Shown here piece after piece: positions 1 to 64,000 of a stretch of 64,000 bases of DNA. Each line of letters starts with the position of its first letter. Position 1 is the stretch's first letter. The notes under the pieces were generated by a model that had not been told where the DNA came from, did no database searches, and saw nothing but the letters and a program-made list of their open reading frames with translations. Both the position numbers and the translations under genes were made by a program. Origin of the DNA: Paraburkholderia sp. Tr-20389 (GTDB taxonomy: Bacteria; Pseudomonadota; Gammaproteobacteria; Burkholderiales; Burkholderiaceae); assembly GCF_017104565.1 (NCBI RefSeq), contig NZ_JAAGPD010000022.1:93301-157300 (forward strand). Reading direction: 5' to 3'.

Positions 1-1
1 C

Positions 2-814
2 AGCGTCACCCGACGCATCCGCATCGGCTCGGGCGGCATCATGCTGCCGTACTACAGCCCATTCAAGGTTGCCGAGCAGTTCATGATGCTCGAGGCGCTG
101 TTCCCTAACCGCGTCGATCTGGGCGTCGGGCGCGCGCCGGGCGGCGACATGCGCACGGCGCAGGCCGTCGCGGCAGGCGCCTACAATCGCGGCGAACTGT
201 TCCCGCAACAGGTGACCGAACTGGTCGCGCTGATGAGCGGCACGCTGCCCTCCGATCACCTTGCGCACGGCGTGCTGCTTCAACCTCAGATCGACACGCG
301 TCCGCAACTGTGGGTGCTCGGTTCCAGCGATTTCGGCGGCATGCTGGCGGCGCAACTGGGCATTCGCTTTTCATTCGCGCATTTCATCAATGCGCATTTC
401 GGGCATGCCGTCGCACAGGCGTATCGCGAGCGCTTCAAGCCTGGTCACGAACAAAAGCCGTACCTCGCGGCGGCCGTTTTCGTGATCTGCGCGGACACAG
501 AGCGCGAAGCCGCCGAACTCGAAAAAGCCGTCGATCTACGCCGCGTGCAGATGGCGTATGGACTGAACGCGCCGATTCCATCCGTCGCGCAAGGGCTCGC
601 ACAGGAATATGGCGAGCGCGAGCAGCTGATCATCGACCGGGAAAAGCCGCGCAGCATCGTCGGCACGCCGGAGTCCGTGACGGAGCGGCTGCATGCGCTG
701 CAGGAACAGTTCGACGCGGACGAACTGATCGTGCTCACCGTGGCGGGCAGTTATCGCGCGCGTTTGCGTTCTTATGAATTGCTGGCCAGCGCGTTCGATC
801 TCGGCAAGTCATGA
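2..814 (+). CDS. LLM-class flavin-dependent oxidoreductase (5' truncated)
   Basis: C-terminal part of a bacterial luciferase-like monooxygenase, which uses reduced flavin (FMNH2/F420-type TIM barrel). The reading frame is open from base 2, before the first Met at 41, so the window edge cuts the gene. The segment [22 protein letters not shown]-like (first residues seen) followed by [15 protein letters not shown] is the family signature (RIDLGLGRAPG), and WVLGSS is also typical. About 270 residues of a usual ~330 are present. The substrate cannot be inferred. It ends 64 bp before dut on the same strand, so co-transcription is possible. Confidence 0.85.
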
Positions 815-878
815 ATCGATCACGGCGCTCCGTTGCAATGACAGGCGCCGCCATTTCTTCAACCTCTCACCGAACTGC

Positions 879-1325
879 ATGAAACTCGACATCAAGATTC
901 TCGACCCGCGCATGCGCGAACAACTCCCCGCCTACGCCACGACGGGCAGCGCGGGCCTCGACCTGCGCGCGTGCCTCGACGCGCCGCTGACGCTGGAACC
1001 CGGTCAAACGGTTCTGGTGCCGACCGGCCTCGCGATCCATCTCGCCGATCCCGGCTATGCGGCGCTGATCCTGCCGCGCTCGGGCATGGGCCACAAGCAC
1101 GGCATCGTGCTGGGCAACCTCGTCGGTTTGATCGACTCGGACTACCAGGGCCAGCTGATGATCTCGACGTGGAACCGCGGCACGACCACGTTCACGCTGA
1201 ATCCGATGGAACGGCTCGCGCAGTTGGTGATCGTCCCCGTCGTGCAGGCGACGTTCAATATCGTCGACGAGTTCGACACGAGCGAGCGCGGCGAAGGCGG
1301 CTTCGGCAGCACCGGCAAACACTGA
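879..1325 (+). CDS. dut: deoxyuridine 5'-triphosphate nucleotidohydrolase
   Basis: dUTPase hydrolyses dUTP to dUMP and pyrophosphate in the cytoplasm. It keeps uracil out of DNA and supplies dUMP for thymidylate synthesis. The 148-residue length is normal for the trimeric family. All five motifs are visible: SAGLDLRA (24-31), [10 protein letters not shown] (66-75), GLIDSDYQG with the catalytic Asp (83-91), RLAQLV (112-117) and the C-terminal Gly-rich [10 protein letters not shown] (137-146). The ATG at 879 is chosen because MKLDIKILD is the conserved family N-terminus; an in-frame ATG at 774 would add 35 unrelated residues. It converges on clpA across a strong hairpin terminator. Confidence 0.97.
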
Positions 1326-1370
1326 GGCATTGCTCGGCTTTTTATGGCCGCTTGCTGAAGGCCAAATGAA

Positions 1371-1400
1371 AACGGCGTGGGTTTTGCAACCCACGCCGTT
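1371..1400. terminator. bidirectional terminator between dut and clpA
   Basis: A perfect 13-bp stem (AACGGCGTGGGTT, 1371-1383, and its complement at 1388-1400) closes a 4-nt loop. It is followed by CTTTTATG on the plus strand and sits between two convergent stop codons. Shape and position fit an intrinsic terminator serving both strands. Confidence 0.8.
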
Positions 1401-1426
1401 CTTTTATGCTTTGGATGATTCGACGC

Positions 1427-3727
1427 TTAGTCGACTTCCACCGCTTCCGGATTCGGATTGCGCGGCGGCGCCGAATTCTCGTCAAACGTCAGCAGCACCT
1501 TGTCGTCTGCATCGACGTCGACCGTCACGCGGCCGCCGTTCATCAGCTTGCCGAACAGCAGTTCGTCGGCCAGCGCACGACGGATCGTGTCCTGGATCAG
1601 ACGCTGCATCGGACGCGCGCCCATGAGCGGATCGAAACCGTGCTTCGCGAGATGCTTGCGCAGCGCGTCGGTGAAGAGCGCGTCGACCTTCTTCTCGTGC
1701 AGTTGATCTTCCAGCTGCATCAGGAACTTGTCGACCACGCGCATGATGATTTCTTCATCGAGCGAGCGGAAGCTGATCGTCGCGTCCAGACGGTTGCGGA
1801 ACTCAGGCGTGAACATACGCTTGATGTCGGCCATCTCGTCGCCCGTTTCGCGGCGCGTCGTGAAACCGATCGTCGACTTCTGCATCGACTCTGCGCCCGC
1901 ATTCGTCGTCATGATGATGATGACGTTGCGGAAGTCCGCCTTGCGACCGTTGTTGTCCGTCAACGTGCCGTGGTCCATCACCTGCAGCAGCACGTTGTAG
2001 ATGTCCGGATGCGCCTTCTCGATTTCGTCGAGCAGCAGCACGCAATGCGGCTTCTTCGTCACGGCTTCCGTCAGCAAACCACCCTGATCGAAACCGACGT
2101 ATCCCGGCGGCGCGCCGATCAGACGGCTCACCGCATGACGCTCCATGTACTCCGACATGTCGAAGCGGATCAGCTCGATGCCCAGCGTGAACGCCAGTTG
2201 CCGCGCCACTTCCGTCTTGCCGACGCCCGTCGGACCGGAGAACAGGAACGCGCCGATCGGCTTGTCCGTCTTGCCGAGGCCCGCACGCGCCATCTTGATC
2301 GATGCCGACAGTGCGTCGATGGCGGGATCCTGGCCGAACACGACTGCCTTCAGATCGCGGTCGAGCGTCTGGAGCTTGCTGCGGTCGTCCTGGGACACGC
2401 TTTGCGCCGGCACGCGCGCGATCTTCGAGATGATTTCCTCGATCTCGCTCTTGCCGATGGTCTTCTTCTGCTTCGACTTCGGCAGGATGCGTTGCGCCGC
2501 GCCTGCTTCGTCGATCACGTCGATGGCCTTGTCGGGCAAGTGACGATCCGTGATGAAGCGCGCCGACAGCTCAGCCGCCGCCGACAGCGCACCCGACGAA
2601 TACTTCACGCCATGGTGCTCTTCGAAGCGCGACTTCAGGCCGCGCAGGATCGCCACCGTCTGCTCGACGGTCGGCTCGGTCACGTCGATCTTCTGGAAAC
2701 GACGCGACAATGCCGCGTCCTTTTCGAAGATGCCGCGGAATTCCGTGAATGTGGTCGCGCCGATGCACTTGAGCGTGCCCGACGACAGCGCCGGCTTCAG
2801 CAGATTCGACGCGTCCAGCGTGCCGCCCGATGCGGCGCCCGCGCCGATCAGCGTATGAATTTCGTCGATGAACAGAATCGCGTTCGGACGTTCCTTCAGT
2901 TCCTTCAGGACCGTCTTCAGGCGCTGTTCGAAATCGCCGCGATACTTCGTGCCCGCGAGCAGCGCGCCCATGTCGAGCGAATAGACCTGCGCATCCACGA
3001 GGATGTCGGGCACTTCGCCGCGCGTGATGCGCCACGCGAGACCTTCCGCGATCGCAGTTTTGCCGACGCCGGCCTCGCCGACCAGCAGCGGATTGTTCTT
3101 GCGGCGGCGGCACAGCACCTGCACGACGCGCTCGACTTCCGCTTCGCGTCCGATCAACGGATCGATGCGGCCGTCCTTCGCCATCTGGTTCAGGTTCTGC
3201 GTGAATTGCGCAAGCGGTGTTTCCTTTTGCGCAGCGGCTTCGTCCGATTCCGCATTCGCATCCGTCGACTTCGCAGCTTCCGAGCTGTTCGTCTTCGCGA
3301 TGCCGTGCGAAATGAAATTGACGACGTCGAGACGCGTCACGCCCTGCTGCTGCAGGTAATACACCGCGTGAGAATCTTTCTCGCCGAAGATCGCCACGAG
3401 CACGTTCGCGCCCGTCACTTCCTTCTTGCCGTTCGACGTGGACTGGACGTGCATGATCGCGCGCTGGATCACACGCTGGAAACCCAGCGTGGGCTGCGTA
3501 TCGACGTCGTCAGTGCCCGGAACGGTCGGCGTATTGTCGTGAATGAAGTTGCGCAGGTTCTGACGCAGGTCTTCGATGTTGGCCGCGCACGCGCGCAGCA
3601 CTTCGGCCGCCGTCGGGTTGTCCAACAGCGCCAGCAAAAGATGTTCGACCGTGATGAACTCATGCCGCGCCTGGCGCGCTTCCATGAACGCCATGTGCAG
3701 GCTGACTTCCAGTTCCTGGGCAATCAT
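1427..3727 (-). CDS. clpA: ATP-dependent Clp protease ATP-binding subunit ClpA
   Basis: Hsp100 unfoldase that forms a hexamer, unfolds substrates and feeds them into ClpP; ClpS delivers N-degron substrates to it. The protein is 766 residues. An N-terminal Clp repeat domain (about 1-145) starts [13 protein letters not shown] domain 1 has Walker A GEAGVGKT (217-224) and Walker [10 protein letters not shown] (284-292). AAA domain 2 has Walker A GPTGVGKT (498-505) and [12 protein letters not shown]. There is no long ClpB-type middle domain. The start at 3727 matches the ClpA family and gives an ATGA overlap of 4 bp with clpS, so the two are translationally coupled. Confidence 0.97.
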
Positions 3728-4038
3728 GCTTCCTCCATCACGCACTGCAGCGGATGCCCTGCCTGCCGCGCGTGGGTAACGACTTGCTCGACTTTGGTCG
3801 ACGCGATGTCCCGCGTGTAGACCCCACAAACTCCCCTGCCTTCGCGATGGACCTTCAACATGATCTGTGTTGCGGTCTCTCGATCTTTATTGAAATACTC
3901 TTGCACGATCATCACGACGAATTCCATCGGCGTGAAATCGTCGTTCAACAACACCACCTTGAACATGGCAGGCGGTTTCAGCTTTTGTTCCTGCCGCTCC
4001 AGTACGGTGTTGTCCTGCTTGTCCGGGATAATCGCCAT
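3724..4038 (-). CDS. clpS: ATP-dependent Clp protease adaptor ClpS
   Basis: Adaptor of the N-end rule pathway. It binds N-terminal Leu, Phe, Tyr or Trp of substrates and hands them to ClpA. The 104-residue protein has a short flexible N-terminus and then the core with [13 protein letters not shown], the loop containing the Asn-Asp-Asp residues of the ligand pocket, and [17 protein letters not shown] with the conserved His. It is first in a two-gene clpS-clpA operon with a 4-bp overlap. Confidence 0.96.
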
Positions 4039-4580
4039 ACACCCATTCTAAACAACTCGGACAGGCCCGCAATCCTGTCAAAACCCGACCGGCTGGCCGG
4101 ACATCGGTTCCCTCCGGCCCTGTGGAGCGGCCTCTCGCGGGTGCGCTCTCTGCGCCGGGCCGCGTGCGGTTGGCGGCCCTCCGGTCAATCTGTGTTGCAG
4201 CATGATGACTGCAGTCGGATCGAGTATCGCACAACCCGGGCCAGCAGGCTGATGACTCGCCATCGCGCCATCCGCTTCTCACCACTGCACTGCATGTGAG
4301 TCGATTATGCGACTTTTCAAGACGCGCCGCTTGCGCCACCGCACATAAGAAAAGCGGGAAAAACCCTGGAAATTGGTTCTTTACAACGAAGAAATGGGCG
4401 TCTCAAAATTTTCTTGACACTCGAATAAAGAGACTCAACAATCAAGCTGGCACTTTTTTCAATAAGCGGTCTATACGAAAAAATGCCGTTGGTGAGCTTG
4501 TGAGGAGGGACGACTGCATCCCGTGGTCGTTGAGCTTTTCGAGGGCTCGTGGCAGCTTTTGAGTTACAGGGGAAGTTGGT
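4039..4580. other. clpS-csp divergent intergenic region
   Basis: These 542 bp hold no gene I can support. The right third carries the csp promoter (4414-4442) and a leader of about 130 nt. A short 5-bp stem (AGTCG at 4299-4303, CGACT at 4310-4314) followed by TTTTC lies in the middle. The clpS promoter must also be here but no clear -35/-10 pair was identified for it. Confidence 0.5.
4414..4442 (+). promoter_or_regulatory. sigma-70 promoter of the cold-shock gene
   Basis: TTGACA (4414-4419) is separated by exactly 17 nt from AACAAT (4437-4442) in an AT-richer patch. Transcription would start near 4449 and give an untranslated leader of about 130 nt before the ATG at 4581, similar in layout to the long thermosensitive leader of E. 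coli cspA. The promoter match is direct; the RNA-switch role is inference. Confidence 0.75.
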
Positions 4581-4787
4581 ATGGCAACTGGTACGGTCAA
4601 GTGGTTCAACGACGCGAAAGGTTTCGGATTCATTACGCCCGACGAAGGCGGTGAGGATCTGTTTGCACACTTTTCGGCTATCCAGATGAACGGTTTCAAG
4701 ACCCTCAAGGAAGGCCAGAAAGTTAGCTTCGAGGTCGTTCAAGGCCCGAAGGGCAAACAGGCATCGAACATTCAGTCCGCAGCCTGA
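4581..4787 (+). CDS. cold-shock protein, CspA family
   Basis: Single cold-shock (OB-fold) domain of 68 residues that binds single-stranded RNA and DNA and acts as an RNA chaperone. Both RNA-binding motifs are present: KGFGFI (RNP1) and LFAHF (RNP2-like). Length and sequence are full for the family. The ribosome binding site is AGGGGAAG, 5-12 nt before the start. The gene is monocistronic between its own promoter and a terminator at 4811-4835. The paralogue (A, C, D) cannot be decided from sequence, so no symbol is given. Confidence 0.95.
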
Positions 4788-4810
4788 TACGTTCGGTCCG
4801 CAGCCTTGAA

Positions 4811-4835
4811 AACCCGGCTTCATGCCGGGTTTTTT
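4811..4835 (+). terminator. csp intrinsic terminator
   Basis: Stem AACCCGGC (4811-4818), loop TTCAT, stem GCCGGGTT (4824-4831), then a T-run to 4835. It sits 24 bp after the csp stop codon. Confidence 0.88.
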
Positions 4836-4880
4836 CGTTTCTGGCGTCGGCAATGCCTCTAACGATAACTACGGCAGCAA

Positions 4881-6512
4881 TCAGACAACCTTGAGGGTTG
4901 CCATCATGCCGAGATCCTCGTGTTCCAGTATGTGGCAATGGAACATCCGCTCGCCCGCGTCGCGCTGCACCGTCGCGATGCGCACCGTCTCGCCGGGCTG
5001 CACGTTGACGGTATCGCGCCATGCTAGATACCGCTCAGGTGCCGCGACGCCGCCCCGCTCCCGTCCGATCACCTGGAACTGCGTGCCGTGCAGATGGAAA
5101 GGATGATCCATGTCGGTGCGGTTTTCGATCGACCAGACTTCGACTTCGCCGCGCCGGCTGGTCAACGCGATGCGCGCCGGGTCGAAACTCGCGCCGTTGA
5201 TCATGAATTGCATGCCGGCCGGCAACGACATCGTCGCGCCAGGACGGTGCATGGCCGTCATGTCCATTGCTTCGGAGAAAACGACGGATTTTCGCGGCGC
5301 TTTGTCCGCTGCGTTGTCAGTGGATGACAGCAGCGGCGCGATGGGCCGCAGCGCCGGCGGCACGGCTCGGCTCGCGGACGGCGACGCCGGCGCGAAGTGC
5401 ACGTCGGCGAGGGCCTTCGACGGATCGGCGGGCAGGCTCTTGCCCTCGGTCATCGTCATCTTGCGGCGGTCGTACGCGGCGGCGGTGAGAATCGCCGTCG
5501 TGGCCTGCTCACCGGCGCGCACGATGATCTCCGCCCGCTCGCCCGGCGCGAGCAGCAGTTCCGTCAGGCCGTCGCGCGGCTTGTCGAGCAGGCCGCCATC
5601 CGTGCCGACCTGCGTGAAGATCCGGTTGCCGCCCAGCGACAATCTCAGATAGCGGGCATTGCAACCATTCCACAGACGCCAGCGCTCGTCCTGCGCGACC
5701 TCGATGCGCGGCCGGCGTGCGCCGTTCACCAGCACGAACTGGCCTTCGCGGCCGTTCATCCAGTCCATCATGTCGTTCGGCGCGATGGACGCGTCGCTTG
5801 CCAGCTTCAGATCCGAGAAGAACAGATGACGCTCCGGAAACGCGGCGATCGGATCGTCGGCGGCTCGCACGACGATCGGCCCGGCCAGGCCGCGAAACAC
5901 CTGCTCCGCCGACATCATGTGCGGATGCGGGTGATACCAGTACGTGCCCGCGCTGCCGGGCGGCAAGGTGAAGCGGTAGACCTGGGTCGCGCCGGGCGCG
6001 ACGGGGTTCATTGGATTGCCGTCCTGATCGGGCGGCACGGGCAGGCCGTGCCAGTGGATCGTCGACGGCTGCGGTAGATGGTTGACGAAGCGGATCTCGA
6101 CGGTGTCGCCTTCGCGCACGTCGATGAGCGGACCGACGATGGGCCCCTGCGCGGCATCGCCGTACAGCCACAGCGCGGTCGAATGCCCGGACATCAGCTG
6201 GCGGCGCACGGGTTGCGCGACGAGCGTCGCGCGGAACACGCCCGGCTCCTTGCTTTCGTTCGGCAGTTTGCGCAACGCGGCGAGCGGCGCGCCGGCCGGT
6301 ATCGCCGTTTCGGGCGCGAGCTTCGGAGCGGCCTGCGCGGCATGCTTGCTGTCGGCAGCATGCATCGACGACATGCCGGGCATGTCTTCCATATCGCTCA
6401 TGCCGGACATGTCGTGCGTGCCGTGCATCGAATGCTGCGCGAACACATTGCGCGTGAAGAGCGACGCAACGGCAACGCTCAACGTACGGGCGAGAAAATC
6501 CCTGCGAATCAT
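4881..6512 (-). CDS. multicopper oxidase, CueO/CopA type
   Basis: Periplasmic multicopper oxidase, probably a cuprous oxidase in copper tolerance. It has 543 residues. The N-terminus has RRDFL (3-7) followed by a hydrophobic stretch, a Tat-type signal suited to export of a folded copper enzyme. A Met/His-rich segment (about 26-57, with repeated HxMH and MxxM) probably binds copper. Copper ligand motifs are HWHG (153-156), WYHPHPH (192-198), HPFHLHG (470-476) and HCHILEHEDLGM (525-536), covering type 1 and trinuclear sites. The small Cys/His-rich gene lies just upstream on the same strand. Laccase-like oxidation of other substrates is possible. Confidence 0.92.
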   Translation of the reverse strand: MIRRDFLARTLSVAVASLFTRNVFAQHSMHGTHDMSGMSDMEDMPGMSSMHAADSKHAAQAAPKLAPETAIPAGAPLAALRKLPNESKEPGVFRATLVAQPVRRQLMSGHSTALWLYGDAAQGPIVGPLIDVREGDTVEIRFVNHLPQPSTIHWHGLPVPPDQDGNPMNPVAPGATQVYRFTLPPGSAGTYWYHPHPHMMSAEQVFRGLAGPIVVRAADDPIAAFPERHLFFSDLKLASDASIAPNDMMDWMNGREGQFVLVNGARRPRIEVAQDERWRLWNGCNARYLRLSLGGNRIFTQVGTDGGLLDKPRDGLTELLLAPGERAEIIVRAGEQATTAILTAAAYDRRKMTMTEGKSLPADPSKALADVHFAPASPSASRAVPPALRPIAPLLSSTDNAADKAPRKSVVFSEAMDMTAMHRPGATMSLPAGMQFMINGASFDPARIALTSRRGEVEVWSIENRTDMDHPFHLHGTQFQVIGRERGGVAAPERYLAWRDTVNVQPGETVRIATVQRDAGERMFHCHILEHEDLGMMATLKVV

Positions 6513-6648
6513 GGGTCAACCCCTTGTTGATGCGGCGCGGCGAGCCCGTTGCTCGCCACGCGCATGAAACGTGTAATGGCGCGAGCGTGAAGGTTGTTTC
6601 ACGCATCGGCTTGCTATGCGCGCCACGAGGCGCGCAGACGCGAAACGG

Positions 6649-7005
6649 TCACACGATCGGGGGACGCACAGGCGGGGCGCGCGTGACACTCGCGCGCGCA
6701 GGGTCGCTATCGATGCCCGGCAAGTCGGATGACGCAATGCGTGCCGACATGCCCATGCTCGACAGCAAAGCACTGCAATGCGCACCGCACAGGGTCAGGC
6801 AGCAAAGCGAATGCGTTCGATGACAAGGCGCCGTGGGGTCGCTCGTATCCGTCGACGTAACGCAGTGAACGACAGGTGCGGGAGCCGACGCATGCATGCT
6901 CATCGCGCGCGGCGAAACATCATGACGATGCTCGCACGCCGACGCGCCCTGCATGCCAAGCAGTGCAAGCGTCAACACGATAAGAATGCGCCACAACGAT
7001 TTCAT
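6649..7005 (-). CDS. small secreted Cys/His-rich protein, putative copper-associated
   Basis: Family not recognised. The 118-residue protein begins MKSLWRILIV and has a clear signal peptide of about 23 residues ending near GASA. The mature part has seven Cys (24, 48, 61, 68, 69, 73, 77) with interspersed His and Met, including CEHRHD and CHRTHSLCCLTLCGAHC. This suggests metal binding or disulphides. The C-terminus is Pro/Arg-rich. It lies 136 bp upstream of the multicopper oxidase on the same strand, so a role in copper handling is inferred from context. The start at 7005 was chosen for the signal peptide; a longer reading frame to 7158 begins inside the icd terminator. Confidence 0.6.
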   Translation of the reverse strand: MKSLWRILIVLTLALLGMQGASACEHRHDVSPRAMSMHASAPAPVVHCVTSTDTSDPTAPCHRTHSLCCLTLCGAHCSALLSSMGMSARIASSDLPGIDSDPARASVTRAPPVRPPIV

Positions 7006-7113
7006 GCCTGTCTGTCGATGCCGAAGCGAACGATTGCGAAATGCAGCGGAAGAAAGATCATTCGATGATAACGCAGCCGCGCTGCTGCATCGATGACGCG
7101 AAGCTCGAAAACA

Positions 7114-7145
7114 AAACCCCGATGGGCTCGCGCTCACCGGGGTTT
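7114..7145 (-). terminator. icd terminator
   Basis: Stem AAACCCCG (7114-7121) pairs with CGGGGTTT (7138-7145) around a 16-nt loop. Read on the minus strand it lies 32 nt after the icd stop codon. Confidence 0.65.
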
Positions 7146-7176
7146 CGTCACGACACACCGAACGCTCAAGCGGCGC

Positions 7177-8433
<1,257 letters not shown>

Positions 8434-8757
8434 GATCGGACTCCAGTGATAGCTGTACTGTGAGAACAGGTTGGAAATGCGAAACCGGGGCGCTTCTCTT
8501 GCGTGCGACGCAGCGCCACGCCGATGCAAATGCTGATGCCAGATACCGATGCAACAAGCGGCCAGGCGGGTATTCTAGCCCACGTCGGCACCTGGCCGCG
8601 CTCGGGACGTGCACGGACACGGACTCGACCGCCGCACGTCGCATGAACCTGTTTTATGTCCTATGTCTTATATAAGACTTGCGGCGTGACCGAGAGCGTT
8701 ATGCTTTAAGATCTCGCCGTTCGCTATCGACGGTCCCGCTCTTCGCCCTTTTCACGC
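8434..8757. other. icd-rluE divergent intergenic region
   Basis: 324 bp without a gene. Its most notable content is the palindrome at 8665-8678. Between the palindrome and rluE there is a TATGCT hexamer (8701-8706) that could serve as a -10. Confidence 0.5.
8665..8678. promoter_or_regulatory. perfect 14-bp palindrome, candidate operator
   Basis: GTCTTATATAAGAC is a perfect inverted repeat in an otherwise GC-rich region between the divergent icd and rluE genes. The form TCTTATATAAGA resembles operators of GntR/FadR-type dimeric regulators. No regulator gene is adjacent, so the cognate protein is unknown. It could control icd, rluE or both. Confidence 0.5.
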
Positions 8758-9327
8758 ATGACTCTGCTCGCACTCAACAAACCCTTCGGCACGATCTGCC
8801 AGTTTTCGCCGCACGAAACGCGCGCGTCGCTGGCCGACTGGGTGAAGGTGCCCGGCGTTTATCCTGCTGGCAGGCTCGACTCCGATAGCGAAGGTCTGCT
8901 GCTGCTCACCGACGATGGCGCGCTGCAAGCGCGCATCGCGGAGCCCCGGCACAAGCTGGTGAAGCGGTATTGGGCGCAAGTGGAAGGCGCGCCCACGGAA
9001 CAGCATCTGAAGGCGCTTGCGCGCGGCGTCGATCTCGGCGATTACGTCACGCGGCCCTGCCGCGCCGAATTCGTCGAACCGGATGACGCGCTATGGGATC
9101 GCACGCCGCCCATTCGATATCGTGCGGCGATTCCCACGACATGGATCGAACTGTCGATCACCGAAGGCAAGAACCGCCAGGTGCGCCGCATGACGGCGGC
9201 CGTCGGCTTTCCGACACTGCGTCTCGTGCGTGTCGGCGTCGGTGCGCTCGATATTTTTTCGCTGGGGCTGCAGCCCGGCGAGAGCATCGGGCTATCTCCG
9301 CGCGCGCCGTGGGATCGCATCGCGTAG
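8758..9327 (+). CDS. rluE: 23S rRNA pseudouridine synthase, RluE type
   Basis: Converts one uridine of 23S rRNA (position 2457 in E. coli) to pseudouridine. The 189 residues align over their length with what I recall of E. coli RluE: NKPFG near the N-terminus, GRLDSDSEGLLLLT with catalytic Asp41, KRYWAQVEG, and PTTWIELSITEGKNRQVRRMTAAVGFPTLRLVR-like C-terminus (motif NRQVRRM). There is no S4 domain, as in RluE. It is monocistronic. Confidence 0.9.
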   Translation: MTLLALNKPFGTICQFSPHETRASLADWVKVPGVYPAGRLDSDSEGLLLLTDDGALQARIAEPRHKLVKRYWAQVEGAPTEQHLKALARGVDLGDYVTRPCRAEFVEPDDALWDRTPPIRYRAAIPTTWIELSITEGKNRQVRRMTAAVGFPTLRLVRVGVGALDIFSLGLQPGESIGLSPRAPWDRIA

Positions 9328-9767
9328 CAACTCGCGCTCCTGCAAAATGGCTGTCGATAAATCGCTAAGCCGTTGTATCGACATGCGTTTCTGCTTCGAT
9401 TGCATCATTTGAAAAACGCTGCGAATGAAGCGCAAATACTCTACAAAAGCGACGTTAAAGCGGCGCTAAATCGCGTACTCTGCGACGCGTTATCACGTTC
9501 GAAAAAATTCCTGAAAATTTTCGTCAACCGCGTCGCGCGTTCATGCGTTAGTCCACGCAGATGCCGCTAAAGCTGTCCGGCATTCAGCCTCAAGAGCCTT
9601 TGCACAAGCCGCTCCAACGACGTGTATGAAGGTGTCTGAACGCTCGCAGCCGCAAAGAAAATTTTCTTCGATGCGGATGTCAACCGAAAGGTGGATGGCA
9701 CGTTTAACGACATGACTCAATCTAACCGGGTCATTTGGTTATTTATCTAAAGCTGAGGATTCGCAAA
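9328..9767. other. intergenic region with two GAAAATTTTC palindromes
   Basis: 440 bp with no supportable gene and clearly more A+T than its surroundings. It contains GAAAATTTTC at 9513-9522 and again at 9657-9666, the second extended to the 14-bp perfect palindrome AAGAAAATTTTCTT (9655-9668). Both lie upstream of the small exported protein at 9768. No good -35/-10 pair was identified. Confidence 0.45.
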
Positions 9768-9962
9768 ATGAACAAACTGATCGCCGCTCTGGTCGCTGGC
9801 CTCTTCGCAACGGCAGCATTCGCACAAGCTTCGGCACCGGAAGCAGCTTCGGCAGCTCCGGCAGCAGCAGCTTCGTCGCACAAGGCAACGAAGAAGGTTT
9901 CGCACAAGAAGTCGCACAAGAAGGCAGCTCCGGCAGCAGCAGCTTCGGCAGCGTCGGAATAA
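9768..9962 (+). CDS. small exported Ala/Lys-rich protein
   Basis: 64 residues. The signal peptide MNKLIAALVAGLFATAAFAQ has a likely cleavage after AFA. The mature peptide is low-complexity: an Ala/Pro/Ser-rich start, a basic middle with SHKATKKVSHKKSHKK, and an Ala-rich end. Proteins of this composition are frequent in Burkholderiales and have no assigned function. The start at 9768 is preferred over 9735 because the signal peptide begins there and TGAGGA lies 8-13 nt upstream. A strong terminator follows. The basic repeats suggest binding of nucleic acid or envelope polyanions, which is only inference. Confidence 0.75.
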   Translation: MNKLIAALVAGLFATAAFAQASAPEAASAAPAAAASSHKATKKVSHKKSHKKAAPAAAASAASE

Positions 9963-10017
9963 GTTTGTTGCAATAACGCAGTCAAGAACAAGCTGGTTTG
10001 CCGTTCTTACGGCGTTG

Positions 10018-10051
10018 AAAGGCAGAAGGCCGCAAGGCTCTCTGCCTTTTT
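10018..10051 (+). terminator. intrinsic terminator
   Basis: Stem AAAGGCAGA (10018-10026) and TCTGCCTTT (10041-10049), with a 14-nt loop that can pair internally, then a T-tract TTTTTGTTTTT. It lies 55 bp after the stop of the small exported protein. Confidence 0.85.
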
Positions 10052-10106
10052 GTTTTTGACGCGCTCGCGTAACATTCGCGGTTCATATTCACCCAGGAGC
10101 TACGCC

Positions 10107-10622
10107 GTGCGATTTTCATTGCGCTCGTTGATCGCGCGCTTCGCGATTGCAGTTGTATTGCCTGTTGCCGCATTGTCGGCTGTGTCGTTCGCGACGATGT
10201 CTGTGCAAGATGCACGCGCGCAGCAGATGCCGCAGGGCGCGAAACAGCCCGGCGATTTCCCGCGCGCGAAACTCACGGCAGGCATGTTCGTGATCGACGC
10301 TGCCGTTGCCGCCAACGATGCGGATCGCGAGCAAGGCCTGATGTACCGTACGCAACTCGCGCCGAACGAAGGCATGCTGTTCGTGTTCGGCGAGAACGCC
10401 GTGCATTGCTTCTGGATGAAGAACACGTTGATCCCGCTGTCGATCGCATTCATGCGCGCGGACGGCACGATCACCGACATCGACGAAATGCAGGCGGAAA
10501 CCACCAACAACCATTGCCCGAAAAACAATGGCGTCTACGCGCTCGAAATGAGCAAGGGCTGGTTCACGTCGAAGGGCATCAAGCCCGGCATGAAGATTCA
10601 GGGGCTGCCGGCGCCGCAGTAG
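10107..10622 (+). CDS. DUF192 family exported protein
   Basis: 171 residues with an N-terminal hydrophobic signal (about 8-35, ending near DARAQ) and a DUF192 domain (about 65-168). Visible motifs are [22 protein letters not shown] and [16 protein letters not shown] (each cited by its first residues), the hallmark of the family. Function is unknown; it is predicted periplasmic. The GTG at 10107 is chosen because CAGGAG lies 8-13 nt upstream; an ATG at 10050 would start within the preceding terminator. The gene precedes fusA by 266 bp. Confidence 0.85.
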
Positions 10623-10888
10623 GCGCAGGCGAGTCTCGAGGCGACAACCGCCAGGGCGGCAAAGAAGCCGGCGCAGCCGCAAGGCGCGCCGGCTTCTTTG
10701 CGTCCGCTGCACTGCAACGCCCGGCGTGTGCCTCGCCGAGGCGCTTTCTGGCAGGACGCCTGCAAAAGCGGGGCCGACACGCTATCCTTATAGTCTCACC
10801 CGCAGCACCGAGATCGTCCGGACCGCGCAGCAGCGAACCGCGGCAGGCCCGGCGCCATTCACCGGCGCGCCAACTCATGGAGGTTCAC

Positions 10889-12994
10889 GTGCCCCGCAAG
10901 ACTCCTATCGAGCGATATCGGAACATCGGTATCAGTGCTCACATCGATGCCGGCAAGACCACCACCACCGAACGCATTCTTTTCTACACCGGCGTGACTC
11001 ACAAGATCGGCGAGGTTCACGACGGCGCGGCGACGATGGACTGGATGGAACAGGAGCAGGAGCGCGGCATCACGATCACGTCGGCGGCCACGACGGCCTT
11101 CTGGAAAGGCATGGCCGGCAACTATCCGGAGCACCGCATCAACATCATCGACACGCCGGGACACGTCGACTTCACGATCGAAGTCGAACGCTCGATGCGT
11201 GTGCTCGATGGCGCGTGCATGGTCTATGACTCGGTCGGCGGCGTGCAGCCGCAGTCCGAAACCGTGTGGCGCCAGGCGAACAAGTACAAGGTGCCGCGCA
11301 TCGCGTTCGTCAACAAGATGGACCGTGTCGGTGCGGACTTCTTCCGCGTGCAGAAGCAGATCGGCGAGCGCCTGAAAGGCGTGGCCGTGCCGATCCAGAT
11401 TCCCATCGGTGCGGAAGAGCACTTCCAGGGCGTCGTCGATCTCGTGAAGATGAAGGCGATCGTGTGGGACGACGAGAGCCAGGGCATCAAGTTCACGTAC
11501 GAAGAGATCCCCGACAACCTGAAGGAACTCGCGCACGAGTGGCGCGAAAAGATGGTCGAGGCAGCGGCGGAAGCGAGCGAAGAGATGCTCGAAAAGTACC
11601 TGACCGACCACGAGAGCCTGACGGAAGAAGAGATCAAGACGGGCCTGCGCAAGCGCACCATCGCGAACGAGATCGTGCCGATGCTGTGCGGCAGCGCGTT
11701 CAAGAACAAGGGCGTGCAGGCGATGCTCGACGCCGTGATCGACTATCTTCCCTCGCCTGTCGACGTGCCCGCGATTCTCGGCCACACGGAAGACGACAAG
11801 GAAGCGGAGCGTCATCCGAGCGACGACGAGCCGTTCTCGGCGCTCGCGTTCAAGATCATGACGGACCCGTTCGTCGGCCAGTTGATCTTTTTCCGCGTGT
11901 ACTCGGGCGTCGTCGAATCGGGCGACACCGTCTACAACCCGGTGAAGGAAAAGAAAGAGCGCCTCGGCCGTATTCTTCAGATGCACGCGAACGAGCGCAA
12001 AGAAATCAAGGAAGTGCGCGCGGGCGATATCGCGGCCGCGGTCGGTCTGAAGGAAGCGACCACGGGCGACACGTTGTGCGACCCGAACAACATCATCATT
12101 CTCGAGCGGATGATCTTCCCTGAGCCGGTGATCTCGCAGGCCGTCGAGCCGAAGACGAAGGTCGACCAGGAGAAGATGGGCATCGCGTTGAACCGTCTTG
12201 CACAGGAAGACCCGTCGTTCCGCGTGCAAACGGATGAAGAATCCGGCCAGACGATCATCTCGGGCATGGGCGAGTTGCACCTGGAAATTCTCGTCGACCG
12301 GATGAAGCGCGAGTTCGGTGTCGAGGCGACGGTGGGCAAGCCGCAGGTGGCGTATCGCGAGACTGTGCGCACGAAGGTCGAAGACATCGAAGGCAAGTTC
12401 GTCAAGCAGTCGGGCGGACGCGGTCAGTACGGTCACGCTGTGATCTCGCTCGAACCCGATCCGGGCAAGGGCTACGAGTTCATCGACGCGATCAAGGGCG
12501 GCGTGATTCCACGCGAATTCATTCCTGCCGTCGACAAGGGCATTCAGGAAACGCTCAAGGCTGGAGTGCTGGCTGGGTATCCTGTCGTGGACGTGAAGGT
12601 GACGCTGACCTTCGGGTCGTACCACGATGTCGACTCGAATGAAAACGCGTTCCGCATGGCTGGATCGATGGCGTTCAAGGAGGCAATGCGCAAGGCGAAG
12701 CCGGTGCTGCTCGAGCCGATGATGGCCGTCGAAGTGGAAACGCCCGAAGACTTCATGGGCAATGTCATGGGCGATTTGTCGGGACGACGTGGGATCGTGC
12801 AGGGCATGGAGGATATCGCCGGCGGCGGCGGCAAGCTCGTTCGGGCTGAAGTGCCGCTGTCCGAGATGTTCGGATACTCCACCTCGCTACGCTCGTTGAC
12901 GCAGGGGCGTGCGACCTACACCATGGAGTTCAAGCAGTACGCCGAGACACCGAACAACGTGTCCGAGGCGATTATTAATTCGAAGTCCAAGTAA
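10889..12994 (+). CDS. fusA: translation elongation factor G
   Basis: GTPase that drives ribosomal translocation and, with RRF, ribosome recycling. 701 residues, normal for Burkholderiales EF-G. G1 loop AHIDAGKTT (17-25), switch I RGITIT (59-64), DTPGH and NKMD motifs; then domains II-V ending in the conserved region after GGGGK. The GTG start (10889) has GGAGG 5 nt upstream; an ATG at 10877 (MEVHV) overlaps that Shine-Dalgarno and is less likely. It is not in the rpsL-rpsG-fusA-tuf context, so a second fusA may exist elsewhere. The element copy A begins soon after its terminator. Confidence 0.96.
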
Positions 12995-13022
12995 GTTTTT
13001 TTTATCGCTCTTCGAGAGCAGG

Positions 13023-13050
13023 GGCCCGTTCTTTTGGACGGGCCTTTTTT
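13023..13050 (+). terminator. fusA terminator
   Basis: Stem GGCCCGT (13023-13029) and ACGGGCC (13038-13044), 8-nt loop, then six T. It is 28 bp after the fusA stop. Confidence 0.88.
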
Positions 13051-13081
13051 GTTTTTTGCGGGTTGCTGTGAGGTGGCGTCT

Positions 13082-13231
13082 GCGGTTTGGCTTTTCGCTG
13101 GCATTCGCGGGTTGGCTTTTCGCTGGCATCCGCGGTTTGGCTTTTCGCTGGCATTCGCGGTTTGGCTTTTCGCTGGCATTCGCGGTTTGGCTTTTCGCTG
13201 GCATTCGCGGTTTGGCTTTTCGCTGGCATTC
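13082..13231. repeat. 25-bp tandem repeat, six units
   Basis: Six head-to-tail 25-bp units, each starting GCGGTTTGGCTTTTCGCTGG. Units 1 and 3-6 are identical; unit 2 has two changes. A partial seventh unit runs into the left end of element copy A, whose own border sequence (CGCTGGCATTCGCGGTTTG) is the repeat motif. So the repeat looks like an expansion of the element's edge. The plus strand of each unit is T-rich with one or two A. Because 25 is not a multiple of 3, long frames cross it on the minus strand, but they read as a mechanical 25-residue repeat and are not credible genes. Confidence 0.92.
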
Positions 13232-13238
13232 GCGGTTT

Positions 13239-13852
13239 GCTTCTGGTTTGCTGGCGTTGCCCCTGTGCGGGGCGGCACTTACTTTCTTTGCCGCCGCAAA
13301 GAAAGTAAGCAAAGAAAGCGGGCTCACACCGCCAGCCCGTGTGATTGCCTGCGGGCCCCCAACGGGTCCCGCACTCCACACGGCAACACTTTGTTTTGCG
13401 CCCGTTACAGGCGCCTTGAACAGGCGCATCACCCACTCCACTCACCCGCAGGCAGCCAGCGGCAGTGACTCGTCTGCGCCGCCCAGGTGGCAAACTGTGT
13501 GTCGGTTGTCGCGCCGTATGCGTTGGCGATCCTACGACACCGATCCCGCTTTTCCGTCCGGAGTGGTGCACTTCCATCGCGACGGCCTACACACAGTTTG
13601 CCACCTGGGCGGCCGCGAACGCCTGGTAACGCGGCCCGTGACGCGAGAGTGTGAAGTGGGTGATGCGTGAGTTAGCACGCTGGCAACGGGCGGAAAGTAG
13701 CGTGTTGCCGCGTGGAGCGTAAGAACCGTCGGGGGCCCGCAGGCAACAACACGGGCTGGCGGTGTGAGCCCGCTTTCTTTGCTTACTTTCTTTGCGGCGG
13801 CAAAGAAAGTAAGTGCCGCCCCGCACAGGGGCAACGCCAGCAAACCAGAAGC
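13239..13852. repeat. long inverted-repeat element, copy A
   Basis: 614-bp imperfect palindrome in the fusA-cupin gap. Outer arms 13239-13360 and 13731-13852 (122 bp each) are reverse complements with 2 mismatches. Each arm holds a perfect 14-bp hairpin with a 4-nt loop (13278-13309 and 13782-13813; stem CTTACTTTCTTTGC). Inner arms 13478-13502 and 13589-13613 are perfect 25-bp inverted repeats starting GCCGCCCAGGTGGCAAACTG. They flank an 86-bp centre. The DNA between outer and inner arms is a diverged inverted repeat (shared cores such as GCGCATCACCCACT). Border similarity extends right to about 13867. A second copy is at 60226-60810. No transposase and no clear target duplication were seen. 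It resembles a fold-back or MITE-like element, but mobility is inference. Confidence 0.85.
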
Positions 13853-13951
13853 AAAACGCGGATGCCACTCCCGGCAATTAAAACATCAAATTTTTGACCA
13901 TGCCAGAATGGCAAAGCAAACCGCGAGAGCAAGGAGCAAAGGAGACAAGCC

Positions 13952-14440
13952 ATGTCACACGACGACCAGCGAGCCAGCACCGACTGGCGCACCAACGGCG
14001 TCAAGGTCATCAAAGCCGACCAGCTGGACACGAACACACCGCAAACGCCCGGCATGAACCGCGCAGCAGCAATCAACGCCGCCCGCGCGGGAGCGCAAAA
14101 GCTATGGGCCGGCACGGTAACCATCCACCCAAATGCAAAAACAGGCGCGCACCACCACGGCGCGCTAGAAAGCGTGATTTACGTCGTGCGCGGACATGCC
14201 CGCATGCGCTGGGGCGAACATCTGGAATTCACCGCCGAAGCCGGCCCCGGCGACTTCATCTTCGTGCCGCCCTATGTGCCGCATCAAGAAATCAACGCGA
14301 GCACCGACGATCCGCTCGAATGCGTGCTCGTGCGCAGCGACAACGAAGCCGTCGTCGTGAATCTCAACATCGATGCCGTCGAACAACCCGAGACCGTCTA
14401 CTGGGTCGACCCCATCCACAAGCATCCACACGATCACTGA
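13952..14440 (+). CDS. cupin-domain protein
   Basis: 162-residue single-domain cupin. The metal-binding motif is present: HHHG with His67-69, Glu73, and the later His111 in PPYVPHQE. This gives the usual three-His/one-Glu site. The reaction is unknown; similar small cupins are isomerases, dioxygenases or sugar-binding proteins. The start has two Shine-Dalgarno-like runs (AAGGAGCAAAGGAG). It is followed after 28 bp by a nickel/cobalt transporter, likely in one operon. The first 70 codons are unusual: about 16 end in A and only one in T, a skew lost in the second half (see findings). Confidence 0.85.
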   Translation: MSHDDQRASTDWRTNGVKVIKADQLDTNTPQTPGMNRAAAINAARAGAQKLWAGTVTIHPNAKTGAHHHGALESVIYVVRGHARMRWGEHLEFTAEAGPGDFIFVPPYVPHQEINASTDDPLECVLVRSDNEAVVVNLNIDAVEQPETVYWVDPIHKHPHDH

Positions 14441-14468
14441 CGCCCTCACCGTCCCTCACCACGCCCAC

Positions 14469-15488
14469 ATGACGCCGACTCTCTCCCTGCGCCCTCGCCT
14501 CGTCACGCTGTACGCCGGACTGATCGCCGCCAATCTCGCCGCGTGGGGGTGGGCGCTGATCGCGTTTCGCCACTATCCGCTGCTGCTCGGCACCGCGCTG
14601 CTCGCCTATGGATTCGGTCTGCGCCACGCCGTCGACGCCGATCACATCGCCGCGATCGACGCCGTCACGCGCAAGCTGATGCAGGAAGGCAAACGCCCGC
14701 TCGGCGTCGGGCTCGCGTTCTCGCTCGGACACTCGACCATCGTGCTCGCGGCCACGGTCGGCATCGCGTTGACGGCGCTCTCGCTGCATGGGCGCTTCGA
14801 GGCATTTCATGCCGTCGGCGGCACCATCGGCACGATCGTGTCGTCCGTCTTTCTGCTCGTGCTCGCAGGCGTGAACCTCGTCATCCTGCGCGACGTGTGG
14901 CGACGCTACCGGCACGTGCAACAAGGCGGACAACTGACGCACGACGACGCCGCGCGCAGTGCGCCCGCCGGCCTCCTGTCGCGTGCGCTCAAGCCGCTCT
15001 TCAGGCTCGTGACGAAAAGCTGGCATATGTACCCCGTCGGCGTGCTGTTCGGCCTCGGCTTCGACACGGCAACGGAAATCGGCCTGCTCGCGATCGCCGC
15101 GGCCGAAGCCGGCAAGGGTCTGCCGCTCTATTCGATCCTCGTGTTTCCCGCGCTCTTCACGGCAGGCATGACCCTGGTCGATTCCACCGATAACGTGCTG
15201 ATGGTTCACGCATACAGTTGGGCAATGGACGACCCCAAGCGCAAGCTCTACTACAACGCCAGCATCACGTTCGTGTCGGCCATCGTCGCGATCGCGATCG
15301 GCGGCATCGAGGCACTCGGTTTGCTAGCAGACAAACTGGGACTCAGCGGCAGCGCGTGGGACGCAGTGGCGGCCGTCAACGAGCGCTTCGGGATGCTGGG
15401 CTACGGCATCGTCAGCGTGTTCATGCTGTGCTGGATCGGCTCGATCCTGTTTCATCGCTGGCGCAAGCCCGCAGCGGCCAGCCATTAG
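14469..15488 (+). CDS. nickel/cobalt transporter, NiCoT (HoxN/NixA) family
   Basis: Inner-membrane permease for Ni2+ or Co2+, 339 residues with about eight membrane helices. The signature RHAVDADHI (His53 to His59, H-x4-D-H) in helix II is the metal selectivity motif. LGFDTATEIGLL and DSTDNVLMVHAYSWA are the other conserved blocks. The ATG at 14469 is preferred because a longer frame from 14373 overlaps the cupin. Nickel versus cobalt preference cannot be read; no urease or hydrogenase gene lies nearby. Confidence 0.9.
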   Translation: MTPTLSLRPRLVTLYAGLIAANLAAWGWALIAFRHYPLLLGTALLAYGFGLRHAVDADHIAAIDAVTRKLMQEGKRPLGVGLAFSLGHSTIVLAATVGIALTALSLHGRFEAFHAVGGTIGTIVSSVFLLVLAGVNLVILRDVWRRYRHVQQGGQLTHDDAARSAPAGLLSRALKPLFRLVTKSWHMYPVGVLFGLGFDTATEIGLLAIAAAEAGKGLPLYSILVFPALFTAGMTLVDSTDNVLMVHAYSWAMDDPKRKLYYNASITFVSAIVAIAIGGIEALGLLADKLGLSGSAWDAVAAVNERFGMLGYGIVSVFMLCWIGSILFHRWRKPAAASH

Positions 15489-15735
15489 CATACCGACGCC
15501 CAGGCGCCGCAAAAGGCGCCGCAGCGCGCCACCCGACGGGCTTCGCGCGCCGCGCCGTTGTGCGTACGACACAACTCTCGCCCCGGATTCGTCTGAAGGG
15601 AACCGTGCGCCGTAGCGAATGCTCCCAATAAGGAGGCAATCGCTTACACTGAACCCGCATCGTGATCGCAGTACCACCGCAGCGCCCGCGCCTTTGCGCA
15701 CGGCGTCCCAACAGAACGGATCGGACCCACCATCG

Positions 15736-17421
15736 ATGAAGAATTCCGCGGACCCGCGTTTTGCGCCTCGCCTGGCAGAATCAGTTGACCTGGAGGCGAC
15801 GCGCGTCGGCGCCGACGCTCACGGCAACCACGCCATCGACGAATTCCTCGCAGGCCGTCTCACGCGGCGCGAACTGCTGCGCTATGCCAGCGTGATCGGG
15901 ATGTCGCTCGCGGGCGGCAGTCTGCTCACGCCACGCAGCGCGCGCGCCCAGGGCGCTGCCGGCGCCAACGCGACGATCCGCGTCGCGCATCTGACGCCCG
16001 CGGGCGCCGTCGATCCGATGACCGTCACCGATGCCGCGAGTCTCTGCCTGCTCAATCAGACGGGCGAATTCCTGATCGACGACGACGGCGAAAAGCAGAC
16101 GCTCAAGCCCGCACTCGCGCTGTCGTGGAAGCCCAACGACAAGGGCGACGTGTGGACCTTCAAGCTGCGCGAGAACGTGAAATTCCACGATGGCCAGACC
16201 TTCACCGCGAAGGACGTCGCCGCGACGTTCGACCGGCTCGCCGATCCCGCCGCCGGCTCGGCTGCGCTGTCGACCTTGAAGGGCGTGCTGTCGAAGGGCA
16301 ACACGAAGGTCGTCGACGATCACACCGTCGCGTTCCATCTCGACGCGCCCAACGGCAATTTCCCGTACTACGTCTCGTCGGACAACTACAACGCGGTGAT
16401 CCTGCCCGCGAACTACACGGGCAACTACGAGAAGACCTTCATCGGTACGGGTCCGTTCAAGCTCGAAAAGTATCAGGCGAAAGTAGGCGCGTCGTTCGTG
16501 CGCAATCCCGACTACTGGGGCGACAAGGCCTTGCCGCAGCGCGTGCAGTTCACCTTCTATGCGGACCAGCAGGCGCAGATTCTCGCGCTGCAAGGCCATC
16601 AGGCCGACGTGATGGGCACCTTCACCGTGCAGGGCGGACAGGGCCTGATGAACAACCCCGAGTTCAAGGTGATCGGCGTGAAGTCGAGTGCCCATCGGCA
16701 GATACACATGCGCGTCGACAGCCCGCAGTTCAAGGACAAGCGCGTGCGCCAGGCGCTCGCGCTGTCGCTCGATCGCGAGGTGATCGTCAAAGGTCTCTTC
16801 AAGGGCCGCGCGCAGGTCGGCAACGACAGCCCGTTCGCGCCCGCGTTTCCGTCGTCGGATGCCGGCGTGCCGCAGCGCAGGATCGATGTCGCGAAGGCGA
16901 AGCAGTTGCTCGCGCAGGCGGGCGTGCCGAACGGCTTCGACGTGACGCTCACCACCGAAAAATACATGGAGATTCCCGACCTTGCCGTCGTCGTGCAGAA
17001 CTACGCGAAGGCCGTCGGCATCCGCATCAATCTGAAGGTCGAAAGCCAGTCGCAGTACTACGGCTCGGGCACGCCGGGCAAATCGGACTGGCTCGATTCG
17101 CCGCTCGGCATCACCGACTACGGCAGCCGCGGCGTGCCGAACGTGTTCCTGAGCGCGCCTTTGACGAGCGGCGGCACGTGGAACGCCGCGCACTTCAAGA
17201 ACCCGCAATACGACAAGCTGGTTGCCGACTACGTCGCGGCGCTCGATGTCGCCGGGCAAAAGAAAGTGTCCGCGCAGATCCAGACGCTGCTGCTCGACGA
17301 AACGCCCGTGATCTTCCCGTTCTTCTACGATCAGCTGATCGCCGCGCGCAAGCAGTTGAACGGCGTGCGCTTCACGGCGATCGCGCAGTTGTATTTCGAT
17401 CGCGCGACGCTCGCGGCCTGA
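15736..17421 (+). CDS. ABC transporter substrate-binding protein, family 5 (peptide type)
   Basis: Periplasmic solute-binding protein of the DppA/OppA type, 561 residues. A Tat-like signal occurs unusually far in: LTRRELLRYASVIGMSLAGG with Arg44-Arg45, then cleavage near ARAQ (69-72). The mature protein has WTFKLRENVKFHDGQTFTAKDV-type sequence (motif KFHDG) and ALSLDREV, typical of SBP_bac_5. It starts a four-gene importer operon. The ligand is unknown; oligopeptides, dipeptides or glutathione-like compounds are the family's usual cargo. Confidence 0.92.
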   Translation: MKNSADPRFAPRLAESVDLEATRVGADAHGNHAIDEFLAGRLTRRELLRYASVIGMSLAGGSLLTPRSARAQGAAGANATIRVAHLTPAGAVDPMTVTDAASLCLLNQTGEFLIDDDGEKQTLKPALALSWKPNDKGDVWTFKLRENVKFHDGQTFTAKDVAATFDRLADPAAGSAALSTLKGVLSKGNTKVVDDHTVAFHLDAPNGNFPYYVSSDNYNAVILPANYTGNYEKTFIGTGPFKLEKYQAKVGASFVRNPDYWGDKALPQRVQFTFYADQQAQILALQGHQADVMGTFTVQGGQGLMNNPEFKVIGVKSSAHRQIHMRVDSPQFKDKRVRQALALSLDREVIVKGLFKGRAQVGNDSPFAPAFPSSDAGVPQRRIDVAKAKQLLAQAGVPNGFDVTLTTEKYMEIPDLAVVVQNYAKAVGIRINLKVESQSQYYGSGTPGKSDWLDSPLGITDYGSRGVPNVFLSAPLTSGGTWNAAHFKNPQYDKLVADYVAALDVAGQKKVSAQIQTLLLDETPVIFPFFYDQLIAARKQLNGVRFTAIAQLYFDRATLAA

Positions 17422-17452
17422 TTGCGCGCGACGCGGCGAGCAAGGGATAGCG

Positions 17453-18463
17453 ATGTCGACGACGGTTTCCTCATCCGTGGCTCGCGGCTCAGGCGGCAGC
17501 GCAGCGCGTATCGCGCGCTTCGTCGCGACGCGCGTCGGCCTGTCGCTGATCACGTTGTGGCTGCTGTCGGTGATCGTGTTCGCGGGCGGCCAGTTGCTGC
17601 CGGGCGACATCGGCCGCGCGATTCTCGGCCCCCTCGCCGATGCGCGAGCCGTCGCTGCGCTCAATCATCAGCTAGGCGCGGACCGGCCGCTCCTCACGCA
17701 GTACACGCAGTGGATCACCCATTTCGTGCAGGGCGACATGGGCGTGTCGTACGTGTTCCGAGAACCCGTTGCGCAGTTCGTCGGCAGCGCGCTCGCGAAC
17801 TCGGCGAAGCTCGGCCTGCTCGCGTTCGTGGTGGTCGTGCCGCTCGGCATCGCGGGCGGCGTGTGGGCCGCGATGCACGCGGGACGCTGGCTGGATCGCA
17901 CGATCAGCATCGCCGGATTGTCGGCGACCGTCGTGCCCGAGTTCGTGTCGTCGATCGTGCTGATTCTCGTGTTCGGCGTGTGGCTGCAATGGCTGCCCAT
18001 CGATGCATCGTATCCGCCCGGCGCAGGCATCTTCACGCAACTGAAGCATCTGGTTCTGCCCGTGCTTCCGCTCGTGCTCGTGTTCTTCGGCTATATCGCG
18101 CGGATGGCGCGCGCCGGCACCGTCGAAGCGCTCGACGCCGACTACACGCGCACTGCGATCCTCAAGGGACTGCCGCCGCATATCGTCATCTTCCGGCACG
18201 TGCTGCGCAATGCACTGCTGCCGACCATCACCGTCGCCGCGACGCAGCTCGGCTACATGATCGGCGGCCTCGTCGTCGTGGAGACGCTGTTCCACTATCA
18301 GGGGATCGGCTCGCTGATCTACAACGCCGCGAAGGCTAAGGACTTTCCGATGCTCGAAGCCGGCGTACTGACGATCGGCGTCGTCTACACGCTCGCCAAT
18401 CTCGTCGCCGATGGACTGTACGTGCTGCTCAATCCGCGTCTGCGCGTGAGGAGCGCCGAATGA
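17453..18463 (+). CDS. ABC transporter permease, DppB type
   Basis: 336-residue inner-membrane permease with six predicted helices. The N-terminal helix region RVGLSLITLWLLSVIVF and the cytoplasmic EAA loop (DYTRTAILKGLPPHIVIFRHVLRNALLP, cited by DYTRTAILKGL) that contacts the ATPase are clear. It follows the binding protein by 31 bp and overlaps the next permease by 4 bp (ATGA). Confidence 0.92.
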   Translation: MSTTVSSSVARGSGGSAARIARFVATRVGLSLITLWLLSVIVFAGGQLLPGDIGRAILGPLADARAVAALNHQLGADRPLLTQYTQWITHFVQGDMGVSYVFREPVAQFVGSALANSAKLGLLAFVVVVPLGIAGGVWAAMHAGRWLDRTISIAGLSATVVPEFVSSIVLILVFGVWLQWLPIDASYPPGAGIFTQLKHLVLPVLPLVLVFFGYIARMARAGTVEALDADYTRTAILKGLPPHIVIFRHVLRNALLPTITVAATQLGYMIGGLVVVETLFHYQGIGSLIYNAAKAKDFPMLEAGVLTIGVVYTLANLVADGLYVLLNPRLRVRSAE

Positions 18464-19359
18464 GCACGAGCACGCCTTCGACGCAGCAGACACCACAGAC
18501 GCCCGCCAAGCCGTCGCCGCCGCGAGCGCATGACAGCCGCCATGACGTGCTGCGCGCGTTGCTGCGCTCGCCGACCTTCGTCGTCGGCGCGCTGATCGTG
18601 CTGTGGTGGATCGTGTGCGCGATTGCCGGCGTGTGGATCGCGCCGCTCGACCCCTATGCATCCGATCCTTTGAACTCGCTCACGCCGCCCGCGCACGACC
18701 ACTGGTTCGGCACCGATCAGCTGGGCCGCGACGTACTCTCGCGCGTGATCGTCGGCGCTCGCGACATCCTGACGATCGCCCCGCTCGCGACCTTGCTCGG
18801 CACACTCGCGGGCACGGCGCTCGGTCTCGTGGTCGGCTACTTCGACGGCTGGGTCGACAACGTGGTCGGACGCGCGATCGATGCCGTGCTCGCGCTGCCC
18901 CTCGTGATCGTCGCGCTGCTTGCGCTCGCTGCGGTGGGCGCGTCGAACTTCACGGTGATTCTCGTGATCGGCATCACGTTCACACCGATTACGGCCCGCA
19001 CGGTGCGCGCCGCCGTGTTCGCGGAACGGCATCTCGACTACGTGGCTGCTGCGCAATTGCGCGGCGAGAACGCGCTCTACATCATGTTCGCCGAGATTCT
19101 GCCGAACGTACTGCCGCCCATCATCGTCGAAGCGACGGTGCGGCTCGGTTACGCGATCTTCGCTGTCGCGACGCTGTCGTTTCTCGGCTTCGGTATCCAG
19201 CCGCCGTCCGCCGACTGGGGCCTCGCGCTGTCCGAGTCGTACACGCTGATGGCAGGTGGCGCGTGGTGGACGGTCGTGTTCGATGCCGCCGCCATTGCTT
19301 CGCTGGTGGTTGGCGTGAACCTGATCGCGGATGCCGTGCAGGGAGCCGTCGACGCATGA
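18460..19359 (+). CDS. ABC transporter permease, DppC type
   Basis: 299-residue second permease. It has the N-terminal OppC-type segment with LAPLDPYASDPL-like sequence (here IAPLDPYASDPL) and HWFGTDQLGRDVLSRVIVGAR, the family signature. The EAA loop is LDYVAAAQLRGENALYIMF. It overlaps both neighbours by 4 bp, so the operon is translationally coupled. Confidence 0.93.
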   Translation: MSTSTPSTQQTPQTPAKPSPPRAHDSRHDVLRALLRSPTFVVGALIVLWWIVCAIAGVWIAPLDPYASDPLNSLTPPAHDHWFGTDQLGRDVLSRVIVGARDILTIAPLATLLGTLAGTALGLVVGYFDGWVDNVVGRAIDAVLALPLVIVALLALAAVGASNFTVILVIGITFTPITARTVRAAVFAERHLDYVAAAQLRGENALYIMFAEILPNVLPPIIVEATVRLGYAIFAVATLSFLGFGIQPPSADWGLALSESYTLMAGGAWWTVVFDAAAIASLVVGVNLIADAVQGAVDA

Positions 19360-21461
19360 ACGGCCCTTCTCCACCTCCGCCGCCCGCCTCGTTTCCGGCC
19401 TTCGACGTGTCGAAGAGCGAGCAGTCGGACGCGCTCACCATCGTCGGACTCACGGTTGCGTATCGCACGCGCGGACGCGAACGCGAAGTGCTGCAGGACG
19501 TGTCGTTTCGCATCAGACGCGGCGAATCGTATGGACTCGTCGGCGAATCGGGCTGCGGCAAGTCGACGGTCGCGATGGCGACGCTTCGCTATCTGGCGCG
19601 CAACGGCCGCGTGAAGGCGGGCCGCATTTCGATCGCGGGCAAGGACGTGAATGCGCTCGATGCGGGCGCGTTGCGGGCGCTGCGGGCGAACAGCATATCG
19701 ATGGTGTATCAGGATCCGTCGCGCGCACTCAATCCATCGCTGACGGTTGCGCGCCAGGTCGCCGAAGCATTCGAGGCAGCGGGCGCCGCACACGAAGACG
19801 CGCTGCGGCAAACGGCGGAGATCCTGCGCAAGGTGCGCATCGCCGAACCCGAACGCGTGATGGACAGTTATCCGCATCAGCTGTCGGGCGGCATGCAGCA
19901 GCGCGTCGTGATCGCGATGGCGCTCGCGTCGAAACCCGCGCTGCTGATTCTCGACGAACCGACTACCGGGCTCGACGCGACCGTCGAAGCGGAAGTGCTC
20001 GATCTCGTCGCGCAACTGCGCGAGGAATTCCACACGGCCGTGCTGTTCATCAGCCACAACCTCGCGGTGATCGGCAGGATGTGCGAGCGCGTCGGCGTGC
20101 TGTATGCGGGCAAGCTCGTCGAAGAAGGCGCGACGCAGGATGTGTTCGCGCGTCCACGGCATCCGTACACGGTCGGCCTGCTGCGCTGCCTGCCGACGGT
20201 CGGCCGCAGCAAGGACACCGACCGGCTCGACACGATCGCAGGCAGTCTGCCTCAGCCTGGTACCGTCACGCAGGGCTGTGTGTATCTGGAACGCTGCCGG
20301 CTCGCCGACGACCGTTGCCGGCGTGAAGCGCCGCCGCCGTATCGCGTGAGTGCGCAGCATGGCGATCAGATGTCGCGCTGCCACTATCACGAACGCGCCA
20401 TCGAGTTGCCGCGCATGACGCCCGTCGAAGCGTCGGCGAACGGGCGCATGACGTACGACGCATCGCCCGTGCTGCGCGCGGAGTACGTGTCGAAGACTTT
20501 TCACGTCAATGGCTCTGCGCTGCGCGCCGTCGACGATGTCTCGCTCGAACTCGCGAAGGGGGAAACACTCGGCCTCGTCGGCGAATCGGGCAGCGGCAAG
20601 ACGACGCTCGCGAAGCTGCTGCTCGGCCTCGTGTCGCCCGACGCGGGCAGCGTGCTCGAACTCGACGGCGCGCCGCTGCCGCCGCGCGTCACGCATCGCA
20701 ACGACGATCAGGTGAAGTCGCTGCAGATCGTGTTCCAGAACCCTGATTCGGCGCTCAATCGCGCGCATTCCGTGCGGCGGCTGATCGGGCGCGCGCTGTC
20801 GCGTCTGTCCTCGCTGCGCGGCGACGCACGCGAGGCTCGGCTGGCGTCGCTGGCGCAAGCCGTGCGGCTGCCCGACCGCTATCTGACCTCGCGCACGCGG
20901 CAACTGTCGGGGGGCCTGAAGCAGCGCGTCGCGATTGCGCGCGCATTCGCGGGCGATCCGCGTATCGTCGTGTGCGACGAACCGACCTCGGCGCTCGACG
21001 TGTCGGTGCAGGCCGCGATCCTCAATCTGCTTGCCGATCTGCAACGCGATCGGGGCGTGAGCTATGTGTTCATCTCGCACGATCTGAATGTCGTGCGCTA
21101 TCTGTCCGATCGCATCGCGGTGCTGTACGTGGGCCGCCTGCTGGAGATCGGGCCCGCGGCGGCCGTGTTCGACGGACCGCATCATCCGTATACGGAAGCA
21201 CTGCTGTCGTCGGTGCCGACGCTCGATTTGCACGACGGCGAAACGCCCGGCAACGCGCGGACGCAGCGCATCCACCTCTCCGGCGAACTGCCCAGTCCCG
21301 CCGCGCCTCCCTCGGGCTGCGTGTTTCAGACGCGCTGTCCGCGCAAGCTCGGCGCGATCTGCGAGCAACAGGATCCGCCCTACACCGATGCCGGCGACGG
21401 CCATCGCATCCGCTGCCATATCCCCGTCGACGAATTGCGCGAGCTTCAACGTCGCAACTGA
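19356..21461 (+). CDS. fused double ATP-binding protein of a peptide-type ABC importer (DppD-DppF)
   Basis: 701 residues containing two complete ABC domains in one chain. First domain: Walker A GESGCGKST (63-71), signature LSGGMQQR (176-183), Walker B LLILDEPTTGLD (196-207). Second domain: Walker A GESGSGKTT (409-417), signature LSGGLKQR, and CDEPTSALDVSVQ. Each is followed by an oligo-HPY C-terminal region with Cys (CVYLERCRLADDRC and CVFQTRCPRKLGAIC) that may bind an Fe-S cluster in this family. The linker is about 50 residues. Such fusions are known (for example GsiA), so this is a natural form. ATGA overlap with the previous gene. Confidence 0.95.
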   Translation: MNGPSPPPPPASFPAFDVSKSEQSDALTIVGLTVAYRTRGREREVLQDVSFRIRRGESYGLVGESGCGKSTVAMATLRYLARNGRVKAGRISIAGKDVNALDAGALRALRANSISMVYQDPSRALNPSLTVARQVAEAFEAAGAAHEDALRQTAEILRKVRIAEPERVMDSYPHQLSGGMQQRVVIAMALASKPALLILDEPTTGLDATVEAEVLDLVAQLREEFHTAVLFISHNLAVIGRMCERVGVLYAGKLVEEGATQDVFARPRHPYTVGLLRCLPTVGRSKDTDRLDTIAGSLPQPGTVTQGCVYLERCRLADDRCRREAPPPYRVSAQHGDQMSRCHYHERAIELPRMTPVEASANGRMTYDASPVLRAEYVSKTFHVNGSALRAVDDVSLELAKGETLGLVGESGSGKTTLAKLLLGLVSPDAGSVLELDGAPLPPRVTHRNDDQVKSLQIVFQNPDSALNRAHSVRRLIGRALSRLSSLRGDAREARLASLAQAVRLPDRYLTSRTRQLSGGLKQRVAIARAFAGDPRIVVCDEPTSALDVSVQAAILNLLADLQRDRGVSYVFISHDLNVVRYLSDRIAVLYVGRLLEIGPAAAVFDGPHHPYTEALLSSVPTLDLHDGETPGNARTQRIHLSGELPSPAAPPSGCVFQTRCPRKLGAICEQQDPPYTDAGDGHRIRCHIPVDELRELQRRN

Positions 21462-21977
21462 TTCCCGCTTGCCGGACCGCTCGTCCATCGCGCGTTGAAA
21501 CGAAAAACGCCGCGTTTCGACGCGTGCGTTTCAGGTCCGAAACGTTTTCATCGCGTTTCGCCGTGCGCGCAATCGGGCTGTCATGCGCATGCCATGTGCG
21601 ACGGGCGTCTGCGGCCAATGGCATGTTTATCGCTAAATGACGCTCACGCATGGGGTTGCGTCGGGATCGACAAACCCTCGGACAACGCGAATTCGCGCCG
21701 GTACACGAACGACGCAACGGCGCACAGAAAGGACAGTCGATCCGGCGTTCGACGGATGAACGTCACGCAGAAACGAGAAGCCGCAGGCAGCGGAATGGGA
21801 GGCAGGAGCGCGCGACGTGCCACGGATAACGGCACGCGCCGCTGCTCCGGAGAACAGAAAAAGCGCGCCCGCTGCCGATCGGCCCGACACGCGCATTTAC
21901 GAACGAACAGAACACGCCAATAAGCGGTGAACAAGGAATGACGGGCGCGGGGGCGTCGTTTCCTCGGGAGAGGTGCG
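21462..21977. other. intergenic region with alternating GAAACG/CGTTTC half-sites
   Basis: 516 bp between the importer operon and the glycine-rich protein gene. The left part has five half-sites in 62 bp: GAAACG at 21497 and 21539, and CGTTTC at 21513, 21527 and 21553. The first two can form a stem 19-35 bp after the operon stop, so a terminator role is possible although no T-run follows. A frame of 142 codons (21495-21923) lacks family resemblance and a ribosome binding site and is not called. Confidence 0.45.
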
Positions 21978-22781
21978 ATGAAGACCAGCACAATTGATAC
22001 GTACTACTACAAGACAAGACGGGGTGCGGCGATCCTCGTGGTCGGCGCGGGGGCTTTGATGGCGGCCCAGTTCGTTCAGGCCGCATCCACGGACGACGTG
22101 ATCCCCAAGTGGATCGTCGTAGCCGATGCGCCACTGCCTGCCAGCGGTGCATCGGCTGCGACGCAGCCTGCGTCGGGCGATGCGGCATCGACGGGTGCGG
22201 AGTCCGGTGCGACGACGGCCGCCGATGATGCTTCATCCGTCTTTCTGCCTGGTACATGTATCGGCAATTCAGCGCACTGCTCGCCCGGCGGCGGACGCGG
22301 TAGTGGTGGCGCGGGAGCGGCTGGGGCGACTGGGGCGGGATCGTCGGGCGCGGCTTCGGGCGGTGGGGGTTTTGGAGCCGCTGCAGGTCCGGGCGGTAAT
22401 TCGGGTGGTGGCAGTGGTGGCAGTGGTGGCAAGGGTGGCAAGGGTGGCAGTGGCGGAAGCGGTAACGGTGGCGGTGGTAACGGTGGCGGTGGTAACGGTG
22501 GCGGTGGCAACGGCGGCGGTGGCAACGGCGGCGGTGGCAACGGCGGCGGTGGCAACGGCGGCGGCGGCAATGGCGGCGGTGGCAGCAACAGCGGCGGTGG
22601 CAACAGCGGTGGCTGCGGTTGTGGCGGCAGCGGTCACGGCGGCCCGGGCGGACCTGGCGGCGGGTTCGGTGGTGGCTTTGGTGGTGGGTTTGGTGGCTTT
22701 GGCGGTGGCTTCGGCAAAGGCGGCGGCTACGGAGGAGGTTCCGGCTCGGGTGGCGGTCACGGTGGCGGCAACGGACATTGA
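21978..22781 (+). CDS. secreted glycine-rich protein with GGGGN repeats
   Basis: 267 residues, no family recognised. The N-terminus has a signal-like hydrophobic stretch (about 16-36, ending FVQAAS) after an unusual Tyr-rich start. Residues 37-105 are Ala/Ser-rich, with two Cys in CIGNSAHC. The rest is more than half Gly. About eight consecutive NGGGG pentads are encoded by 15-bp DNA repeats around 22460-22590, then CGCGG, then GGFGGGFGG runs. Ribosome binding site GGGAGAGG lies just upstream. A structural or surface role is plausible but unproven; repeat number is probably variable. A gene for a Rap1a/Tai-like protein follows 256 bp downstream. Confidence 0.75.
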   Translation: MKTSTIDTYYYKTRRGAAILVVGAGALMAAQFVQAASTDDVIPKWIVVADAPLPASGASAATQPASGDAASTGAESGATTAADDASSVFLPGTCIGNSAHCSPGGGRGSGGAGAAGATGAGSSGAASGGGGFGAAAGPGGNSGGGSGGSGGKGGKGGSGGSGNGGGGNGGGGNGGGGNGGGGNGGGGNGGGGNGGGGNGGGGSNSGGGNSGGCGCGGSGHGGPGGPGGGFGGGFGGGFGGFGGGFGKGGGYGGGSGSGGGHGGGNGH

Positions 22782-22847
22782 GATCCGGGCGAACGCGCCG
22801 GGCAGCGATGACATTGATTACGCTACGCGGACAAACTGGTCAACGTT

Positions 22848-22886
22848 GGCGGTGACGCTCCGCTCCCCCGGCCGGACGTCACCGCC
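22848..22886. other. 10-bp perfect hairpin
   Basis: GGCGGTGACG (22848-22857) and CGTCACCGCC (22877-22886) form a perfect stem with a 19-nt GC-rich loop. It lies 66 bp after the glycine-rich gene. There is no T-run, so it is not a standard intrinsic terminator; it may stabilise the mRNA end. Confidence 0.4.
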
Positions 22887-23037
22887 GGGGCCAGGAATGC
22901 ATCGACCACGTGATGGATACACGCGTCCACGGCGAAAGCACTCAGGCGCAACACGGCACACAGACACACAGACGCACCGGAACCAAACCGCCCCGCCCGC
23001 CTCCTATCTATTCCACCTTCGATATGAGGCCTCCTAC

Positions 23038-23493
23038 ATGCAACGACACTTCTCTCGCCCCGTTGCACGCATCGCGTCGAGCTTGCTGATCGCTTCGCTG
23101 CTCGGCGGCGCGTCGCTGGCTCATGCGCAGAATGCAACGCAAAACACGGCACAAACCCAGGCCGCCCCTCCCGTCGATCCCACCTTCTCCGCGTGGTCGC
23201 TCGCGCAATCCTGCCGGCAGAAGTCCGACAACGTCGCGCATGGTCAATGCGTCGGCACGATGCGCGGCATCATCCACGGCTATCAGTACGGCGTGCTGTT
23301 CCTGAGTCAGCGAACGTCGCTGCCCGCCAAGGAAACGCAGCGCGTGTCATTGTGTCTGCGCGACGTGCCCGTCTCGACGCTCGTCGACGAATTCGTTCAG
23401 GACGCGAGCCAGGTCAGCGCCGACTCGCTCAAACGCACGCCCGCCGAAGTCGCCGTGCTCGGCTCGGTGCATATGCATCACGCGTGCGACTGA
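23038..23493 (+). CDS. Rap1a/Tai-like exported protein
   Basis: 151 residues with a signal peptide (about 1-31, ending SLAHAQ). The mature part has four Cys in the spacing of the Rap1a/Tai family: SC (start of helix 1), GQCVGTMRGIIHGYQYG, SLCLRD, and a terminal HACD. The family includes periplasmic immunity proteins that neutralise type VI amidase effectors, and many orphan members. No effector gene is next to it, so immunity is only one possibility. The start is set by the signal peptide; a much longer frame from 22126 is the off-frame shadow of the glycine-rich gene. Confidence 0.7.
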   Translation: MQRHFSRPVARIASSLLIASLLGGASLAHAQNATQNTAQTQAAPPVDPTFSAWSLAQSCRQKSDNVAHGQCVGTMRGIIHGYQYGVLFLSQRTSLPAKETQRVSLCLRDVPVSTLVDEFVQDASQVSADSLKRTPAEVAVLGSVHMHHACD

Positions 23494-23534
23494 GCCGCTG
23501 ATTCACAACCCGCGAGCACCTGGCGCTGCGCCGC

Positions 23535-24380
23535 TCAAAGCATTTCGAGCGGCCGCTTGCTGCGCGGCGGACGAAAGTGCGCATCGATCGCGGCGACGTC
23601 ATCGGCGGAAAGTTGCAGGTCGAGTGCGCGACGGTTGTCGCGCACGTGCTCGATGCGTCCTGACTTGGGAATCGCGAACACATCGGGCTGCCGCAGCACC
23701 CACGCAAGCGCGACCTGAATCACGGACACGCCCAGCCTGCCGGCGATATCGTCGAGCGGCGAGTGCTTCGGCAGGCGTGCGTGATCGACGGGGCTGTACG
23801 CCATTGCGGGCATCTTGCGGCCCGCGAGCCACGGCAGCAGATCGAACTCCGGCCCGCGCCGCGCGACGTTATAGAGAATCTGGTTCGTCGCGCAGGCATC
23901 GCCGTCCGTCACGTCGACGAGTTCTTCCATATCGTCGACGTCGAAGTTGCTCACGCCCCAGTGCCGGATCTTACCGTCGCGGCGCAGCGCCTCGAAACCC
24001 GCGACCGTCTCTTCGAGCGGCACCGAACCGCGCCAGTGCAGCAGATACAGATCGATGCGATCGGTCTTCAGGCGCCTCAACGACTGCTCGCATGCATGCT
24101 GCACGCCGCGCCGGCTCGCGTTGTGCGGATAGACCTTGCTGACGAGAAACACGTCGTCGCGCAGGCCGTGCAACGCTTCGCCAAGCAGCGATTCCGTCGC
24201 GCCTTCGCCGTACATTTCGGCTGTATCGATCAGCGTCATGCCGAGTTCGATGCCGCCGCGCAGCGCGTCGATCTCAGCCTTGCGGCGCGACGAATGCTCG
24301 CCCATCTCCCACGTGCCCTGCCCGAGTTTCGGAATGCGTTCGCCGTCGGGCAGCGTCACGCTGGCGATGTCGTTCGTCAT
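23535..24380 (-). CDS. aldo/keto reductase
   Basis: NADPH-dependent reductase of carbonyl compounds, TIM barrel, 281 residues. The catalytic tetrad is visible: Asp and Tyr in LIDTAEMYGEG, Lys in VSKVYP, His in LYLLHWRG. The C-terminus has IPKSGRIEHVRDN, the cofactor-binding segment. It resembles E. coli YeaE and other 2,5-diketo-gluconate-type reductases. The start MTNDIASVTL is preferred over a Met 14 residues earlier because GAGGACC precedes it. It is divergent from the GntR regulator, 179 bp away, which may control it. Confidence 0.93.
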   Translation of the reverse strand: MTNDIASVTLPDGERIPKLGQGTWEMGEHSSRRKAEIDALRGGIELGMTLIDTAEMYGEGATESLLGEALHGLRDDVFLVSKVYPHNASRRGVQHACEQSLRRLKTDRIDLYLLHWRGSVPLEETVAGFEALRRDGKIRHWGVSNFDVDDMEELVDVTDGDACATNQILYNVARRGPEFDLLPWLAGRKMPAMAYSPVDHARLPKHSPLDDIAGRLGVSVIQVALAWVLRQPDVFAIPKSGRIEHVRDNRRALDLQLSADDVAAIDAHFRPPRSKRPLEML

Positions 24381-24559
24381 GGTTGCGGTCCTCGCTAGTG
24401 ATGGCGTGAAGATGCGCTGCATGGCAACGATCGATGCAGCGGCTCATGCCGCGAGTGTAGCGCCGGACGGCGACATGCATCCGCGTCCCGGCAAAACCCC
24501 GCTATAACGCCGCGCGCCAATGTCATAGAATTGCCGCTTGCCCTACTTGCGTCCGTCAC

Positions 24560-25306
24560 ATGAACCCAGTCTCGGAAGACCGTTGGCGCGATCTGCGTCC
24601 GGACCCGGAAAACGATACGCCGCTGTATCTTCAGCTCGCCCGCAAGCTCGGCACGGCCATCCACGAGAACCGCTGGAATGCAGGCGAAGCGCTGCCGTCG
24701 GAGCGCGTCTTGTCCGATGCGCTCGGCGTGTCGCGCATCACCGCGCGCAAGGCGATCGCGCTGCTCGTCGAACAGGGGCTGATTCGCCGTTCGCAAGGCG
24801 CGGGCAGTTTCATCACGCCGCGCTACGAAGATCCGCTGTCGCGTCTGTCGAGCTTCAGCGAAATGCTGCGCCGGCGCGGCTTCACGCCGAGTTCGCAATG
24901 GCTGTCGCGTGAAATCGTGCCCGCCAATCGCGATGAAGTGATCCAGCTTGGGCTGTCGCCCGCGGCCGCCGTCACGCGTTTGCGCCGCTTGCGTCTCGCG
25001 GACGGCATCGTGATGGCCGTCGAGAATTCGACCTTCCCCGCTTCCGTGATTCCCGATCCGCAGGCGATCGGCGATTCGCTGTACACGTATCTCGAACAGC
25101 GCGGGCTGACCATCGTACGTGCGTTGCAGCACTTTCGCGCCGTCAACGCGAGCGACGAGATCGCGCAGCAGATGAGCATCGCGCCGAACGACGCGCTGCT
25201 GCTGATCACGCGCGTCGGCTACACGGCCGACCAGCGTGCGATCGAACTCACGGATACGTACTGCCGCAACGACTACTACGATTTCGTCGCGGAACTGCGC
25301 AAGTAA
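24560..25306 (+). CDS. GntR family transcriptional regulator (HutC/UTRA subfamily)
   Basis: 248 residues: an N-terminal winged helix (about 20-88, with LPSERVLSDALGVSRITARKA, cited by LPSERVLSDALGVSR) and a C-terminal UTRA ligand domain (about 100-245). Members respond to sugars phosphates, histidine derivatives or N-acetylglucosamine-6-phosphate. No sugar cluster is adjacent; the neighbours are an aldo/keto reductase (divergent) and a CoA-transferase (convergent), so the effector is unknown. Confidence 0.92.
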   Translation: MNPVSEDRWRDLRPDPENDTPLYLQLARKLGTAIHENRWNAGEALPSERVLSDALGVSRITARKAIALLVEQGLIRRSQGAGSFITPRYEDPLSRLSSFSEMLRRRGFTPSSQWLSREIVPANRDEVIQLGLSPAAAVTRLRRLRLADGIVMAVENSTFPASVIPDPQAIGDSLYTYLEQRGLTIVRALQHFRAVNASDEIAQQMSIAPNDALLLITRVGYTADQRAIELTDTYCRNDYYDFVAELRK

Positions 25307-25333
25307 GCACGCCGACTTGCCGCGCCGGCGCCT

Positions 25334-26728
25334 TCATCCTTCCCAGCGCGCCGCGTCGCTGCCGATCGGCGCGGGCGGCCGCGCATAGAACGGGGGCGTC
25401 TCCGACATCCGTTCGGCGGGCGCGGCCGCGCACACCCGCCCAAACGGCGAATCGACTTCGTGCAGACCCTCCTGCACTTCATCGAAGGTGACGTCCGGCG
25501 CGCGCCAGCCGTCCTCGATCTGTCCCATTGATTGCAGCCAGCGGCCCGTCTGCGCCAGCGACAGCCGCACATGCCAGCTGCCGCCCTCCTGCGCGCGCCG
25601 TGCGAGCGCGACCATCGCGCCGAACGCGGCGAGATAGCCCGTCGCGTGGTCGAGCGCCTGACAAGGCAGATGCTTCGGCCCGTCGACGCCCGCCGCACGG
25701 CTCTCCGTGTACGCGATGCCGCTTGCCGACTGCACGAGACTGTCGAAGCCGCGCCGCATCGCCCACGGCCCCGCATGGCCGTATGCCGAGATCGACACGC
25801 AGACGATGCCGGGCCTGACGCGCGCAAGCGTCTCGGGATCGAAGCCGCGCGCGGCGAGCGAGCCGGGGCGATACGCCTGGAGAAACACATCCGCTTCGCT
25901 GGCGAGCGCCTGCAATTGCTCGCGCGCCGCAGGCTCGCGCAGATCGAGCGTCGCGGAGCGCTTGCCACGGCCGTTGTCGATCACGAGCGGTGCGATGTTC
26001 GGCAGATGCGGACCGTTGATCAGCAGCACGTCGGCGCCATGCTGCGCAAGCGCCCGCCCCGCCACCGGACCCGCGATGATGCGCGACAGATCGAGCACGC
26101 GTGTGCCCGTAAGCGGCCGCACTGCCGTACCACGCCCTGGCGCTTCGGGCGGCGCATCGCCGATGCGCTCGATCTCGAACAGCGGCAGGTTCGCAATCGC
26201 CCTCGCCTGATCGAGCGCCGCCCATTCCCGCGGCGAGCGGATCAGCGCGGCGCAGAGGCCGGCGTCGGCGAGCGTCTGGTCGAGCGTTACGCCGTCCCAG
26301 TGGCCGATCGCAGCTGCGACTGCGTCGCGATCGCCGTCGCAGCCGAGCACCTTCAGCACGCCCTGCAGGTGATGCGGAAAGTTCGTGTGCAATTGAATCC
26401 AGCGGCCGTCGCGCGTCGCATAGAAGCCTGTCACGGGATGACGCAACTCCTGCGGCAGACCATCGTTCACACGCAGATAGCGCTCGCTGCGAAACGCGAT
26501 GAGCGCCCGCCGCACGCTCACGTCCACGTGTTGCATGCGGCCCGTGCGCAGCCGGAAGCAATCGGCGGCGGCGAGCGCCATCGCCGCGATCGACGCACTC
26601 GCCAGCGTCCCGACACGAAACACGGACGGCAACGCCGGATCGTTGCCCTCCATCGACACATGTTCGAGCAAGGCCGCATCGCAGCCTGCGATGGACCAGA
26701 GGTGATCGAGAGCGAGCTGGGGCGTCAT
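25334..26728 (-). CDS. family III (CaiB/BaiF) CoA-transferase
   Basis: 464 residues. Class III CoA-transferases move CoA between carboxylic acids using an Asp that forms an acyl-anhydride. The chain contains a partial N-terminal copy (about 1-200, with HPVTGFYATRDGRWIQLH) and a second conserved core from about 205 (TGTRVLDLSRIIAGPVAGR, ADVLLINGPHLP, DVFLQAYRPGSLAARG). The catalytic Asp candidate is in LPCQALDHATGYLAAFGAM. It is divergent from an HTH-citrate synthase fusion gene across 112 bp carrying an AT-rich operator-like array. Together they may handle an organic acid as CoA ester; this is inference. Confidence 0.88.
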   Translation of the reverse strand: MTPQLALDHLWSIAGCDAALLEHVSMEGNDPALPSVFRVGTLASASIAAMALAAADCFRLRTGRMQHVDVSVRRALIAFRSERYLRVNDGLPQELRHPVTGFYATRDGRWIQLHTNFPHHLQGVLKVLGCDGDRDAVAAAIGHWDGVTLDQTLADAGLCAALIRSPREWAALDQARAIANLPLFEIERIGDAPPEAPGRGTAVRPLTGTRVLDLSRIIAGPVAGRALAQHGADVLLINGPHLPNIAPLVIDNGRGKRSATLDLREPAAREQLQALASEADVFLQAYRPGSLAARGFDPETLARVRPGIVCVSISAYGHAGPWAMRRGFDSLVQSASGIAYTESRAAGVDGPKHLPCQALDHATGYLAAFGAMVALARRAQEGGSWHVRLSLAQTGRWLQSMGQIEDGWRAPDVTFDEVQEGLHEVDSPFGRVCAAAPAERMSETPPFYARPPAPIGSDAARWEG

Positions 26729-26784
26729 GGCAAGCTTCCTGGAGAAAGAAGACAGGACCCAGTCTAGGATTGCGCCTCGCCATG

Positions 26785-26808
26785 ATCAATCTTGATTTAT
26801 ATAATCAA
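26785..26808. promoter_or_regulatory. ATCAA/TTGAT half-site array, candidate operator
   Basis: Two overlapping inverted repeats: ATCAA-TC-TTGAT (26785-26796) and TTGATT-TATAT-AATCAA (26792-26808). They lie in an AT-rich patch between the divergent CoA-transferase and HTH-citrate synthase genes. They could bind the HTH domain of the latter or another dimeric regulator. Confidence 0.5.
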
Positions 26809-26840
26809 TATATATTCGTTTGTTTGGGTTTCTTCCCGCT

Positions 26841-28073
26841 ATGTCCACTGCGCGTCATCTGTCCGCCGACCAAGCCGCCGCGATGCTCGGCATCAGCGTC
26901 ACGACGCTCTATGCGTATGTCAGCCGGGGCATGCTGCGCTCGGCGCCGGACGCGAACAGCAAGCGCCGCCTCTACGATGAGGACGAAGTGCGCCGCCTTG
27001 CGCGCCGCAAGGAAGACGGCAAGCGCGCGGGCAAGGTCGCGCAGAAGGTGCTGGATTGGGGCGTGCCCGTGCTCGAATCGTCGATCACACTGATCGCGGA
27101 CGGCAAGCTGCTGTATCGCGGGCGCGATGCAATGGAACTCGCGCGCACGGCCACGCTGGAAGAGGTGGCGGCGTTGCTGTGGGAATGCAGCGCGCGGCGC
27201 GTCGCCGACGCGCCCGCCGCGCCGCTTGCTGCTGCTCAATGGTCGGCATGGCTGAAGTTGTGGAGCGACAGCACACCGCTCGACCGCGCGCTCGTGCTGC
27301 TGCCCGCCGCCGCTGCGCAGATGCCGCGCATCTGGGCACTCGGCCGCGATGCGCAACTCGACAATGCGTGTGCGCTGATCCGGCTGCTGGCGGGCGCGAT
27401 GATCTCGGCGGTGCCGTCGAACGATCCGCTGCACAGACAGCTCGCCGGCGCATGGGGCGTGCGCAACCGCGCTCAGATCAATCTGTTGAGAGCGGCGCTC
27501 GTCGCGTGCGCCGACCATGAGCTGAATGCGTCGACGTTCACGGTGCGCTGCATCACGTCGACGGGCACGCATCTGTTCGGCGCGGTGGCGGGCGGGCTCG
27601 CGGCGCTATCGGGGCCGCGGCATGGCGGGGAAACGGCGCGCGTCGCCGCGTTGTTCGACGAAGCCGCACGTGCCGCCGATCTCGACCGCTATCTGGCGAC
27701 GCGCCTCGCGCACCACGAACAGGGCGCGCCGGTGCCGGTGATCTCGGGATTCGGTCATCCGCTGTATCCGGACGGCGATCCGCGCGCGCGGTTGCTGCTG
27801 GATTTGCTTGGAGAATGCGCGCCCAGCCGTTCGCCGCTTGCGGATGTGCAACGGCTAGCGCGCACCGTGCGCGACACGACGGGCGCCGAGCCGACCGTCG
27901 ACTATGCGCTGGCGGCCATCGAGCGCGTGCTCGGTCTGCCCGCCGGCGCGGCTTTCACGCTGTTCGCGGTAGGTCGCGTGACGGGCTGGATTGCGCACGC
28001 GATGGAGCAGACGAACGACGGCCGGCTGATCCGGCCACGTGCGAGGTACATCGGCGCGTATCAGGTGGACTGA
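26841..28073 (+). CDS. citrate synthase-family protein with N-terminal helix-turn-helix
   Basis: 410 residues. Residues 1-60 form a MerR/excisionase-like HTH (LSADQAAAMLGISVTTLYAYVSRG, cited by AAMLGISVTTLYAYVSRG). The remainder is a citrate synthase-fold domain. Active-site residues are kept: His226 (ADHELNAST), His261 (GPRHGG), His306 (GFGHPLYP) and Asp354 (VDYALAAI), with DPRA and FAVGRVTGWIAHAMEQ also present. So it may be both enzyme and DNA-binding regulator, or an enzyme-derived sensor of acyl-CoA. The ATG at 26841 is used. It is divergent from a CoA-transferase, which supports joint action on an acid/CoA substrate. Confidence 0.88.
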   Translation: MSTARHLSADQAAAMLGISVTTLYAYVSRGMLRSAPDANSKRRLYDEDEVRRLARRKEDGKRAGKVAQKVLDWGVPVLESSITLIADGKLLYRGRDAMELARTATLEEVAALLWECSARRVADAPAAPLAAAQWSAWLKLWSDSTPLDRALVLLPAAAAQMPRIWALGRDAQLDNACALIRLLAGAMISAVPSNDPLHRQLAGAWGVRNRAQINLLRAALVACADHELNASTFTVRCITSTGTHLFGAVAGGLAALSGPRHGGETARVAALFDEAARAADLDRYLATRLAHHEQGAPVPVISGFGHPLYPDGDPRARLLLDLLGECAPSRSPLADVQRLARTVRDTTGAEPTVDYALAAIERVLGLPAGAAFTLFAVGRVTGWIAHAMEQTNDGRLIRPRARYIGAYQVD

Positions 28074-28099
28074 AAGATTGCTGATTCGCAATCGGCGCT

Positions 28100-28411
28100 T
28101 CAGGCCGTGAGCAGCCAGCGAGGCATCCACGTCCAGCGCGGCGTGCGGCGCCGTTCGACACGCACCGTATCGCCCGCGCCGCTCGTCACCGTCAGCGACA
28201 GCCGCACGCCGTCGCGTCCCGCGCTCAGCCACGCCACTGCGCCGCGCTTCAGTTCGAACGACTCGCCCGCCGCGAGCCAGTAGTCTTCGGCGTCGCCTTC
28301 GACCGTAAGCCAGAGTTCGCCCGCCAGCACGTTCACGGCGAGCGGCTGCGCGACCCGCCAGGCGCTCGCCGGCTCGCCGTGTTCGAGTTCGAAAGTACGG
28401 ATTTCACGCAT
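28100..28411 (-). CDS. DUF2917 family protein
   Basis: 103 residues. WRVAQPLAVNVLAGELWLTVEGDAEDYWLAAGESFEL is the family core (cited by AGELWLTVEG and DYWLAAGES), a cupin-like strand pattern without metal ligands. Function is unknown. It lacks a signal peptide. It is divergent from a MocR-type regulator with inverted repeats in between; this pairing suggests regulation by that protein. Confidence 0.8.
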   Translation of the reverse strand: MREIRTFELEHGEPASAWRVAQPLAVNVLAGELWLTVEGDAEDYWLAAGESFELKRGAVAWLSAGRDGVRLSLTVTSGAGDTVRVERRRTPRWTWMPRWLLTA

Positions 28412-28467
28412 CGCTTTGCTCCTTGAAGTGCTTTTTCGCTTGCATCCATTATTGGCGTGCGATGATG

Positions 28468-28508
28468 ACTGTCACATGCACAGTGCTGAACAGTTTCAAA
28501 AGAACTGT
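28468..28508. promoter_or_regulatory. paired inverted repeats, candidate MocR operator
   Basis: ACTGT-N7-ACAGT (28468-28484) is followed by ACAGTT-N7-AACTGT (28490-28508). The two sites share the same half-site and are in opposite polarity 22 bp apart, roughly two helical turns. They sit in the DUF2917-MocR divergent region, fitting a dimeric GntR-fold regulator. Confidence 0.55.
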
Positions 28509-28594
28509 ACAGCCAGAAAACCTGACAGTTGCCGGTGCTTCGACCGTGACAGACCGTGACGACGGCCTGCGGAGCGCCCCGAAGGAGACACCGA

Positions 28595-30007
28595 ATGAAG
28601 CTGGACATCGACCTGAACCGCGAAACCGGCGTGCCGCTGACCGAGCAGATCGTGAGCGGGGTGCAGGAATGGATCCGCTCGCGCACCGCGCATCCCGGTG
28701 CGAAGTTGCCGTCGATCCGCCAGTTCGCCGCCGATAACGACATCAGCCGTTTCCCCGTGATCGAGGCATACGACCGGCTGGTGTCGCTCGGTTATCTGGA
28801 TTCGCGGCCGGGCTCCGGGTTCTACGTGGCGGAGCGGCAGCGCGCGTCGATGAGCGGACAGGGCGCGTCCGACCCGCGTCGCGCCGAGGGCGAATCGGTG
28901 CACATCCTGCAGCAGTTCAATCATCCCGGCGAATCGCTCAAGCTCGGCAGCGGCTTCATCCCCGAAGCCTGGCGCGACATGGACAGTCTCGCGCAGGCGA
29001 TCCGCCACGTGTCGCGCACCGACGGCGCGAGCATGATCGATTACGCGACGCCGCTCGGCAACGCGACGCTGCGCGAACATCTGCAGGCGCGCGTCTCACA
29101 GCTCGGCATCGAAGCGGAGGCCTCGCAGATCCTCATCACGATCGGCGCGAGCCAGGCGATGGACCTGCTGATGCGCTACATGCTCAAGCCCGGCGACACG
29201 ATCTTCGTCGAGGATCCCGGCTACTACAACTTCAACGGCCTGCTGAAACTGCATGGCGTGAATCTCATCGGCATTCCGCGCACGCGCACCGGCCCCGATC
29301 TCGAAGCGATGCAAAAGCAGTTGCAGCAGCATCGGCCGAAGGTGTTCTTCATCAACTCCGTGTTTCACAACCCGACGGGCACGACGATCGCGCCGCCCGT
29401 CTCGTTCCGTCTGCTGCAACTGGCGCGTGAACACAACTTCAAGATCATCGAAGACGACATCTACGCGGACTTCCAGAGCGATCCCACCGACCGCCTCGCG
29501 ACGCTCGACCAGCTCGAACACGTGATCTATATCGGCGGGCTGTCGAAGACCCTGTCGTCGTCGCTGCGCATCGGCTACGTGATTGCGGACCACGCGACCA
29601 TCAAGGATCTCGCCGACATCAAGATGTTGACGAGCATCGGCGGATCGCGCTTTGCGGAAGCCGTGACCGTCGCACTGCTCGAACGCGGGATGTACCGCAA
29701 GCATCTGGACCGGCTGCGGCGGCGCATGCGCGACGCGCTCGGCGCGACCGTGCAGACGCTCGAAATGAGCGGCTGGCAGGTGTTCGAAAATCCGCTCGGC
29801 GGCAAATTCGTGTGGGCGCGCGTGCCGCATATCGACAATGCCGAACGGCTCGTCGAATGCGGTGCGCCGCTCGGCGTGACGGTAGCGCCCGGCAGCTACT
29901 TCCGGCCGAACGGCGAGCCGAGCCCGTGGATCCGCATCAACGCCGCGTTCGCGAACGAGCCGCGTGCGCGGATGTTTTTCGAAGCGGCGGCGGGATTGAA
30001 CGCGTGA
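28595..30007 (+). CDS. MocR-type regulator (GntR winged helix fused to aminotransferase-like domain)
   Basis: 470 residues. An N-terminal GntR winged helix (about 10-75, LPSIRQFAADNDISRFPVIEAYDRL, cited by LPSIRQFAADNDISR) is fused to a fold-type I aminotransferase domain that binds PLP. The PLP Lys is in IYIGGLSKTLSSSLRIGYV (cited by GGLSKTLSSSLRIGY). EDPGYYNFNGLL and NPTGTTI are also conserved. These proteins regulate genes for B6, GABA, taurine or amino-acid use. GAAGGAG 8-14 nt upstream supports the ATG at 28595. The divergent DUF2917 gene is the likely target. Confidence 0.93.
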   Translation: MKLDIDLNRETGVPLTEQIVSGVQEWIRSRTAHPGAKLPSIRQFAADNDISRFPVIEAYDRLVSLGYLDSRPGSGFYVAERQRASMSGQGASDPRRAEGESVHILQQFNHPGESLKLGSGFIPEAWRDMDSLAQAIRHVSRTDGASMIDYATPLGNATLREHLQARVSQLGIEAEASQILITIGASQAMDLLMRYMLKPGDTIFVEDPGYYNFNGLLKLHGVNLIGIPRTRTGPDLEAMQKQLQQHRPKVFFINSVFHNPTGTTIAPPVSFRLLQLAREHNFKIIEDDIYADFQSDPTDRLATLDQLEHVIYIGGLSKTLSSSLRIGYVIADHATIKDLADIKMLTSIGGSRFAEAVTVALLERGMYRKHLDRLRRRMRDALGATVQTLEMSGWQVFENPLGGKFVWARVPHIDNAERLVECGAPLGVTVAPGSYFRPNGEPSPWIRINAAFANEPRARMFFEAAAGLNA

Positions 30008-30014
30008 CACGGGC

Positions 30015-30332
30015 TCACTCGCCCATCATGAGCTTCTCATCGTCCTGACGCGCGGCGAATACGCCGAGAAAGGCGATGGTCCCAGCGTCTTCGTCGACCG
30101 CATACGGCAGTACCGTGTTGGCTCCTTAGTGGGTGAGCCGCAAGCCTGGCGCGAGATCGTCGCGCGGCTTTCCCCGGTAAGGGAAGCAGCTCATCGTTTC
30201 GCAGAACTCGAGCACATTTCGTTGATACCGGTCGAGGTGATGCTCAGAAGCGCCCGTCAATTCCATGAAGCTCAAAACACGGTCCAGCGAAACCATGAAT
30301 TCCGGCGAGAAGACAACTGCGTATTGCCTCAT
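30015..30332 (-). pseudogene. ParE/RelE-type toxin gene with an in-frame nonsense codon
   Basis: The frame starts at 30332 (MRQYAVVFSPEFMVSLDRVL) and reads ParE-like through YQRNVLEFCETMSCFPYRGKPRDDLAPGLRLTH (cited by FPYRGKPRDDLAPGLRLTH), then hits TAA at 30126-30128. In the same frame reading continues without further stops as GANTVLPYAVDEDAGTIAFLGVFAARQDDE to a TGA at 30015-30017. That is the expected C-terminal half of the family (usual form ...THY..R.V..Y.VD...I.I.GVF.GGQD). A Tyr codon has apparently become TAA, so the ~105-residue toxin is cut to 68. It overlaps the intact antitoxin by 4 bp. Confidence 0.8.
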
Positions 30333-30607
30333 GCGGGATGCTTCTTTCGGGCCTTGCGGCGCTCCGCGAGCTGTTTCGATACATCGTCAGCCGACATGGC
30401 GCGCGACGGATCGGCCTTGAGTCGCAGATGCGCGGGCACGACTTCCTTGCGCAGCCATTCTTCGACGGCCTGATCGCGGGCTTTGAGAAGGCGCAAGCCG
30501 TCGCGAATCACTTCGCTATCGTTGTTGTAGTCGCCTCCCTGGCTCCGCTCACGAACGAACTCGAGCAGCTCAGGCGTCAACGTGATGGTCAAACGTGTGC
30601 TTGCCAT
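30329..30607 (-). CDS. ParD-type antitoxin
   Basis: 92 residues. N-terminal ribbon-helix-helix (RLTITLTPELLEFVRERS) that would bind the operon promoter, then GGDYNNDSEVIRDGLRLLKARD, a ParD hallmark, and a basic C-terminus that would wrap the toxin. The start MASTRLTI is preferred to a Met 28 residues earlier. It is intact although the partner toxin is interrupted. AACACTATCATAC just upstream may be the promoter/operator. Confidence 0.85.
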   Translation of the reverse strand: MASTRLTITLTPELLEFVRERSQGGDYNNDSEVIRDGLRLLKARDQAVEEWLRKEVVPAHLRLKADPSRAMSADDVSKQLAERRKARKKHPA

Positions 30608-30748
30608 GATCGCTCCGCAATCGAAAGTGTATGACACTATCATACGCCCGCACACCGAGGCGCGGCGCTTGCAATCGCTGAGGCGGAGCACGAACCCCGC
30701 GCTTTTTCCCTAGAATGTGGGCTCTCCCCGCCCAGCCGCCCTGCCTTC

Positions 30749-32218
30749 ATGTCCGAATCGACCGAATCCGCCTCTGCCGCCGCCGGCGACCGCCCCGAAA
30801 AGACCACGCCCACGGCCCGCTCGCTGACGGTGATGCTGTGGATCGTCGCGACCGGCTTCTTCATGCAGACGCTCGATTCGACCATCGTCAACACCGCCCT
30901 GCCCGCGATGGCGCGCAGCCTCGGCGAACTGCCGTTGCGCATGCAATCGGTCGTGATCGCGTATTCGCTGACGATGGCCGTGATGATTCCCGTCTCCGGC
31001 TGGCTCGCGGACAAGCTCGGCACGCGGCGCGTGTTCATGGCCGCGATCCTCGTCTTCACGATCGGCTCGCTGCTCTGCGCGAACGCGCAGACGCTCACGC
31101 AACTCGTGATCTATCGCGTGTTGCAGGGCGTGGGCGGCGCGATGCTGCTGCCCGTCGGCCGGCTTGCCGTGCTGCGCGTATTTCCGGCGGAACGCTACCT
31201 GCCCGCGCTGTCGTTCGTCGCGATTCCGGGGCTGATCGGACCGCTGATCGGCCCGACGCTCGGCGGCTGGCTCGTCAAGATCGCGTCGTGGCACTGGATC
31301 TTCCTGATCAACGTGCCCGTCGGCATCGTGGGCATCATCGCGACGTTCATCTTCATGCCCGACAGCCGTAACCCGGACACCGCGAAGTTCGATATCAAAG
31401 GCTACGTGCTGCTGATCGTCGGCATGGTGTCGATCTCGATGGCGCTCGACGGCCGCACCGAATTCACGATCCAGCACGCGACCGTGCTGATGCTGCTGAT
31501 CCTTTCGCTAGGCTGTTTCGTCGCCTACGGCTTGCACGCGGTGCGGGCCGCCAACCCGATCTTTTCGCTCGACCTGTTCAAGATCCACACGTTCAGCGTC
31601 GGCCTGCTCGGCAATCTGTTCGCGCGCATCGGCAGCGGCGCGATGCCGTATCTCATTCCGCTCCTGTTGCAGGTGAGCCTCGGCTACAGCGCATTCGAGG
31701 CCGGCCTGATGATGCTGCCCGTCGCGGCCGCCGGCATGTCGTCGAAGCGTCTCGTCACGCGGCTCATCATGAAGTACGGCTACCGGCGCGTGCTCGTGTC
31801 GAACACGGTGCTCGTCGGTCTCGCGATGGCGAGCTTCTCGCTGACGAGCGAGCATCAGCCCCTGTGGCTGCGTCTCGTGCAACTCGCGTTCTTCGGCGGC
31901 GTCAACTCGATGCAGTTCACCGCGATGAACACGCTGACACTGAAAGATCTCGGCACGGGCGGCGCGAGCAGCGGCAACAGCCTGTTCTCGCTCGTGCAGA
32001 TGCTCGCGATGAGCCTCGGCGTCACGGTCGCGGGCGCGTTGCTCACCACATTCACCGGCCTCATGCCGCGCGTCACCGCGGCCAACTCGCTGCCCGCCTT
32101 TCACGCGACCTTCCTGTGCGTCGGCCTGATCACCGCGGCGACGTCATGGATCTTCGCGCAACTGTCGGCGGATATCCGGCAGCCCGCGAGACGCGCCGAT
32201 CCGCAGGAGCGCACGTGA
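30749..32218 (+). CDS. MFS drug exporter, DHA2 (EmrB/QacA) family
   Basis: 489-residue inner-membrane proton antiporter with about 14 helices. Motif D1-like QTLDSTIVNTALPAMARSL in the first helix region, motif A GWLADKLGTRRVF, and motif C-like GLIGPLIGPTLGGWLV are present. The overall sequence resembles E. coli MdtD. Its substrates cannot be predicted. No TolC or membrane-fusion partner is adjacent, so it likely acts alone. Confidence 0.92.
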   Translation: MSESTESASAAAGDRPEKTTPTARSLTVMLWIVATGFFMQTLDSTIVNTALPAMARSLGELPLRMQSVVIAYSLTMAVMIPVSGWLADKLGTRRVFMAAILVFTIGSLLCANAQTLTQLVIYRVLQGVGGAMLLPVGRLAVLRVFPAERYLPALSFVAIPGLIGPLIGPTLGGWLVKIASWHWIFLINVPVGIVGIIATFIFMPDSRNPDTAKFDIKGYVLLIVGMVSISMALDGRTEFTIQHATVLMLLILSLGCFVAYGLHAVRAANPIFSLDLFKIHTFSVGLLGNLFARIGSGAMPYLIPLLLQVSLGYSAFEAGLMMLPVAAAGMSSKRLVTRLIMKYGYRRVLVSNTVLVGLAMASFSLTSEHQPLWLRLVQLAFFGGVNSMQFTAMNTLTLKDLGTGGASSGNSLFSLVQMLAMSLGVTVAGALLTTFTGLMPRVTAANSLPAFHATFLCVGLITAATSWIFAQLSADIRQPARRADPQERT

Positions 32219-32487
32219 GCGCGCGCACGCCGGGCACGACGACCGAACGCTAATGGGGCGCGCGGCGCACCATCGATGTGCGCTTCGCCGCTCGCGCGCA
32301 TGACAGCGTCAGCGTTCGCGGCGCACAATTGAAGGCCGGCGCGGCAAACACGGCGCAGTGCAGCCGTCGCAACGATGAACCCTGAAGCGTTTCGTCGTGC
32401 GCATGTTTCTTGCTGCCCTATCCTGTAAACTTGAAACTTTCGCGCCCACGCGCGGCCTGCTTCGCTACTCAACCGATAACCGACACG

Positions 32488-33762
32488 ATGAGCATGATCG
32501 AACTCGATCCTCCCGGCTTCCAGCCTCCACGCCCGATAGCGGGCGATGAAGGCTCGCGCCGCACCGTCCGGTATGGCGGCTACACGGTTTTCAGCGTGTT
32601 TCAGCCGGTTTTCTCGGTTTCGCACCGTCGCGCGATCGGCTATCACGCGTCGCTGCGCGCACACGACGAGAACGGCAAGCAGGTGCCGTCGGGCGAAGTC
32701 TTCACGCAAGCCGCGCGGCGCGGCGATCTGCTTGAACTCGGGCGGCTCGCCGAATCGCTGCATCTGGGCAACTTCAATGCGTTCGACAGCCATGACGAAT
32801 GGCTCTTTCTGAGCCTGCATCCCGCCGCGCTGATGGACACGAGCTACGGCGACGCGCTGCTCGCCGGCCTCAAGGCACTTGGCCTGCCCGCGCAACGCGT
32901 GGTGCTCGAAGTGTCCGAGCAGGCGGGCGGAGAAACGACGCGCTTCGCCGAAATCATCGATTCGCTGCGCAAGTCCGGCTTCCTGATCGCGCTCGACGGC
33001 TTCGGCGCGAAGCATTCGAACATCGACCGCGTGTGGAATCTGCGGCCCGACATCGTCACGCTCGATCGCTGCATCCTCGCGCAAGCCAGCGAGCATTCGC
33101 ATATCGAGCGCGTGCTGCCCGGCATCGTGTCGATGCTGCATGAATCAGGGCAACTGGTGCTGATGGGCGGTCTGTCGACCGAACGCGATGCGTTGATCGC
33201 GCTCGAATGCAACGTCGATTTCGTGCAGGGTTCGTTCTTCGCCGCGCCGAGTGTGGAGCCCGTCGCGCGCCAGGCGACGGTCAACCTGATGGACGAACTG
33301 TCGGCCGCGCTCCGGCAACGGGTGGCCGCACGCGAACGCGCGCAGTCCGAGCGGCTCGCGCCGTTCGTTACGGCGCTCGAATCGGCGAGCGCGCATCTCG
33401 TCGAAGGCGAAACGATGGCGGACGCAACCGCGCCGCTGCTCGCGCTGCGCGAAACCGCGCGCTGCTTCCTGCTCGACGGTTCGGGCCGCCAGATCGGCGA
33501 CAACGTGCTGCCGTCGGGCCGAGCGTCGCAGCGCGCCAAGCGCTTCCGTCCGCTGCTGCATTCGGAAGGCGCCAGCTGGGAGCGTCGCCCGTATTTCATC
33601 GAGGCCGTGCGCGCACCCGGCCAGGTGCACCTGACGCCGCCCTATCTGTCGATCAACGAAGCACACCTGTGCGTGACGGCGTCGATCGCGGCGGAAACGG
33701 CGCGCGGCATGCAGGTGCTATGCGTCGATATCAACTGGGAAGTCGCCGCGCATCGTAACTGA
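32488..33762 (+). CDS. degenerate EAL-domain protein with C-terminal sensor-like domain
   Basis: 424 residues. The EAL domain (about 35-260) has lost catalytic positions: the EALLR motif reads HASLR (53-57), the metal-binding Asn site reads FLSLHP (107-112), DDFG reads DGFG (170-173), the Lys site is Thr191, and the AEGVE motif reads MGGLS (226-230). Glu141 and Glu144 remain. It is therefore unlikely to cleave c-di-GMP and may bind it or a partner. Residues 320-420 resemble the Cache/PAS-like domain that follows EAL in YkuI (RRPYFIEA, LTPPYLSINEAHLCVT). Its end overlaps the convergent sigma-factor gene by 45 bp. Confidence 0.85.
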   Translation: MSMIELDPPGFQPPRPIAGDEGSRRTVRYGGYTVFSVFQPVFSVSHRRAIGYHASLRAHDENGKQVPSGEVFTQAARRGDLLELGRLAESLHLGNFNAFDSHDEWLFLSLHPAALMDTSYGDALLAGLKALGLPAQRVVLEVSEQAGGETTRFAEIIDSLRKSGFLIALDGFGAKHSNIDRVWNLRPDIVTLDRCILAQASEHSHIERVLPGIVSMLHESGQLVLMGGLSTERDALIALECNVDFVQGSFFAAPSVEPVARQATVNLMDELSAALRQRVAARERAQSERLAPFVTALESASAHLVEGETMADATAPLLALRETARCFLLDGSGRQIGDNVLPSGRASQRAKRFRPLLHSEGASWERRPYFIEAVRAPGQVHLTPPYLSINEAHLCVTASIAAETARGMQVLCVDINWEVAAHRN

Positions 33763-34677
33763 CGCGGCCTGGCTGCTGACGGGCTGCAGCAGCCGCATGA
33801 TCGCCGCGCGTCCGAACACCTGCGTTGCAGGCGCAAGCCGCAGCGCGCCCGTCACGATGCGCAGCGCGACGATCCGCTCGTCCTCGCCGATCGTAATGTC
33901 GAGCAGCGCGTCGATCTCGCCATTGCGCATCCACGCGACGGCGCTCATGCCGTTCATCGACACCGTCTCCATCTGATCGCCCCGGCCGCGCATCGACAGC
34001 GTGGTCGCTACCTGGTCCGCCGTCGCGACGGCGTCGACGGTTTCGGGCGCATCGCTGATTACGCTCGGCACGTCGCAGAAGAGCCGCACGAGGCCCACGC
34101 GATCCTGCGCCTCCATCGCCGCCCGCAACCGCTCGACGATGCGCGCATGCGCCGCGGGATCGGCCCGCTTCGCCGGCACGCCTTCGCGCTGTAAGCGCTC
34201 TTTCGCGCGATGCACCATCTGCCGGCAGTTCGCGGGCGTCTTCGCGAGAATCTTCGCGATTTCCGCGTAATCGCACTCGAATGCCTCGTGCAGCACGAAG
34301 GCCGCGCGTTCTTCGGGCTTCAGGCGTTCGAGCAGCAGCATCACGCCATACGACATCTGCACCGCCTGCAGCGCCAGATCTTCGGCGGAAGGCGCGAGGC
34401 CTTCGAGCCACGGATCCGGCATCCAGCCGCCCGAGCGCGTCGTGCGCTCGATCCGCAGATGACGCAGCCGGTCGATCGCGAGACGCGTCGTGATCGTCGT
34501 GAGCCAGGCGGGCGACGAGCGCAGTTCGCTCGCGTCGGCGGCATGCCATTTGAGCCACGCATCCTGCACGACGTCTTCCGCTTCCGCGCGGCTGCCGAGC
34601 ATCCGGTACGCGAGCGCGAACAGCTTCGCGCGCACCGCCTCGAATTCCGCCGACTTCTCTCTGTCCATCTGTTCCAT
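33718..34677 (-). CDS. ECF sigma factor, SigJ-type with C-terminal SnoaL-like domain
   Basis: 319 residues. Region 2 (FALAYRMLGSRAEAEDVVQDAWLKW, cited by AYRMLGSRAEAEDVVQD) and region 4 (LKPEERAAFVLHEAFECDYAEIA, cited by EERAAFVLHEAF) give a complete ECF core within about 1-170. A SnoaL-like extension (about 185-300) replaces a separate anti-sigma factor in this class and controls activity. The start at 34677 (MEQMDREKS) gives region 2 at the usual distance. The last 45 bp overlap the convergent EAL gene. Promoter targets are unknown. Confidence 0.88.
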   Translation of the reverse strand: MEQMDREKSAEFEAVRAKLFALAYRMLGSRAEAEDVVQDAWLKWHAADASELRSSPAWLTTITTRLAIDRLRHLRIERTTRSGGWMPDPWLEGLAPSAEDLALQAVQMSYGVMLLLERLKPEERAAFVLHEAFECDYAEIAKILAKTPANCRQMVHRAKERLQREGVPAKRADPAAHARIVERLRAAMEAQDRVGLVRLFCDVPSVISDAPETVDAVATADQVATTLSMRGRGDQMETVSMNGMSAVAWMRNGEIDALLDITIGEDERIVALRIVTGALRLAPATQVFGRAAIMRLLQPVSSQAASVTMRGDFPVDIDA

Positions 34678-34836
34678 GCGTGCCGCTCCTGTGGCTGGGT
34701 CATCGGCTAGACGGGCAAACCGTCCGCGATGTGACACGTCGACGTGAAAATTCTTTTGTCACGCTACGCCCCGCTGTCGCGTCATGCGACTGAAACCCGC
34801 CTTGCGCGGGCCTTTCAGGCAATCAGCGAGGATCGC

Positions 34837-35490
34837 ATGCAGCGTCATTTCTCTTCACCCGCCAACTCTGGCTTCAATCTCGTGCCGACCGTCATCGAGC
34901 AATCGAGCCGCGGCGAGCGCGCCTACGACATCTACTCGCGCCTCTTACGCGAGCGGATCGTGTTTCTGGTCGGCCCCGTCAACGACCAGTCCGCGAGCCT
35001 GATCGTCGCGCAACTGCTGTTCCTCGAATCGGAGAACCCCGACAAGGATATTTCTTTTTACATCAACTCGCCGGGCGGCTCGGTCTATGACGGCCTCGCG
35101 ATCTTCGACACGATGCAGTTCATCAAACCCGACGTGTCGACGCTCTGCACGGGCTTCGCGGCCAGCATGGGGACGTTTCTGCTGGCCGCGGGCGCACCCG
35201 GCAAGCGCTATGCATTGCCGAACGCGCGCATCATGATTCATCAGCCGTCGGGCGGCGGCCAGGGCACGGCATCCGATGTCGAGATTCAGGCGAAGGAAGT
35301 GCTCTATCTGCGCGAGCGCCTGAATGAAGTGCTCGCGCAGCGCACGGGCCAGAGCATCGCGCAGATCGAGAAGGACACGGATCGTGACAACTTCATGTCG
35401 GCGGAGGCGGCGAAAACCTACGGTCTCGTCGACGATGTGCTGACGACGCGCGTGCCGCTTCCCGTCGACGCGCTGCACGGCACGACCTGA
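34837..35490 (+). CDS. clpP: ATP-dependent Clp protease proteolytic subunit (ClpP paralogue)
   Basis: Serine peptidase that forms 14-mers with ClpA or ClpX. 217 residues with catalytic Ser110 (GFAASMGTF), His135 (MIHQPSGG) and Asp184 (TDRDNFMS). NLVPTVIEQ and [12 protein letters not shown] are conserved. The ATG at 34837 matches the family start. It is not next to tig or clpX, so this is probably a second ClpP; Burkholderia-group genomes often have one in the tig-clpP-clpX cluster. The function of a second copy is unknown. Confidence 0.9.
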
Positions 35491-35511
35491 CACGCGTTTT
35501 CTGCGGATGTT

Positions 35512-36123
35512 TCAGCGCAGGCGCGCGGCAAGATACGACGACACGACCAGCTTGTATTCGTCGACCAGCGCCTTGCGCTCTTTGGGCTTCGCGGCCGCAT
35601 AGAGCGGATTCAGACTCTTCACCACCTGCAGCGCGACCTCGGCGACGCGAAACGCGTCGTCGTCCGCCAGCGCGGAGCTGTAGCGCTGGAACAGTTCGGC
35701 GAACCTGCCGCGCAAGCGGTTGCGCGCGGCGGCATCGCGCCTGAAATTCAGCGTCACCGACAACAACGGCAGATACGCGGGCCGCGACGCCATGAACTCC
35801 GTCATCAGCGCGAAAATGCGATCGACGAGTTCGTCGACGCTGCAATCCTGCGCCGCCTCGCCGAGCGCGCTCCATTGCGCTTCCATTTCGTCGCCATAGC
35901 GTGTGCGCAGCGCGAAAACAAGCGCATCCTTGTTCGGAAAGTATTGATAGACGGCCCCGATCGACGTACCCGCACGCTCGGCAATCGCGGTCATCGTCGC
36001 AGCATCGAAGCCGCGCTCTGCGATGACGTCGCCTGCGGCATCGAGCAGCGCGTCGACACGTTTTGCCGCGCGTTCCTGCTGTGGAATGCGCCGCACCTTT
36101 TGATTATCTGAGGCGAGACTCAT
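35512..36123 (-). CDS. TetR family transcriptional regulator
   Basis: 203 residues. N-terminal HTH (about 15-65) with LLDAAGDVIAERGFDAATMTAIAERAGTSIGAVYQYFPNKDAL, cited by AGTSIGAVYQYFPNK, typical of TetR. The C-terminal ligand domain is helical and unspecific. It is divergent from the YecD-like hydrolase across only 48 bp (36124-36171), so autoregulation and control of that gene are likely. Confidence 0.92.
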   Translation of the reverse strand: MSLASDNQKVRRIPQQERAAKRVDALLDAAGDVIAERGFDAATMTAIAERAGTSIGAVYQYFPNKDALVFALRTRYGDEMEAQWSALGEAAQDCSVDELVDRIFALMTEFMASRPAYLPLLSVTLNFRRDAAARNRLRGRFAELFQRYSSALADDDAFRVAEVALQVVKSLNPLYAAAKPKERKALVDEYKLVVSSYLAARLR

Positions 36124-36171
36124 GTTTATCGATTATCATGACATGAGGCCATCCTCACATACAGGTGACGC

Positions 36172-36771
36172 ATGACGCAAGCTCTTTCCATCGATCCGCG
36201 CAGCACGGCCCTCGTGCTGATCGATCTGCAACACAGCAATGTCGCGCGGCAACTGGCGCCGCATTCGGCAACGGACGTCGTCGCGCGTTCCGTGCGCGCC
36301 GCCGACGCGCTGCGCGCGGCGGGCGGCATGGTCGTGTTCGTGCGCGTCGATGTCGCGCAGTTGCTGTCGCTGCCCGCCGACGCGCCGCTGCGTCCACGCG
36401 ACGCGCCCGCGCCGCCGCCGCAAGCCTCCGACCTCGTGCCCGAATGCAACGTGCAGGCCGGCGATCTGATCGTGACCAAGCGTCAGTGGGGCGCGTTTTA
36501 CGGCACCGATCTGGAACAGCAATTGCGCCGCCGTGGCATTCGCACCATCGCGCTGACGGGCATCGCGACGAATTTCGGTGTCGAGTCGACGGCACGTGCG
36601 GCGTTCGATCAAGGCTACGAACTGGTCTTCATCGAAGACGCGATGTCGGGGCTGTCGGCTGACACGCACCGTTTTCCCGTCGAGCATATTTTCCCGCGCA
36701 TGGGTTTCGTGCGTTCGACGGAGGAATTCGTCAGCGCCGTCGCGGAGAACGGGTCGTTCGGCGGCGCCTGA
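36172..36771 (+). CDS. isochorismatase-family hydrolase, YecD-like
   Basis: 199 residues, cysteine-hydrolase fold. Asp18 (LVLIDLQ) and Lys103 (VTKRQWGAFYGTDLEQQLRRRGI, cited by TKRQWGAFYGTDL) occupy the catalytic positions. The nucleophile Cys of nicotinamidases is replaced by Gly136 in GIATNFGVESTAR. E. coli YecD, as I recall it, has the same Gly and the same WGAFYGTDL block, so this is a subfamily trait and not damage. The reaction is unknown. Start has AGGTGA upstream. Probably regulated by the divergent TetR. Confidence 0.88.
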   Translation: MTQALSIDPRSTALVLIDLQHSNVARQLAPHSATDVVARSVRAADALRAAGGMVVFVRVDVAQLLSLPADAPLRPRDAPAPPPQASDLVPECNVQAGDLIVTKRQWGAFYGTDLEQQLRRRGIRTIALTGIATNFGVESTARAAFDQGYELVFIEDAMSGLSADTHRFPVEHIFPRMGFVRSTEEFVSAVAENGSFGGA

Positions 36772-36858
36772 GCGCAGCGCGGGTCAATCATCGTGCAAAC
36801 GCTCGATCGACGCCGCGTTGTGTGAGACGATCGAGCCTGCACTTCACTGGAGAAGCAT

Positions 36859-38193
36859 ATGGCGTCATCCCAGGATACCGTCAGCATGGCGCTGTTCTGT
36901 GATTTCGAAAACGTCGCGCTCGGCGTGCGCGACGCGAAATACGAAAAATTCGACATCAAGCTGGTGCTGGAACGCCTGCTGCTGAAAGGCAGCATCGTCG
37001 TGAAGAAGGCGTATTGCGACTGGGACCGCTACAAGGGCTTCAAGGCCGCGATGCACGAAGCGAACTTCGAGCTGATCGAAATCCCGCACGTGCGGCAGTC
37101 GGGCAAGAATTCCGCTGACATCCGCCTCGTCGTCGATGCGCTCGATCTCTGCTATACGAAGTCGCACGTCAACACGTTCGTCATCATCAGCGGCGACTCG
37201 GATTTCTCGCCGCTCGTGTCGAAGCTGCGCGAAAACGCGAAGCAGGTGATCGGCGTCGGTGTGCAGCGCTCCACTTCCGATCTGCTGACCGCGAACTGCG
37301 ACGAGTTCATCTTCTATGACGACCTCGTGCGCGAAAGTCAGCGCGCCGCTGCGAAGCGCGACAACGCGAAACCCGCGCAGCAGGCGGCGCAGCAACCGTC
37401 GAAGCGCGCACCCGAAGGCGAGAAGCGCAAGGAAGATCTCGAGACGCGCAAGACCAAGGCGATCGAATTCGCGGTGCAGACCTTCGATGCGCTCGCGTCC
37501 GAGCGCGGCGACAGCGGCAAGATCTGGGCGTCGGTGCTGAAGAACGCGATCAAGCGCCGCAAGCCCGATTTCAACGAGACGTACTACGGTTTCCGCGCGT
37601 TCGGCAATCTGCTCGAAGAAGCGCAGTCGCGCGGGCTGCTCGAAGTCGGCCGCGACGAGAAGTCGGGCACGTTCGTCTATCGCAGCGCGGCACCCTCCGT
37701 CGCTGCGCCCGCCGATGTCGCGACGCCGCGCGAAACGGGCGATGAATGGGCCGCGATGCCGGCGGCTGCCGAGATCGTCGAACTGGAGGAAACGGCGGTT
37801 GCCGCTTCCGCCGTCGAAGCGGATGTGGCGGCGGATGAAAGCGTCGACGTTGCGCAGCCCGTGGTATCGACCGGGCAGGTGACTGACAAGGGCAAGAGCG
37901 ACACGCGCCGCAAGGATCGCGGTACACGCAAGCCCGCGGCGAAGAAGACGAAGAAAGCCAAGGCGGAACGCGTCGAAGCCGTCGAAGCCGTCGATGCCGC
38001 AGCAGGTTCGCCGCAAACCGCCGATGCGCCGCATGTCGCGGAGCAGGTGACGACATCGGAGGCTCAAACGCCCGCGCCCGAAGCAGAACACCCGGCGACA
38101 GAAGCACCCGCTGCAAGAAAGAAGCCGTCGCGCAAATCTGCGACGCGCAGCCGCCGCCCTCGTAAGACCGAGGCGACGAGCGATACGGAGTAA
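36859..38193 (+). CDS. NYN-domain RNase-like protein with OST-HTH/LOTUS domain
   Basis: 444 residues. An N-terminal NYN (PIN-like) domain (about 8-160) carries the acidic residues of the active site: FCDFENV (Asp15, Glu17), NSADIRLVVDALD and ISGDSDFSPLV (111-120). A charged linker leads to an OST-HTH/LOTUS domain (about 205-285, with KIWASVLKNAIKRRKPDFNETYYGFRAFGNLLEEA, cited by FNETYYGFRAFGNLLEEA). This binds RNA in other proteins. Residues 290-444 are a disordered acidic and then Lys/Ala-rich tail. An RNA-processing role is expected; targets are unknown. Monocistronic, ended by a strong terminator. Confidence 0.9.
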   Translation: MASSQDTVSMALFCDFENVALGVRDAKYEKFDIKLVLERLLLKGSIVVKKAYCDWDRYKGFKAAMHEANFELIEIPHVRQSGKNSADIRLVVDALDLCYTKSHVNTFVIISGDSDFSPLVSKLRENAKQVIGVGVQRSTSDLLTANCDEFIFYDDLVRESQRAAAKRDNAKPAQQAAQQPSKRAPEGEKRKEDLETRKTKAIEFAVQTFDALASERGDSGKIWASVLKNAIKRRKPDFNETYYGFRAFGNLLEEAQSRGLLEVGRDEKSGTFVYRSAAPSVAAPADVATPRETGDEWAAMPAAAEIVELEETAVAASAVEADVAADESVDVAQPVVSTGQVTDKGKSDTRRKDRGTRKPAAKKTKKAKAERVEAVEAVDAAAGSPQTADAPHVAEQVTTSEAQTPAPEAEHPATEAPAARKKPSRKSATRSRRPRKTEATSDTE

Positions 38194-38208
38194 GTGGAAC
38201 GTCATGTG

Positions 38209-38238
38209 AAAGCGCCGCTCAATAGAGCGGCGCTTTTT
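38209..38238 (+). terminator. terminator of the NYN-LOTUS gene
   Basis: Perfect 12-bp stem AAAGCGCCGCTC (38209-38220) and GAGCGGCGCTTT (38225-38236) with loop AATA, followed by TTCTTTG. Confidence 0.9.
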
Positions 38239-38350
38239 CTTTGTTGCTGCGCGTCACGCATCCATTGATTCGGATCGCGAATCAATGCAGCCGAACACGC
38301 GCTATGTAAGCGCATGTAATGCAAAGCATCGACGTCAAGCGGAGAAAGAA

Positions 38351-38374
38351 AAAGCCCTCATCAATGAGGGCTTT
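38351..38374 (-). terminator. sodB terminator
   Basis: Perfect 10-bp stem AAAGCCCTCA (38351-38360) and TGAGGGCTTT (38365-38374), 4-nt loop. On the minus strand it is followed by TTCTTTCTCC and lies about 47 nt after the sodB stop. Confidence 0.85.
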
Positions 38375-38420
38375 CGGGTGATGCTGCCGCCCGGGATTTT
38401 CACGGGCGCGTCTCAAAGAC

Positions 38421-38999
38421 TTACGCGAAATTCTTTTCAGCGAAGGCCCAGTTGACGATGTTCCAGTACGCTTCGACGAACTTCGGACGTGCGTTGCGGT
38501 AGTCGATGTAGTACGCGTGTTCCCACACGTCGATCGTCAGCAGCGGCTTTGCGTCCGTGGTCAGCGGCGTGGCTGCGTTGCTGGTCGACACCAGATCCAG
38601 CGAACCGTCTGCCTTCTTCACGAGCCATGCCCAGCCCGAGCCGAACGTGCCGACTGCCGTCTTCGTGAACTCTTCCTTGAACTTGTCGAAAGAACCCCAC
38701 TTCGCGTTGATCGCGTCCGCGAGCGCGCCCTTCGGTGCGCCACCGCCTTGCGGCGACAGGCTGTTCCAGAAGAACGTGTGGTTCCACACCTGTGCCGAGT
38801 TGTTGAAGACACCGCCCGACGACTTCTTGACGATTTCTTCCAGCGACAGGCTTTCGAACTCGGTGCCCTTGATCAGATTGTTCAGGTTGGTCACATAGGT
38901 CTGATGGTGCTTGCCGTAGTGAAACTCAAGCGTCTCTTCCGACATGTGCGGAGCGAGCGCGTTCTTGGCGAACGGCAGCGGCGGGAGCGTATGTTCCAT
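38421..38999 (-). CDS. sodB: superoxide dismutase [Fe]
   Basis: Dismutates superoxide to oxygen and hydrogen peroxide. 192 residues, full length for cytoplasmic SodB. Metal ligands are His27 (EFHYGKHH), His74 (WNHTFFW), Asp157 and His161 ([11 protein letters not shown]). [14 protein letters not shown] and GSGWAWLV fit the iron type. The start [10 protein letters not shown] at 38999 is the family N-terminus. It is monocistronic; a Fur-dependent control is usual in the family but no Fur box was identified. Confidence 0.96.
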
Positions 39000-39206
39000 G
39001 GTGCTATTCCTTTGTATCTGTTTATGGGGAGTCTGCGGATAACGCGGTGGGAGCACTCGATTGTAGGCGACTTGGAATAACCCCGCAAACGCAAGCCCTT
39101 TATGGCATTCATTGCGAAAAGGCGCTGCACGGGCAGCGTAATTAATGCTCGCGCTGCATCGTTTCACATGTCATACGAAGGTCAAAACTACTGTGCAGAA
39201 GCGGCG

Positions 39207-40586
39207 TCAGAAGCCATCCGTAAGACGCGGTTGAACATCCGACAAGGCGATATCCGCCGAGCCTTCCGCGAGGTGAACGGTCATGCGCCGGCCAGGCTTC
39301 AACGACGATGGCGCACGCACCGCGCGTCCGCTTTGCGCATCGAGCAACGCGGCGTAACCGCGTTCGAGCGTGCGTTGCGGACTCAATACTTCGAGCCGGG
39401 CCGCAAGCGTTTCCACGCGTGCGAGGTGTCTTTCATGTTGACGCAACAGTGCACGCTCCAGGCGCTCGGCAAGGCCGGTGACTTTAGAACGATGCGATGT
39501 GAGATCGGGACGCCAGCGTTGCCAGCGCATCTGCACGAGCGAGAAACGCGCGCGCGCATCGCGCACGGGCCGCGCACCCGCCGACGCGAGCCGCACGCTC
39601 AGTTGCTGCAAATGCGTGCGTTGCCGCGCGAGTCTTTCGGCAGGCGACACGAGACGGCGCGCGAGCCAGTCGAGTTGTTGCGCACGGCGTTCCATCATGC
39701 GTCCGAAGCCGCGCGCGAGCGTAGCGTGCCGATGGTCGAGATCGCGCAGCAGCAGCACGCGTTGCGGGCTGACGAGTTCGGCGGCACCCGTGGGAGTCGG
39801 CGCGCGGACGTCGGCCGCGAAGTCGGCAATGGTGAAGTCGGTTTCGTGACCCACGCCGCTGACGACGGGCACCTCGCTCGCCGCAATCGCGCGGGCCAGC
39901 ACTTCTTCGTTGAAAGCCCACAGATCTTCGATCGAGCCGCCGCCGCGGCACACGATCAGCACATCCACTTCACGCCGGCGGTTCGCCGCTTCGACCATCG
40001 CGGCCAGCTTCGCGCTGACGCCCGCGCCCTGCACGGGCGCCGGATAGACGATCACAGGAATGTGCGGCGCGCGGCGCGCCAGGGTGGTCAGCACGTCGCG
40101 CAACGCCGCGGCCTGCAACGACGTGACGATGCCGATCGAACGAGGATGCGCGGGCAACGGGCGCTTGCGCTGCGGATCGAACAGGCCTTCGGCTTCGAGC
40201 TGCGCCTTGAGTCGCAGGAACGCTTCGTACAGCCGGCCCTGCCCCGTGCGGCGAACGGCTTCGACGTTCAGCTGGAGTTCGCCGCGCGGTTCGTACATCG
40301 TGACGAGCGCGCGCACTTCGATCTTGTCGCCCTCGCGCGGCGTGAACTCGGCGTATTGCGCGCGGCCCCGGAACATCACGCAGCGCATCTGCGCCTGCGC
40401 GTCCTTGATCGAGAAGTACCAGTGTCCGCTCGCGGCGCGCGTGAAGTTCGACACTTCGCCCGACACCCAGACGAGCGGGAACGAACGTTCGAGCATGGTC
40501 CCGATCGCGCGGTTGAGCACCGACACGGGAACGACGGCATCGCCGCCTGCACCGACGGGGGACGAGAACTGACTTTCGGAATTCAT
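39207..40586 (-). CDS. xseA: exodeoxyribonuclease VII large subunit
   Basis: Catalytic subunit of Exo VII, which degrades single-stranded DNA from both ends. 459 residues. N-terminal OB-fold (about 18-115, [28 protein letters not shown], cited by [11 protein letters not shown]), then the nuclease domain with [34 protein letters not shown] and [28 protein letters not shown] (cited by [15 protein letters not shown]). A coiled-coil arm and ERGYAAL C-terminus follow. The small subunit xseB is not in the window. Confidence 0.96.
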
Positions 40587-41092
40587 GCGAGGAATGGTTT
40601 TGACAGGCCGGACAGACGATAGACCGATCGGCTGGCCAGGTCTAGCGTGTTCTACACGCCTTTAGCCGGATTGTTAAAAGTGTCCACATGCCGGGAGAAC
40701 GGTGAAGAACGGCTTCGAAACCACGCCAGAGCCCACTTAATACCAATCAACTATCTGATTTTTCAACGTTTTTTGTATTTTAAAAGTTCCCAGCCGCCGA
40801 CCCGATGCTTGCGTGGCGGCCTTTCCGACACATTGCAAGGCAGGTTCTCCACAAAGTTATCCACAGGCTATGGATAAAGCATTCGCCGTGCGCGGCTGTC
40901 GCTCCTCGGCCTTTCCGACTTGCAGCCGACGCCGCCCGCGCGCTAGAGTGCCGGGTTCTGGTGGAATCGCGGGTCGTGACGCGCGCGACCCTGCCCATGC
41001 TTTTCGCCGCTGCAACCGACTGCCCGGAGATGCCTGCCGATGTCCGCCCCGTTCGTCCCGTCTGACGCGCCGCGCAAGCCGGCTGCCCGCCG
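40587..41092. other. xseA-lpxK divergent intergenic region
   Basis: 506 bp without a credible gene. 40735-40795 is AT-rich (TTTTTCAACGTTTTTTGTAT and similar). 40846-40877 holds three DnaA-box-like 9-mers. The last 215 bp before lpxK are GC-rich and read through in several frames without family resemblance. Confidence 0.5.
40846..40877. promoter_or_regulatory. cluster of DnaA-box-like 9-mers
   Basis: TTCTCCACA (40846-40854), the consensus-type DnaA box TTATCCACA (40857-40865), and TATGGATAA on the opposite strand (40869-40877, reverse TTATCCATA, one mismatch). They lie about 60-100 bp beside an AT-rich stretch. DnaA binding is plausible; a replication origin is not supported by the neighbouring genes. 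Confidence 0.45.
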
Positions 41093-42109
41093 ATGAGCGA
41101 CCTCGCCTCCCGCCTCGAAACGCGCGTCGCGCGCGAATGGCAGCAGCGCGGTCCGCTCGCGTGGGCGCTGACGCCGCTCGCGTGCGTGTTCGGCGCGGTC
41201 GCGCTCGGGCGTCGCGCGGCATTCAGGCTCGGCTGGCTGAAGTCAGTGCGGGTGCGCGTGCCCGTCGTCGTCGTGGGCAATGTGACGGTCGGCGGCACGG
41301 GCAAGACGCCTACAGTGATCGCGCTGGTGCAGGCGCTGCGCAGCGCGGGCTTCACGCCGGGCGTCGTGTCGCGCGGCTACGGCGCGAAGATCACGCAGCC
41401 CACGCTCGTCACGCCGACCTCGAAAGCGGCGCAGGCGGGCGACGAACCGCTGTTGATCGCGCGCCGCACGGGCGCGCCCGTATTCGTGTGCCCCGACCGC
41501 GTCGCGGCCGCCGAGGCGCTGTGCAAGGCGCATCGCGATGTCGACGTGATCGTCAGCGACGACGGCCTGCAGCACTATCGGCTCGAACGCGATGCGGAGA
41601 TCGTCGTGTTCGATCACCGGCTGGGCGGCAACGGCTTTCTGCTGCCCGCCGGACCGCTGCGCGAGCCGCTCTCGCGCGAACGCGACGCCACGCTGATCAA
41701 CAATCCGTACGACCGCGCGATGCCGCCGTGGCCGAACACCTTCTCGCTGGATCTCGCACCCGGCGACGCCTGGCATCTCGACAATCCGCGCCTGCGCCGT
41801 CCGCTTGCGCAATTTGCCGGCGAACGCGTGCTCGCCGCGGCGGGCATCGGTTCGCCTGAACGCTTCTTCGCGACGCTGCGCGCGGCGGGCCTCTCGCCCG
41901 ACACGCGCGCGCTGCCCGATCACTACGCGTTCAGCACGAATCCGTTCGTCGACGTGGACGCCGACGCCATCCTGATCACCGAAAAGGATGCGGTAAAATT
42001 GGGGTCCTGGCATGATGCGCGGCTCTGGGTCGTTCCCGTCGAAGCCACGCTCGATCATCGCCTCATTGCACTCGTTGTGGAGAAAGTCCGTGGACGCTCG
42101 CCTGCTTGA
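41093..42109 (+). CDS. lpxK: tetraacyldisaccharide 4'-kinase
   Basis: Phosphorylates the 4' position of the lipid A disaccharide precursor to lipid IVA at the inner membrane. 338 residues. An N-terminal membrane-associated helix (about 22-36) is followed by the P-loop [12 protein letters not shown] (62-73), and [16 protein letters not shown] and ITEKDAVKL are conserved. The ATG at 41093 gives MSDLASRLE. It overlaps the Trm112-like gene by 20 bp; kdsB, also for lipopolysaccharide, follows. Confidence 0.96.
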
Positions 42110-42293
42110 AATTCTCGTTTGCCCGATCTGCAAGGGCCCGCTCAGCTACGACCGCGCCGCGCAGGAACTGATCTGCAACGCGGATAAGCTCGCCTACCCG
42201 ATCCGCGACGGCATCCCCGTGATGCTCGTCGACGAAGCACGGCAAACGGTCGAAGGCACGCCTGTCGATCTGAACCCCGGCTCCGTGGCCTGA
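42090..42293 (+). CDS. Trm112-like (UPF0434) protein
   Basis: 67 residues. [18 protein letters not shown] with the paired Cys, then [21 protein letters not shown], the whole UPF0434/YcaR pattern. In eukaryotes Trm112 activates methyltransferases; the bacterial role is not settled. The GTG at 42090 is chosen because GGAGAAAG precedes it and the family begins (M)[11 protein letters not shown]. An ATG-like longer frame lies inside lpxK. The lpxK-ycaR-kdsB order is the same as in E. coli. Confidence 0.93.
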
Positions 42294-42355
42294 GCGGCGC
42301 CGCTTGCAACGCGGCGTCGAATGACGCGCCTTGCAGCAAGCCCGAACGCACTAAC

Positions 42356-42378
42356 CGCGCCGCCGACAGGGCGGCGCG
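42356..42378 (+). terminator. possible terminator before kdsB
   Basis: Perfect 9-bp stem CGCGCCGCC (42356-42364) and GGCGGCGCG (42370-42378), loop GACAG, followed by the weak T-tract TCTTTCTC. It may only attenuate transcription into kdsB. Confidence 0.45.
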
Positions 42379-42415
42379 TCTTTCTCAGCCTCGTCGAGGC
42401 CCGAAGTCACCTCCC

Positions 42416-43219
42416 ATGAACGACACCCTGCACACTCCGCCCTTCATCGCCGTCGTCCCGGCTCGCCTCGCTTCGACGCGTCTGCCGAACAAGCCGCTCG
42501 CCGATATCGGCGGCAAGCCGATGGTTGTGCGCGTCGCGGAGCGCGCGCTTGAATCGGGCGCGCAGCAGGTGCTGATCGCCACCGACGCACAAGCGGTCTT
42601 CGATGTCGCGCGTGAACATGGCATCGACGCGATGATGACGCGCGCCGATCATCCGTCGGGTACCGACCGTCTCGCGGAAGTGGCCGCGCATTACGGCTGG
42701 CGCGACGACACGATCGTCGTCAACGTGCAGGGTGACGAACCGCTGATCGATCCCGCGCTGGTGCGCGGCGTAGCGTCGCACCTCGCGGCGACGGACGGCT
42801 GCGCAATCGCGACGGCCGCGCATCCTATTCACGATCCGGCCGAAGTGTTCAATCCGAACGTCGTCAAGGTCGTGCTCGACGCACGTGGCGTGGCGCTGTA
42901 CTTCTCGCGCGCACCGATCCCGTGGGCTCGCGACGCATACCAGCCGCACTGGCCGAACGTCGCGCAGATGCCCGCTCCGCCGGCGCCCGCAGCCGTCTAC
43001 CGGCACATCGGGCTGTATGCGTATCGCGCGAAGTTCCTCCGTACTTACCCGAGTCTCTCCATCTCGCCGATCGAGCAGGCCGAAGCCCTCGAACAGCTGC
43101 GCGCGATGTGGCACGGCGAGCGCATCGCAGTGCTCGTCACGCACGACGCGCCTCTGCCCGGCGTCGACACACCCGACGATCTTGCCCGCGTACAGGCGTT
43201 TTTCGGGTCGTCAGCGTAA
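42416..43219 (+). CDS. kdsB: 3-deoxy-manno-octulosonate cytidylyltransferase
   Basis: Activates Kdo with CTP to CMP-Kdo for lipopolysaccharide inner-core synthesis. 267 residues. [24 protein letters not shown] (cited by [14 protein letters not shown]) is the nucleotide-binding signature; NVQGDEPLI carries the metal-binding Asp; [10 protein letters not shown] and [11 protein letters not shown] are conserved. Start at 42416 has CACCTCCC upstream, a weak site. Located after lpxK and the Trm112-like gene. Confidence 0.97.
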
Positions 43220-43465
43220 AAAGGCATGGCATAATCGATCGTTCGCGCGATTCACCCGATATCGATGCGCATTGATCGATATCACCATTCGCCCGTATTT
43301 TTAATCCGCCTGTTTTGCCGTTTGCTTCGCAGCGCCGTTCATCATGTGCTGCGCGAAGCCGGCAGCGAAACGCTGCCCGACAGATAGGGCGGACAACAAA
43401 GAATCAAGAGCGTTGACTGCGGCAGACATGAATGATGCGCGGCACGCCAGACAGAATTTACATAG

Positions 43466-44146
<681 letters not shown>

Positions 44147-44188
44147 CGCGCTGAAGCCAGCAAGCCGTATAGCACGCAGCACATGAAG

Positions 44189-44214
44189 AACCCGCCTCTC
44201 ACGGCGGGTTTTTT
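44189..44214 (+). terminator. adk terminator
   Basis: Stem AACCCGCC (44189-44196) and GGCGGGTT (44203-44210), 6-nt loop, T-run to 44214. Confidence 0.9.
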
Positions 44215-44234
44215 ATTGTGCGTCGGGTTCGTTC

Positions 44235-44273
44235 GGAGCACTGAGCGGGAGCACTGAGCGGAAGCACTGAGCG
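44235..44273. repeat. 13-bp tandem repeat, three units
   Basis: GGAGCACTGAGCG at 44235-44247 and 44248-44260, and GAAGCACTGAGCG at 44261-44273. It is noncoding, between the adk terminator and the SDR gene; no function is apparent. Confidence 0.85.
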
Positions 44274-44406
44274 CAGCCCGCCGGTGCCGACGCGCGCTTG
44301 CGATCCGTCACGGCCGGCGCGGTTTGACGCATGAGAACGAGCCGTTAAAATCGTTCAGCGACAACTATTCCAATCACGCGATCACGCATTCCATCAAGGA
44401 GAAGAC

Positions 44407-45165
44407 ATGGACATCAAGGACAACGTGTTTCTGGTCACAGGCGGCGCGTCCGGATTGGGCGCCGCGACGGCACGCCTGTTCGCGCAGCACGGCGGCAAGG
44501 TCGTGCTCGCCGACCTGAACCATGATGCCGGCACGGCGCTCGCGCAGGAACTGGGCGGCGTGTTCGTCAAGTGCGATGTGAGCCGCGAAGACGATGCCGC
44601 GCAAGCCGTCGAAGCCGCGACGAAGCTCGGCGCGCTGCGCGGCCTCGTCAATTGCGCCGGCGTCGCGCCTGCCATGAAGACGGTCGGCAAGGACGGCCCG
44701 CATCCGCTGCATTCGTTCGCGCGCACGGTGTCGATCAACCTCGTCGGCACGTTCAACATGATTCGACTCGCTGCCGCGGAAATGTCGAAGCTCGAACCGA
44801 ATGCGCTCGGCGAACGCGGCGTGATCGTCAATACGGCGTCCGTCGCGGCGTTCGACGGACAGATCGGCCAGGCCGCCTATGCGGCATCGAAAGCAGGCGT
44901 CGCGGGCATGACCCTGCCGATCGCGCGCGACCTGTCGCGCAACGCGATCCGCGTGATGACGATCGCACCCGGCATCTTCGAAACGCCGATGCTGCTCGGC
45001 ATGCCGCAGGAAGTCCAGGACGCGCTCGGCGCGATGGTGCCGTTCCCGCCGCGCCTCGGCAAGCCGAACGAGTACGCGATGCTCGTCAAGCAGATCTTCG
45101 ACAACCCGATGCTCAACGGCGAAGTGATCCGTCTGGACGGCGCGATTCGCATGCAGCCGAAGTAA
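44407..45165 (+). CDS. SDR family 3-hydroxyacyl-CoA dehydrogenase (HSD10-like)
   Basis: 252 residues. Rossmann Gly motif GGASGLG (12-18), NCAG, and the catalytic Ser-Tyr-Lys set within [23 protein letters not shown] (cited by [11 protein letters not shown]). The sequence fits the 3-hydroxy-2-methylbutyryl/3-hydroxyacyl-CoA dehydrogenase type 2 group, with [19 protein letters not shown] near the C-terminus. It likely acts in fatty acid or isoleucine breakdown with NAD. CAAGGAGAAG precedes the ATG. Monocistronic. Confidence 0.92.
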
Positions 45166-45203
45166 GCGCGGCTCGCGTCGGGCTCGCGCTATCCCTCGAA
45201 TGA

Positions 45204-45239
45204 AAAACGCCTGCGTAGTCAAAGCTATGCAGGCGTTTT
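45204..45239. terminator. bidirectional terminator between the SDR and SirB1 genes
   Basis: Stem AAAACGCCTGC(G)TAG (45204-45218) with CTA(T)GCAGGCGTTTT (45225-45239), one mismatch, 6-nt loop; T-rich on both sides. It lies between convergent stops. Confidence 0.85.
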
Positions 45240-45255
45240 CGTTTGGAAGAAGCAG

Positions 45256-46107
45256 TCAATCGCGATCGTTGTGCTGTGTGCGCTGCCGCAACTCGAGCAA
45301 TTGCGATTCGACGACGGTGGCATCTTCAGCATCCGGCCGATCGCCGAGATAGCGTTCGAGGTCTTCGAGAGCCGGCCGCAGATAATCGAGCCGCGCATAC
45401 GCGAAGCCGCGATCGCGCACTTCCTCGATGCTATCCGGCAGCGTGATCACGAGACGCTGCTGCACGGCCAGCAGCCGCTGCCAGCGCTCCGTCTGCAGAT
45501 AGGTCGCCTTCAGGTTACGCAGCATGCGCGCGATGATCTCGCGGCGCGTCGCCGGTTGAAGCAGCATGCGCAGCGCGCGGCTCACCGATTCGCCCGCCTT
45601 CGCCACGTAGGGCTCCAGCATCTCGACCATCTCGGCTTCAGTCAGCGGATGACCCGTAGTCGGATCGATCATCGCGTCGCCTTCGGGCAGGGTCACGCGC
45701 AGCAGAAAGTGCCCCGGAAATGCGACGCCGCGCACGGGAATATCGACCTGCGACGCCATCTCCAGATACAGCACCGCCAGCGAAATCGGAATGCCGCGGC
45801 GGCGCTTGAGCACCACGTTCAGATGGCTGTTGTCCGGGTCGTAGTAATCGTTGACGTTCGCCGCGAAACCCAGCTCGCGGAAGAAGTAGCGATTCAGAAT
45901 GACGACGCGCTGCTGGATGTCGGCGTCGTCAGGAATGCGGCGCTTGACGCGCAAGGTGAGTTCGTCGATCTCGGCCAGCACCGCCTGCAGATCGAGGTCG
46001 GGATAGGCATCCTGCGCGAGCGACAGCGCCGCTTCCGTGAGCGGAAGCCCATCGTCCTCGGCGACGAGCGCGCTGAAATAGTCGAGAACCCGGGTCGTCG
46101 TGATCAC
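45256..46107 (-). CDS. SirB1 family protein (transglutaminase-like plus TPR)
   Basis: 283 residues. N-terminal transglutaminase-like fold with LNRYFFRELGFAANVNDYYDPDNSHLNVVLKRRRGIPISLAVLYLEMA (cited by RRRGIPISLAVLYLEMA) and AFPGHFLLR, then a TPR-like helical C-terminus (about 185-275). The family (SirB1/YchA) has no firm biochemical role. The start is GTG at 46107, which overlaps the murJ stop as GTGA. A longer frame to 47334 is the off-frame shadow of murJ. Confidence 0.88.
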   Translation of the reverse strand: MITTTRVLDYFSALVAEDDGLPLTEAALSLAQDAYPDLDLQAVLAEIDELTLRVKRRIPDDADIQQRVVILNRYFFRELGFAANVNDYYDPDNSHLNVVLKRRRGIPISLAVLYLEMASQVDIPVRGVAFPGHFLLRVTLPEGDAMIDPTTGHPLTEAEMVEMLEPYVAKAGESVSRALRMLLQPATRREIIARMLRNLKATYLQTERWQRLLAVQQRLVITLPDSIEEVRDRGFAYARLDYLRPALEDLERYLGDRPDAEDATVVESQLLELRQRTQHNDRD

Positions 46108-47654
46108 TTCACTCGCCTTCTGAAATACGCGTACTTGAAGCCCATCAGCCACAGCATACCGAAATATAGCGCCGCGAACAGCACGAGGCACGCCGCCAGC
46201 AGGACCATGCGCCGAAGCGGCTCGGCATGCATGCCGATCCAGTCGAAGTTGATCGCGAACCAGTGCATCACGCCCGCCAGCACGAGACACGCGCCGGCCA
46301 GTTGCACGAAGAACGCCGTCCAGCCCGCCGAGGGCATATAGATGCCGCGCCGCCGCAAGCCGATGAACAGGCACAGCGCGTTGACGCAGGCGCCGAGTCC
46401 CACCGACAGCGTCAACCCCGCATGCGCGAAGATCGGCACGAACACGTAGTTGCTCAGCTGCGTGATGACCAGCACGAACACGCCGATCTTCACGGGCGTC
46501 TTGATGTCCTGCTTCGCATAGAAGCCGGGCGCGAGAATCTTGATCAGGATGAGTCCGATCAGGCCGACGCCGTACGCGGCGAGCGCGCGCCCCACCATCA
46601 CGACGGCATTGCCGTCGAACTTGCCGTAGTGGAACAGCGTCGCCGTGAGCGGTTCGGCGAAGAAGAAGAGCGCGACGGCGCTCGGCGCGGCGAGCAGGAA
46701 CGTCACGCGCAAGCCCCAGTCGAGCAGCGACGAATACTCGTGCGCGTCGGCATCGACGTGCGCCTTCGACAGGCTCGGCAGCAGGATCGTGCCGAGCGCG
46801 ACCCCGAGCAGCGCCGTCGGGAATTCCATCAGACGGTCGGCGTAGTTGATCCACGACACCGCGCCCGGCCCGATATGCGACGCGATATTCGTGTTGATGA
46901 TCAGGCTGATCTGCGCAACCGACACCGCGAACATCGCAGGAACCATCTTCGCGAGCACGCGCTTCACGCCGCGATGCGCGAGCGCCTTCAGCGGATTGAG
47001 CCCGATGCGCGGGATCATGTCGATCTTCTTCAGGCCCGGCAACTGCACGATGAACTGCGCGATGCCGCCTGCGATCACCGCCCACGCGAGCGCGAACACG
47101 GGCACCTTCATCAGCGGCGCGACGAACACGGCCGCGATGATGAACGAGACGTTCAGCAGCACGGGCGCGAACGCGGGCAGCGAGAAATTCTTGTAAGTGT
47201 TCAGCACGCCCGACGCCAGCGACGTCAGCGAGATGAACACGATGTACGGGAACATGATCCGCGTCATCGACACGGCGAGCGTGAACGCCTGGCCGTCGCC
47301 GCGCAAACCGGAGGCAACCACCAGCACGACCCACGACGCGCCCACCACGCCCAGCAACGACATGATGGCCAGCGCCCAGGCGAGCACGGTCGAGGTGGCG
47401 TCGACGAGCGCCTTGGTCGCGTCGTGTCCTTGCTGATTCTTGAACTCGGCGAGGATCGGCACGAACGCCTGCGAAAACGCGCCTTCGGCGGAAATGCGGC
47501 GCAGCAGGTTCGGAATGCGGAAGGCGACGTAGAACGCGTCGGTGTACTGGCTCGCGCCAAAGGCGCGGGCGATCAGTGTCTCGCGGGCCAGTCCGGTCAC
47601 GCGCGAAAGCAGCGTGAAGCCGCTGACCGTCAGCAGGGCTCGGAATAGATTCAT
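46104..47654 (-). CDS. murJ: lipid II flippase MurJ
   Basis: MOP-superfamily inner-membrane protein with 14 predicted helices that flips lipid II to the periplasm for peptidoglycan synthesis. 516 residues. MNLFRALLTVSGFTLLSRVTGLARETLIA (cited by SRVTGLARETLIARAFG) and FRIPNLLRRISAEGAFSQAFVPI (cited by RIPNLLRRISAEGAFSQAFVP) are the family core. Overlaps the SirB1 gene by 4 bp. It is divergent from rpsT, the usual order in this group. Confidence 0.96.
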   Translation of the reverse strand: MNLFRALLTVSGFTLLSRVTGLARETLIARAFGASQYTDAFYVAFRIPNLLRRISAEGAFSQAFVPILAEFKNQQGHDATKALVDATSTVLAWALAIMSLLGVVGASWVVLVVASGLRGDGQAFTLAVSMTRIMFPYIVFISLTSLASGVLNTYKNFSLPAFAPVLLNVSFIIAAVFVAPLMKVPVFALAWAVIAGGIAQFIVQLPGLKKIDMIPRIGLNPLKALAHRGVKRVLAKMVPAMFAVSVAQISLIINTNIASHIGPGAVSWINYADRLMEFPTALLGVALGTILLPSLSKAHVDADAHEYSSLLDWGLRVTFLLAAPSAVALFFFAEPLTATLFHYGKFDGNAVVMVGRALAAYGVGLIGLILIKILAPGFYAKQDIKTPVKIGVFVLVITQLSNYVFVPIFAHAGLTLSVGLGACVNALCLFIGLRRRGIYMPSAGWTAFFVQLAGACLVLAGVMHWFAINFDWIGMHAEPLRRMVLLAACLVLFAALYFGMLWLMGFKYAYFRRRVK

Positions 47655-48133
47655 GGGGCGCTTATTATACGGGTGCGTCCAGGGCGGTCAGTATGTCGAG
47701 GGCACGATTCGTGGCAATTCGAAGGCTTTGGGACCGATTTGCTGCAAAGACGTTCGATTTGAAGGTGAATTTGTGAACGCACGGTGTCTGCCGGCGATGT
47801 ACTCGAGGCCGCGCGGGCCCGCCCGGACAACGGCGCGGCGTTCCAACCCGCCCTCGCCTTCCCGTTCCGCGACACGCCTTCCGCCATGCCGACTCACCGC
47901 GCGGTTGCCACGTATCTGATTTTGTTGCTATAATCGCCGGTTTCGAAGCTCGCTCAACCTTCTGCCTCGTTTTTTGCCTCAGGCAATCCGAGCCGGACGA
48001 GCGGGATTTCACGGTAGTTCTCAGTCGTTGTCTATTTGCGCCCTTGAGCAATCGCTCTCAAGGGTTCGATCTAAAAGCAGCGCCCGCCCCTCTAAGGTGG
48101 GCACTGGAAACAGGAACAGGATAAGGAACCGTC
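47655..48133. other. murJ-rpsT divergent region
   Basis: 479 bp without a gene. The rpsT promoter is at 47905-47934, leaving an untranslated leader of about 190 nt before rpsT. Long leaders are used for autoregulation of rpsT in E. coli, but I see no defined structure here. The murJ promoter was not located. Confidence 0.5.
47905..47934 (+). promoter_or_regulatory. rpsT promoter
   Basis: TTGCCA (47905-47910), 18-nt spacer, perfect TATAAT (47929-47934). A GC-rich stretch (CGCCGG) follows the -10, as expected of a discriminator in a growth-rate-controlled ribosomal promoter. Confidence 0.75.
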
Positions 48134-48412
48134 ATGGCTAACTCCGCACAAGCACGCAAGCGCGCCCGCCAAGCCGCCAAGGCAAATTCGCACAACTCGG
48201 CGCTGCGCTCGAAGTACCGCACGGCTGTCAAGGCTGTCCGCAAGGCAATCGAAGCCGGCGACGCAGCTCAAGCCGCTGAAATCTTCAAGGCATCGGCAAA
48301 GACGCTGGACATCATTGCCGACAAGAAAATCGTTCACAAGAACAAGGCAGCTCGCCATAAGAGCCGCCTCGCTGCAGCCATCAAGGGTCTGCAAGCGCCC
48401 GCAGCGCAGTAA
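48134..48412 (+). CDS. rpsT: 30S ribosomal protein S20
   Basis: 92 residues, three-helix protein of the 30S body that binds 16S r[23 protein letters not shown] (cited by its start) and [22 protein letters not shown] (cited by [15 protein letters not shown]) are hallmarks. AAGGAACC precedes the ATG. Ended by the terminator at 48470. Confidence 0.98.
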
Positions 48413-48469
48413 ATTCACGAATCCGGCAGCTCGCTTCGGCGGGCTGCTTCCTGTTTCCGCTGCGTCAGG

Positions 48470-48494
48470 AAAGCCCGCTTTGGCGGGCTTTTTT
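48470..48494 (+). terminator. rpsT terminator
   Basis: Stem AAAGCCCGC (48470-48478), loop TTTG, stem GCGGGCTTT (48483-48491), T-run to 48494. Confidence 0.9.
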
Positions 48495-48556
48495 GTTTTG
48501 TACGTTGCTTTGCGCCCTAACCTGTTCTGCGCACGCGACACCTGCGGACACAAAAA

Positions 48557-48574
48557 AACCCGCCGATGCGGGTT
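48557..48574 (-). terminator. DUF3579 gene terminator
   Basis: Stem AACCCGC (48557-48563) and GCGGGTT (48568-48574), loop CGAT. On the minus strand the stem is followed by TTTTTG, 57 nt after the stop of the DUF3579 gene. Confidence 0.78.
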
Positions 48575-48631
48575 CCATTGTTTGCCTGCCTGCTTTTGCC
48601 TGCCTGCTGCCGATAGCGCGGAACGCTGCGC

Positions 48632-48967
48632 TCAGCGCGTCGGCGCCTTTCGCGCTTCATGCTCCGGCGGGAGCTCGCAAGCCTCGGTGACGAGCAGATC
48701 GTTGTCTTTGGCGAAGTTCATCACGAAGTCGAACGCCATCGGTTCGATGTCGCGCAACCGGGAGTCCAGAATCACGCACTTCAGGTCGCCGATCAGCGTG
48801 GGACGCACGTAATGCGAATACTGCAGACGGGCATTCGGCCCTTTCGCGCCCGGACCGTAACACGACATCACGCCCGCCAGCCGCTCCGACCAGTCGCTCG
48901 GACGAAACTTTCGCCCATTCGACGTGATGCCTTGAATGAAATATTCGATTGGGGGTGTGTCGGCCAT
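48632..48967 (-). CDS. DUF3579 family protein
   Basis: 111 residues, starting MADTPPIEYFIQGITSNG. The family core FRPSDWSERLAGVMSCYG and RLQYSHYVRPTLIGDLKCVILD (cited by HYVRPTLIGDLKCV) is complete. The family is largely limited to beta-proteobacteria and has no known function. The start at 48967 is chosen because the family begins there; a longer frame to 49177 adds 70 residues without similarity. It lies between rpsT and argF, a typical position in this group. Confidence 0.85.
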   Translation of the reverse strand: MADTPPIEYFIQGITSNGRKFRPSDWSERLAGVMSCYGPGAKGPNARLQYSHYVRPTLIGDLKCVILDSRLRDIEPMAFDFVMNFAKDNDLLVTEACELPPEHEARKAPTR

Positions 48968-49429
48968 GTACGAAACCCTGTGTGACTGCCCAGCGATCTG
49001 CCGGTGATAAGCCCGCGAAGGATATTGCCTGAAAACGCTGTCTGAACACGTCTCGCGACCACGCAAACGGGCAGTGATATGCCGTTCGCCTGACACGGAA
49101 AGCCAGCCAGGGCATCTCGGGCAGCGGCCATGATGGCGCATGGCGCGGCACACACGAGTGCACCAGCGGATGCGCAAAAGCCGTGTCCTGCAAGCGTCAG
49201 AGCCTGCTCGCCGGGCTTTAAGAAAACTTTGAGATTATAGCGCAGCCAGGGTTTTTCCGCACCGCACACAAGGGTCCCGGAACAGTCCTTTGCAGATTCC
49301 GACAGGTGGCAGATGCCTTTCGGCCGACTCGTCAAAACATTCAAAATCCTTTATGCTGGATTGAGTTACCACAAACGACGGCGGCACAGTCCGGCATCTT
49401 CGCCCGGGTGAAACCGCCGTATTTGTTTT
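48968..49429. other. DUF3579-argF divergent region
   Basis: 462 bp without a supportable gene. A TATGCT hexamer (49352-49357) in an AT-richer stretch 73 bp before argF may be its -10; no convincing -35 or ARG box was found. Confidence 0.4.
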
Positions 49430-50359
49430 ATGACCGCCAAGACTATCCGCCACTACCTGCAGTTCAACGATTTCTCGCTGGAAGACTACGAGTACGTGCT
49501 CGAACGCGCGCGCATCCTGAAGCGCAAGTTCAAGAACTACGAGACGTATCATCCGCTGCACGACCGCACGCTCGCGATGATCTTCGAGAAAAACTCGACG
49601 CGCACGCGCCTGTCGTTCGAAGCGGGCATTTTCCAGCTCGGCGGTCACGCCGTCTTCATGAGCACGCGGGATACGCAGCTTGGCCGCGGCGAGCCGATCG
49701 AAGACGCGGCACAGGTCATCTCGCGGATGGTCGACATCATCATGATCCGCACGTTCGGCCAGGACATCATCCAGCGCTTTGCGGAAAACTCGCGCGTGCC
49801 TGTCATCAACGGTCTGACGAACGAATACCACCCCTGCCAGGTGCTGGCCGACATCTTCACGTACTACGAGCATCGCGGCCCGATCCGCGGCAAGACGGTC
49901 GCGTGGGTCGGCGACGCGAACAACATGCTGTACACGTGGATCGAAGCGGCGCAAATCCTCGGCTTCAAGCTGCGCCTGTCCACGCCACCGGGCTACAAGC
50001 TCGACCGCGCGCTGGTCGCGCCCGAAAGCGCGCCGTTCTACGAAGAATTCGACGATCCGAACGAAGCCTGCAAAGGTGCCGACCTCGTCACCACGGACGT
50101 CTGGACAAGCATGGGCTTCGAAGCGGAAAACGAGGCGCGCAAGAAGGCGTTCGCCGACTGGTGCGTCGATGCCGATATGATGTCGCGCGCCAGCAAGGAC
50201 GCGCTGTTCATGCACTGCCTGCCCGCGCATCGCGGCGAGGAAGTGAGCGCGGAGGTGATCGACGGGCCGCAGAGTGTCGTGTGGGACGAAGCCGAAAACC
50301 GCCTGCACGTGCAGAAGGCGCTGATGGAATTCCTGCTGCTCGGCAAGCTGAATCACTAA
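49430..50359 (+). CDS. argF: ornithine carbamoyltransferase
   Basis: Makes citrulline from ornithine and carbamoyl phosphate in arginine biosynthesis. 309 residues. Carbamoyl-phosphate motif STRTR (56-60), HPCQ, and the ornithine motif FMHCLPAHRGEE are all present; VWTSMGFEAE is the SMG loop. Full length. It is a single gene, converging on murB across a strong terminator. Confidence 0.97.
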   Translation: MTAKTIRHYLQFNDFSLEDYEYVLERARILKRKFKNYETYHPLHDRTLAMIFEKNSTRTRLSFEAGIFQLGGHAVFMSTRDTQLGRGEPIEDAAQVISRMVDIIMIRTFGQDIIQRFAENSRVPVINGLTNEYHPCQVLADIFTYYEHRGPIRGKTVAWVGDANNMLYTWIEAAQILGFKLRLSTPPGYKLDRALVAPESAPFYEEFDDPNEACKGADLVTTDVWTSMGFEAENEARKKAFADWCVDADMMSRASKDALFMHCLPAHRGEEVSAEVIDGPQSVVWDEAENRLHVQKALMEFLLLGKLNH

Positions 50360-50388
50360 GCTGGCACGGCAACACGCCGTCACAAAAC

Positions 50389-50420
50389 AAAAGCGCCGGA
50401 TTCGACACCCGGCGCTTTTT
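50389..50420. terminator. bidirectional terminator between argF and murB
   Basis: Stem AAAAGCGCCGG (50389-50399) and CCGGCGCTTTT (50409-50419), 9-nt loop, T-run on the plus strand and a matching A-rich left side for the minus strand. Confidence 0.88.
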
Positions 50421-50459
50421 GTTTTCAGGCTCGCGTCGCTGCCCGACGCCGGAATCCGC

Positions 50460-51500
50460 TCACAGACAGACGGGTTCGGACTCCAGCTCCACGCCGAAGC
50501 GCTGCGCGACGTCCTGCTGGATCGCCTTCGCGAGCGCCAGCACCTCGGCCCCGCTCGCGCCGCCGCGATTCACTAGCACGAGCGCCTGCCGCTCATGCAC
50601 GGCCGCCGCGCCCAGCGTGCGTCCTTTCCAGCCGCAACGGTCGATGAGCCAGCCCGCTGCGAGCTTCACGCGCCCATCCTGCTGCCGATACGAGACGATC
50701 TCCGGTTCCTTCGCGAGCAGCGCGTCGAACTGCGCCGATTCGACCACGGGATTCTTGAAGAAGCTCCCCGCATTGCCGAGCGCGAGCGGATCCGGCAGCT
50801 TCGCGCGCCGCACGGCGACGACGGCATCGAAGATGGCTTGCGGCGTCGGCGTCGCATCGCCGAGACCCACCGCAGCCAGTTCGCGCGCGATATCGGCGTA
50901 ACCCGCGCGCGGCACCCACGCTTTCGGCAACCTGAACGTCACCGATACGATCACGAAGCGCTCGCGCCCTTCCTGCTTGAAGAAACTGTCGCGATAGCCG
51001 AAGCGGCAAGCGCCCGCGTCGAGTTCGACGGTTTCGCCCGTCGCCAGCTCGATCGCACGGAGCGACGCGAAGCGCTCGCACATCTCCAGCCCGTACGCGC
51101 CGATGTTCTGGATCGGCGCCGCGCCCACCGTGCCCGGAATCAACGCGAGATTCTCAAGACCGGGCATGCCCTCTGCAAGCGTCCACGATACGAACTCGTG
51201 CCAGTTCTCGCCCGCAGCGGCCTCGACGTACCACGCCTCGCCGTCTTCGCGGACCACGTTGCGGCCGCGCAGCGCGATCAGCAGCACGAGTCCGTCGAAA
51301 TCGCCCGTCAGCACGACATTGCTGCCGCCGCCCAGCACGAGCCGCCGCAAGCCGGCTGCGCGCGGATCGCGCACGGCGGCGAGCAGCTGCGCCTCCCTTT
51401 CGATCTGGCACGCGAGCCGCGCGCGCACATCGAAACCGAACGTGTTGTGCGGCTTGAGCGGAAAGTCGGCGATAAACGGAAGCGATTCGGACTGGGACAT
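50460..51500 (-). CDS. murB: UDP-N-acetylenolpyruvoylglucosamine reductase
   Basis: FAD enzyme that reduces UDP-GlcNAc-enolpyruvate to UDP-MurNAc with NADPH. 346 residues, type I like E. coli. FAD-binding [30 protein letters not shown] (cited by [15 protein letters not shown]), catalytic-Ser region [10 protein letters not shown] and the C-terminal Glu in ELESEPVCL are visible. The start MSQSESLPF at 51500 precedes [10 protein letters not shown]; a longer frame continues only as antisense of yajQ. Confidence 0.95.
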
Positions 51501-51671
51501 CGGATGTTCTGGCAAGCGCCCGTCAGAAGCGGCGGCGCGGGAACGAAGCCGCTCGCGAGCCTTGGGCAAAAGGGAAAGGCGTCGGTAAAATGACACCGGT
51601 CCGTGATTATAGCGAGTGCGTCGCGCGCAGCCTTGCAGCGCCGCACGCTTTGAAACAAATGGGAGAAAGCA

Positions 51672-52157
51672 ATGCCATCGTTTGACGTCGTCTGCGAAGC
51701 CAACATGATCGAAGTGAAGAACGCGATCGAGCAGTCCAACAAGGAAATCTCGACGCGCTTCGACTTCAAGGGCTCGGACGCCCGCGTCGAGCAGAAGGAA
51801 CGCGAACTCACCGCGTTCGCCGACGATGAATTCAAGCTCGGCCAGGTAAAGGACGTGCTGGTGTCGAAAATGGCGAAGCGCAACGTGGACGTGCGCTTCC
51901 TCGACTACGGCAAGATCGAGAAGATCGGCGGCGACAAGGTCAAGCAGGTCGTCACCGTGAAGAAGGGCGTGTCCGGCGATCTCGCGAAGAAAATTGTCAA
52001 GCTCGTGAAGGACAGCAAGATCAAGGTTCAGGCGAGCATTCAGGGCGATGCGGTGCGCGTGACGGGCACCAAGCGCGACGATCTGCAAAGCGTGATCGCG
52101 ATGCTCCGCAAGGACGTGACCGACACGCCGCTAGACTTCAACAACTTCCGCGATTGA
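51672..52157 (+). CDS. yajQ: YajQ family nucleotide-binding protein
   Basis: 161 residues, starting [19 protein letters not shown]. Two ferredoxin-like domains typical of UPF0234. The family binds nucleotides; a Xanthomonas member binds c-di-GMP and affects virulence. [11 protein letters not shown] and LDFNNFRD at the C-terminus are conserved. GGGAGAAAGC precedes the ATG. It is divergent from murB and convergent with plsY. Confidence 0.95.
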
Positions 52158-52240
52158 TCTCCGCTGTCGTGCGCGGTCCGCCGGCCGACGCATGACAGAG
52201 CGATGAAGGGCATCCGCGTGTTAGCGCCGCCCTTCCCGGC

Positions 52241-52873
52241 TCAATGCTTGTTGGAAGCGGCCGCTGCCGCTTTTTTCTTGTCGCCGATGCGGCTTTCCTG
52301 GCCTGCCATCAGCTTCGCGATGTTTGCGCGATGACGCCAGATCAGCAGTGCGCTCATCGCGACGATCGACAGGGCAATGACGTTCGCGCCGAACAAAAAG
52401 CCGTCGAACAGCGGCGCGAAGATCGCCGCACACAGCGCAGCCAGCGACGAATAGCGCGTGAAGAACGCGACAATCAACCAGGTCAGCAGCGTCGCGATAC
52501 CGAGAATGGGATTGATCGCGAGCAGCACGCCCGCCGCCGTCGCGACGCCCTTGCCGCCCTTGAAACGAAAGAAGATCGGATACAGGTGACCGAGGAACAC
52601 GGTAATCGCGGCGATTGCGACAGACGTGTCGTCGAGTCCGAAGTGCGCCGAGAAATGCCCCGTCAGCCACACGGCGAGCCAGCCTTTGAACGCGTCGCCG
52701 ATCAGCGTGAGAATCGCGGCCTTCTTGTTGCCGCTGCGCAGCACGTTCGTCGCCCCGGGATTCTTCGAGCCGTAGGAGCGCGGGTCGGCCAATCCCATCG
52801 CGGCGCTGACGATCACGGCAAACGACACCGAGCCGATCAGATAGGCCACGATGGCGACAATCAGGTTTTCCAT
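52241..52873 (-). CDS. plsY: glycerol-3-phosphate acyltransferase PlsY
   Basis: Inner-membrane enzyme that transfers acyl from acyl-phosphate to glycerol-3-phosphate, the first step of phospholipid synthesis. 210 residues, about seven helices. [13 protein letters not shown], the motif [15 protein letters not shown] and [14 protein letters not shown] with the catalytic region are visible. Start at 52873 ([10 protein letters not shown]) is set by the membrane N-terminus. The C-terminal tail is Lys/Ala-rich. Confidence 0.95.
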
Positions 52874-53028
52874 GTTGAAACTCTTATCAGTATTGGAAAG
52901 CGCACCAGGCGGCGCCCGTCTCCATGTGCCGTATGCGCAGGACGCGCCGGCACAACGGCGCACATTCTACCGAACCCTCGACGTGCTTTTACAAACGTGG
53001 CGTGCGAGGTATGCACCAGCCGCAGCCG

Positions 53029-53520
53029 TCAATCGACGCTCGCGCACTGCACCGGCTTCGCGGCCAGCAGCGACGTGACCACGCCGGGCGCGATGCTCAC
53101 CAGAAAGCCACGCCGCCCGCCATTGATATAGATCCGGTCCATGTCGAGTATGGTCGATTCGACAAACACGGGCATCGCCTTCTTCGTGCCGAACGGCGAC
53201 GTGCCGCCGATCATATAACCCGAATGCCGGCTCGCGACTTCCGGCTTGCATGGCTCGACGCGTTTCGCGCCGATCTGCCGCGCGAGGTTCTTCGTCGATA
53301 CCGTGCGGTCGCCGTGCATCAGCACGATCAGCGGCTTGGCATGCTCGTCTTCCATCACCAGCGTCTTGACGACGTGATGCTCGTCGACGTTCAGTTGCCG
53401 CGCGGATTCTTCCGTGCCGCCGTGGTCGACGTAGTCGTACGGATGCTCACCGAACTCGACCTTGTGGCGACGCAAGAACTGCGTGGCGGGCGTTTCGGAA
53501 ACGTGTCTGGATTTGCTCAT
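53029..53520 (-). CDS. ybaK: Cys-tRNA(Pro)/Cys-tRNA(Cys) deacylase, YbaK/EbsC family
   Basis: 163 residues. Trans-editing enzyme that hydrolyses mischarged Cys-tRNA(Pro). HVVKTLVMEDEHAKPLIVLM and GYMIGGTSPFGTKKAMPVFVE (cited by GYMIGGTSPFGTKKAMPV) are the family core. Start MSKSRHVSET at 53520. A much longer frame to 54171 is antisense to the acyl-CoA ligase gene and ignored. Confidence 0.93.
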   Translation of the reverse strand: MSKSRHVSETPATQFLRRHKVEFGEHPYDYVDHGGTEESARQLNVDEHHVVKTLVMEDEHAKPLIVLMHGDRTVSTKNLARQIGAKRVEPCKPEVASRHSGYMIGGTSPFGTKKAMPVFVESTILDMDRIYINGGRRGFLVSIAPGVVTSLLAAKPVQCASVD

Positions 53521-53701
53521 CGGCGCATTGTAATGGCCGCACGGCGCAACGACCATTTGCCGAATGGCCAATTGTGCGGGCATCGAGGGTGTGGCACGAT
53601 CGTTCGAAATTCTACGTGTGCAATGGCGTTGCAGCCGCTTCTCGCGGCTGTCCAGGGAGTCGGCGCTAAAGCGTAAACTCCCGCCTTCAAAGGAGACATC
53701 G

Positions 53702-55279
53702 TTGAATACAGCCCAGCACTCCCCCGACGGTTCGCGGTCTGTCGCTGTCGATGTGGCCACGCTACTCGCCGCTCTCCCCGAACGTATCGCCGGGATTCCG
53801 AAGCTGATCGCCGCGCGTGATCCGCAGCATCCCGCTCTGATCGAAGACGGACGCCGCCTCACGCGCGCGCAACTCGTCCATGCCGTCGACGCCGTCTCCG
53901 CGCTACTCGCCGAACAAGGCGTGCGCGCCGGCGACCGCGTGATGATCGTCGCGGAGAACAGCGTCGTGCAGATCGTGCTGATGTTCGCGGCCGCGAAGCT
54001 CGATGCATGGGCGCTGATGTCGAATGCGCGGCTGTCGGCAGCCGAACTCGACGCGATCCGCGCGCATGCGCAACCGCGCCTGGTCGCGTATGCCGTCGAG
54101 GTTTCGCCGGATGCGCGGCAGCACGCCGAACGCCACGGCGCTCGGGCGGCATCGAGGATCGCTGTGGACATCGGCGCATGGTCTTACGCGATCGACGACA
54201 AGGCGCAAGCAGAACCCGTCGAAACCGCGAGTGACCGCCAATGCGCCGCCTTGATCTACACGACGGGAACGACAGGCTCGCCCAAAGGCGTGATGCTGTC
54301 ACACCGCAATCTGCTGTTCATCGCGGCCGTGTCGAGCACGCTCAGGCGCGTCAATGCCGACGACGTCGTCTATGCCGTGCTGCCCATTTCGCATGTGTAC
54401 GGTCTCGCGTCGGTGTGCCTTGGCAGTCTGTATGCGGGCGCGACGCTGAGGCTCGCACCGCGCTTCTCGCCGGAGGCGGTGCAGCGCGCGCTCGCCGGAG
54501 AACGCGTGTCGATCTTCCAGGGCGTGCCCGCAATGCATGCGAAGCTGCTCGAATACCTGCAGGCAAACAACTTGCTGTGGTCCGCGCCACGTCTGCGCTT
54601 CGCCTACTCCGGCGGTTCGCCGCTCGACGCCGCATTGAAGGCGCGCGTCGAAAGCGTATATGGCGTCGCGCTGCACAATGGCTACGGGATGACCGAGAGC
54701 AGTCCGACCGTGTCCCAAACGATGATCGAGTCGCCGCGCGCCGACTGCTCCGTCGGCCAGGCGATTCCGGGCATCGAGGTGCGGTTTGTCGGACTGGATG
54801 GCGTGGACGTCGCTCAAGGAGAAGTCGGCGAGTTGTGGGTGCGCGGACCGAACGTGATGCTCGGCTACTACCGCAACCCGCAGCAAACGGAGGCCACCGT
54901 GACGCAAGACGGCTGGCTCAAGACGGGCGACCTCGCGCGCCAGGACGCGGACGGCGCCGTGCACATCGCCGGGCGCAGCAAGGAGCTGATCATCCGTTCG
55001 GGCTTCAACGTCTATCCGGCCGAAGTCGAACATGTGCTGAACGCGCATCCCGATGTCGTGCAGTCGGCCGTGATCGGGCGCGCGGTGGCAGGTAACGAGG
55101 AGGTCGCAGCGTTCGTCGAACTGTCGGGCAGCGCAACCGCAACGCCCGACGACCTCGCCGCGTGGTGCGAAGCGCGCCTTGCGCCCTACAAGCGTCCGGC
55201 TGAAATCAAGGTGCTCCCCGTGTTGCCTGCGGCGTCGACGGGGAAGATTCTCAAGCACCGGCTGCGCGATCTCGTTTGA
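53702..55279 (+). CDS. AMP-dependent acyl-CoA synthetase/ligase
   Basis: 525 residues, ANL superfamily. It activates a carboxylic acid to the adenylate and then the CoA thioester. ATP-binding YTTGTTGSPKGVMLSHRN, YGMTESSPT, DGWLKTGDLARQD and the catalytic Lys in STGKILKHRL are all present. The acid is unknown; long-chain and aromatic acids are both possible. The start is TTG at 53702 (LNTAQHSPD), with AAAGGAG 6-12 nt upstream; the in-frame ATG at 53564 would add 46 residues without similarity and lies before the ybaK promoter region. Confidence 0.9.
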   Translation: MNTAQHSPDGSRSVAVDVATLLAALPERIAGIPKLIAARDPQHPALIEDGRRLTRAQLVHAVDAVSALLAEQGVRAGDRVMIVAENSVVQIVLMFAAAKLDAWALMSNARLSAAELDAIRAHAQPRLVAYAVEVSPDARQHAERHGARAASRIAVDIGAWSYAIDDKAQAEPVETASDRQCAALIYTTGTTGSPKGVMLSHRNLLFIAAVSSTLRRVNADDVVYAVLPISHVYGLASVCLGSLYAGATLRLAPRFSPEAVQRALAGERVSIFQGVPAMHAKLLEYLQANNLLWSAPRLRFAYSGGSPLDAALKARVESVYGVALHNGYGMTESSPTVSQTMIESPRADCSVGQAIPGIEVRFVGLDGVDVAQGEVGELWVRGPNVMLGYYRNPQQTEATVTQDGWLKTGDLARQDADGAVHIAGRSKELIIRSGFNVYPAEVEHVLNAHPDVVQSAVIGRAVAGNEEVAAFVELSGSATATPDDLAAWCEARLAPYKRPAEIKVLPVLPAASTGKILKHRLRDLV

Positions 55280-55303
55280 GTCGCGCGAATCCGTTTCGGA
55301 AAT

Positions 55304-56251
55304 TCACCCGCGCGGATGATGTGTCGCATGCAGCGACTTGAGCCGCTCGCGCGCGACGTGCGTGTAGATCTGCGTGGTCGAGATATCGGTGTGGCCTAGC
55401 AGCAGCTGCACGACACGCAGGTCCGCGCCGTGATTCAGCAGATGCGTCGCGAACGCGTGCCGCAGCGTGTGCGGCGACAGCGGCGCGTGCACATGAGCCG
55501 TCAGCGCATGACGCCTGATGATGTTCCAGAACTGCTGGCGCGTCATGCCTTCGGCGCGCGCGGTGACGAACAGCGCATCGGCGGAACGCTGGCCGAGCAA
55601 CGCGGGGCGCGATTCGCGCAGATAGCGTTCGATCCACGCGTGCGCCTCTTCGCCGAACGGAATCAGCCGCTCTTTCGATCCCTTGCCCATCACGCGCACG
55701 ACGCCTTCGTTCAGCCCGACCTCCACGGTTTTCAGCGTGACCAGTTCGCTGACGCGCAGGCCGCTCGCGTACATCAATTCGAGCATCGTCCGGTCGCGCA
55801 GACCGAGGGGTGTCGTCACGTCCGGCGCGCCGAGCAGCGCTTCGACCTGCGCCTCCGTCAAGGTCGACGGAAAACGCGGCGGCTGCTTGGCCGAACGGAT
55901 GCGCAAGGTCGGATCCGCCGACGCACGATGCTCGCGCACCGCCCATGCATAGTAGCGGCGAAACACAGACAGACGCCGGTTCGCGGAGGTCGACTTGTCG
56001 GCCGAGCGCGCGGCGCTGTAGGCCGTCAAATCGGCTTCGCTGGCCGTGTCGAGAGAAGCGTCGCGGCGTTCGGCGAGCCATTCGGAAAAGAGCCGCAAGT
56101 CGCGCCGGTATGCGTCGAGTGTGTTGCGCGCGAGGCCGTGTTCGAGCCACAGCGCATCGCAGAACGCGTCGATCGACGCGCCGCTCGTCAACAGCAGCGG
56201 CGACGCAGCAGGCGACGCGGGCTGCGCGTCTTCGGTCAGCACATCAGTCAT
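55304..56251 (-). CDS. xerD: tyrosine recombinase XerD
   Basis: Site-specific recombinase that with XerC resolves chromosome dimers at dif. 315 residues. SAM-like N-terminal domain (about 20-110), catalytic residues Arg in ASGLRVSELV, His-x-x-Arg in LSPHTLRHAFATHLL, His in LLGHTDISTTQIYTHV and the nucleophile Tyr in IYTHV. A single chromosomal XerD is more likely than an integron or phage integrase because the neighbours are housekeeping. Overlaps ogt by 4 bp. Confidence 0.92.
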   Translation of the reverse strand: MTDVLTEDAQPASPAASPLLLTSGASIDAFCDALWLEHGLARNTLDAYRRDLRLFSEWLAERRDASLDTASEADLTAYSAARSADKSTSANRRLSVFRRYYAWAVREHRASADPTLRIRSAKQPPRFPSTLTEAQVEALLGAPDVTTPLGLRDRTMLELMYASGLRVSELVTLKTVEVGLNEGVVRVMGKGSKERLIPFGEEAHAWIERYLRESRPALLGQRSADALFVTARAEGMTRQQFWNIIRRHALTAHVHAPLSPHTLRHAFATHLLNHGADLRVVQLLLGHTDISTTQIYTHVARERLKSLHATHHPRG

Positions 56252-56718
56252 GCGTAGGGTACGCCCTCGTGTTTCAGTAGCCAGCGTTTGACGTTGCGAT
56301 AGTAGCCGTCGCCGCCCGTATGCGCAAAGCCGCCGATGCCGCCCGATGCGACCACGCGATGACACGGAATCACGATCGGAAAGAAGTTCGACCCGCATGC
56401 CTGTCCGACTGCGCGCGGCACGCTGCCGATCTGCTTCGCGAGTTGCCCGTAGGTGAGCACGACGCCCGGCGGAATCTCGCCGATCGCCTTCCAGACGCGC
56501 CGCTGGAACGGCGTGCCGACATCGGCTAACGGAAGATCGAAGCTCGCCGACGCCTGGCGCAGATAGTGCTTGATCTGCTCGACAGCCTGCTTCGCGAGCG
56601 GGGAATCGGGCTCGACGTTCGCCACCGAGTCGGGCAGATAGACGATCTCGCGCACAGTCTCGCCTTCCAGCCGGACACCGATCTTGCCGAACGGCGCGTC
56701 GATCACTGCATTGAACAT
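56248..56718 (-). CDS. ogt: methylated-DNA-[protein]-cysteine S-methyltransferase
   Basis: Suicide repair protein that takes the methyl group from O6-methylguanine onto its own Cys. 156 residues. The active-site motif IPCHRVV is intact, with GTPFQRRVWKAIGEIPPG and LTYGQLAKQIG as the winged-helix DNA-binding part. There is no AraC-type Ada domain, so it is of Ogt/AGT type. Translationally coupled to xerD (ATGA overlap). Confidence 0.94.
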   Translation of the reverse strand: MFNAVIDAPFGKIGVRLEGETVREIVYLPDSVANVEPDSPLAKQAVEQIKHYLRQASASFDLPLADVGTPFQRRVWKAIGEIPPGVVLTYGQLAKQIGSVPRAVGQACGSNFFPIVIPCHRVVASGGIGGFAHTGGDGYYRNVKRWLLKHEGVPYA

Positions 56719-56757
56719 GATGTGCTCCTCATTCGGATCCGGCGGATCGGGGCGCGC

Positions 56758-58050
56758 TCAGGCCGCTTCCAGCGCCCACTCGACATGCTCGCGCACGAGC
56801 GGCGAAGGATCGGCGGCACGCCGGCGCAGCGCGTCGACGATCGCGGCGCGCGCTTCTGCGGGCAGCGACTCGCGCGCGGCCCGCAGCGCATTGCCCATGC
56901 CGACGGCGATATTACGCAGCCAGCATTCGTAGCCGATCCGGCGGATCGCGCTGCCTTGCATGCGCGTGTCGAAATCGTCGGCGCTCCAGCCGAACAGCTC
57001 GACCAGCGACGCGCGATCCAGTCCGTGACGCACGTCGAAATCGGCGACGGGCGCGGCCTGCGCGAACTTGTTCCACGGACACACAAGCTGGCAATCGTCG
57101 CATCCATACACACGATTGCCGATCAGCGGCCGCAAGTCCTGGGGAATACTGCCCTTCAGTTCGATCGTCAGATAGGAGATGCAACGCCGCGCATCGACCT
57201 GATACGGTGCGACGATCGCCCCCGTCGGACACGCGCCGATACAGCGCGTGCAGCTGCCGCAATGGGCGCCGGGCGCTTCGGGCGCGCGCTCCGGCGAGGT
57301 TTCCGCATCCGTCGGCAAAGGCAGGTCGACGAAGATTTCGCCGAGGAAGAACAGCGACCCCGCGTCCCGTTGCAACAGCAGCGTGTGCTTGCCGCGCCAG
57401 CCCGTACCCGCCTTTTGCGCAAGCTCGACTTCGAGCACCGGCGCCGAATCGGTGAACACGCGATAGCCGTACGGCCCGATCTCGCCTTCGATCCGCTCCG
57501 CCAGTTGCTGCAGGCGGTTGCGCATCACCTTGTGATAGTCGCGGCCGCGCGCGTAGATCGACACGACCGCCGCCGACGGGTCGTCCAGACGCGCGCGTTC
57601 CTCGAGTCGCCATTCGTGCTGAACGTCGTCGACGGCACTTTCACCGCGCTTTCGCGTATCCGTCGAACCAGCCGCGTGCGAGGTCGAATGCGTGGGCAAA
57701 TAGGCCATGCGAACCGAGATCACGCGTCGCGTGCCGGCCACAAGCTCGGCTGGCCGCGCACGTTTCATCCCATGTTTGGCCATATAATCCATCTCGCCGT
57801 GGCAACCCGCGTCGAGCCAGGCTGCAAGCCCCGCTTCGGCGTGCGACAGATCGATGTCGCTGATGCCGACTGCGCCGAAACCCAGTTCGCGTCCCCAGTC
57901 CCTGATACGCGAAGCGAGCGCAGCCAGTTGCGCTTCATCGAAACGACGCGTGACGGGTATTGCTTCATCCGTCGCACGGGGCGACGAATGCGGATCGCAC
58001 TGTGGGTTCCTTTGCGGATCCGGCATGGGATGCTGCTGACCTTGGTTCAT
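56758..58050 (-). CDS. queG: epoxyqueuosine reductase
   Basis: Cobalamin- and Fe-S-dependent enzyme that reduces epoxyqueuosine to queuosine in tRNA. 430 residues. Two [4Fe-4S] motifs: CGSCTRCIGACPTGAI and CDDCQLVCPWN. The N-terminal region has GFGAVGISDIDL and the conserved HGEMDYMAKH. An insertion around 118-150 (HSTSHAAGSTDTRKRGE) and a Pro-rich first 30 residues are not usual, and the true start could be further in. Divergent from tsaE, another tRNA modification gene, by only 17 bp. Confidence 0.94.
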   Translation of the reverse strand: MNQGQQHPMPDPQRNPQCDPHSSPRATDEAIPVTRRFDEAQLAALASRIRDWGRELGFGAVGISDIDLSHAEAGLAAWLDAGCHGEMDYMAKHGMKRARPAELVAGTRRVISVRMAYLPTHSTSHAAGSTDTRKRGESAVDDVQHEWRLEERARLDDPSAAVVSIYARGRDYHKVMRNRLQQLAERIEGEIGPYGYRVFTDSAPVLEVELAQKAGTGWRGKHTLLLQRDAGSLFFLGEIFVDLPLPTDAETSPERAPEAPGAHCGSCTRCIGACPTGAIVAPYQVDARRCISYLTIELKGSIPQDLRPLIGNRVYGCDDCQLVCPWNKFAQAAPVADFDVRHGLDRASLVELFGWSADDFDTRMQGSAIRRIGYECWLRNIAVGMGNALRAARESLPAEARAAIVDALRRRAADPSPLVREHVEWALEAA

Positions 58051-58067
58051 AACGCCATTTTACGAGA

Positions 58068-58622
58068 ATGCCCGATTACACCGGTCACGCGAGTCGACCT
58101 TCCGCCGCCGTCCTGCTGGAGCGCCAGTTCGCGCTCGCGGACGAGGCCGCGACCACGGCATTCGGCGCAGGCTTCGCGCATGCAATCGAGAGCGTGCGCA
58201 GCGAAGCCCGAGTGACGGGCCAGCACGCATTCCAGGGCCTCCAGGTGCAACTGCACGGCGACCTGGGCGCCGGCAAGACGACACTCGTGCGCGCCACACT
58301 GCGCGCGCTCGGACACGCGGGCCGCGTGCGCAGCCCGACCTATACGCTTGTCGAACCTTATGCGGTCGAACGGCCGGATGGGGAACTCCAGCTGTATCAC
58401 TTCGATCTTTACCGTTTCAACGATCCGGCCGAATGGGCCGACGCAGGCTTTCGCGAGTACTTCGACAGCGGCGCAATCTGCCTCGTCGAATGGCCGCAAC
58501 GCGCGGGCAGCCTGCTGGGCGTGCCGGATCTCGTCTTCTCGCTCGACGTCGACGGCGATGGCCGCGTGCTGGTCGCCCGGGCGTATAGCGAACCAGGAAA
58601 GGCATGTCTCGAAAGATGTTGA
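58068..58622 (+). CDS. tsaE: tRNA threonylcarbamoyladenosine biosynthesis protein TsaE
   Basis: ATPase of the TsaBDE complex that forms t6A37 on ANN-decoding tRNAs. 184 residues. P-loop GDLGAGKTTLVR, switch-like RSPTYTLVEPY, LYHFDLYRFNDPAEWADAGF (cited by YHFDLYRFNDPAEW) and LVEWPQRA. It overlaps the amidase start by 19 bp, as in E. coli tsaE-amiB. Confidence 0.95.
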   Translation: MPDYTGHASRPSAAVLLERQFALADEAATTAFGAGFAHAIESVRSEARVTGQHAFQGLQVQLHGDLGAGKTTLVRATLRALGHAGRVRSPTYTLVEPYAVERPDGELQLYHFDLYRFNDPAEWADAGFREYFDSGAICLVEWPQRAGSLLGVPDLVFSLDVDGDGRVLVARAYSEPGKACLERC

Positions 58623-60148
58623 TCAAACCGTTCCGCTCGATCGAATCGGCGGCCACCGCGACGCATAACTGGCGCCGCCGGCAGATTCTTCGCGCGGGCG
58701 CTTCCACGCTCGTCCTCGGCCTGGCGCCACGCCTCGCGTTGGCGTCGTCGGTGCTGGGCGTGCGCGTGTGGCCCGCGCGCGACTACACACGCGTGACCAT
58801 CGAGTCCGATCAGCCGCTGCAGAACACGCAGCAGCTGTTGCAGGGCCCGGACCGGCTGGTGGTCGACCTGAGCGGTCTCGATCTCGACCAGGCGCTGAAG
58901 GATCTCGTGTCGAAGATCGCGCCGAACGATCCGCAGATTCAATCCGTGCGCGTCGGCCAGTATCAGCCGCATGTGGTGCGGATGGTGTTCGACCTGAAGG
59001 GCTCGGTGAAGCCGCAGGTGTTCACGCTGCCGCCCGTCGGCACGTACAAGTACCGGCTCGTGTTCGACCTGTATCCCGCCGTCGCGCCCGATCCGCTGAT
59101 GGATCTGCTCGCGCAGACCGAGCGCAAGGAGCAGCAACTGAAGGACAACGCCGCGCCGCCCGCTGCGACGCTCAGCGGCCCGACCACGCCGCCCGGCGAC
59201 AACAGCGACGCGTTCTTCGAAAAGTACGCGCAGAACGGCGCGCCCTCGCCTGCTGTGCCCGTACCGCATCCGCCGCTGCACAGCGCGCCTGCACCCGCGC
59301 CGCACGTACCGTCGAAGCCCACACCGATGCCTGCGCCACCTGTCATCGCGCGCAACAACGACAACGATGCGGACAACGCCGGCGACAACAACGACGACGA
59401 GTACAAGTTCACTACGCCGAAGAAAGGCAGCAACACGGTGCGTCTGCTGACGGTCGCGATCGATCCGGGCCACGGCGGCGAGGATCCTGGCGCGATCGGT
59501 GGCAGCGGGACGTATGAGAAGCACGTTGCGCTCGACATCGCGAAGAAACTGCGCGCGAAGATCGATGCGCAGCCGAACATGCGCGCGATGATGACGCGCG
59601 ACGCCGACTTCTTCGTGCCGCTGAACGTGCGCGTGCAGAAGGCGCGGCGAGTCGGCGCGGACCTGTTCGTGTCGATTCATGCGGACGCGTTCACGACGCC
59701 GGAAGCGAGCGGCTCGTCGGTATTCGCGCTGTCGGAACATGGCGCGTCGAGTGCGGCCGCGCGCTGGATGGCGAACAAGGAGAACTCGTCGGATCAGATC
59801 GGCGGCATCAACATCAAGTCCGCCGATGCGAGCGTGAACCGTGCGCTATTCGACATGTCGACGACGGCGCAGATCCGCGATTCGATGCGGTATGGCACGT
59901 TCGTGCTGAAGGAGATCGGCGGGATCAACAGGTTGCATAAGGGCTCTGTCGAGCAGGCCGGGTTTGCCGTTCTCAAGGCGCCGGATATTCCGTCGATTCT
60001 CGTTGAGACTGCTTTTATCAGTAACCCTGACGAGGAGCGTCGTCTCAATGACGATGCGTATCGGGATAAGATGGCTAACGCCATTATGAGTGGTATTAAG
60101 CGGTATTTTGCGGCTAACCCGCCGCTTGCCAAGAGTCGGATGACTTAA
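58604..60148 (+). CDS. amiC: N-acetylmuramoyl-L-alanine amidase with AMIN domain (AmiC/AmiB type)
   Basis: Periplasmic zinc amidase that cleaves septal peptidoglycan during cell separation. 514 residues. The Tat-type signal is WRRRQILRAGAST (24-36) with cleavage near LALA. An AMIN domain (about 48-160) directs it to the septum. A Pro/Asn/Asp-rich linker follows (175-270). The Amidase_3 domain (from about 283) has AIDPGHGGEDPGA, the Glu in YEKHVALD, DLFVSIHAD and LVETAFISN. The last 76 codons (59918-60145) end in T 30 times and never in A, against 7 T in the preceding 76, a sharp compositional step next to the element. Confidence 0.95.
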   Translation: MSRKMLIKPFRSIESAATATHNWRRRQILRAGASTLVLGLAPRLALASSVLGVRVWPARDYTRVTIESDQPLQNTQQLLQGPDRLVVDLSGLDLDQALKDLVSKIAPNDPQIQSVRVGQYQPHVVRMVFDLKGSVKPQVFTLPPVGTYKYRLVFDLYPAVAPDPLMDLLAQTERKEQQLKDNAAPPAATLSGPTTPPGDNSDAFFEKYAQNGAPSPAVPVPHPPLHSAPAPAPHVPSKPTPMPAPPVIARNNDNDADNAGDNNDDEYKFTTPKKGSNTVRLLTVAIDPGHGGEDPGAIGGSGTYEKHVALDIAKKLRAKIDAQPNMRAMMTRDADFFVPLNVRVQKARRVGADLFVSIHADAFTTPEASGSSVFALSEHGASSAAARWMANKENSSDQIGGINIKSADASVNRALFDMSTTAQIRDSMRYGTFVLKEIGGINRLHKGSVEQAGFAVLKAPDIPSILVETAFISNPDEERRLNDDAYRDKMANAIMSGIKRYFAANPPLAKSRMT

Positions 60149-60152
60149 TCGG

Positions 60153-60937
60153 TTTTTTTTGTCTGCGACGCGGCGGTGTGCCGTTATTTGTTCGCTGGCG
60201 TCCGCGTTTTGTCTCTGGTTTGCTGGCGTTGCCCCTGTGCGGGGCGGCACTTACTTTCTTTGCCGCCGCAAAGAAAGTAAGCAAAGAAAGCGGGCTAACA
60301 CCGCCAGCCCGTGTGATTGCCTGCGGGCCCCCGACGGGTCCCGCACTCCACACGGCAACACATTGTTTGGCGCCCATTGCCAGCGCCCTGAACAAGCGCA
60401 TCACCCACTCCAGTCACCCGTAGGGCAGCCAGCGGCAGCGATTCGTCTGCGCCGCCCAGGTGGCAAACTGTGTGTAGCTTGTCGCACCGTACACGTTCGC
60501 GCTCCTACGACACCGCTCCCGCTTTTCAGTCCGGAGTGGTGCACTTCCATCAGGATGGCCTACACACAGTTTGCCACCTGGGCGGCCGTGGACGTCTGCT
60601 AACGCAGTCCGTGACGCGGGAGTGTGAAGTGGGGGATGCGTGAGTTAGCACGCTGGCAACGGACGTAAATAAGTGCGTTGCCGCGTGAAGCGTAAGAACT
60701 GTTGGGGGCCCGCAGGCAATCAAACGGGCTGGCGGTGTGAGCCCGCTTTCTTTGCTTACTTTCTTTGCGGCGGCAAAGAAAGTAAGTGCCGCCCCGCACA
60801 GGGGCAACGCAAGAAGCAAGACAACATCACGCGGACGCCAGCGAAAGCGGCAGAACGAAACAAGAAAGGCGAAGCCCGCGCCGAGAAGGCAAGAATGGCG
60901 ACTGCGTCGCAGACAAAAAAGTCGCAGACAAAAAAAA
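60153..60937. repeat. concentric outer inverted repeats around element copy B
   Basis: Two further inverted-repeat pairs enclose copy B. The outermost 17-bp pair is T8-GTCTGCGAC (60153-60169) and GTCGCAGAC-A8 (60921-60937), perfect. An extra tandem copy, GTCGCAGACAAAAAA, sits at 60906-60920. The inner 16-bp pair is TTCGCTGGCGTCCGCG (60191-60206) and its perfect complement (60830-60845). Together they fill the whole gap from the amidase stop (60148) to the EamA stop (60940). The plus strand left of the arms is T-rich (33 T, 2 A in 60149-60225) and right of them A-rich (56 A, 5 T in 60811-60939). Confidence 0.8.
60226..60810. repeat. long inverted-repeat element, copy B
   Basis: 585-bp second copy of the element at 13254-13837. 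Outer arms 60226-60332 and 60704-60810 (107 bp) are complements with 2 mismatches, and each holds the same CTTACTTTCTTTGC hairpin. Inner 25-bp arms at 60451-60475 and 60562-60586 are perfect and identical to copy A. The centre is 86 bp in both copies with about 12 substitutions and no indel; TCCGGAGTGGTGCACTTCCA is unchanged. Arms are therefore better conserved than the centre. Frames such as LPLCGAALTFFAAAKKVS occur on both strands from both arms of both copies, and are byproducts of arm identity. Confidence 0.87.
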
Positions 60938-60939
60938 CA

Positions 60940-61821
60940 TCACCTCGCCAGAGAAAACCTCTCCACGACCCACCCACCAAAAACATTAACAGCAAGCCCA
61001 GCCATAACAAGAACAGCCCCAGCAATCTGCGCAGCAGACAAACCCTCATCGAGAAAAACAGAAGCCGAAGCGAGCCCAACAATCGGCACGAGCAACGAAA
61101 ACGGGGCGACCTGCCCCGCCGGATACCGCGACAACAACCGGCTCCACAACCCATACCCCAACAACGTGGCAACAAACGCGAGATAAACAATCGCGAACAC
61201 CGACGAAGCGCCGATCCCTGTCAACGCAGCCTCGATCCGCTGCGGTCCCTCGAACAGATACGACAGCACGAAAAACGGCACAGGCGGAATCAGACTGCCC
61301 CACACGACGAGTCCCACCAGATCGACCTTGCCCACCTTCTTCGTGACGATATTGCCGAGCGCCCACATCACCGCCGCGCACAGCGTAAGGATGAACCCGG
61401 CAAGCGTCATCGAATGGCCGCCCTGCAACCCGATCACGCCAAGACCAATCGCCGCGATCACAAGACCGAGCACGTTCTGCGCGCGAAAGCGCTCGTGCAG
61501 AAACAGCGCGGCAAAGCCAAGCGTGAAGAACGCCTGCGCCTGCAGCACCAGCGACGCAAGACCGGCCGGCATGCCGACATACATCGCGGAAAACAGAAAC
61601 GCGAACTGCCCGAGCGAGATCGTCGCGCCATACGCGAGCAACCAGCGCCACGGCATCTTCGGCCGCCTGATGAAAAACACAGCGGGGAACGCGGCAAGCA
61701 TGAACCGCAACGCGCCGAGCAACATCGGCGGCACGCCATGCAGGCCGACCTTGATCACGACGAAGTTCACACCCCACGCAACGACGACGACCAGCGCCAG
61801 CAGCAGGTCTTTCGGTGACAT
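60940..61821 (-). CDS. EamA/RhaT family transporter
   Basis: 293-residue inner-membrane exporter with ten helices in two EamA repeats. WGVNFVVIKVGL at the first helix and FLHERF, with the second repeat FLDEGLS, are family motifs. It resembles amino-acid or metabolite exporters such as EamA/RarD; the substrate is unknown. The start MSPKDLLLAL at 61821 has CAGGAG upstream. Its last 61 codons end in T 29 times and never in A, fading upstream (about 10 of the next 53), mirroring the convergent amidase across element copy B. Confidence 0.9.
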   Translation of the reverse strand: MSPKDLLLALVVVVAWGVNFVVIKVGLHGVPPMLLGALRFMLAAFPAVFFIRRPKMPWRWLLAYGATISLGQFAFLFSAMYVGMPAGLASLVLQAQAFFTLGFAALFLHERFRAQNVLGLVIAAIGLGVIGLQGGHSMTLAGFILTLCAAVMWALGNIVTKKVGKVDLVGLVVWGSLIPPVPFFVLSYLFEGPQRIEAALTGIGASSVFAIVYLAFVATLLGYGLWSRLLSRYPAGQVAPFSLLVPIVGLASASVFLDEGLSAAQIAGAVLVMAGLAVNVFGGWVVERFSLAR

Positions 61822-61991
61822 CCGGACTCCTGTTTTTACTTGTAGCTGAATCGGAGAGTGTAGCGGAGCATCGACCCGCGCACCGCCTGCTTCGCGCAGG
61901 GCGCGCCTTACCGCGTGTCGCGACCTCGACCGCCTGCCGTCGCCGCCGGGCAGTAGAATGAGCCGTCCTGTCCCCACCAATCGAGCTCGTC

Positions 61992-62873
61992 ATGTCCACA
62001 TCGATCAAAGCGGTTCTCAAGCCCCACGTCCGCGACATCGGCAATCTGGCCGTGCGGCGCGTGCTGCCCGCGATGGCAGCGCGTCTCGTCGGTCCATTCA
62101 TCTTCTTCGATCACATGGGCCCCGCCACCCTTCCCGCCGGTACAGGTCTCGACGTGCGCCCGCATCCGCATATCGGCCTCGCGACGGTCACCTATCTGTT
62201 CGAAGGCGCGATCATGCATCGCGACAGCCTCGGCTCCGAACAGAAGATCGTCCCCGGCGACGTCAACTGGATGACGGCCGGCCGCGGCATCGTCCACTCG
62301 GAACGCACGCCCGAACCGGAGCGCACCAATGGCTCGACGGTACATGGCATCCAGACATGGGTCGCGCTGCCGCTCGCCGACGAAGACGCCGAGCCTTCGT
62401 TCGAACATCACGCAGGCGCAACGCTGCCGGAAATCGAGCGCAACGGCGTCACGCTGCGAATCATTGCAGGGTCGTCGTTCGGCAAGACGGCGCCGACACG
62501 CACGTTCTCGGGCACGCTGTATGCAGCCGCACACTTCTCGCCGGGCAGCGTGCTCGCGCTCGAACCCGAGCATGAAGAACGCGGCGTGTATCTGGTCGAC
62601 GGCGATCTTTCGCTCGATGGCGAGCCGCTCGAAGTCGCCACGATGGCCGTGCTCACGCCCGGCGAAACCATCACGCTCGCCAGCGCGAAAGGCGCCACGG
62701 TGATGCTGCTGGGCGGCGAGAAACTCGAAGGCGAGCGCTTCATCGAATGGAATTTCGTCGCGAGTTCGCGCGAGAAGATCGAGCAGGCCAAGCTCGCGTG
62801 GACGAACCAGGAGATGGGCAAGGTGCCCGGCGAAACGGAATGGATCCCGCTGCCCGAGCGCAAGCCGCGCTAG
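61992..62873 (+). CDS. pirin family protein
   Basis: 293 residues, bicupin. The N-terminal cupin holds the metal site: His in RPHPHIGLATVTYLFEG and HRDS, and Glu in the later HSERTP segment (GRGIVHSERT). The C-terminal domain is a pirin_C fold. Bacterial pirins can be quercetinases or modulate metabolic enzymes; which applies here is unknown. Close upstream of cnoX on the same strand. Confidence 0.92.
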   Translation: MSTSIKAVLKPHVRDIGNLAVRRVLPAMAARLVGPFIFFDHMGPATLPAGTGLDVRPHPHIGLATVTYLFEGAIMHRDSLGSEQKIVPGDVNWMTAGRGIVHSERTPEPERTNGSTVHGIQTWVALPLADEDAEPSFEHHAGATLPEIERNGVTLRIIAGSSFGKTAPTRTFSGTLYAAAHFSPGSVLALEPEHEERGVYLVDGDLSLDGEPLEVATMAVLTPGETITLASAKGATVMLLGGEKLEGERFIEWNFVASSREKIEQAKLAWTNQEMGKVPGETEWIPLPERKPR

Positions 62874-62986
62874 ACTGAACGGCATCCATCGAACGCCGTG
62901 CCGGCATGCGGGCCATCGCGTCCCGCATTGAAACGGCGCGCGCCGCCCCCAACTACTACGCCTACCGATTCAAGGAAGAGATAGCA

Positions 62987-63835
62987 ATGGACACCACTCT
63001 CGCCACTTTCGAAAAGGACGTCATCAGCGCATCGATGCTCGCGCCCGTACTCGTCGACTTCTGGGCGCCGTGGTGCGGACCGTGCAAGACGCTCGGCCCG
63101 ATGCTCGAAAAGCTCGAAGCCGAGTACGAGGGCAAATGGCGTCTCGTGAAGGTCAACGTCGACGAAAACCAGGAACTCGCCGCGCATTTCCAGGTGCGCA
63201 GCATCCCGCACGTCGTCGCATTCGCGGACGGCCGGCCCGTCGACCAGTTCATCGGCGTGCTGCCCGAAGGCCAGTTGCGCCAGTTCCTCGATCGCCTCGT
63301 GCCGGATGGCGCGGAAGCCGCGCGAGCTGAAGCATCCATCGCGATCGCCGAAGGGCGCCGCGAGGACGCGTACAACGCGCTGAAAGCAGCACTCGCCTAC
63401 GACCCCGGCTTCGACGAGGCACGCCTCGACCTGATGGAGCTGCTGCTCGAAGACAACCGCATCGACGAAGTGCAGAACGAAAACGATCTGCTGTCGCCCA
63501 AGACCACCCAGGGCATCGACGCTCGCTACAACGCGATCAAGACGCGACTCGATGCCGTCGATGCCGCCGCCGACTTGCCGCCGACAGGCGCGCTCGAAAC
63601 GCGTGTCGCGGAAAATCCCGACGACCTCGAAGCGCGCTTCGATCTGGCCAGCGCACTGATCGCGCGGCGCAAGTACGACCCGGCGCTCGAACATCTGCTG
63701 GCCATCGTGCAGCAAGACCGTACGTTCCGCGAGGACATCGGCCGCAAGACAATGCTATCCGTGTTCGATCTCGCGGCGCATCAGCCGGAACTGGTTGCGA
63801 AATGGCGGCGCAAGCTGAGCGCGTCGTTGAACTGA
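62987..63835 (+). CDS. cnoX: thioredoxin-TPR chaperedoxin CnoX (YbbN)
   Basis: 282 residues. N-terminal thioredoxin domain (about 1-108) with the redox motif WCGPC (Cys30, Cys33), then a TPR domain (about 115-280). E. coli CnoX protects substrates from over-oxidation and passes them to GroEL or DnaK; its motif is SQHC, but many homologues keep CGPC as here, so thiol reduction is likely retained. The start at 62987 has AAGGAAGAG upstream. Probably its own transcript or with pirin (113 bp gap). Confidence 0.92.
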   Translation: MDTTLATFEKDVISASMLAPVLVDFWAPWCGPCKTLGPMLEKLEAEYEGKWRLVKVNVDENQELAAHFQVRSIPHVVAFADGRPVDQFIGVLPEGQLRQFLDRLVPDGAEAARAEASIAIAEGRREDAYNALKAALAYDPGFDEARLDLMELLLEDNRIDEVQNENDLLSPKTTQGIDARYNAIKTRLDAVDAAADLPPTGALETRVAENPDDLEARFDLASALIARRKYDPALEHLLAIVQQDRTFREDIGRKTMLSVFDLAAHQPELVAKWRRKLSASLN

Positions 63836-63876
63836 GCGCGCTCTCGCAAGCATGAAAAAACGCGGCCACGAGCCCT

Positions 63877-63912
63877 AATGCCGTTCAGTTAAGCGACTGA
63901 ACGGCATTTTGT
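63877..63912. terminator. strong hairpin after cnoX
   Basis: Perfect 13-bp stem AATGCCGTTCAGT (63877-63889) and ACTGAACGGCATT (63896-63908) with a 6-nt loop TAAGCG, followed by TTTTG. It works as an intrinsic terminator for cnoX. I have the impression that the ATGCCGTTCAGT palindrome recurs in Burkholderia-group genomes, so it may also be a small dispersed repeat; this could not be checked. Confidence 0.82.
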
Positions 63913-64000
63913 TTTTGGCGCAAACCGGTTGTAAACGGGACGCGGCGATGTTAACTTTCATCGCCATGCTGGTCGATGATCTGCGCCTGCTTGTTGAATC

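What the first reader, a model, noticed from the sequence alone, without database searches (positions are those of the whole stretch)
59918..61130. Mirror-image T/A skew on both sides of the element, reaching into flanking codons
Counts by eye. Left of copy B (60149-60225): 33 T, 2 A. Right (60811-60939): 56 A, 5 T. In the amidase the last 76 codons end in T 30 times, never in A; the 76 before them, 7 times in T. In the convergent EamA gene the last 61 codons end in T 29 times, never in A, and the next 53 about 10 times. At copy A: left (12995-13081) 37 T, 6 A; right (13853-13951) 39 A, 12 T; and the cupin gene, transcribed away from the element, has 16 A-ending and 1 T-ending among its first 70 codons, then about 8 and 8. 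So the strand running 5' to 3' towards the element is T-rich whatever the transcription. That is what C-to-T change in 3' single-stranded tails would leave if the palindrome were repeatedly cut (SbcCD-like) and resected. fusA codons next to copy A show it only weakly.
Basis: partly seen in the sequence, partly recalled or inferred. Interest (0 to 1): 0.82.

Follow-up and report, generated by a model that had tools for sequence, protein, structure and literature searches.

The report
Mutation scars flanking repeated DNA palindromes
In a Paraburkholderia-type bacterium, a long palindromic DNA repeat found at about a hundred places is flanked on both sides by a strand-specific mutation scar about a kilobase long, as if the DNA there were repeatedly opened to a single strand, so that sequence right beside it diverges up to twice as fast.

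Summary
The window holds two of about 100 copies of a ~580-bp palindromic element. On the strand running 5'->3' towards the element ("S strand"), C is lost and T gained, decaying over ~1.5 kb: 98 of 98 left and 96 of 96 right flanks at 0-100 bp, 179 of 196 flanks at 100-700 bp. Junctions without the element show none. Genes pointing away show it too, and both sides of the replication fork are similar. At 61 empty-site orthologous flanks the relative has almost no gradient. Polarised rates: C>T 78 falling to 22 and G>T 33 falling to 4 per thousand; C>A at most doubles, G>A falls. This reads as damage on one strand, not insertion preference or codon usage. At shared sites a relative carries unrelated interiors that are homogeneous within its genome, so copies exchange sequence. 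Best reading: recurrent opening at the hairpin leaves S single-stranded and is repaired by recombination; breakage plus 5' resection is favoured, polymerase-block gaps remain possible. The breaks are inferred.

The parts
60228..60808 (.). Copy B of the palindromic element, outer motif to outer motif
   Evidence: inverted arms of 163 nt, 88% complementary; DNA fold (60213-60833) -262.8 kcal/mol, z -31.5 on 20 shuffles; 22-bp palindrome 157 times in this genome
13256..13835 (.). Copy A of the element
   Evidence: inverted arms of 190 nt, 90% complementary
58700..60227 (+). Left flank of copy B; S strand is the + strand; C-to-T and G-to-T scar
   Evidence: polarised changes, codon counts
60809..62300 (-). 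Right flank of copy B; S strand is the - strand (A-rich when read on +)
58604..60148 (+). N-acetylmuramoyl-L-alanine amidase (Amidase_3, AMIN); last 76 codons end in T 30 times, against 2-18 in 80 relatives (79 without an element found, one whose contig ends in one)
60940..61821 (-). EamA transporter gene converging on the element; last 61 codons end in T 29 times
   Evidence: start from my own gene call
60155..60171 (+). Left half of an outer inverted repeat TTTTTTGTCTGCGACGC; its inner part recurs at most other occupied amidase sites
60904..60920 (-). Right half of the same outer inverted repeat
13090..13239 (+). Tandem 25-bp repeats carrying GCTGGCATTCGCG, left of copy A
13952..14441 (+). 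Cupin gene transcribed away from copy A; first 70 codons end in A 16 times, in T once
10877..12994 (+). fusA, transcribed towards copy A; no shift at third positions

Best explanation
The element is a chronic fragile site. Its long inverted arms form a hairpin or cruciform; the DNA there is recurrently interrupted; 5'->3' resection on both sides leaves the strand that runs 5'->3' into the element single-stranded for about 1 kb; bases on that strand are damaged (cytosine deamination, guanine oxidation, base loss) or filled in by an error-prone polymerase, giving C>T, G>T and lesser changes chiefly on that strand; repair by recombination, often with another copy as template, restores the element and homogenises its interior across the genome. 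Shown: strand-specific, distance-graded, element-dependent mutation, and concerted evolution of interiors. Inferred: the break, the resection, the damage chemistry and the repair route.
For: Genome-wide gradient. Fourfold sites show it in genes pointing towards (T/(C+T) .62 at 100-200 bp.14 far) and away (.515.09 far) while A/(A+G) does not rise. Of the best 30 of 118 amidase loci, ten are occupied (own included): nine have T 23-32 of 76, one 11; twenty empty ones have 4-11. 61 empty-site flanks: relative C/own T 534 vs 73 reverse at 200-400 bp, 210 vs 177 at 2.5-3 kb. Polarised rates on 59 flanks: C>T 78 to 21.7, G>T 33.3 to 3.7, C>A 6.7 to 3.2 per thousand; decay lengths 768 and 318 bp. Divergence between two occupied genomes is 13.9% at 0-200 bp, about 7.3% far. 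Similar on both fork sides. Interiors: 31 own copies against the elements of the matching G120 stretches average 4% identity, while sampled pairs within a genome agree at 78-84%; own/G020 same-site pairs are no closer than different-site pairs (.823, n=12, vs .821). recB over its cut-off in 6 of 6 genomes tested.
Against: No break was observed. Element arms show no C>T excess on S among copies (C>T 72.9 vs G>A 80.1 per thousand), which naive resection through the arms would leave unless conversion overwrites it; G>T (27.1 vs C>A 16.9) and A>G (88.9 vs T>C 59.0) do lean the S way. fusA beside copy A shows no shift, 17 of 196 flanks are not positive, and one occupied amidase site has T 11. In E. 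coli chronic SbcCD breakage at a palindrome gave no mutagenesis at rpoB (PMC4213011, section read); where rpoB lies from the palindrome is not said there. No SbcD over cut-off here. G>A falls and T>G rises (17.5 vs 3.8 per thousand, 12 events in the nearest bin) near the element; simple S-strand damage predicts neither. Polymerase-block gaps give the same strand geometry.
Confidence: 0.52

Rival explanations
1. Polymerase-block gaps: each template strand folds into the hairpin (or a local triplex) and stops the polymerase copying it. The unfinished stretch beyond the block is exactly the S strand on both sides, for either fork direction. Damage and gap filling then give the scar; no double-strand break is needed.
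For: Same strand geometry; decay of hundreds of bases; folded arms would be protected and lack a C>T bias; very stable fold; an effect on both fork sides.
Against: Leading- and lagging-strand gaps might be expected to differ in length, yet approach and departure sides are close (T-A skew .169 vs .153 and .147 vs .180; polarised C>T 54 vs 64 at 300-600 bp and 37 vs 47 at 600-1000, but also 20 vs 26 far away); genome-wide exchange of interiors is more readily explained by break repair.
Confidence: 0.27
2. Nicking rather than double-strand breakage: a hairpin nuclease nicks the element and a 5'->3' exonuclease degrades away from the nick, exposing the S strand.
For: Same strand geometry; does not need SbcCD, consistent.
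Against: No nicking enzyme was looked for or identified; both sides of single copies are affected (80 of 94 copies positive on both sides), needing frequent nicks on both strands.
Confidence: 0.1
3. Transcription: convergent genes run into the element, and the non-template strand, exposed by stalled polymerases or R-loops, is damaged.
For: 54 of 100 copies lie between convergent genes and only 3 between divergent ones, against 37 and 66 of 376 pairs without element; skew is somewhat larger in genes pointing towards it.
Against: Genes pointing away show a similar shift on the log-odds scale (from; log-odds worked by hand: about 1.6 towards and 1.6 away at 200-300 bp, 1.0 and 0.7 at 450-600 bp); 21 convergent junctions without element show none.
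Confidence: 0.05
4. Target preference or selection: elements inserted into T-rich gene ends, or selection favours a G/T-rich strand.
For: Both would give mirrored skew; A>G is also raised near the element.
Against: Empty-site orthologues have almost no gradient (T/(C+T) .374 near.347 far); divergence nearly doubles near the element, and keto-neutral G<->T differences rise ~6-fold while A<->G differences between two occupied genomes do not (ratios worked by hand).
Confidence: 0.04

Closest known systems
Inverted-repeat fragility and flank mutagenesis in yeast (PMC3681665; abstract and discussion read)
   Same: Inverted repeats break, and both sides mutate, attributed to resection to single-stranded DNA and error-prone synthesis
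   Different: Yeast reporters 8 kb away, Pol zeta; here natural bacterial repeats, ~100 sites, evolutionary time, strand-resolved, range ~1 kb
E. coli 246-bp palindrome cleaved by SbcCD (PMC3315005 abstract; PMC4213011 abstract and one section)
   Same: Long interrupted palindrome in a bacterial chromosome with chronic breakage
   Different: Needs SbcCD, not found over cut-off here; in the section read, mutagenesis was tested at rpoB and was absent
Mutation hotspots at I-SceI breaks in E. coli (Shee 2012; not held; known from a citation in PMC3809393, and from recall)
   Same: Mutations concentrate near breaks
   Different: Induced break; as far as I recall no strand-resolved natural footprint
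Intrastrand triplex motifs in bacteria (PMC4666352; abstract, passages and one section)
   Same: Repeated structure-forming motif with raised variability, most within ~500 nt
   Different: Short G/C-rich motif, mechanism left open; the words skew and Burkholderia do not occur in its main text
MITEs and REP/BIME repeats (recalled; PMC3733652 seen in a listing only)
   Same: Short non-coding inverted repeats in many intergenic copies
   Different: Conserved sites with interchangeable unrelated palindromic interiors and a mutation scar

Membership tests
SbcCD-dependent palindrome breakage | Long palindrome able to fold | tested here: met
   z -31.5; whole-element palindromy .77-.83 in three interior types against .03 shuffled
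SbcCD-dependent palindrome breakage | SbcCD present in carriers | tested here: not met
   No SbcD over cut-off in G000; 11 of 118 genomes have it, among them the carrier G067; carriers of the outer motif G003, G035 and G100 have no hit at E <= 0.001. A diverged SbcD-like/SMC pair in G000 leaves a weak door open
SbcCD-dependent palindrome breakage | Physical break at the element | not testable with these tools
   needs end mapping
Resection-type one-strand mutagenesis | Changes mainly on the strand with its 3' end at the site, on both sides, decaying with distance | tested here: met
Resection-type one-strand mutagenesis | Dependence on resection and recombination genes | not testable with these tools
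   recB over cut-off in 6 of 6 genomes; no genetics possible
MITE | Inverted repeats, many short intergenic copies | tested here: met
   coding within the element was not examined beyond the ORF list
MITE | Target-site duplication and a matching transposase | not tested
   ends are buried in low-complexity tracts
Intrastrand triplex motif | Three-part mirror motif forming a triplex | tested here: inconclusive
   CTTTCTTTG...CAAAGAAAG...CAAAGAAAG seen by eye only
Rfam RF02421 Bp1_684 sRNA | Score over the gathering threshold | tested here: not met
   27.5 and 19.4 bits against 44

The most novel reading that the evidence does not exclude
A break-driven selfish palindrome: its hairpin provokes interruption of its own locus, repair copies the interior from other copies through the shared outer arms, so a new palindromic interior can sweep through nearly all resident sites of a genome while sites stay fixed, and the collateral cost is a lasting one-strand mutation gradient in the ~1 kb of neighbouring genes. 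Bacterial gene ends next to such sites would thus evolve under a local, directional mutator.
Probability: 0.35. Interest if true: 0.93.

Novelty: new variant of a known kind. Interest (0 to 1): 0.86.

Why it matters
It is a natural, strand-resolved, base-by-base record of where single-stranded DNA probably lies at structured repeats in wild bacteria, read from public genomes. It makes testable how palindromes are tolerated where no canonical SbcD is detected, how long resection or gaps run, and which damage dominates. It also shows a bacterial repeat whose nearest neighbour sequence diverges up to twice as fast, a caveat for codon-usage and molecular-clock work, and a repeat family whose interiors are replaced genome-wide while sites stay put. 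I found no description of this element or of such a scar in ten searches of the held library, which lacks most subscription journals.

Tried and rejected
Chi-like sites: GCTGG, GCTGGCG and GCTGGTGG are enriched on the S strand out to ~1.5 kb, but other G3CT words behave alike once composition is counted (TGCTGGCG 55 vs 12 on the other strand, Markov z 4.1). Left as inconclusive.

A sequence context for C>T: raw contexts are confounded by codon position; on third positions the preference is mild. No deaminase motif claimed.

Replication direction via G120 assumed ter at half length of a replicon that seems to join two G020 replicons; repeated with G020 chromosome 1, 29 copies: again no significant difference.

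Interior mutation spectrum from same-site pairs own/G120 failed because the interiors are unrelated (one usable pair); this led.

Within-copy arm correction: core arms of one copy are no more alike than left and right arms of different copies (.801 vs .804); the outer cassettes are somewhat matched (21 of 91 pairs within 2 differences, permuted mean 5.8, maximum 14).

In one search the amidase end was sought on one strand only and in a wrong frame for some rows; one search replaces it. An early idea that genomes without SbcD-like hits lack elements was dropped: G003, G035 and G100 carry the outer motif.

Rows dropped: of 196 flanks, 80 and 77 could be aligned to the fetched G120 and G005 stretches (only stretches around 40 and 38 probe hits were fetched); 2 and 6 of these were left unclassified for lack of room. 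'Occupied' there is a loose test (an outer motif or palindrome within about 0.9 kb of the expected point). In G020, with the strict test of two outer ends, 23 of 44 flanks are occupied; with the loose test 44 of 47. Amidase codons were read in the best 30 of 118 genomes only.
Full report
WHAT WAS CLAIMED.

The counts reproduce. The window lies in a 9.0-Mb genome whose nearest named relatives by the amidase locus are Paraburkholderia (record titles; the genome itself is unnamed). It holds 157 copies of the 22-bp palindrome and 100 copies of the element by its centre motif, all read with flanks (two lie in the window); on the strand running 5'->3' towards the element (S strand), left of the element C is 0.21-0.24 and T 0.25-0.30 at 100-300 bp against about 0.32 and 0.18 beyond 2 kb; the right flank is the mirror image. 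T-A skew is positive in 98 of 98 left and 96 of 96 right flanks at 0-100 bp and fades by 1.2-1.5 kb. At 100-700 bp it is positive in 179 of 196 flanks (mean 0.176), against means of -0.03 to +0.03 at 175 junctions without an element.

IT IS NOT TRANSCRIPTION OR CODON USAGE. My own gene calls allow fourfold-degenerate sites to be split by gene direction. Genes pointing towards the element: T/(C+T) .62.45.41.31 at 100-200, 200-300, 300-450, 450-600 bp.14 far away. Genes pointing away.515.32.23.17 and .09. A/(A+G), which would report the other strand, does not rise in either class. Elements favour convergent gene pairs (54 convergent, 43 tandem, 3 divergent; pairs without element 37, 273, 66). 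fusA, next to copy A, shows no shift.

IT DEPENDS ON THE ELEMENT. At the amidase-EamA site, 80 relatives have T at 2-18 of the last 76 codon ends against 30 in the window; one of them (L086, T 11) ends its contig in an element, and in 79 none was found. The highest, 18, is L087 (Paraburkholderia sp. C35), which has no element but keeps a GTCTGCGACGC stem like those flanking occupied sites: possibly a site that lost the element. Amidase loci of the best 30 of 118 genus genomes were read: ten carry an element (own included), nine of them with T 23-32 and one (L173, with a different tandem repeat, perhaps a young copy) with 11; twenty without element have 4-11. One search compares this genome with G005 at 61 flanks where G005 is empty: G005 C/own T against the reverse is 285 vs 41 (0-200 bp), 534 vs 73, 398 vs 125, 315 vs 118, 253 vs 134, ending at 210 vs 177 (2.5-3 kb). 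G005 itself is nearly flat there (T/(C+T) .374 near.347 far), which rules out insertion preference.

SPECTRUM. With G005 as outgroup, changes on the own and G120 branches can be polarised at 59 flanks. Per 1000 source bases on S, from 0-150 bp to 2.5-3 kb: C>T 78.0 to 21.7; G>T 33.3 to 3.7; A>G 30.5 to 16.8; C>G 24.2 to 9.9; T>G 17.5 to 3.8 (12 events in the nearest bin); A>T 8.5 to 2.4; C>A 6.7 to 3.2; T>C 16.0 to 18.3; G>C 11.6 to 11.7. G>A goes the other way, 15.8 (12.1 at 150-300) to 24.3. Exponential fits give 768 +/- 78 bp for C>T and 318 +/- 45 bp for G>T. At the window's own copy B, changes within 350 bp against three empty outgroups are C>T 32 vs G>A 1 and G>T 12 vs C>A 0. Between this genome and G120, both occupied, divergence is 13.9% at 0-200 bp against about 7.3% far away. 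The pattern reads as damage or error-prone filling of one strand; different decay lengths suggest at least two processes. The drop in G>A and the rise in T>G I cannot explain.

WHICH PROCESS EXPOSES THAT STRAND. S is the strand left after 5' resection from a break or nick in the element. It is also the template left uncopied if a polymerase is stopped by the hairpin on either template. Fork direction matters little: T-A skew on approach and departure sides is .169 vs .153 with G120 coordinates (p .39) and .147 vs .180 with G020 chromosome 1 (p .61), though polarised C>T is slightly higher on the departure side at 300-1000 bp and also far away. No SbcD passes the cut-off in this genome; 11 of 118 genus genomes have one, G067 among the skewed carriers. 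G001, G066 and G077, occupied and skewed at the amidase site, have no SbcD-like hit above 30 bits. This genome does hold a diverged metallophosphoesterase/SMC-ATPase pair (L278), and recB.

CONCERTED EVOLUTION. G120 is about 91% identical to this genome at the amidase, and 76 of 80 alignable flanks are occupied in it by a loose test. Yet for 31 own copies set against the elements of the matching G120 stretches the interiors are unrelated (mean identity 0.04, highest 0.81; one G120 element has the own-type centre), while sampled pairs within one genome agree at 0.78-0.84 and the outer 95 bp agree at 0.82 between genomes. Against G020, which has the same interior type, same-site pairs are no more alike than different-site pairs (.823, 12 pairs over 11 G020 elements, vs .821). 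Caballeronia plasmids carry yet other interiors. The three interior types measured are palindromic (.77-.83 against .03 shuffled). So copies exchange sequence while sites and hairpin shape persist. Recurrent break repair between copies explains this best, and could also overwrite one-strand damage in the arms, where C>T shows no bias although G>T and A>G lean the S way. This is why I favour breakage over gaps, at modest confidence.

RELATIVES. G120 and G104 copies show the gradient as well (53 of 58 and 23 of 24 flanks positive at 100-600 bp), and so do five G005 copies (10 of 10 flanks). Five plasmid-borne examples were checked one by one: T-A skew on S is positive on both sides in all five, but T/(C+T) exceeds the far value clearly in only some. 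In the family, 41 of 249 genomes in 3 of 25 genera carry the outer motif.

LITERATURE. Yeast inverted repeats are known to cause breaks and mutations on both sides (PMC3681665, abstract and discussion). In the section of PMC4213011 that I read, E. coli palindrome breakage was tested for mutagenesis at rpoB, with no effect. E. coli triplex motifs have raised variability around them, without a mechanism (PMC4666352, section read). I found no strand-resolved natural footprint of this kind in the held library (searches named under Why it matters).

Noticed in passing
L195-L229 against L009-L084: Same-site elements of two close genomes have unrelated but palindromic interiors, each homogeneous within its genome.
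   Followed up: partly
L087, around 6045: Amidase-EamA site without element but with raised T in both genes (18 of 76 and 12 of 61) and a flanking stem retained: possibly a site that lost the element.
   Followed up: partly
L295 (G020), orthologous to L080:2881-3489: Site empty in G020 whose flanks still have T/(C+T) .56 at 100-300 bp (one site only).
   Followed up: no
13090-13239: 25-bp tandem repeats next to copy A; a GCTGGCATCCGC word edges most copies (149 of 196 flanks within 150 bp).
   Followed up: no
60131-60260 and 60776-60853: Sub-threshold matches to Rfam RF02421 (Burkholderia sRNA Bp1_684) at both edges of copy B.
   Followed up: no
L278:864-4606: SbcD-like metallophosphoesterase overlapping an SMC/AAA ATPase gene, below the SbcD cut-off.
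   Followed up: partly
G000 C11 and C8: Two RecB-like proteins above the curated cut-off in this genome, as in G005.
   Followed up: no
59 shared flanks: On the S strand G>A falls towards the element (24 to 12-16 per thousand) while C>T rises, and T>G rises too; unexplained.
   Followed up: no
196 flanks, 200-1500 bp: TGCTGGCG is enriched on the S strand (55 vs 12 on the other; far 10): a candidate oriented recombination site, not separable from composition here.
   Followed up: partly
G120:C1: A 6.58-Mb replicon onto which probes from two G020 replicons map: joined chromosomes or an assembly join.
   Followed up: no
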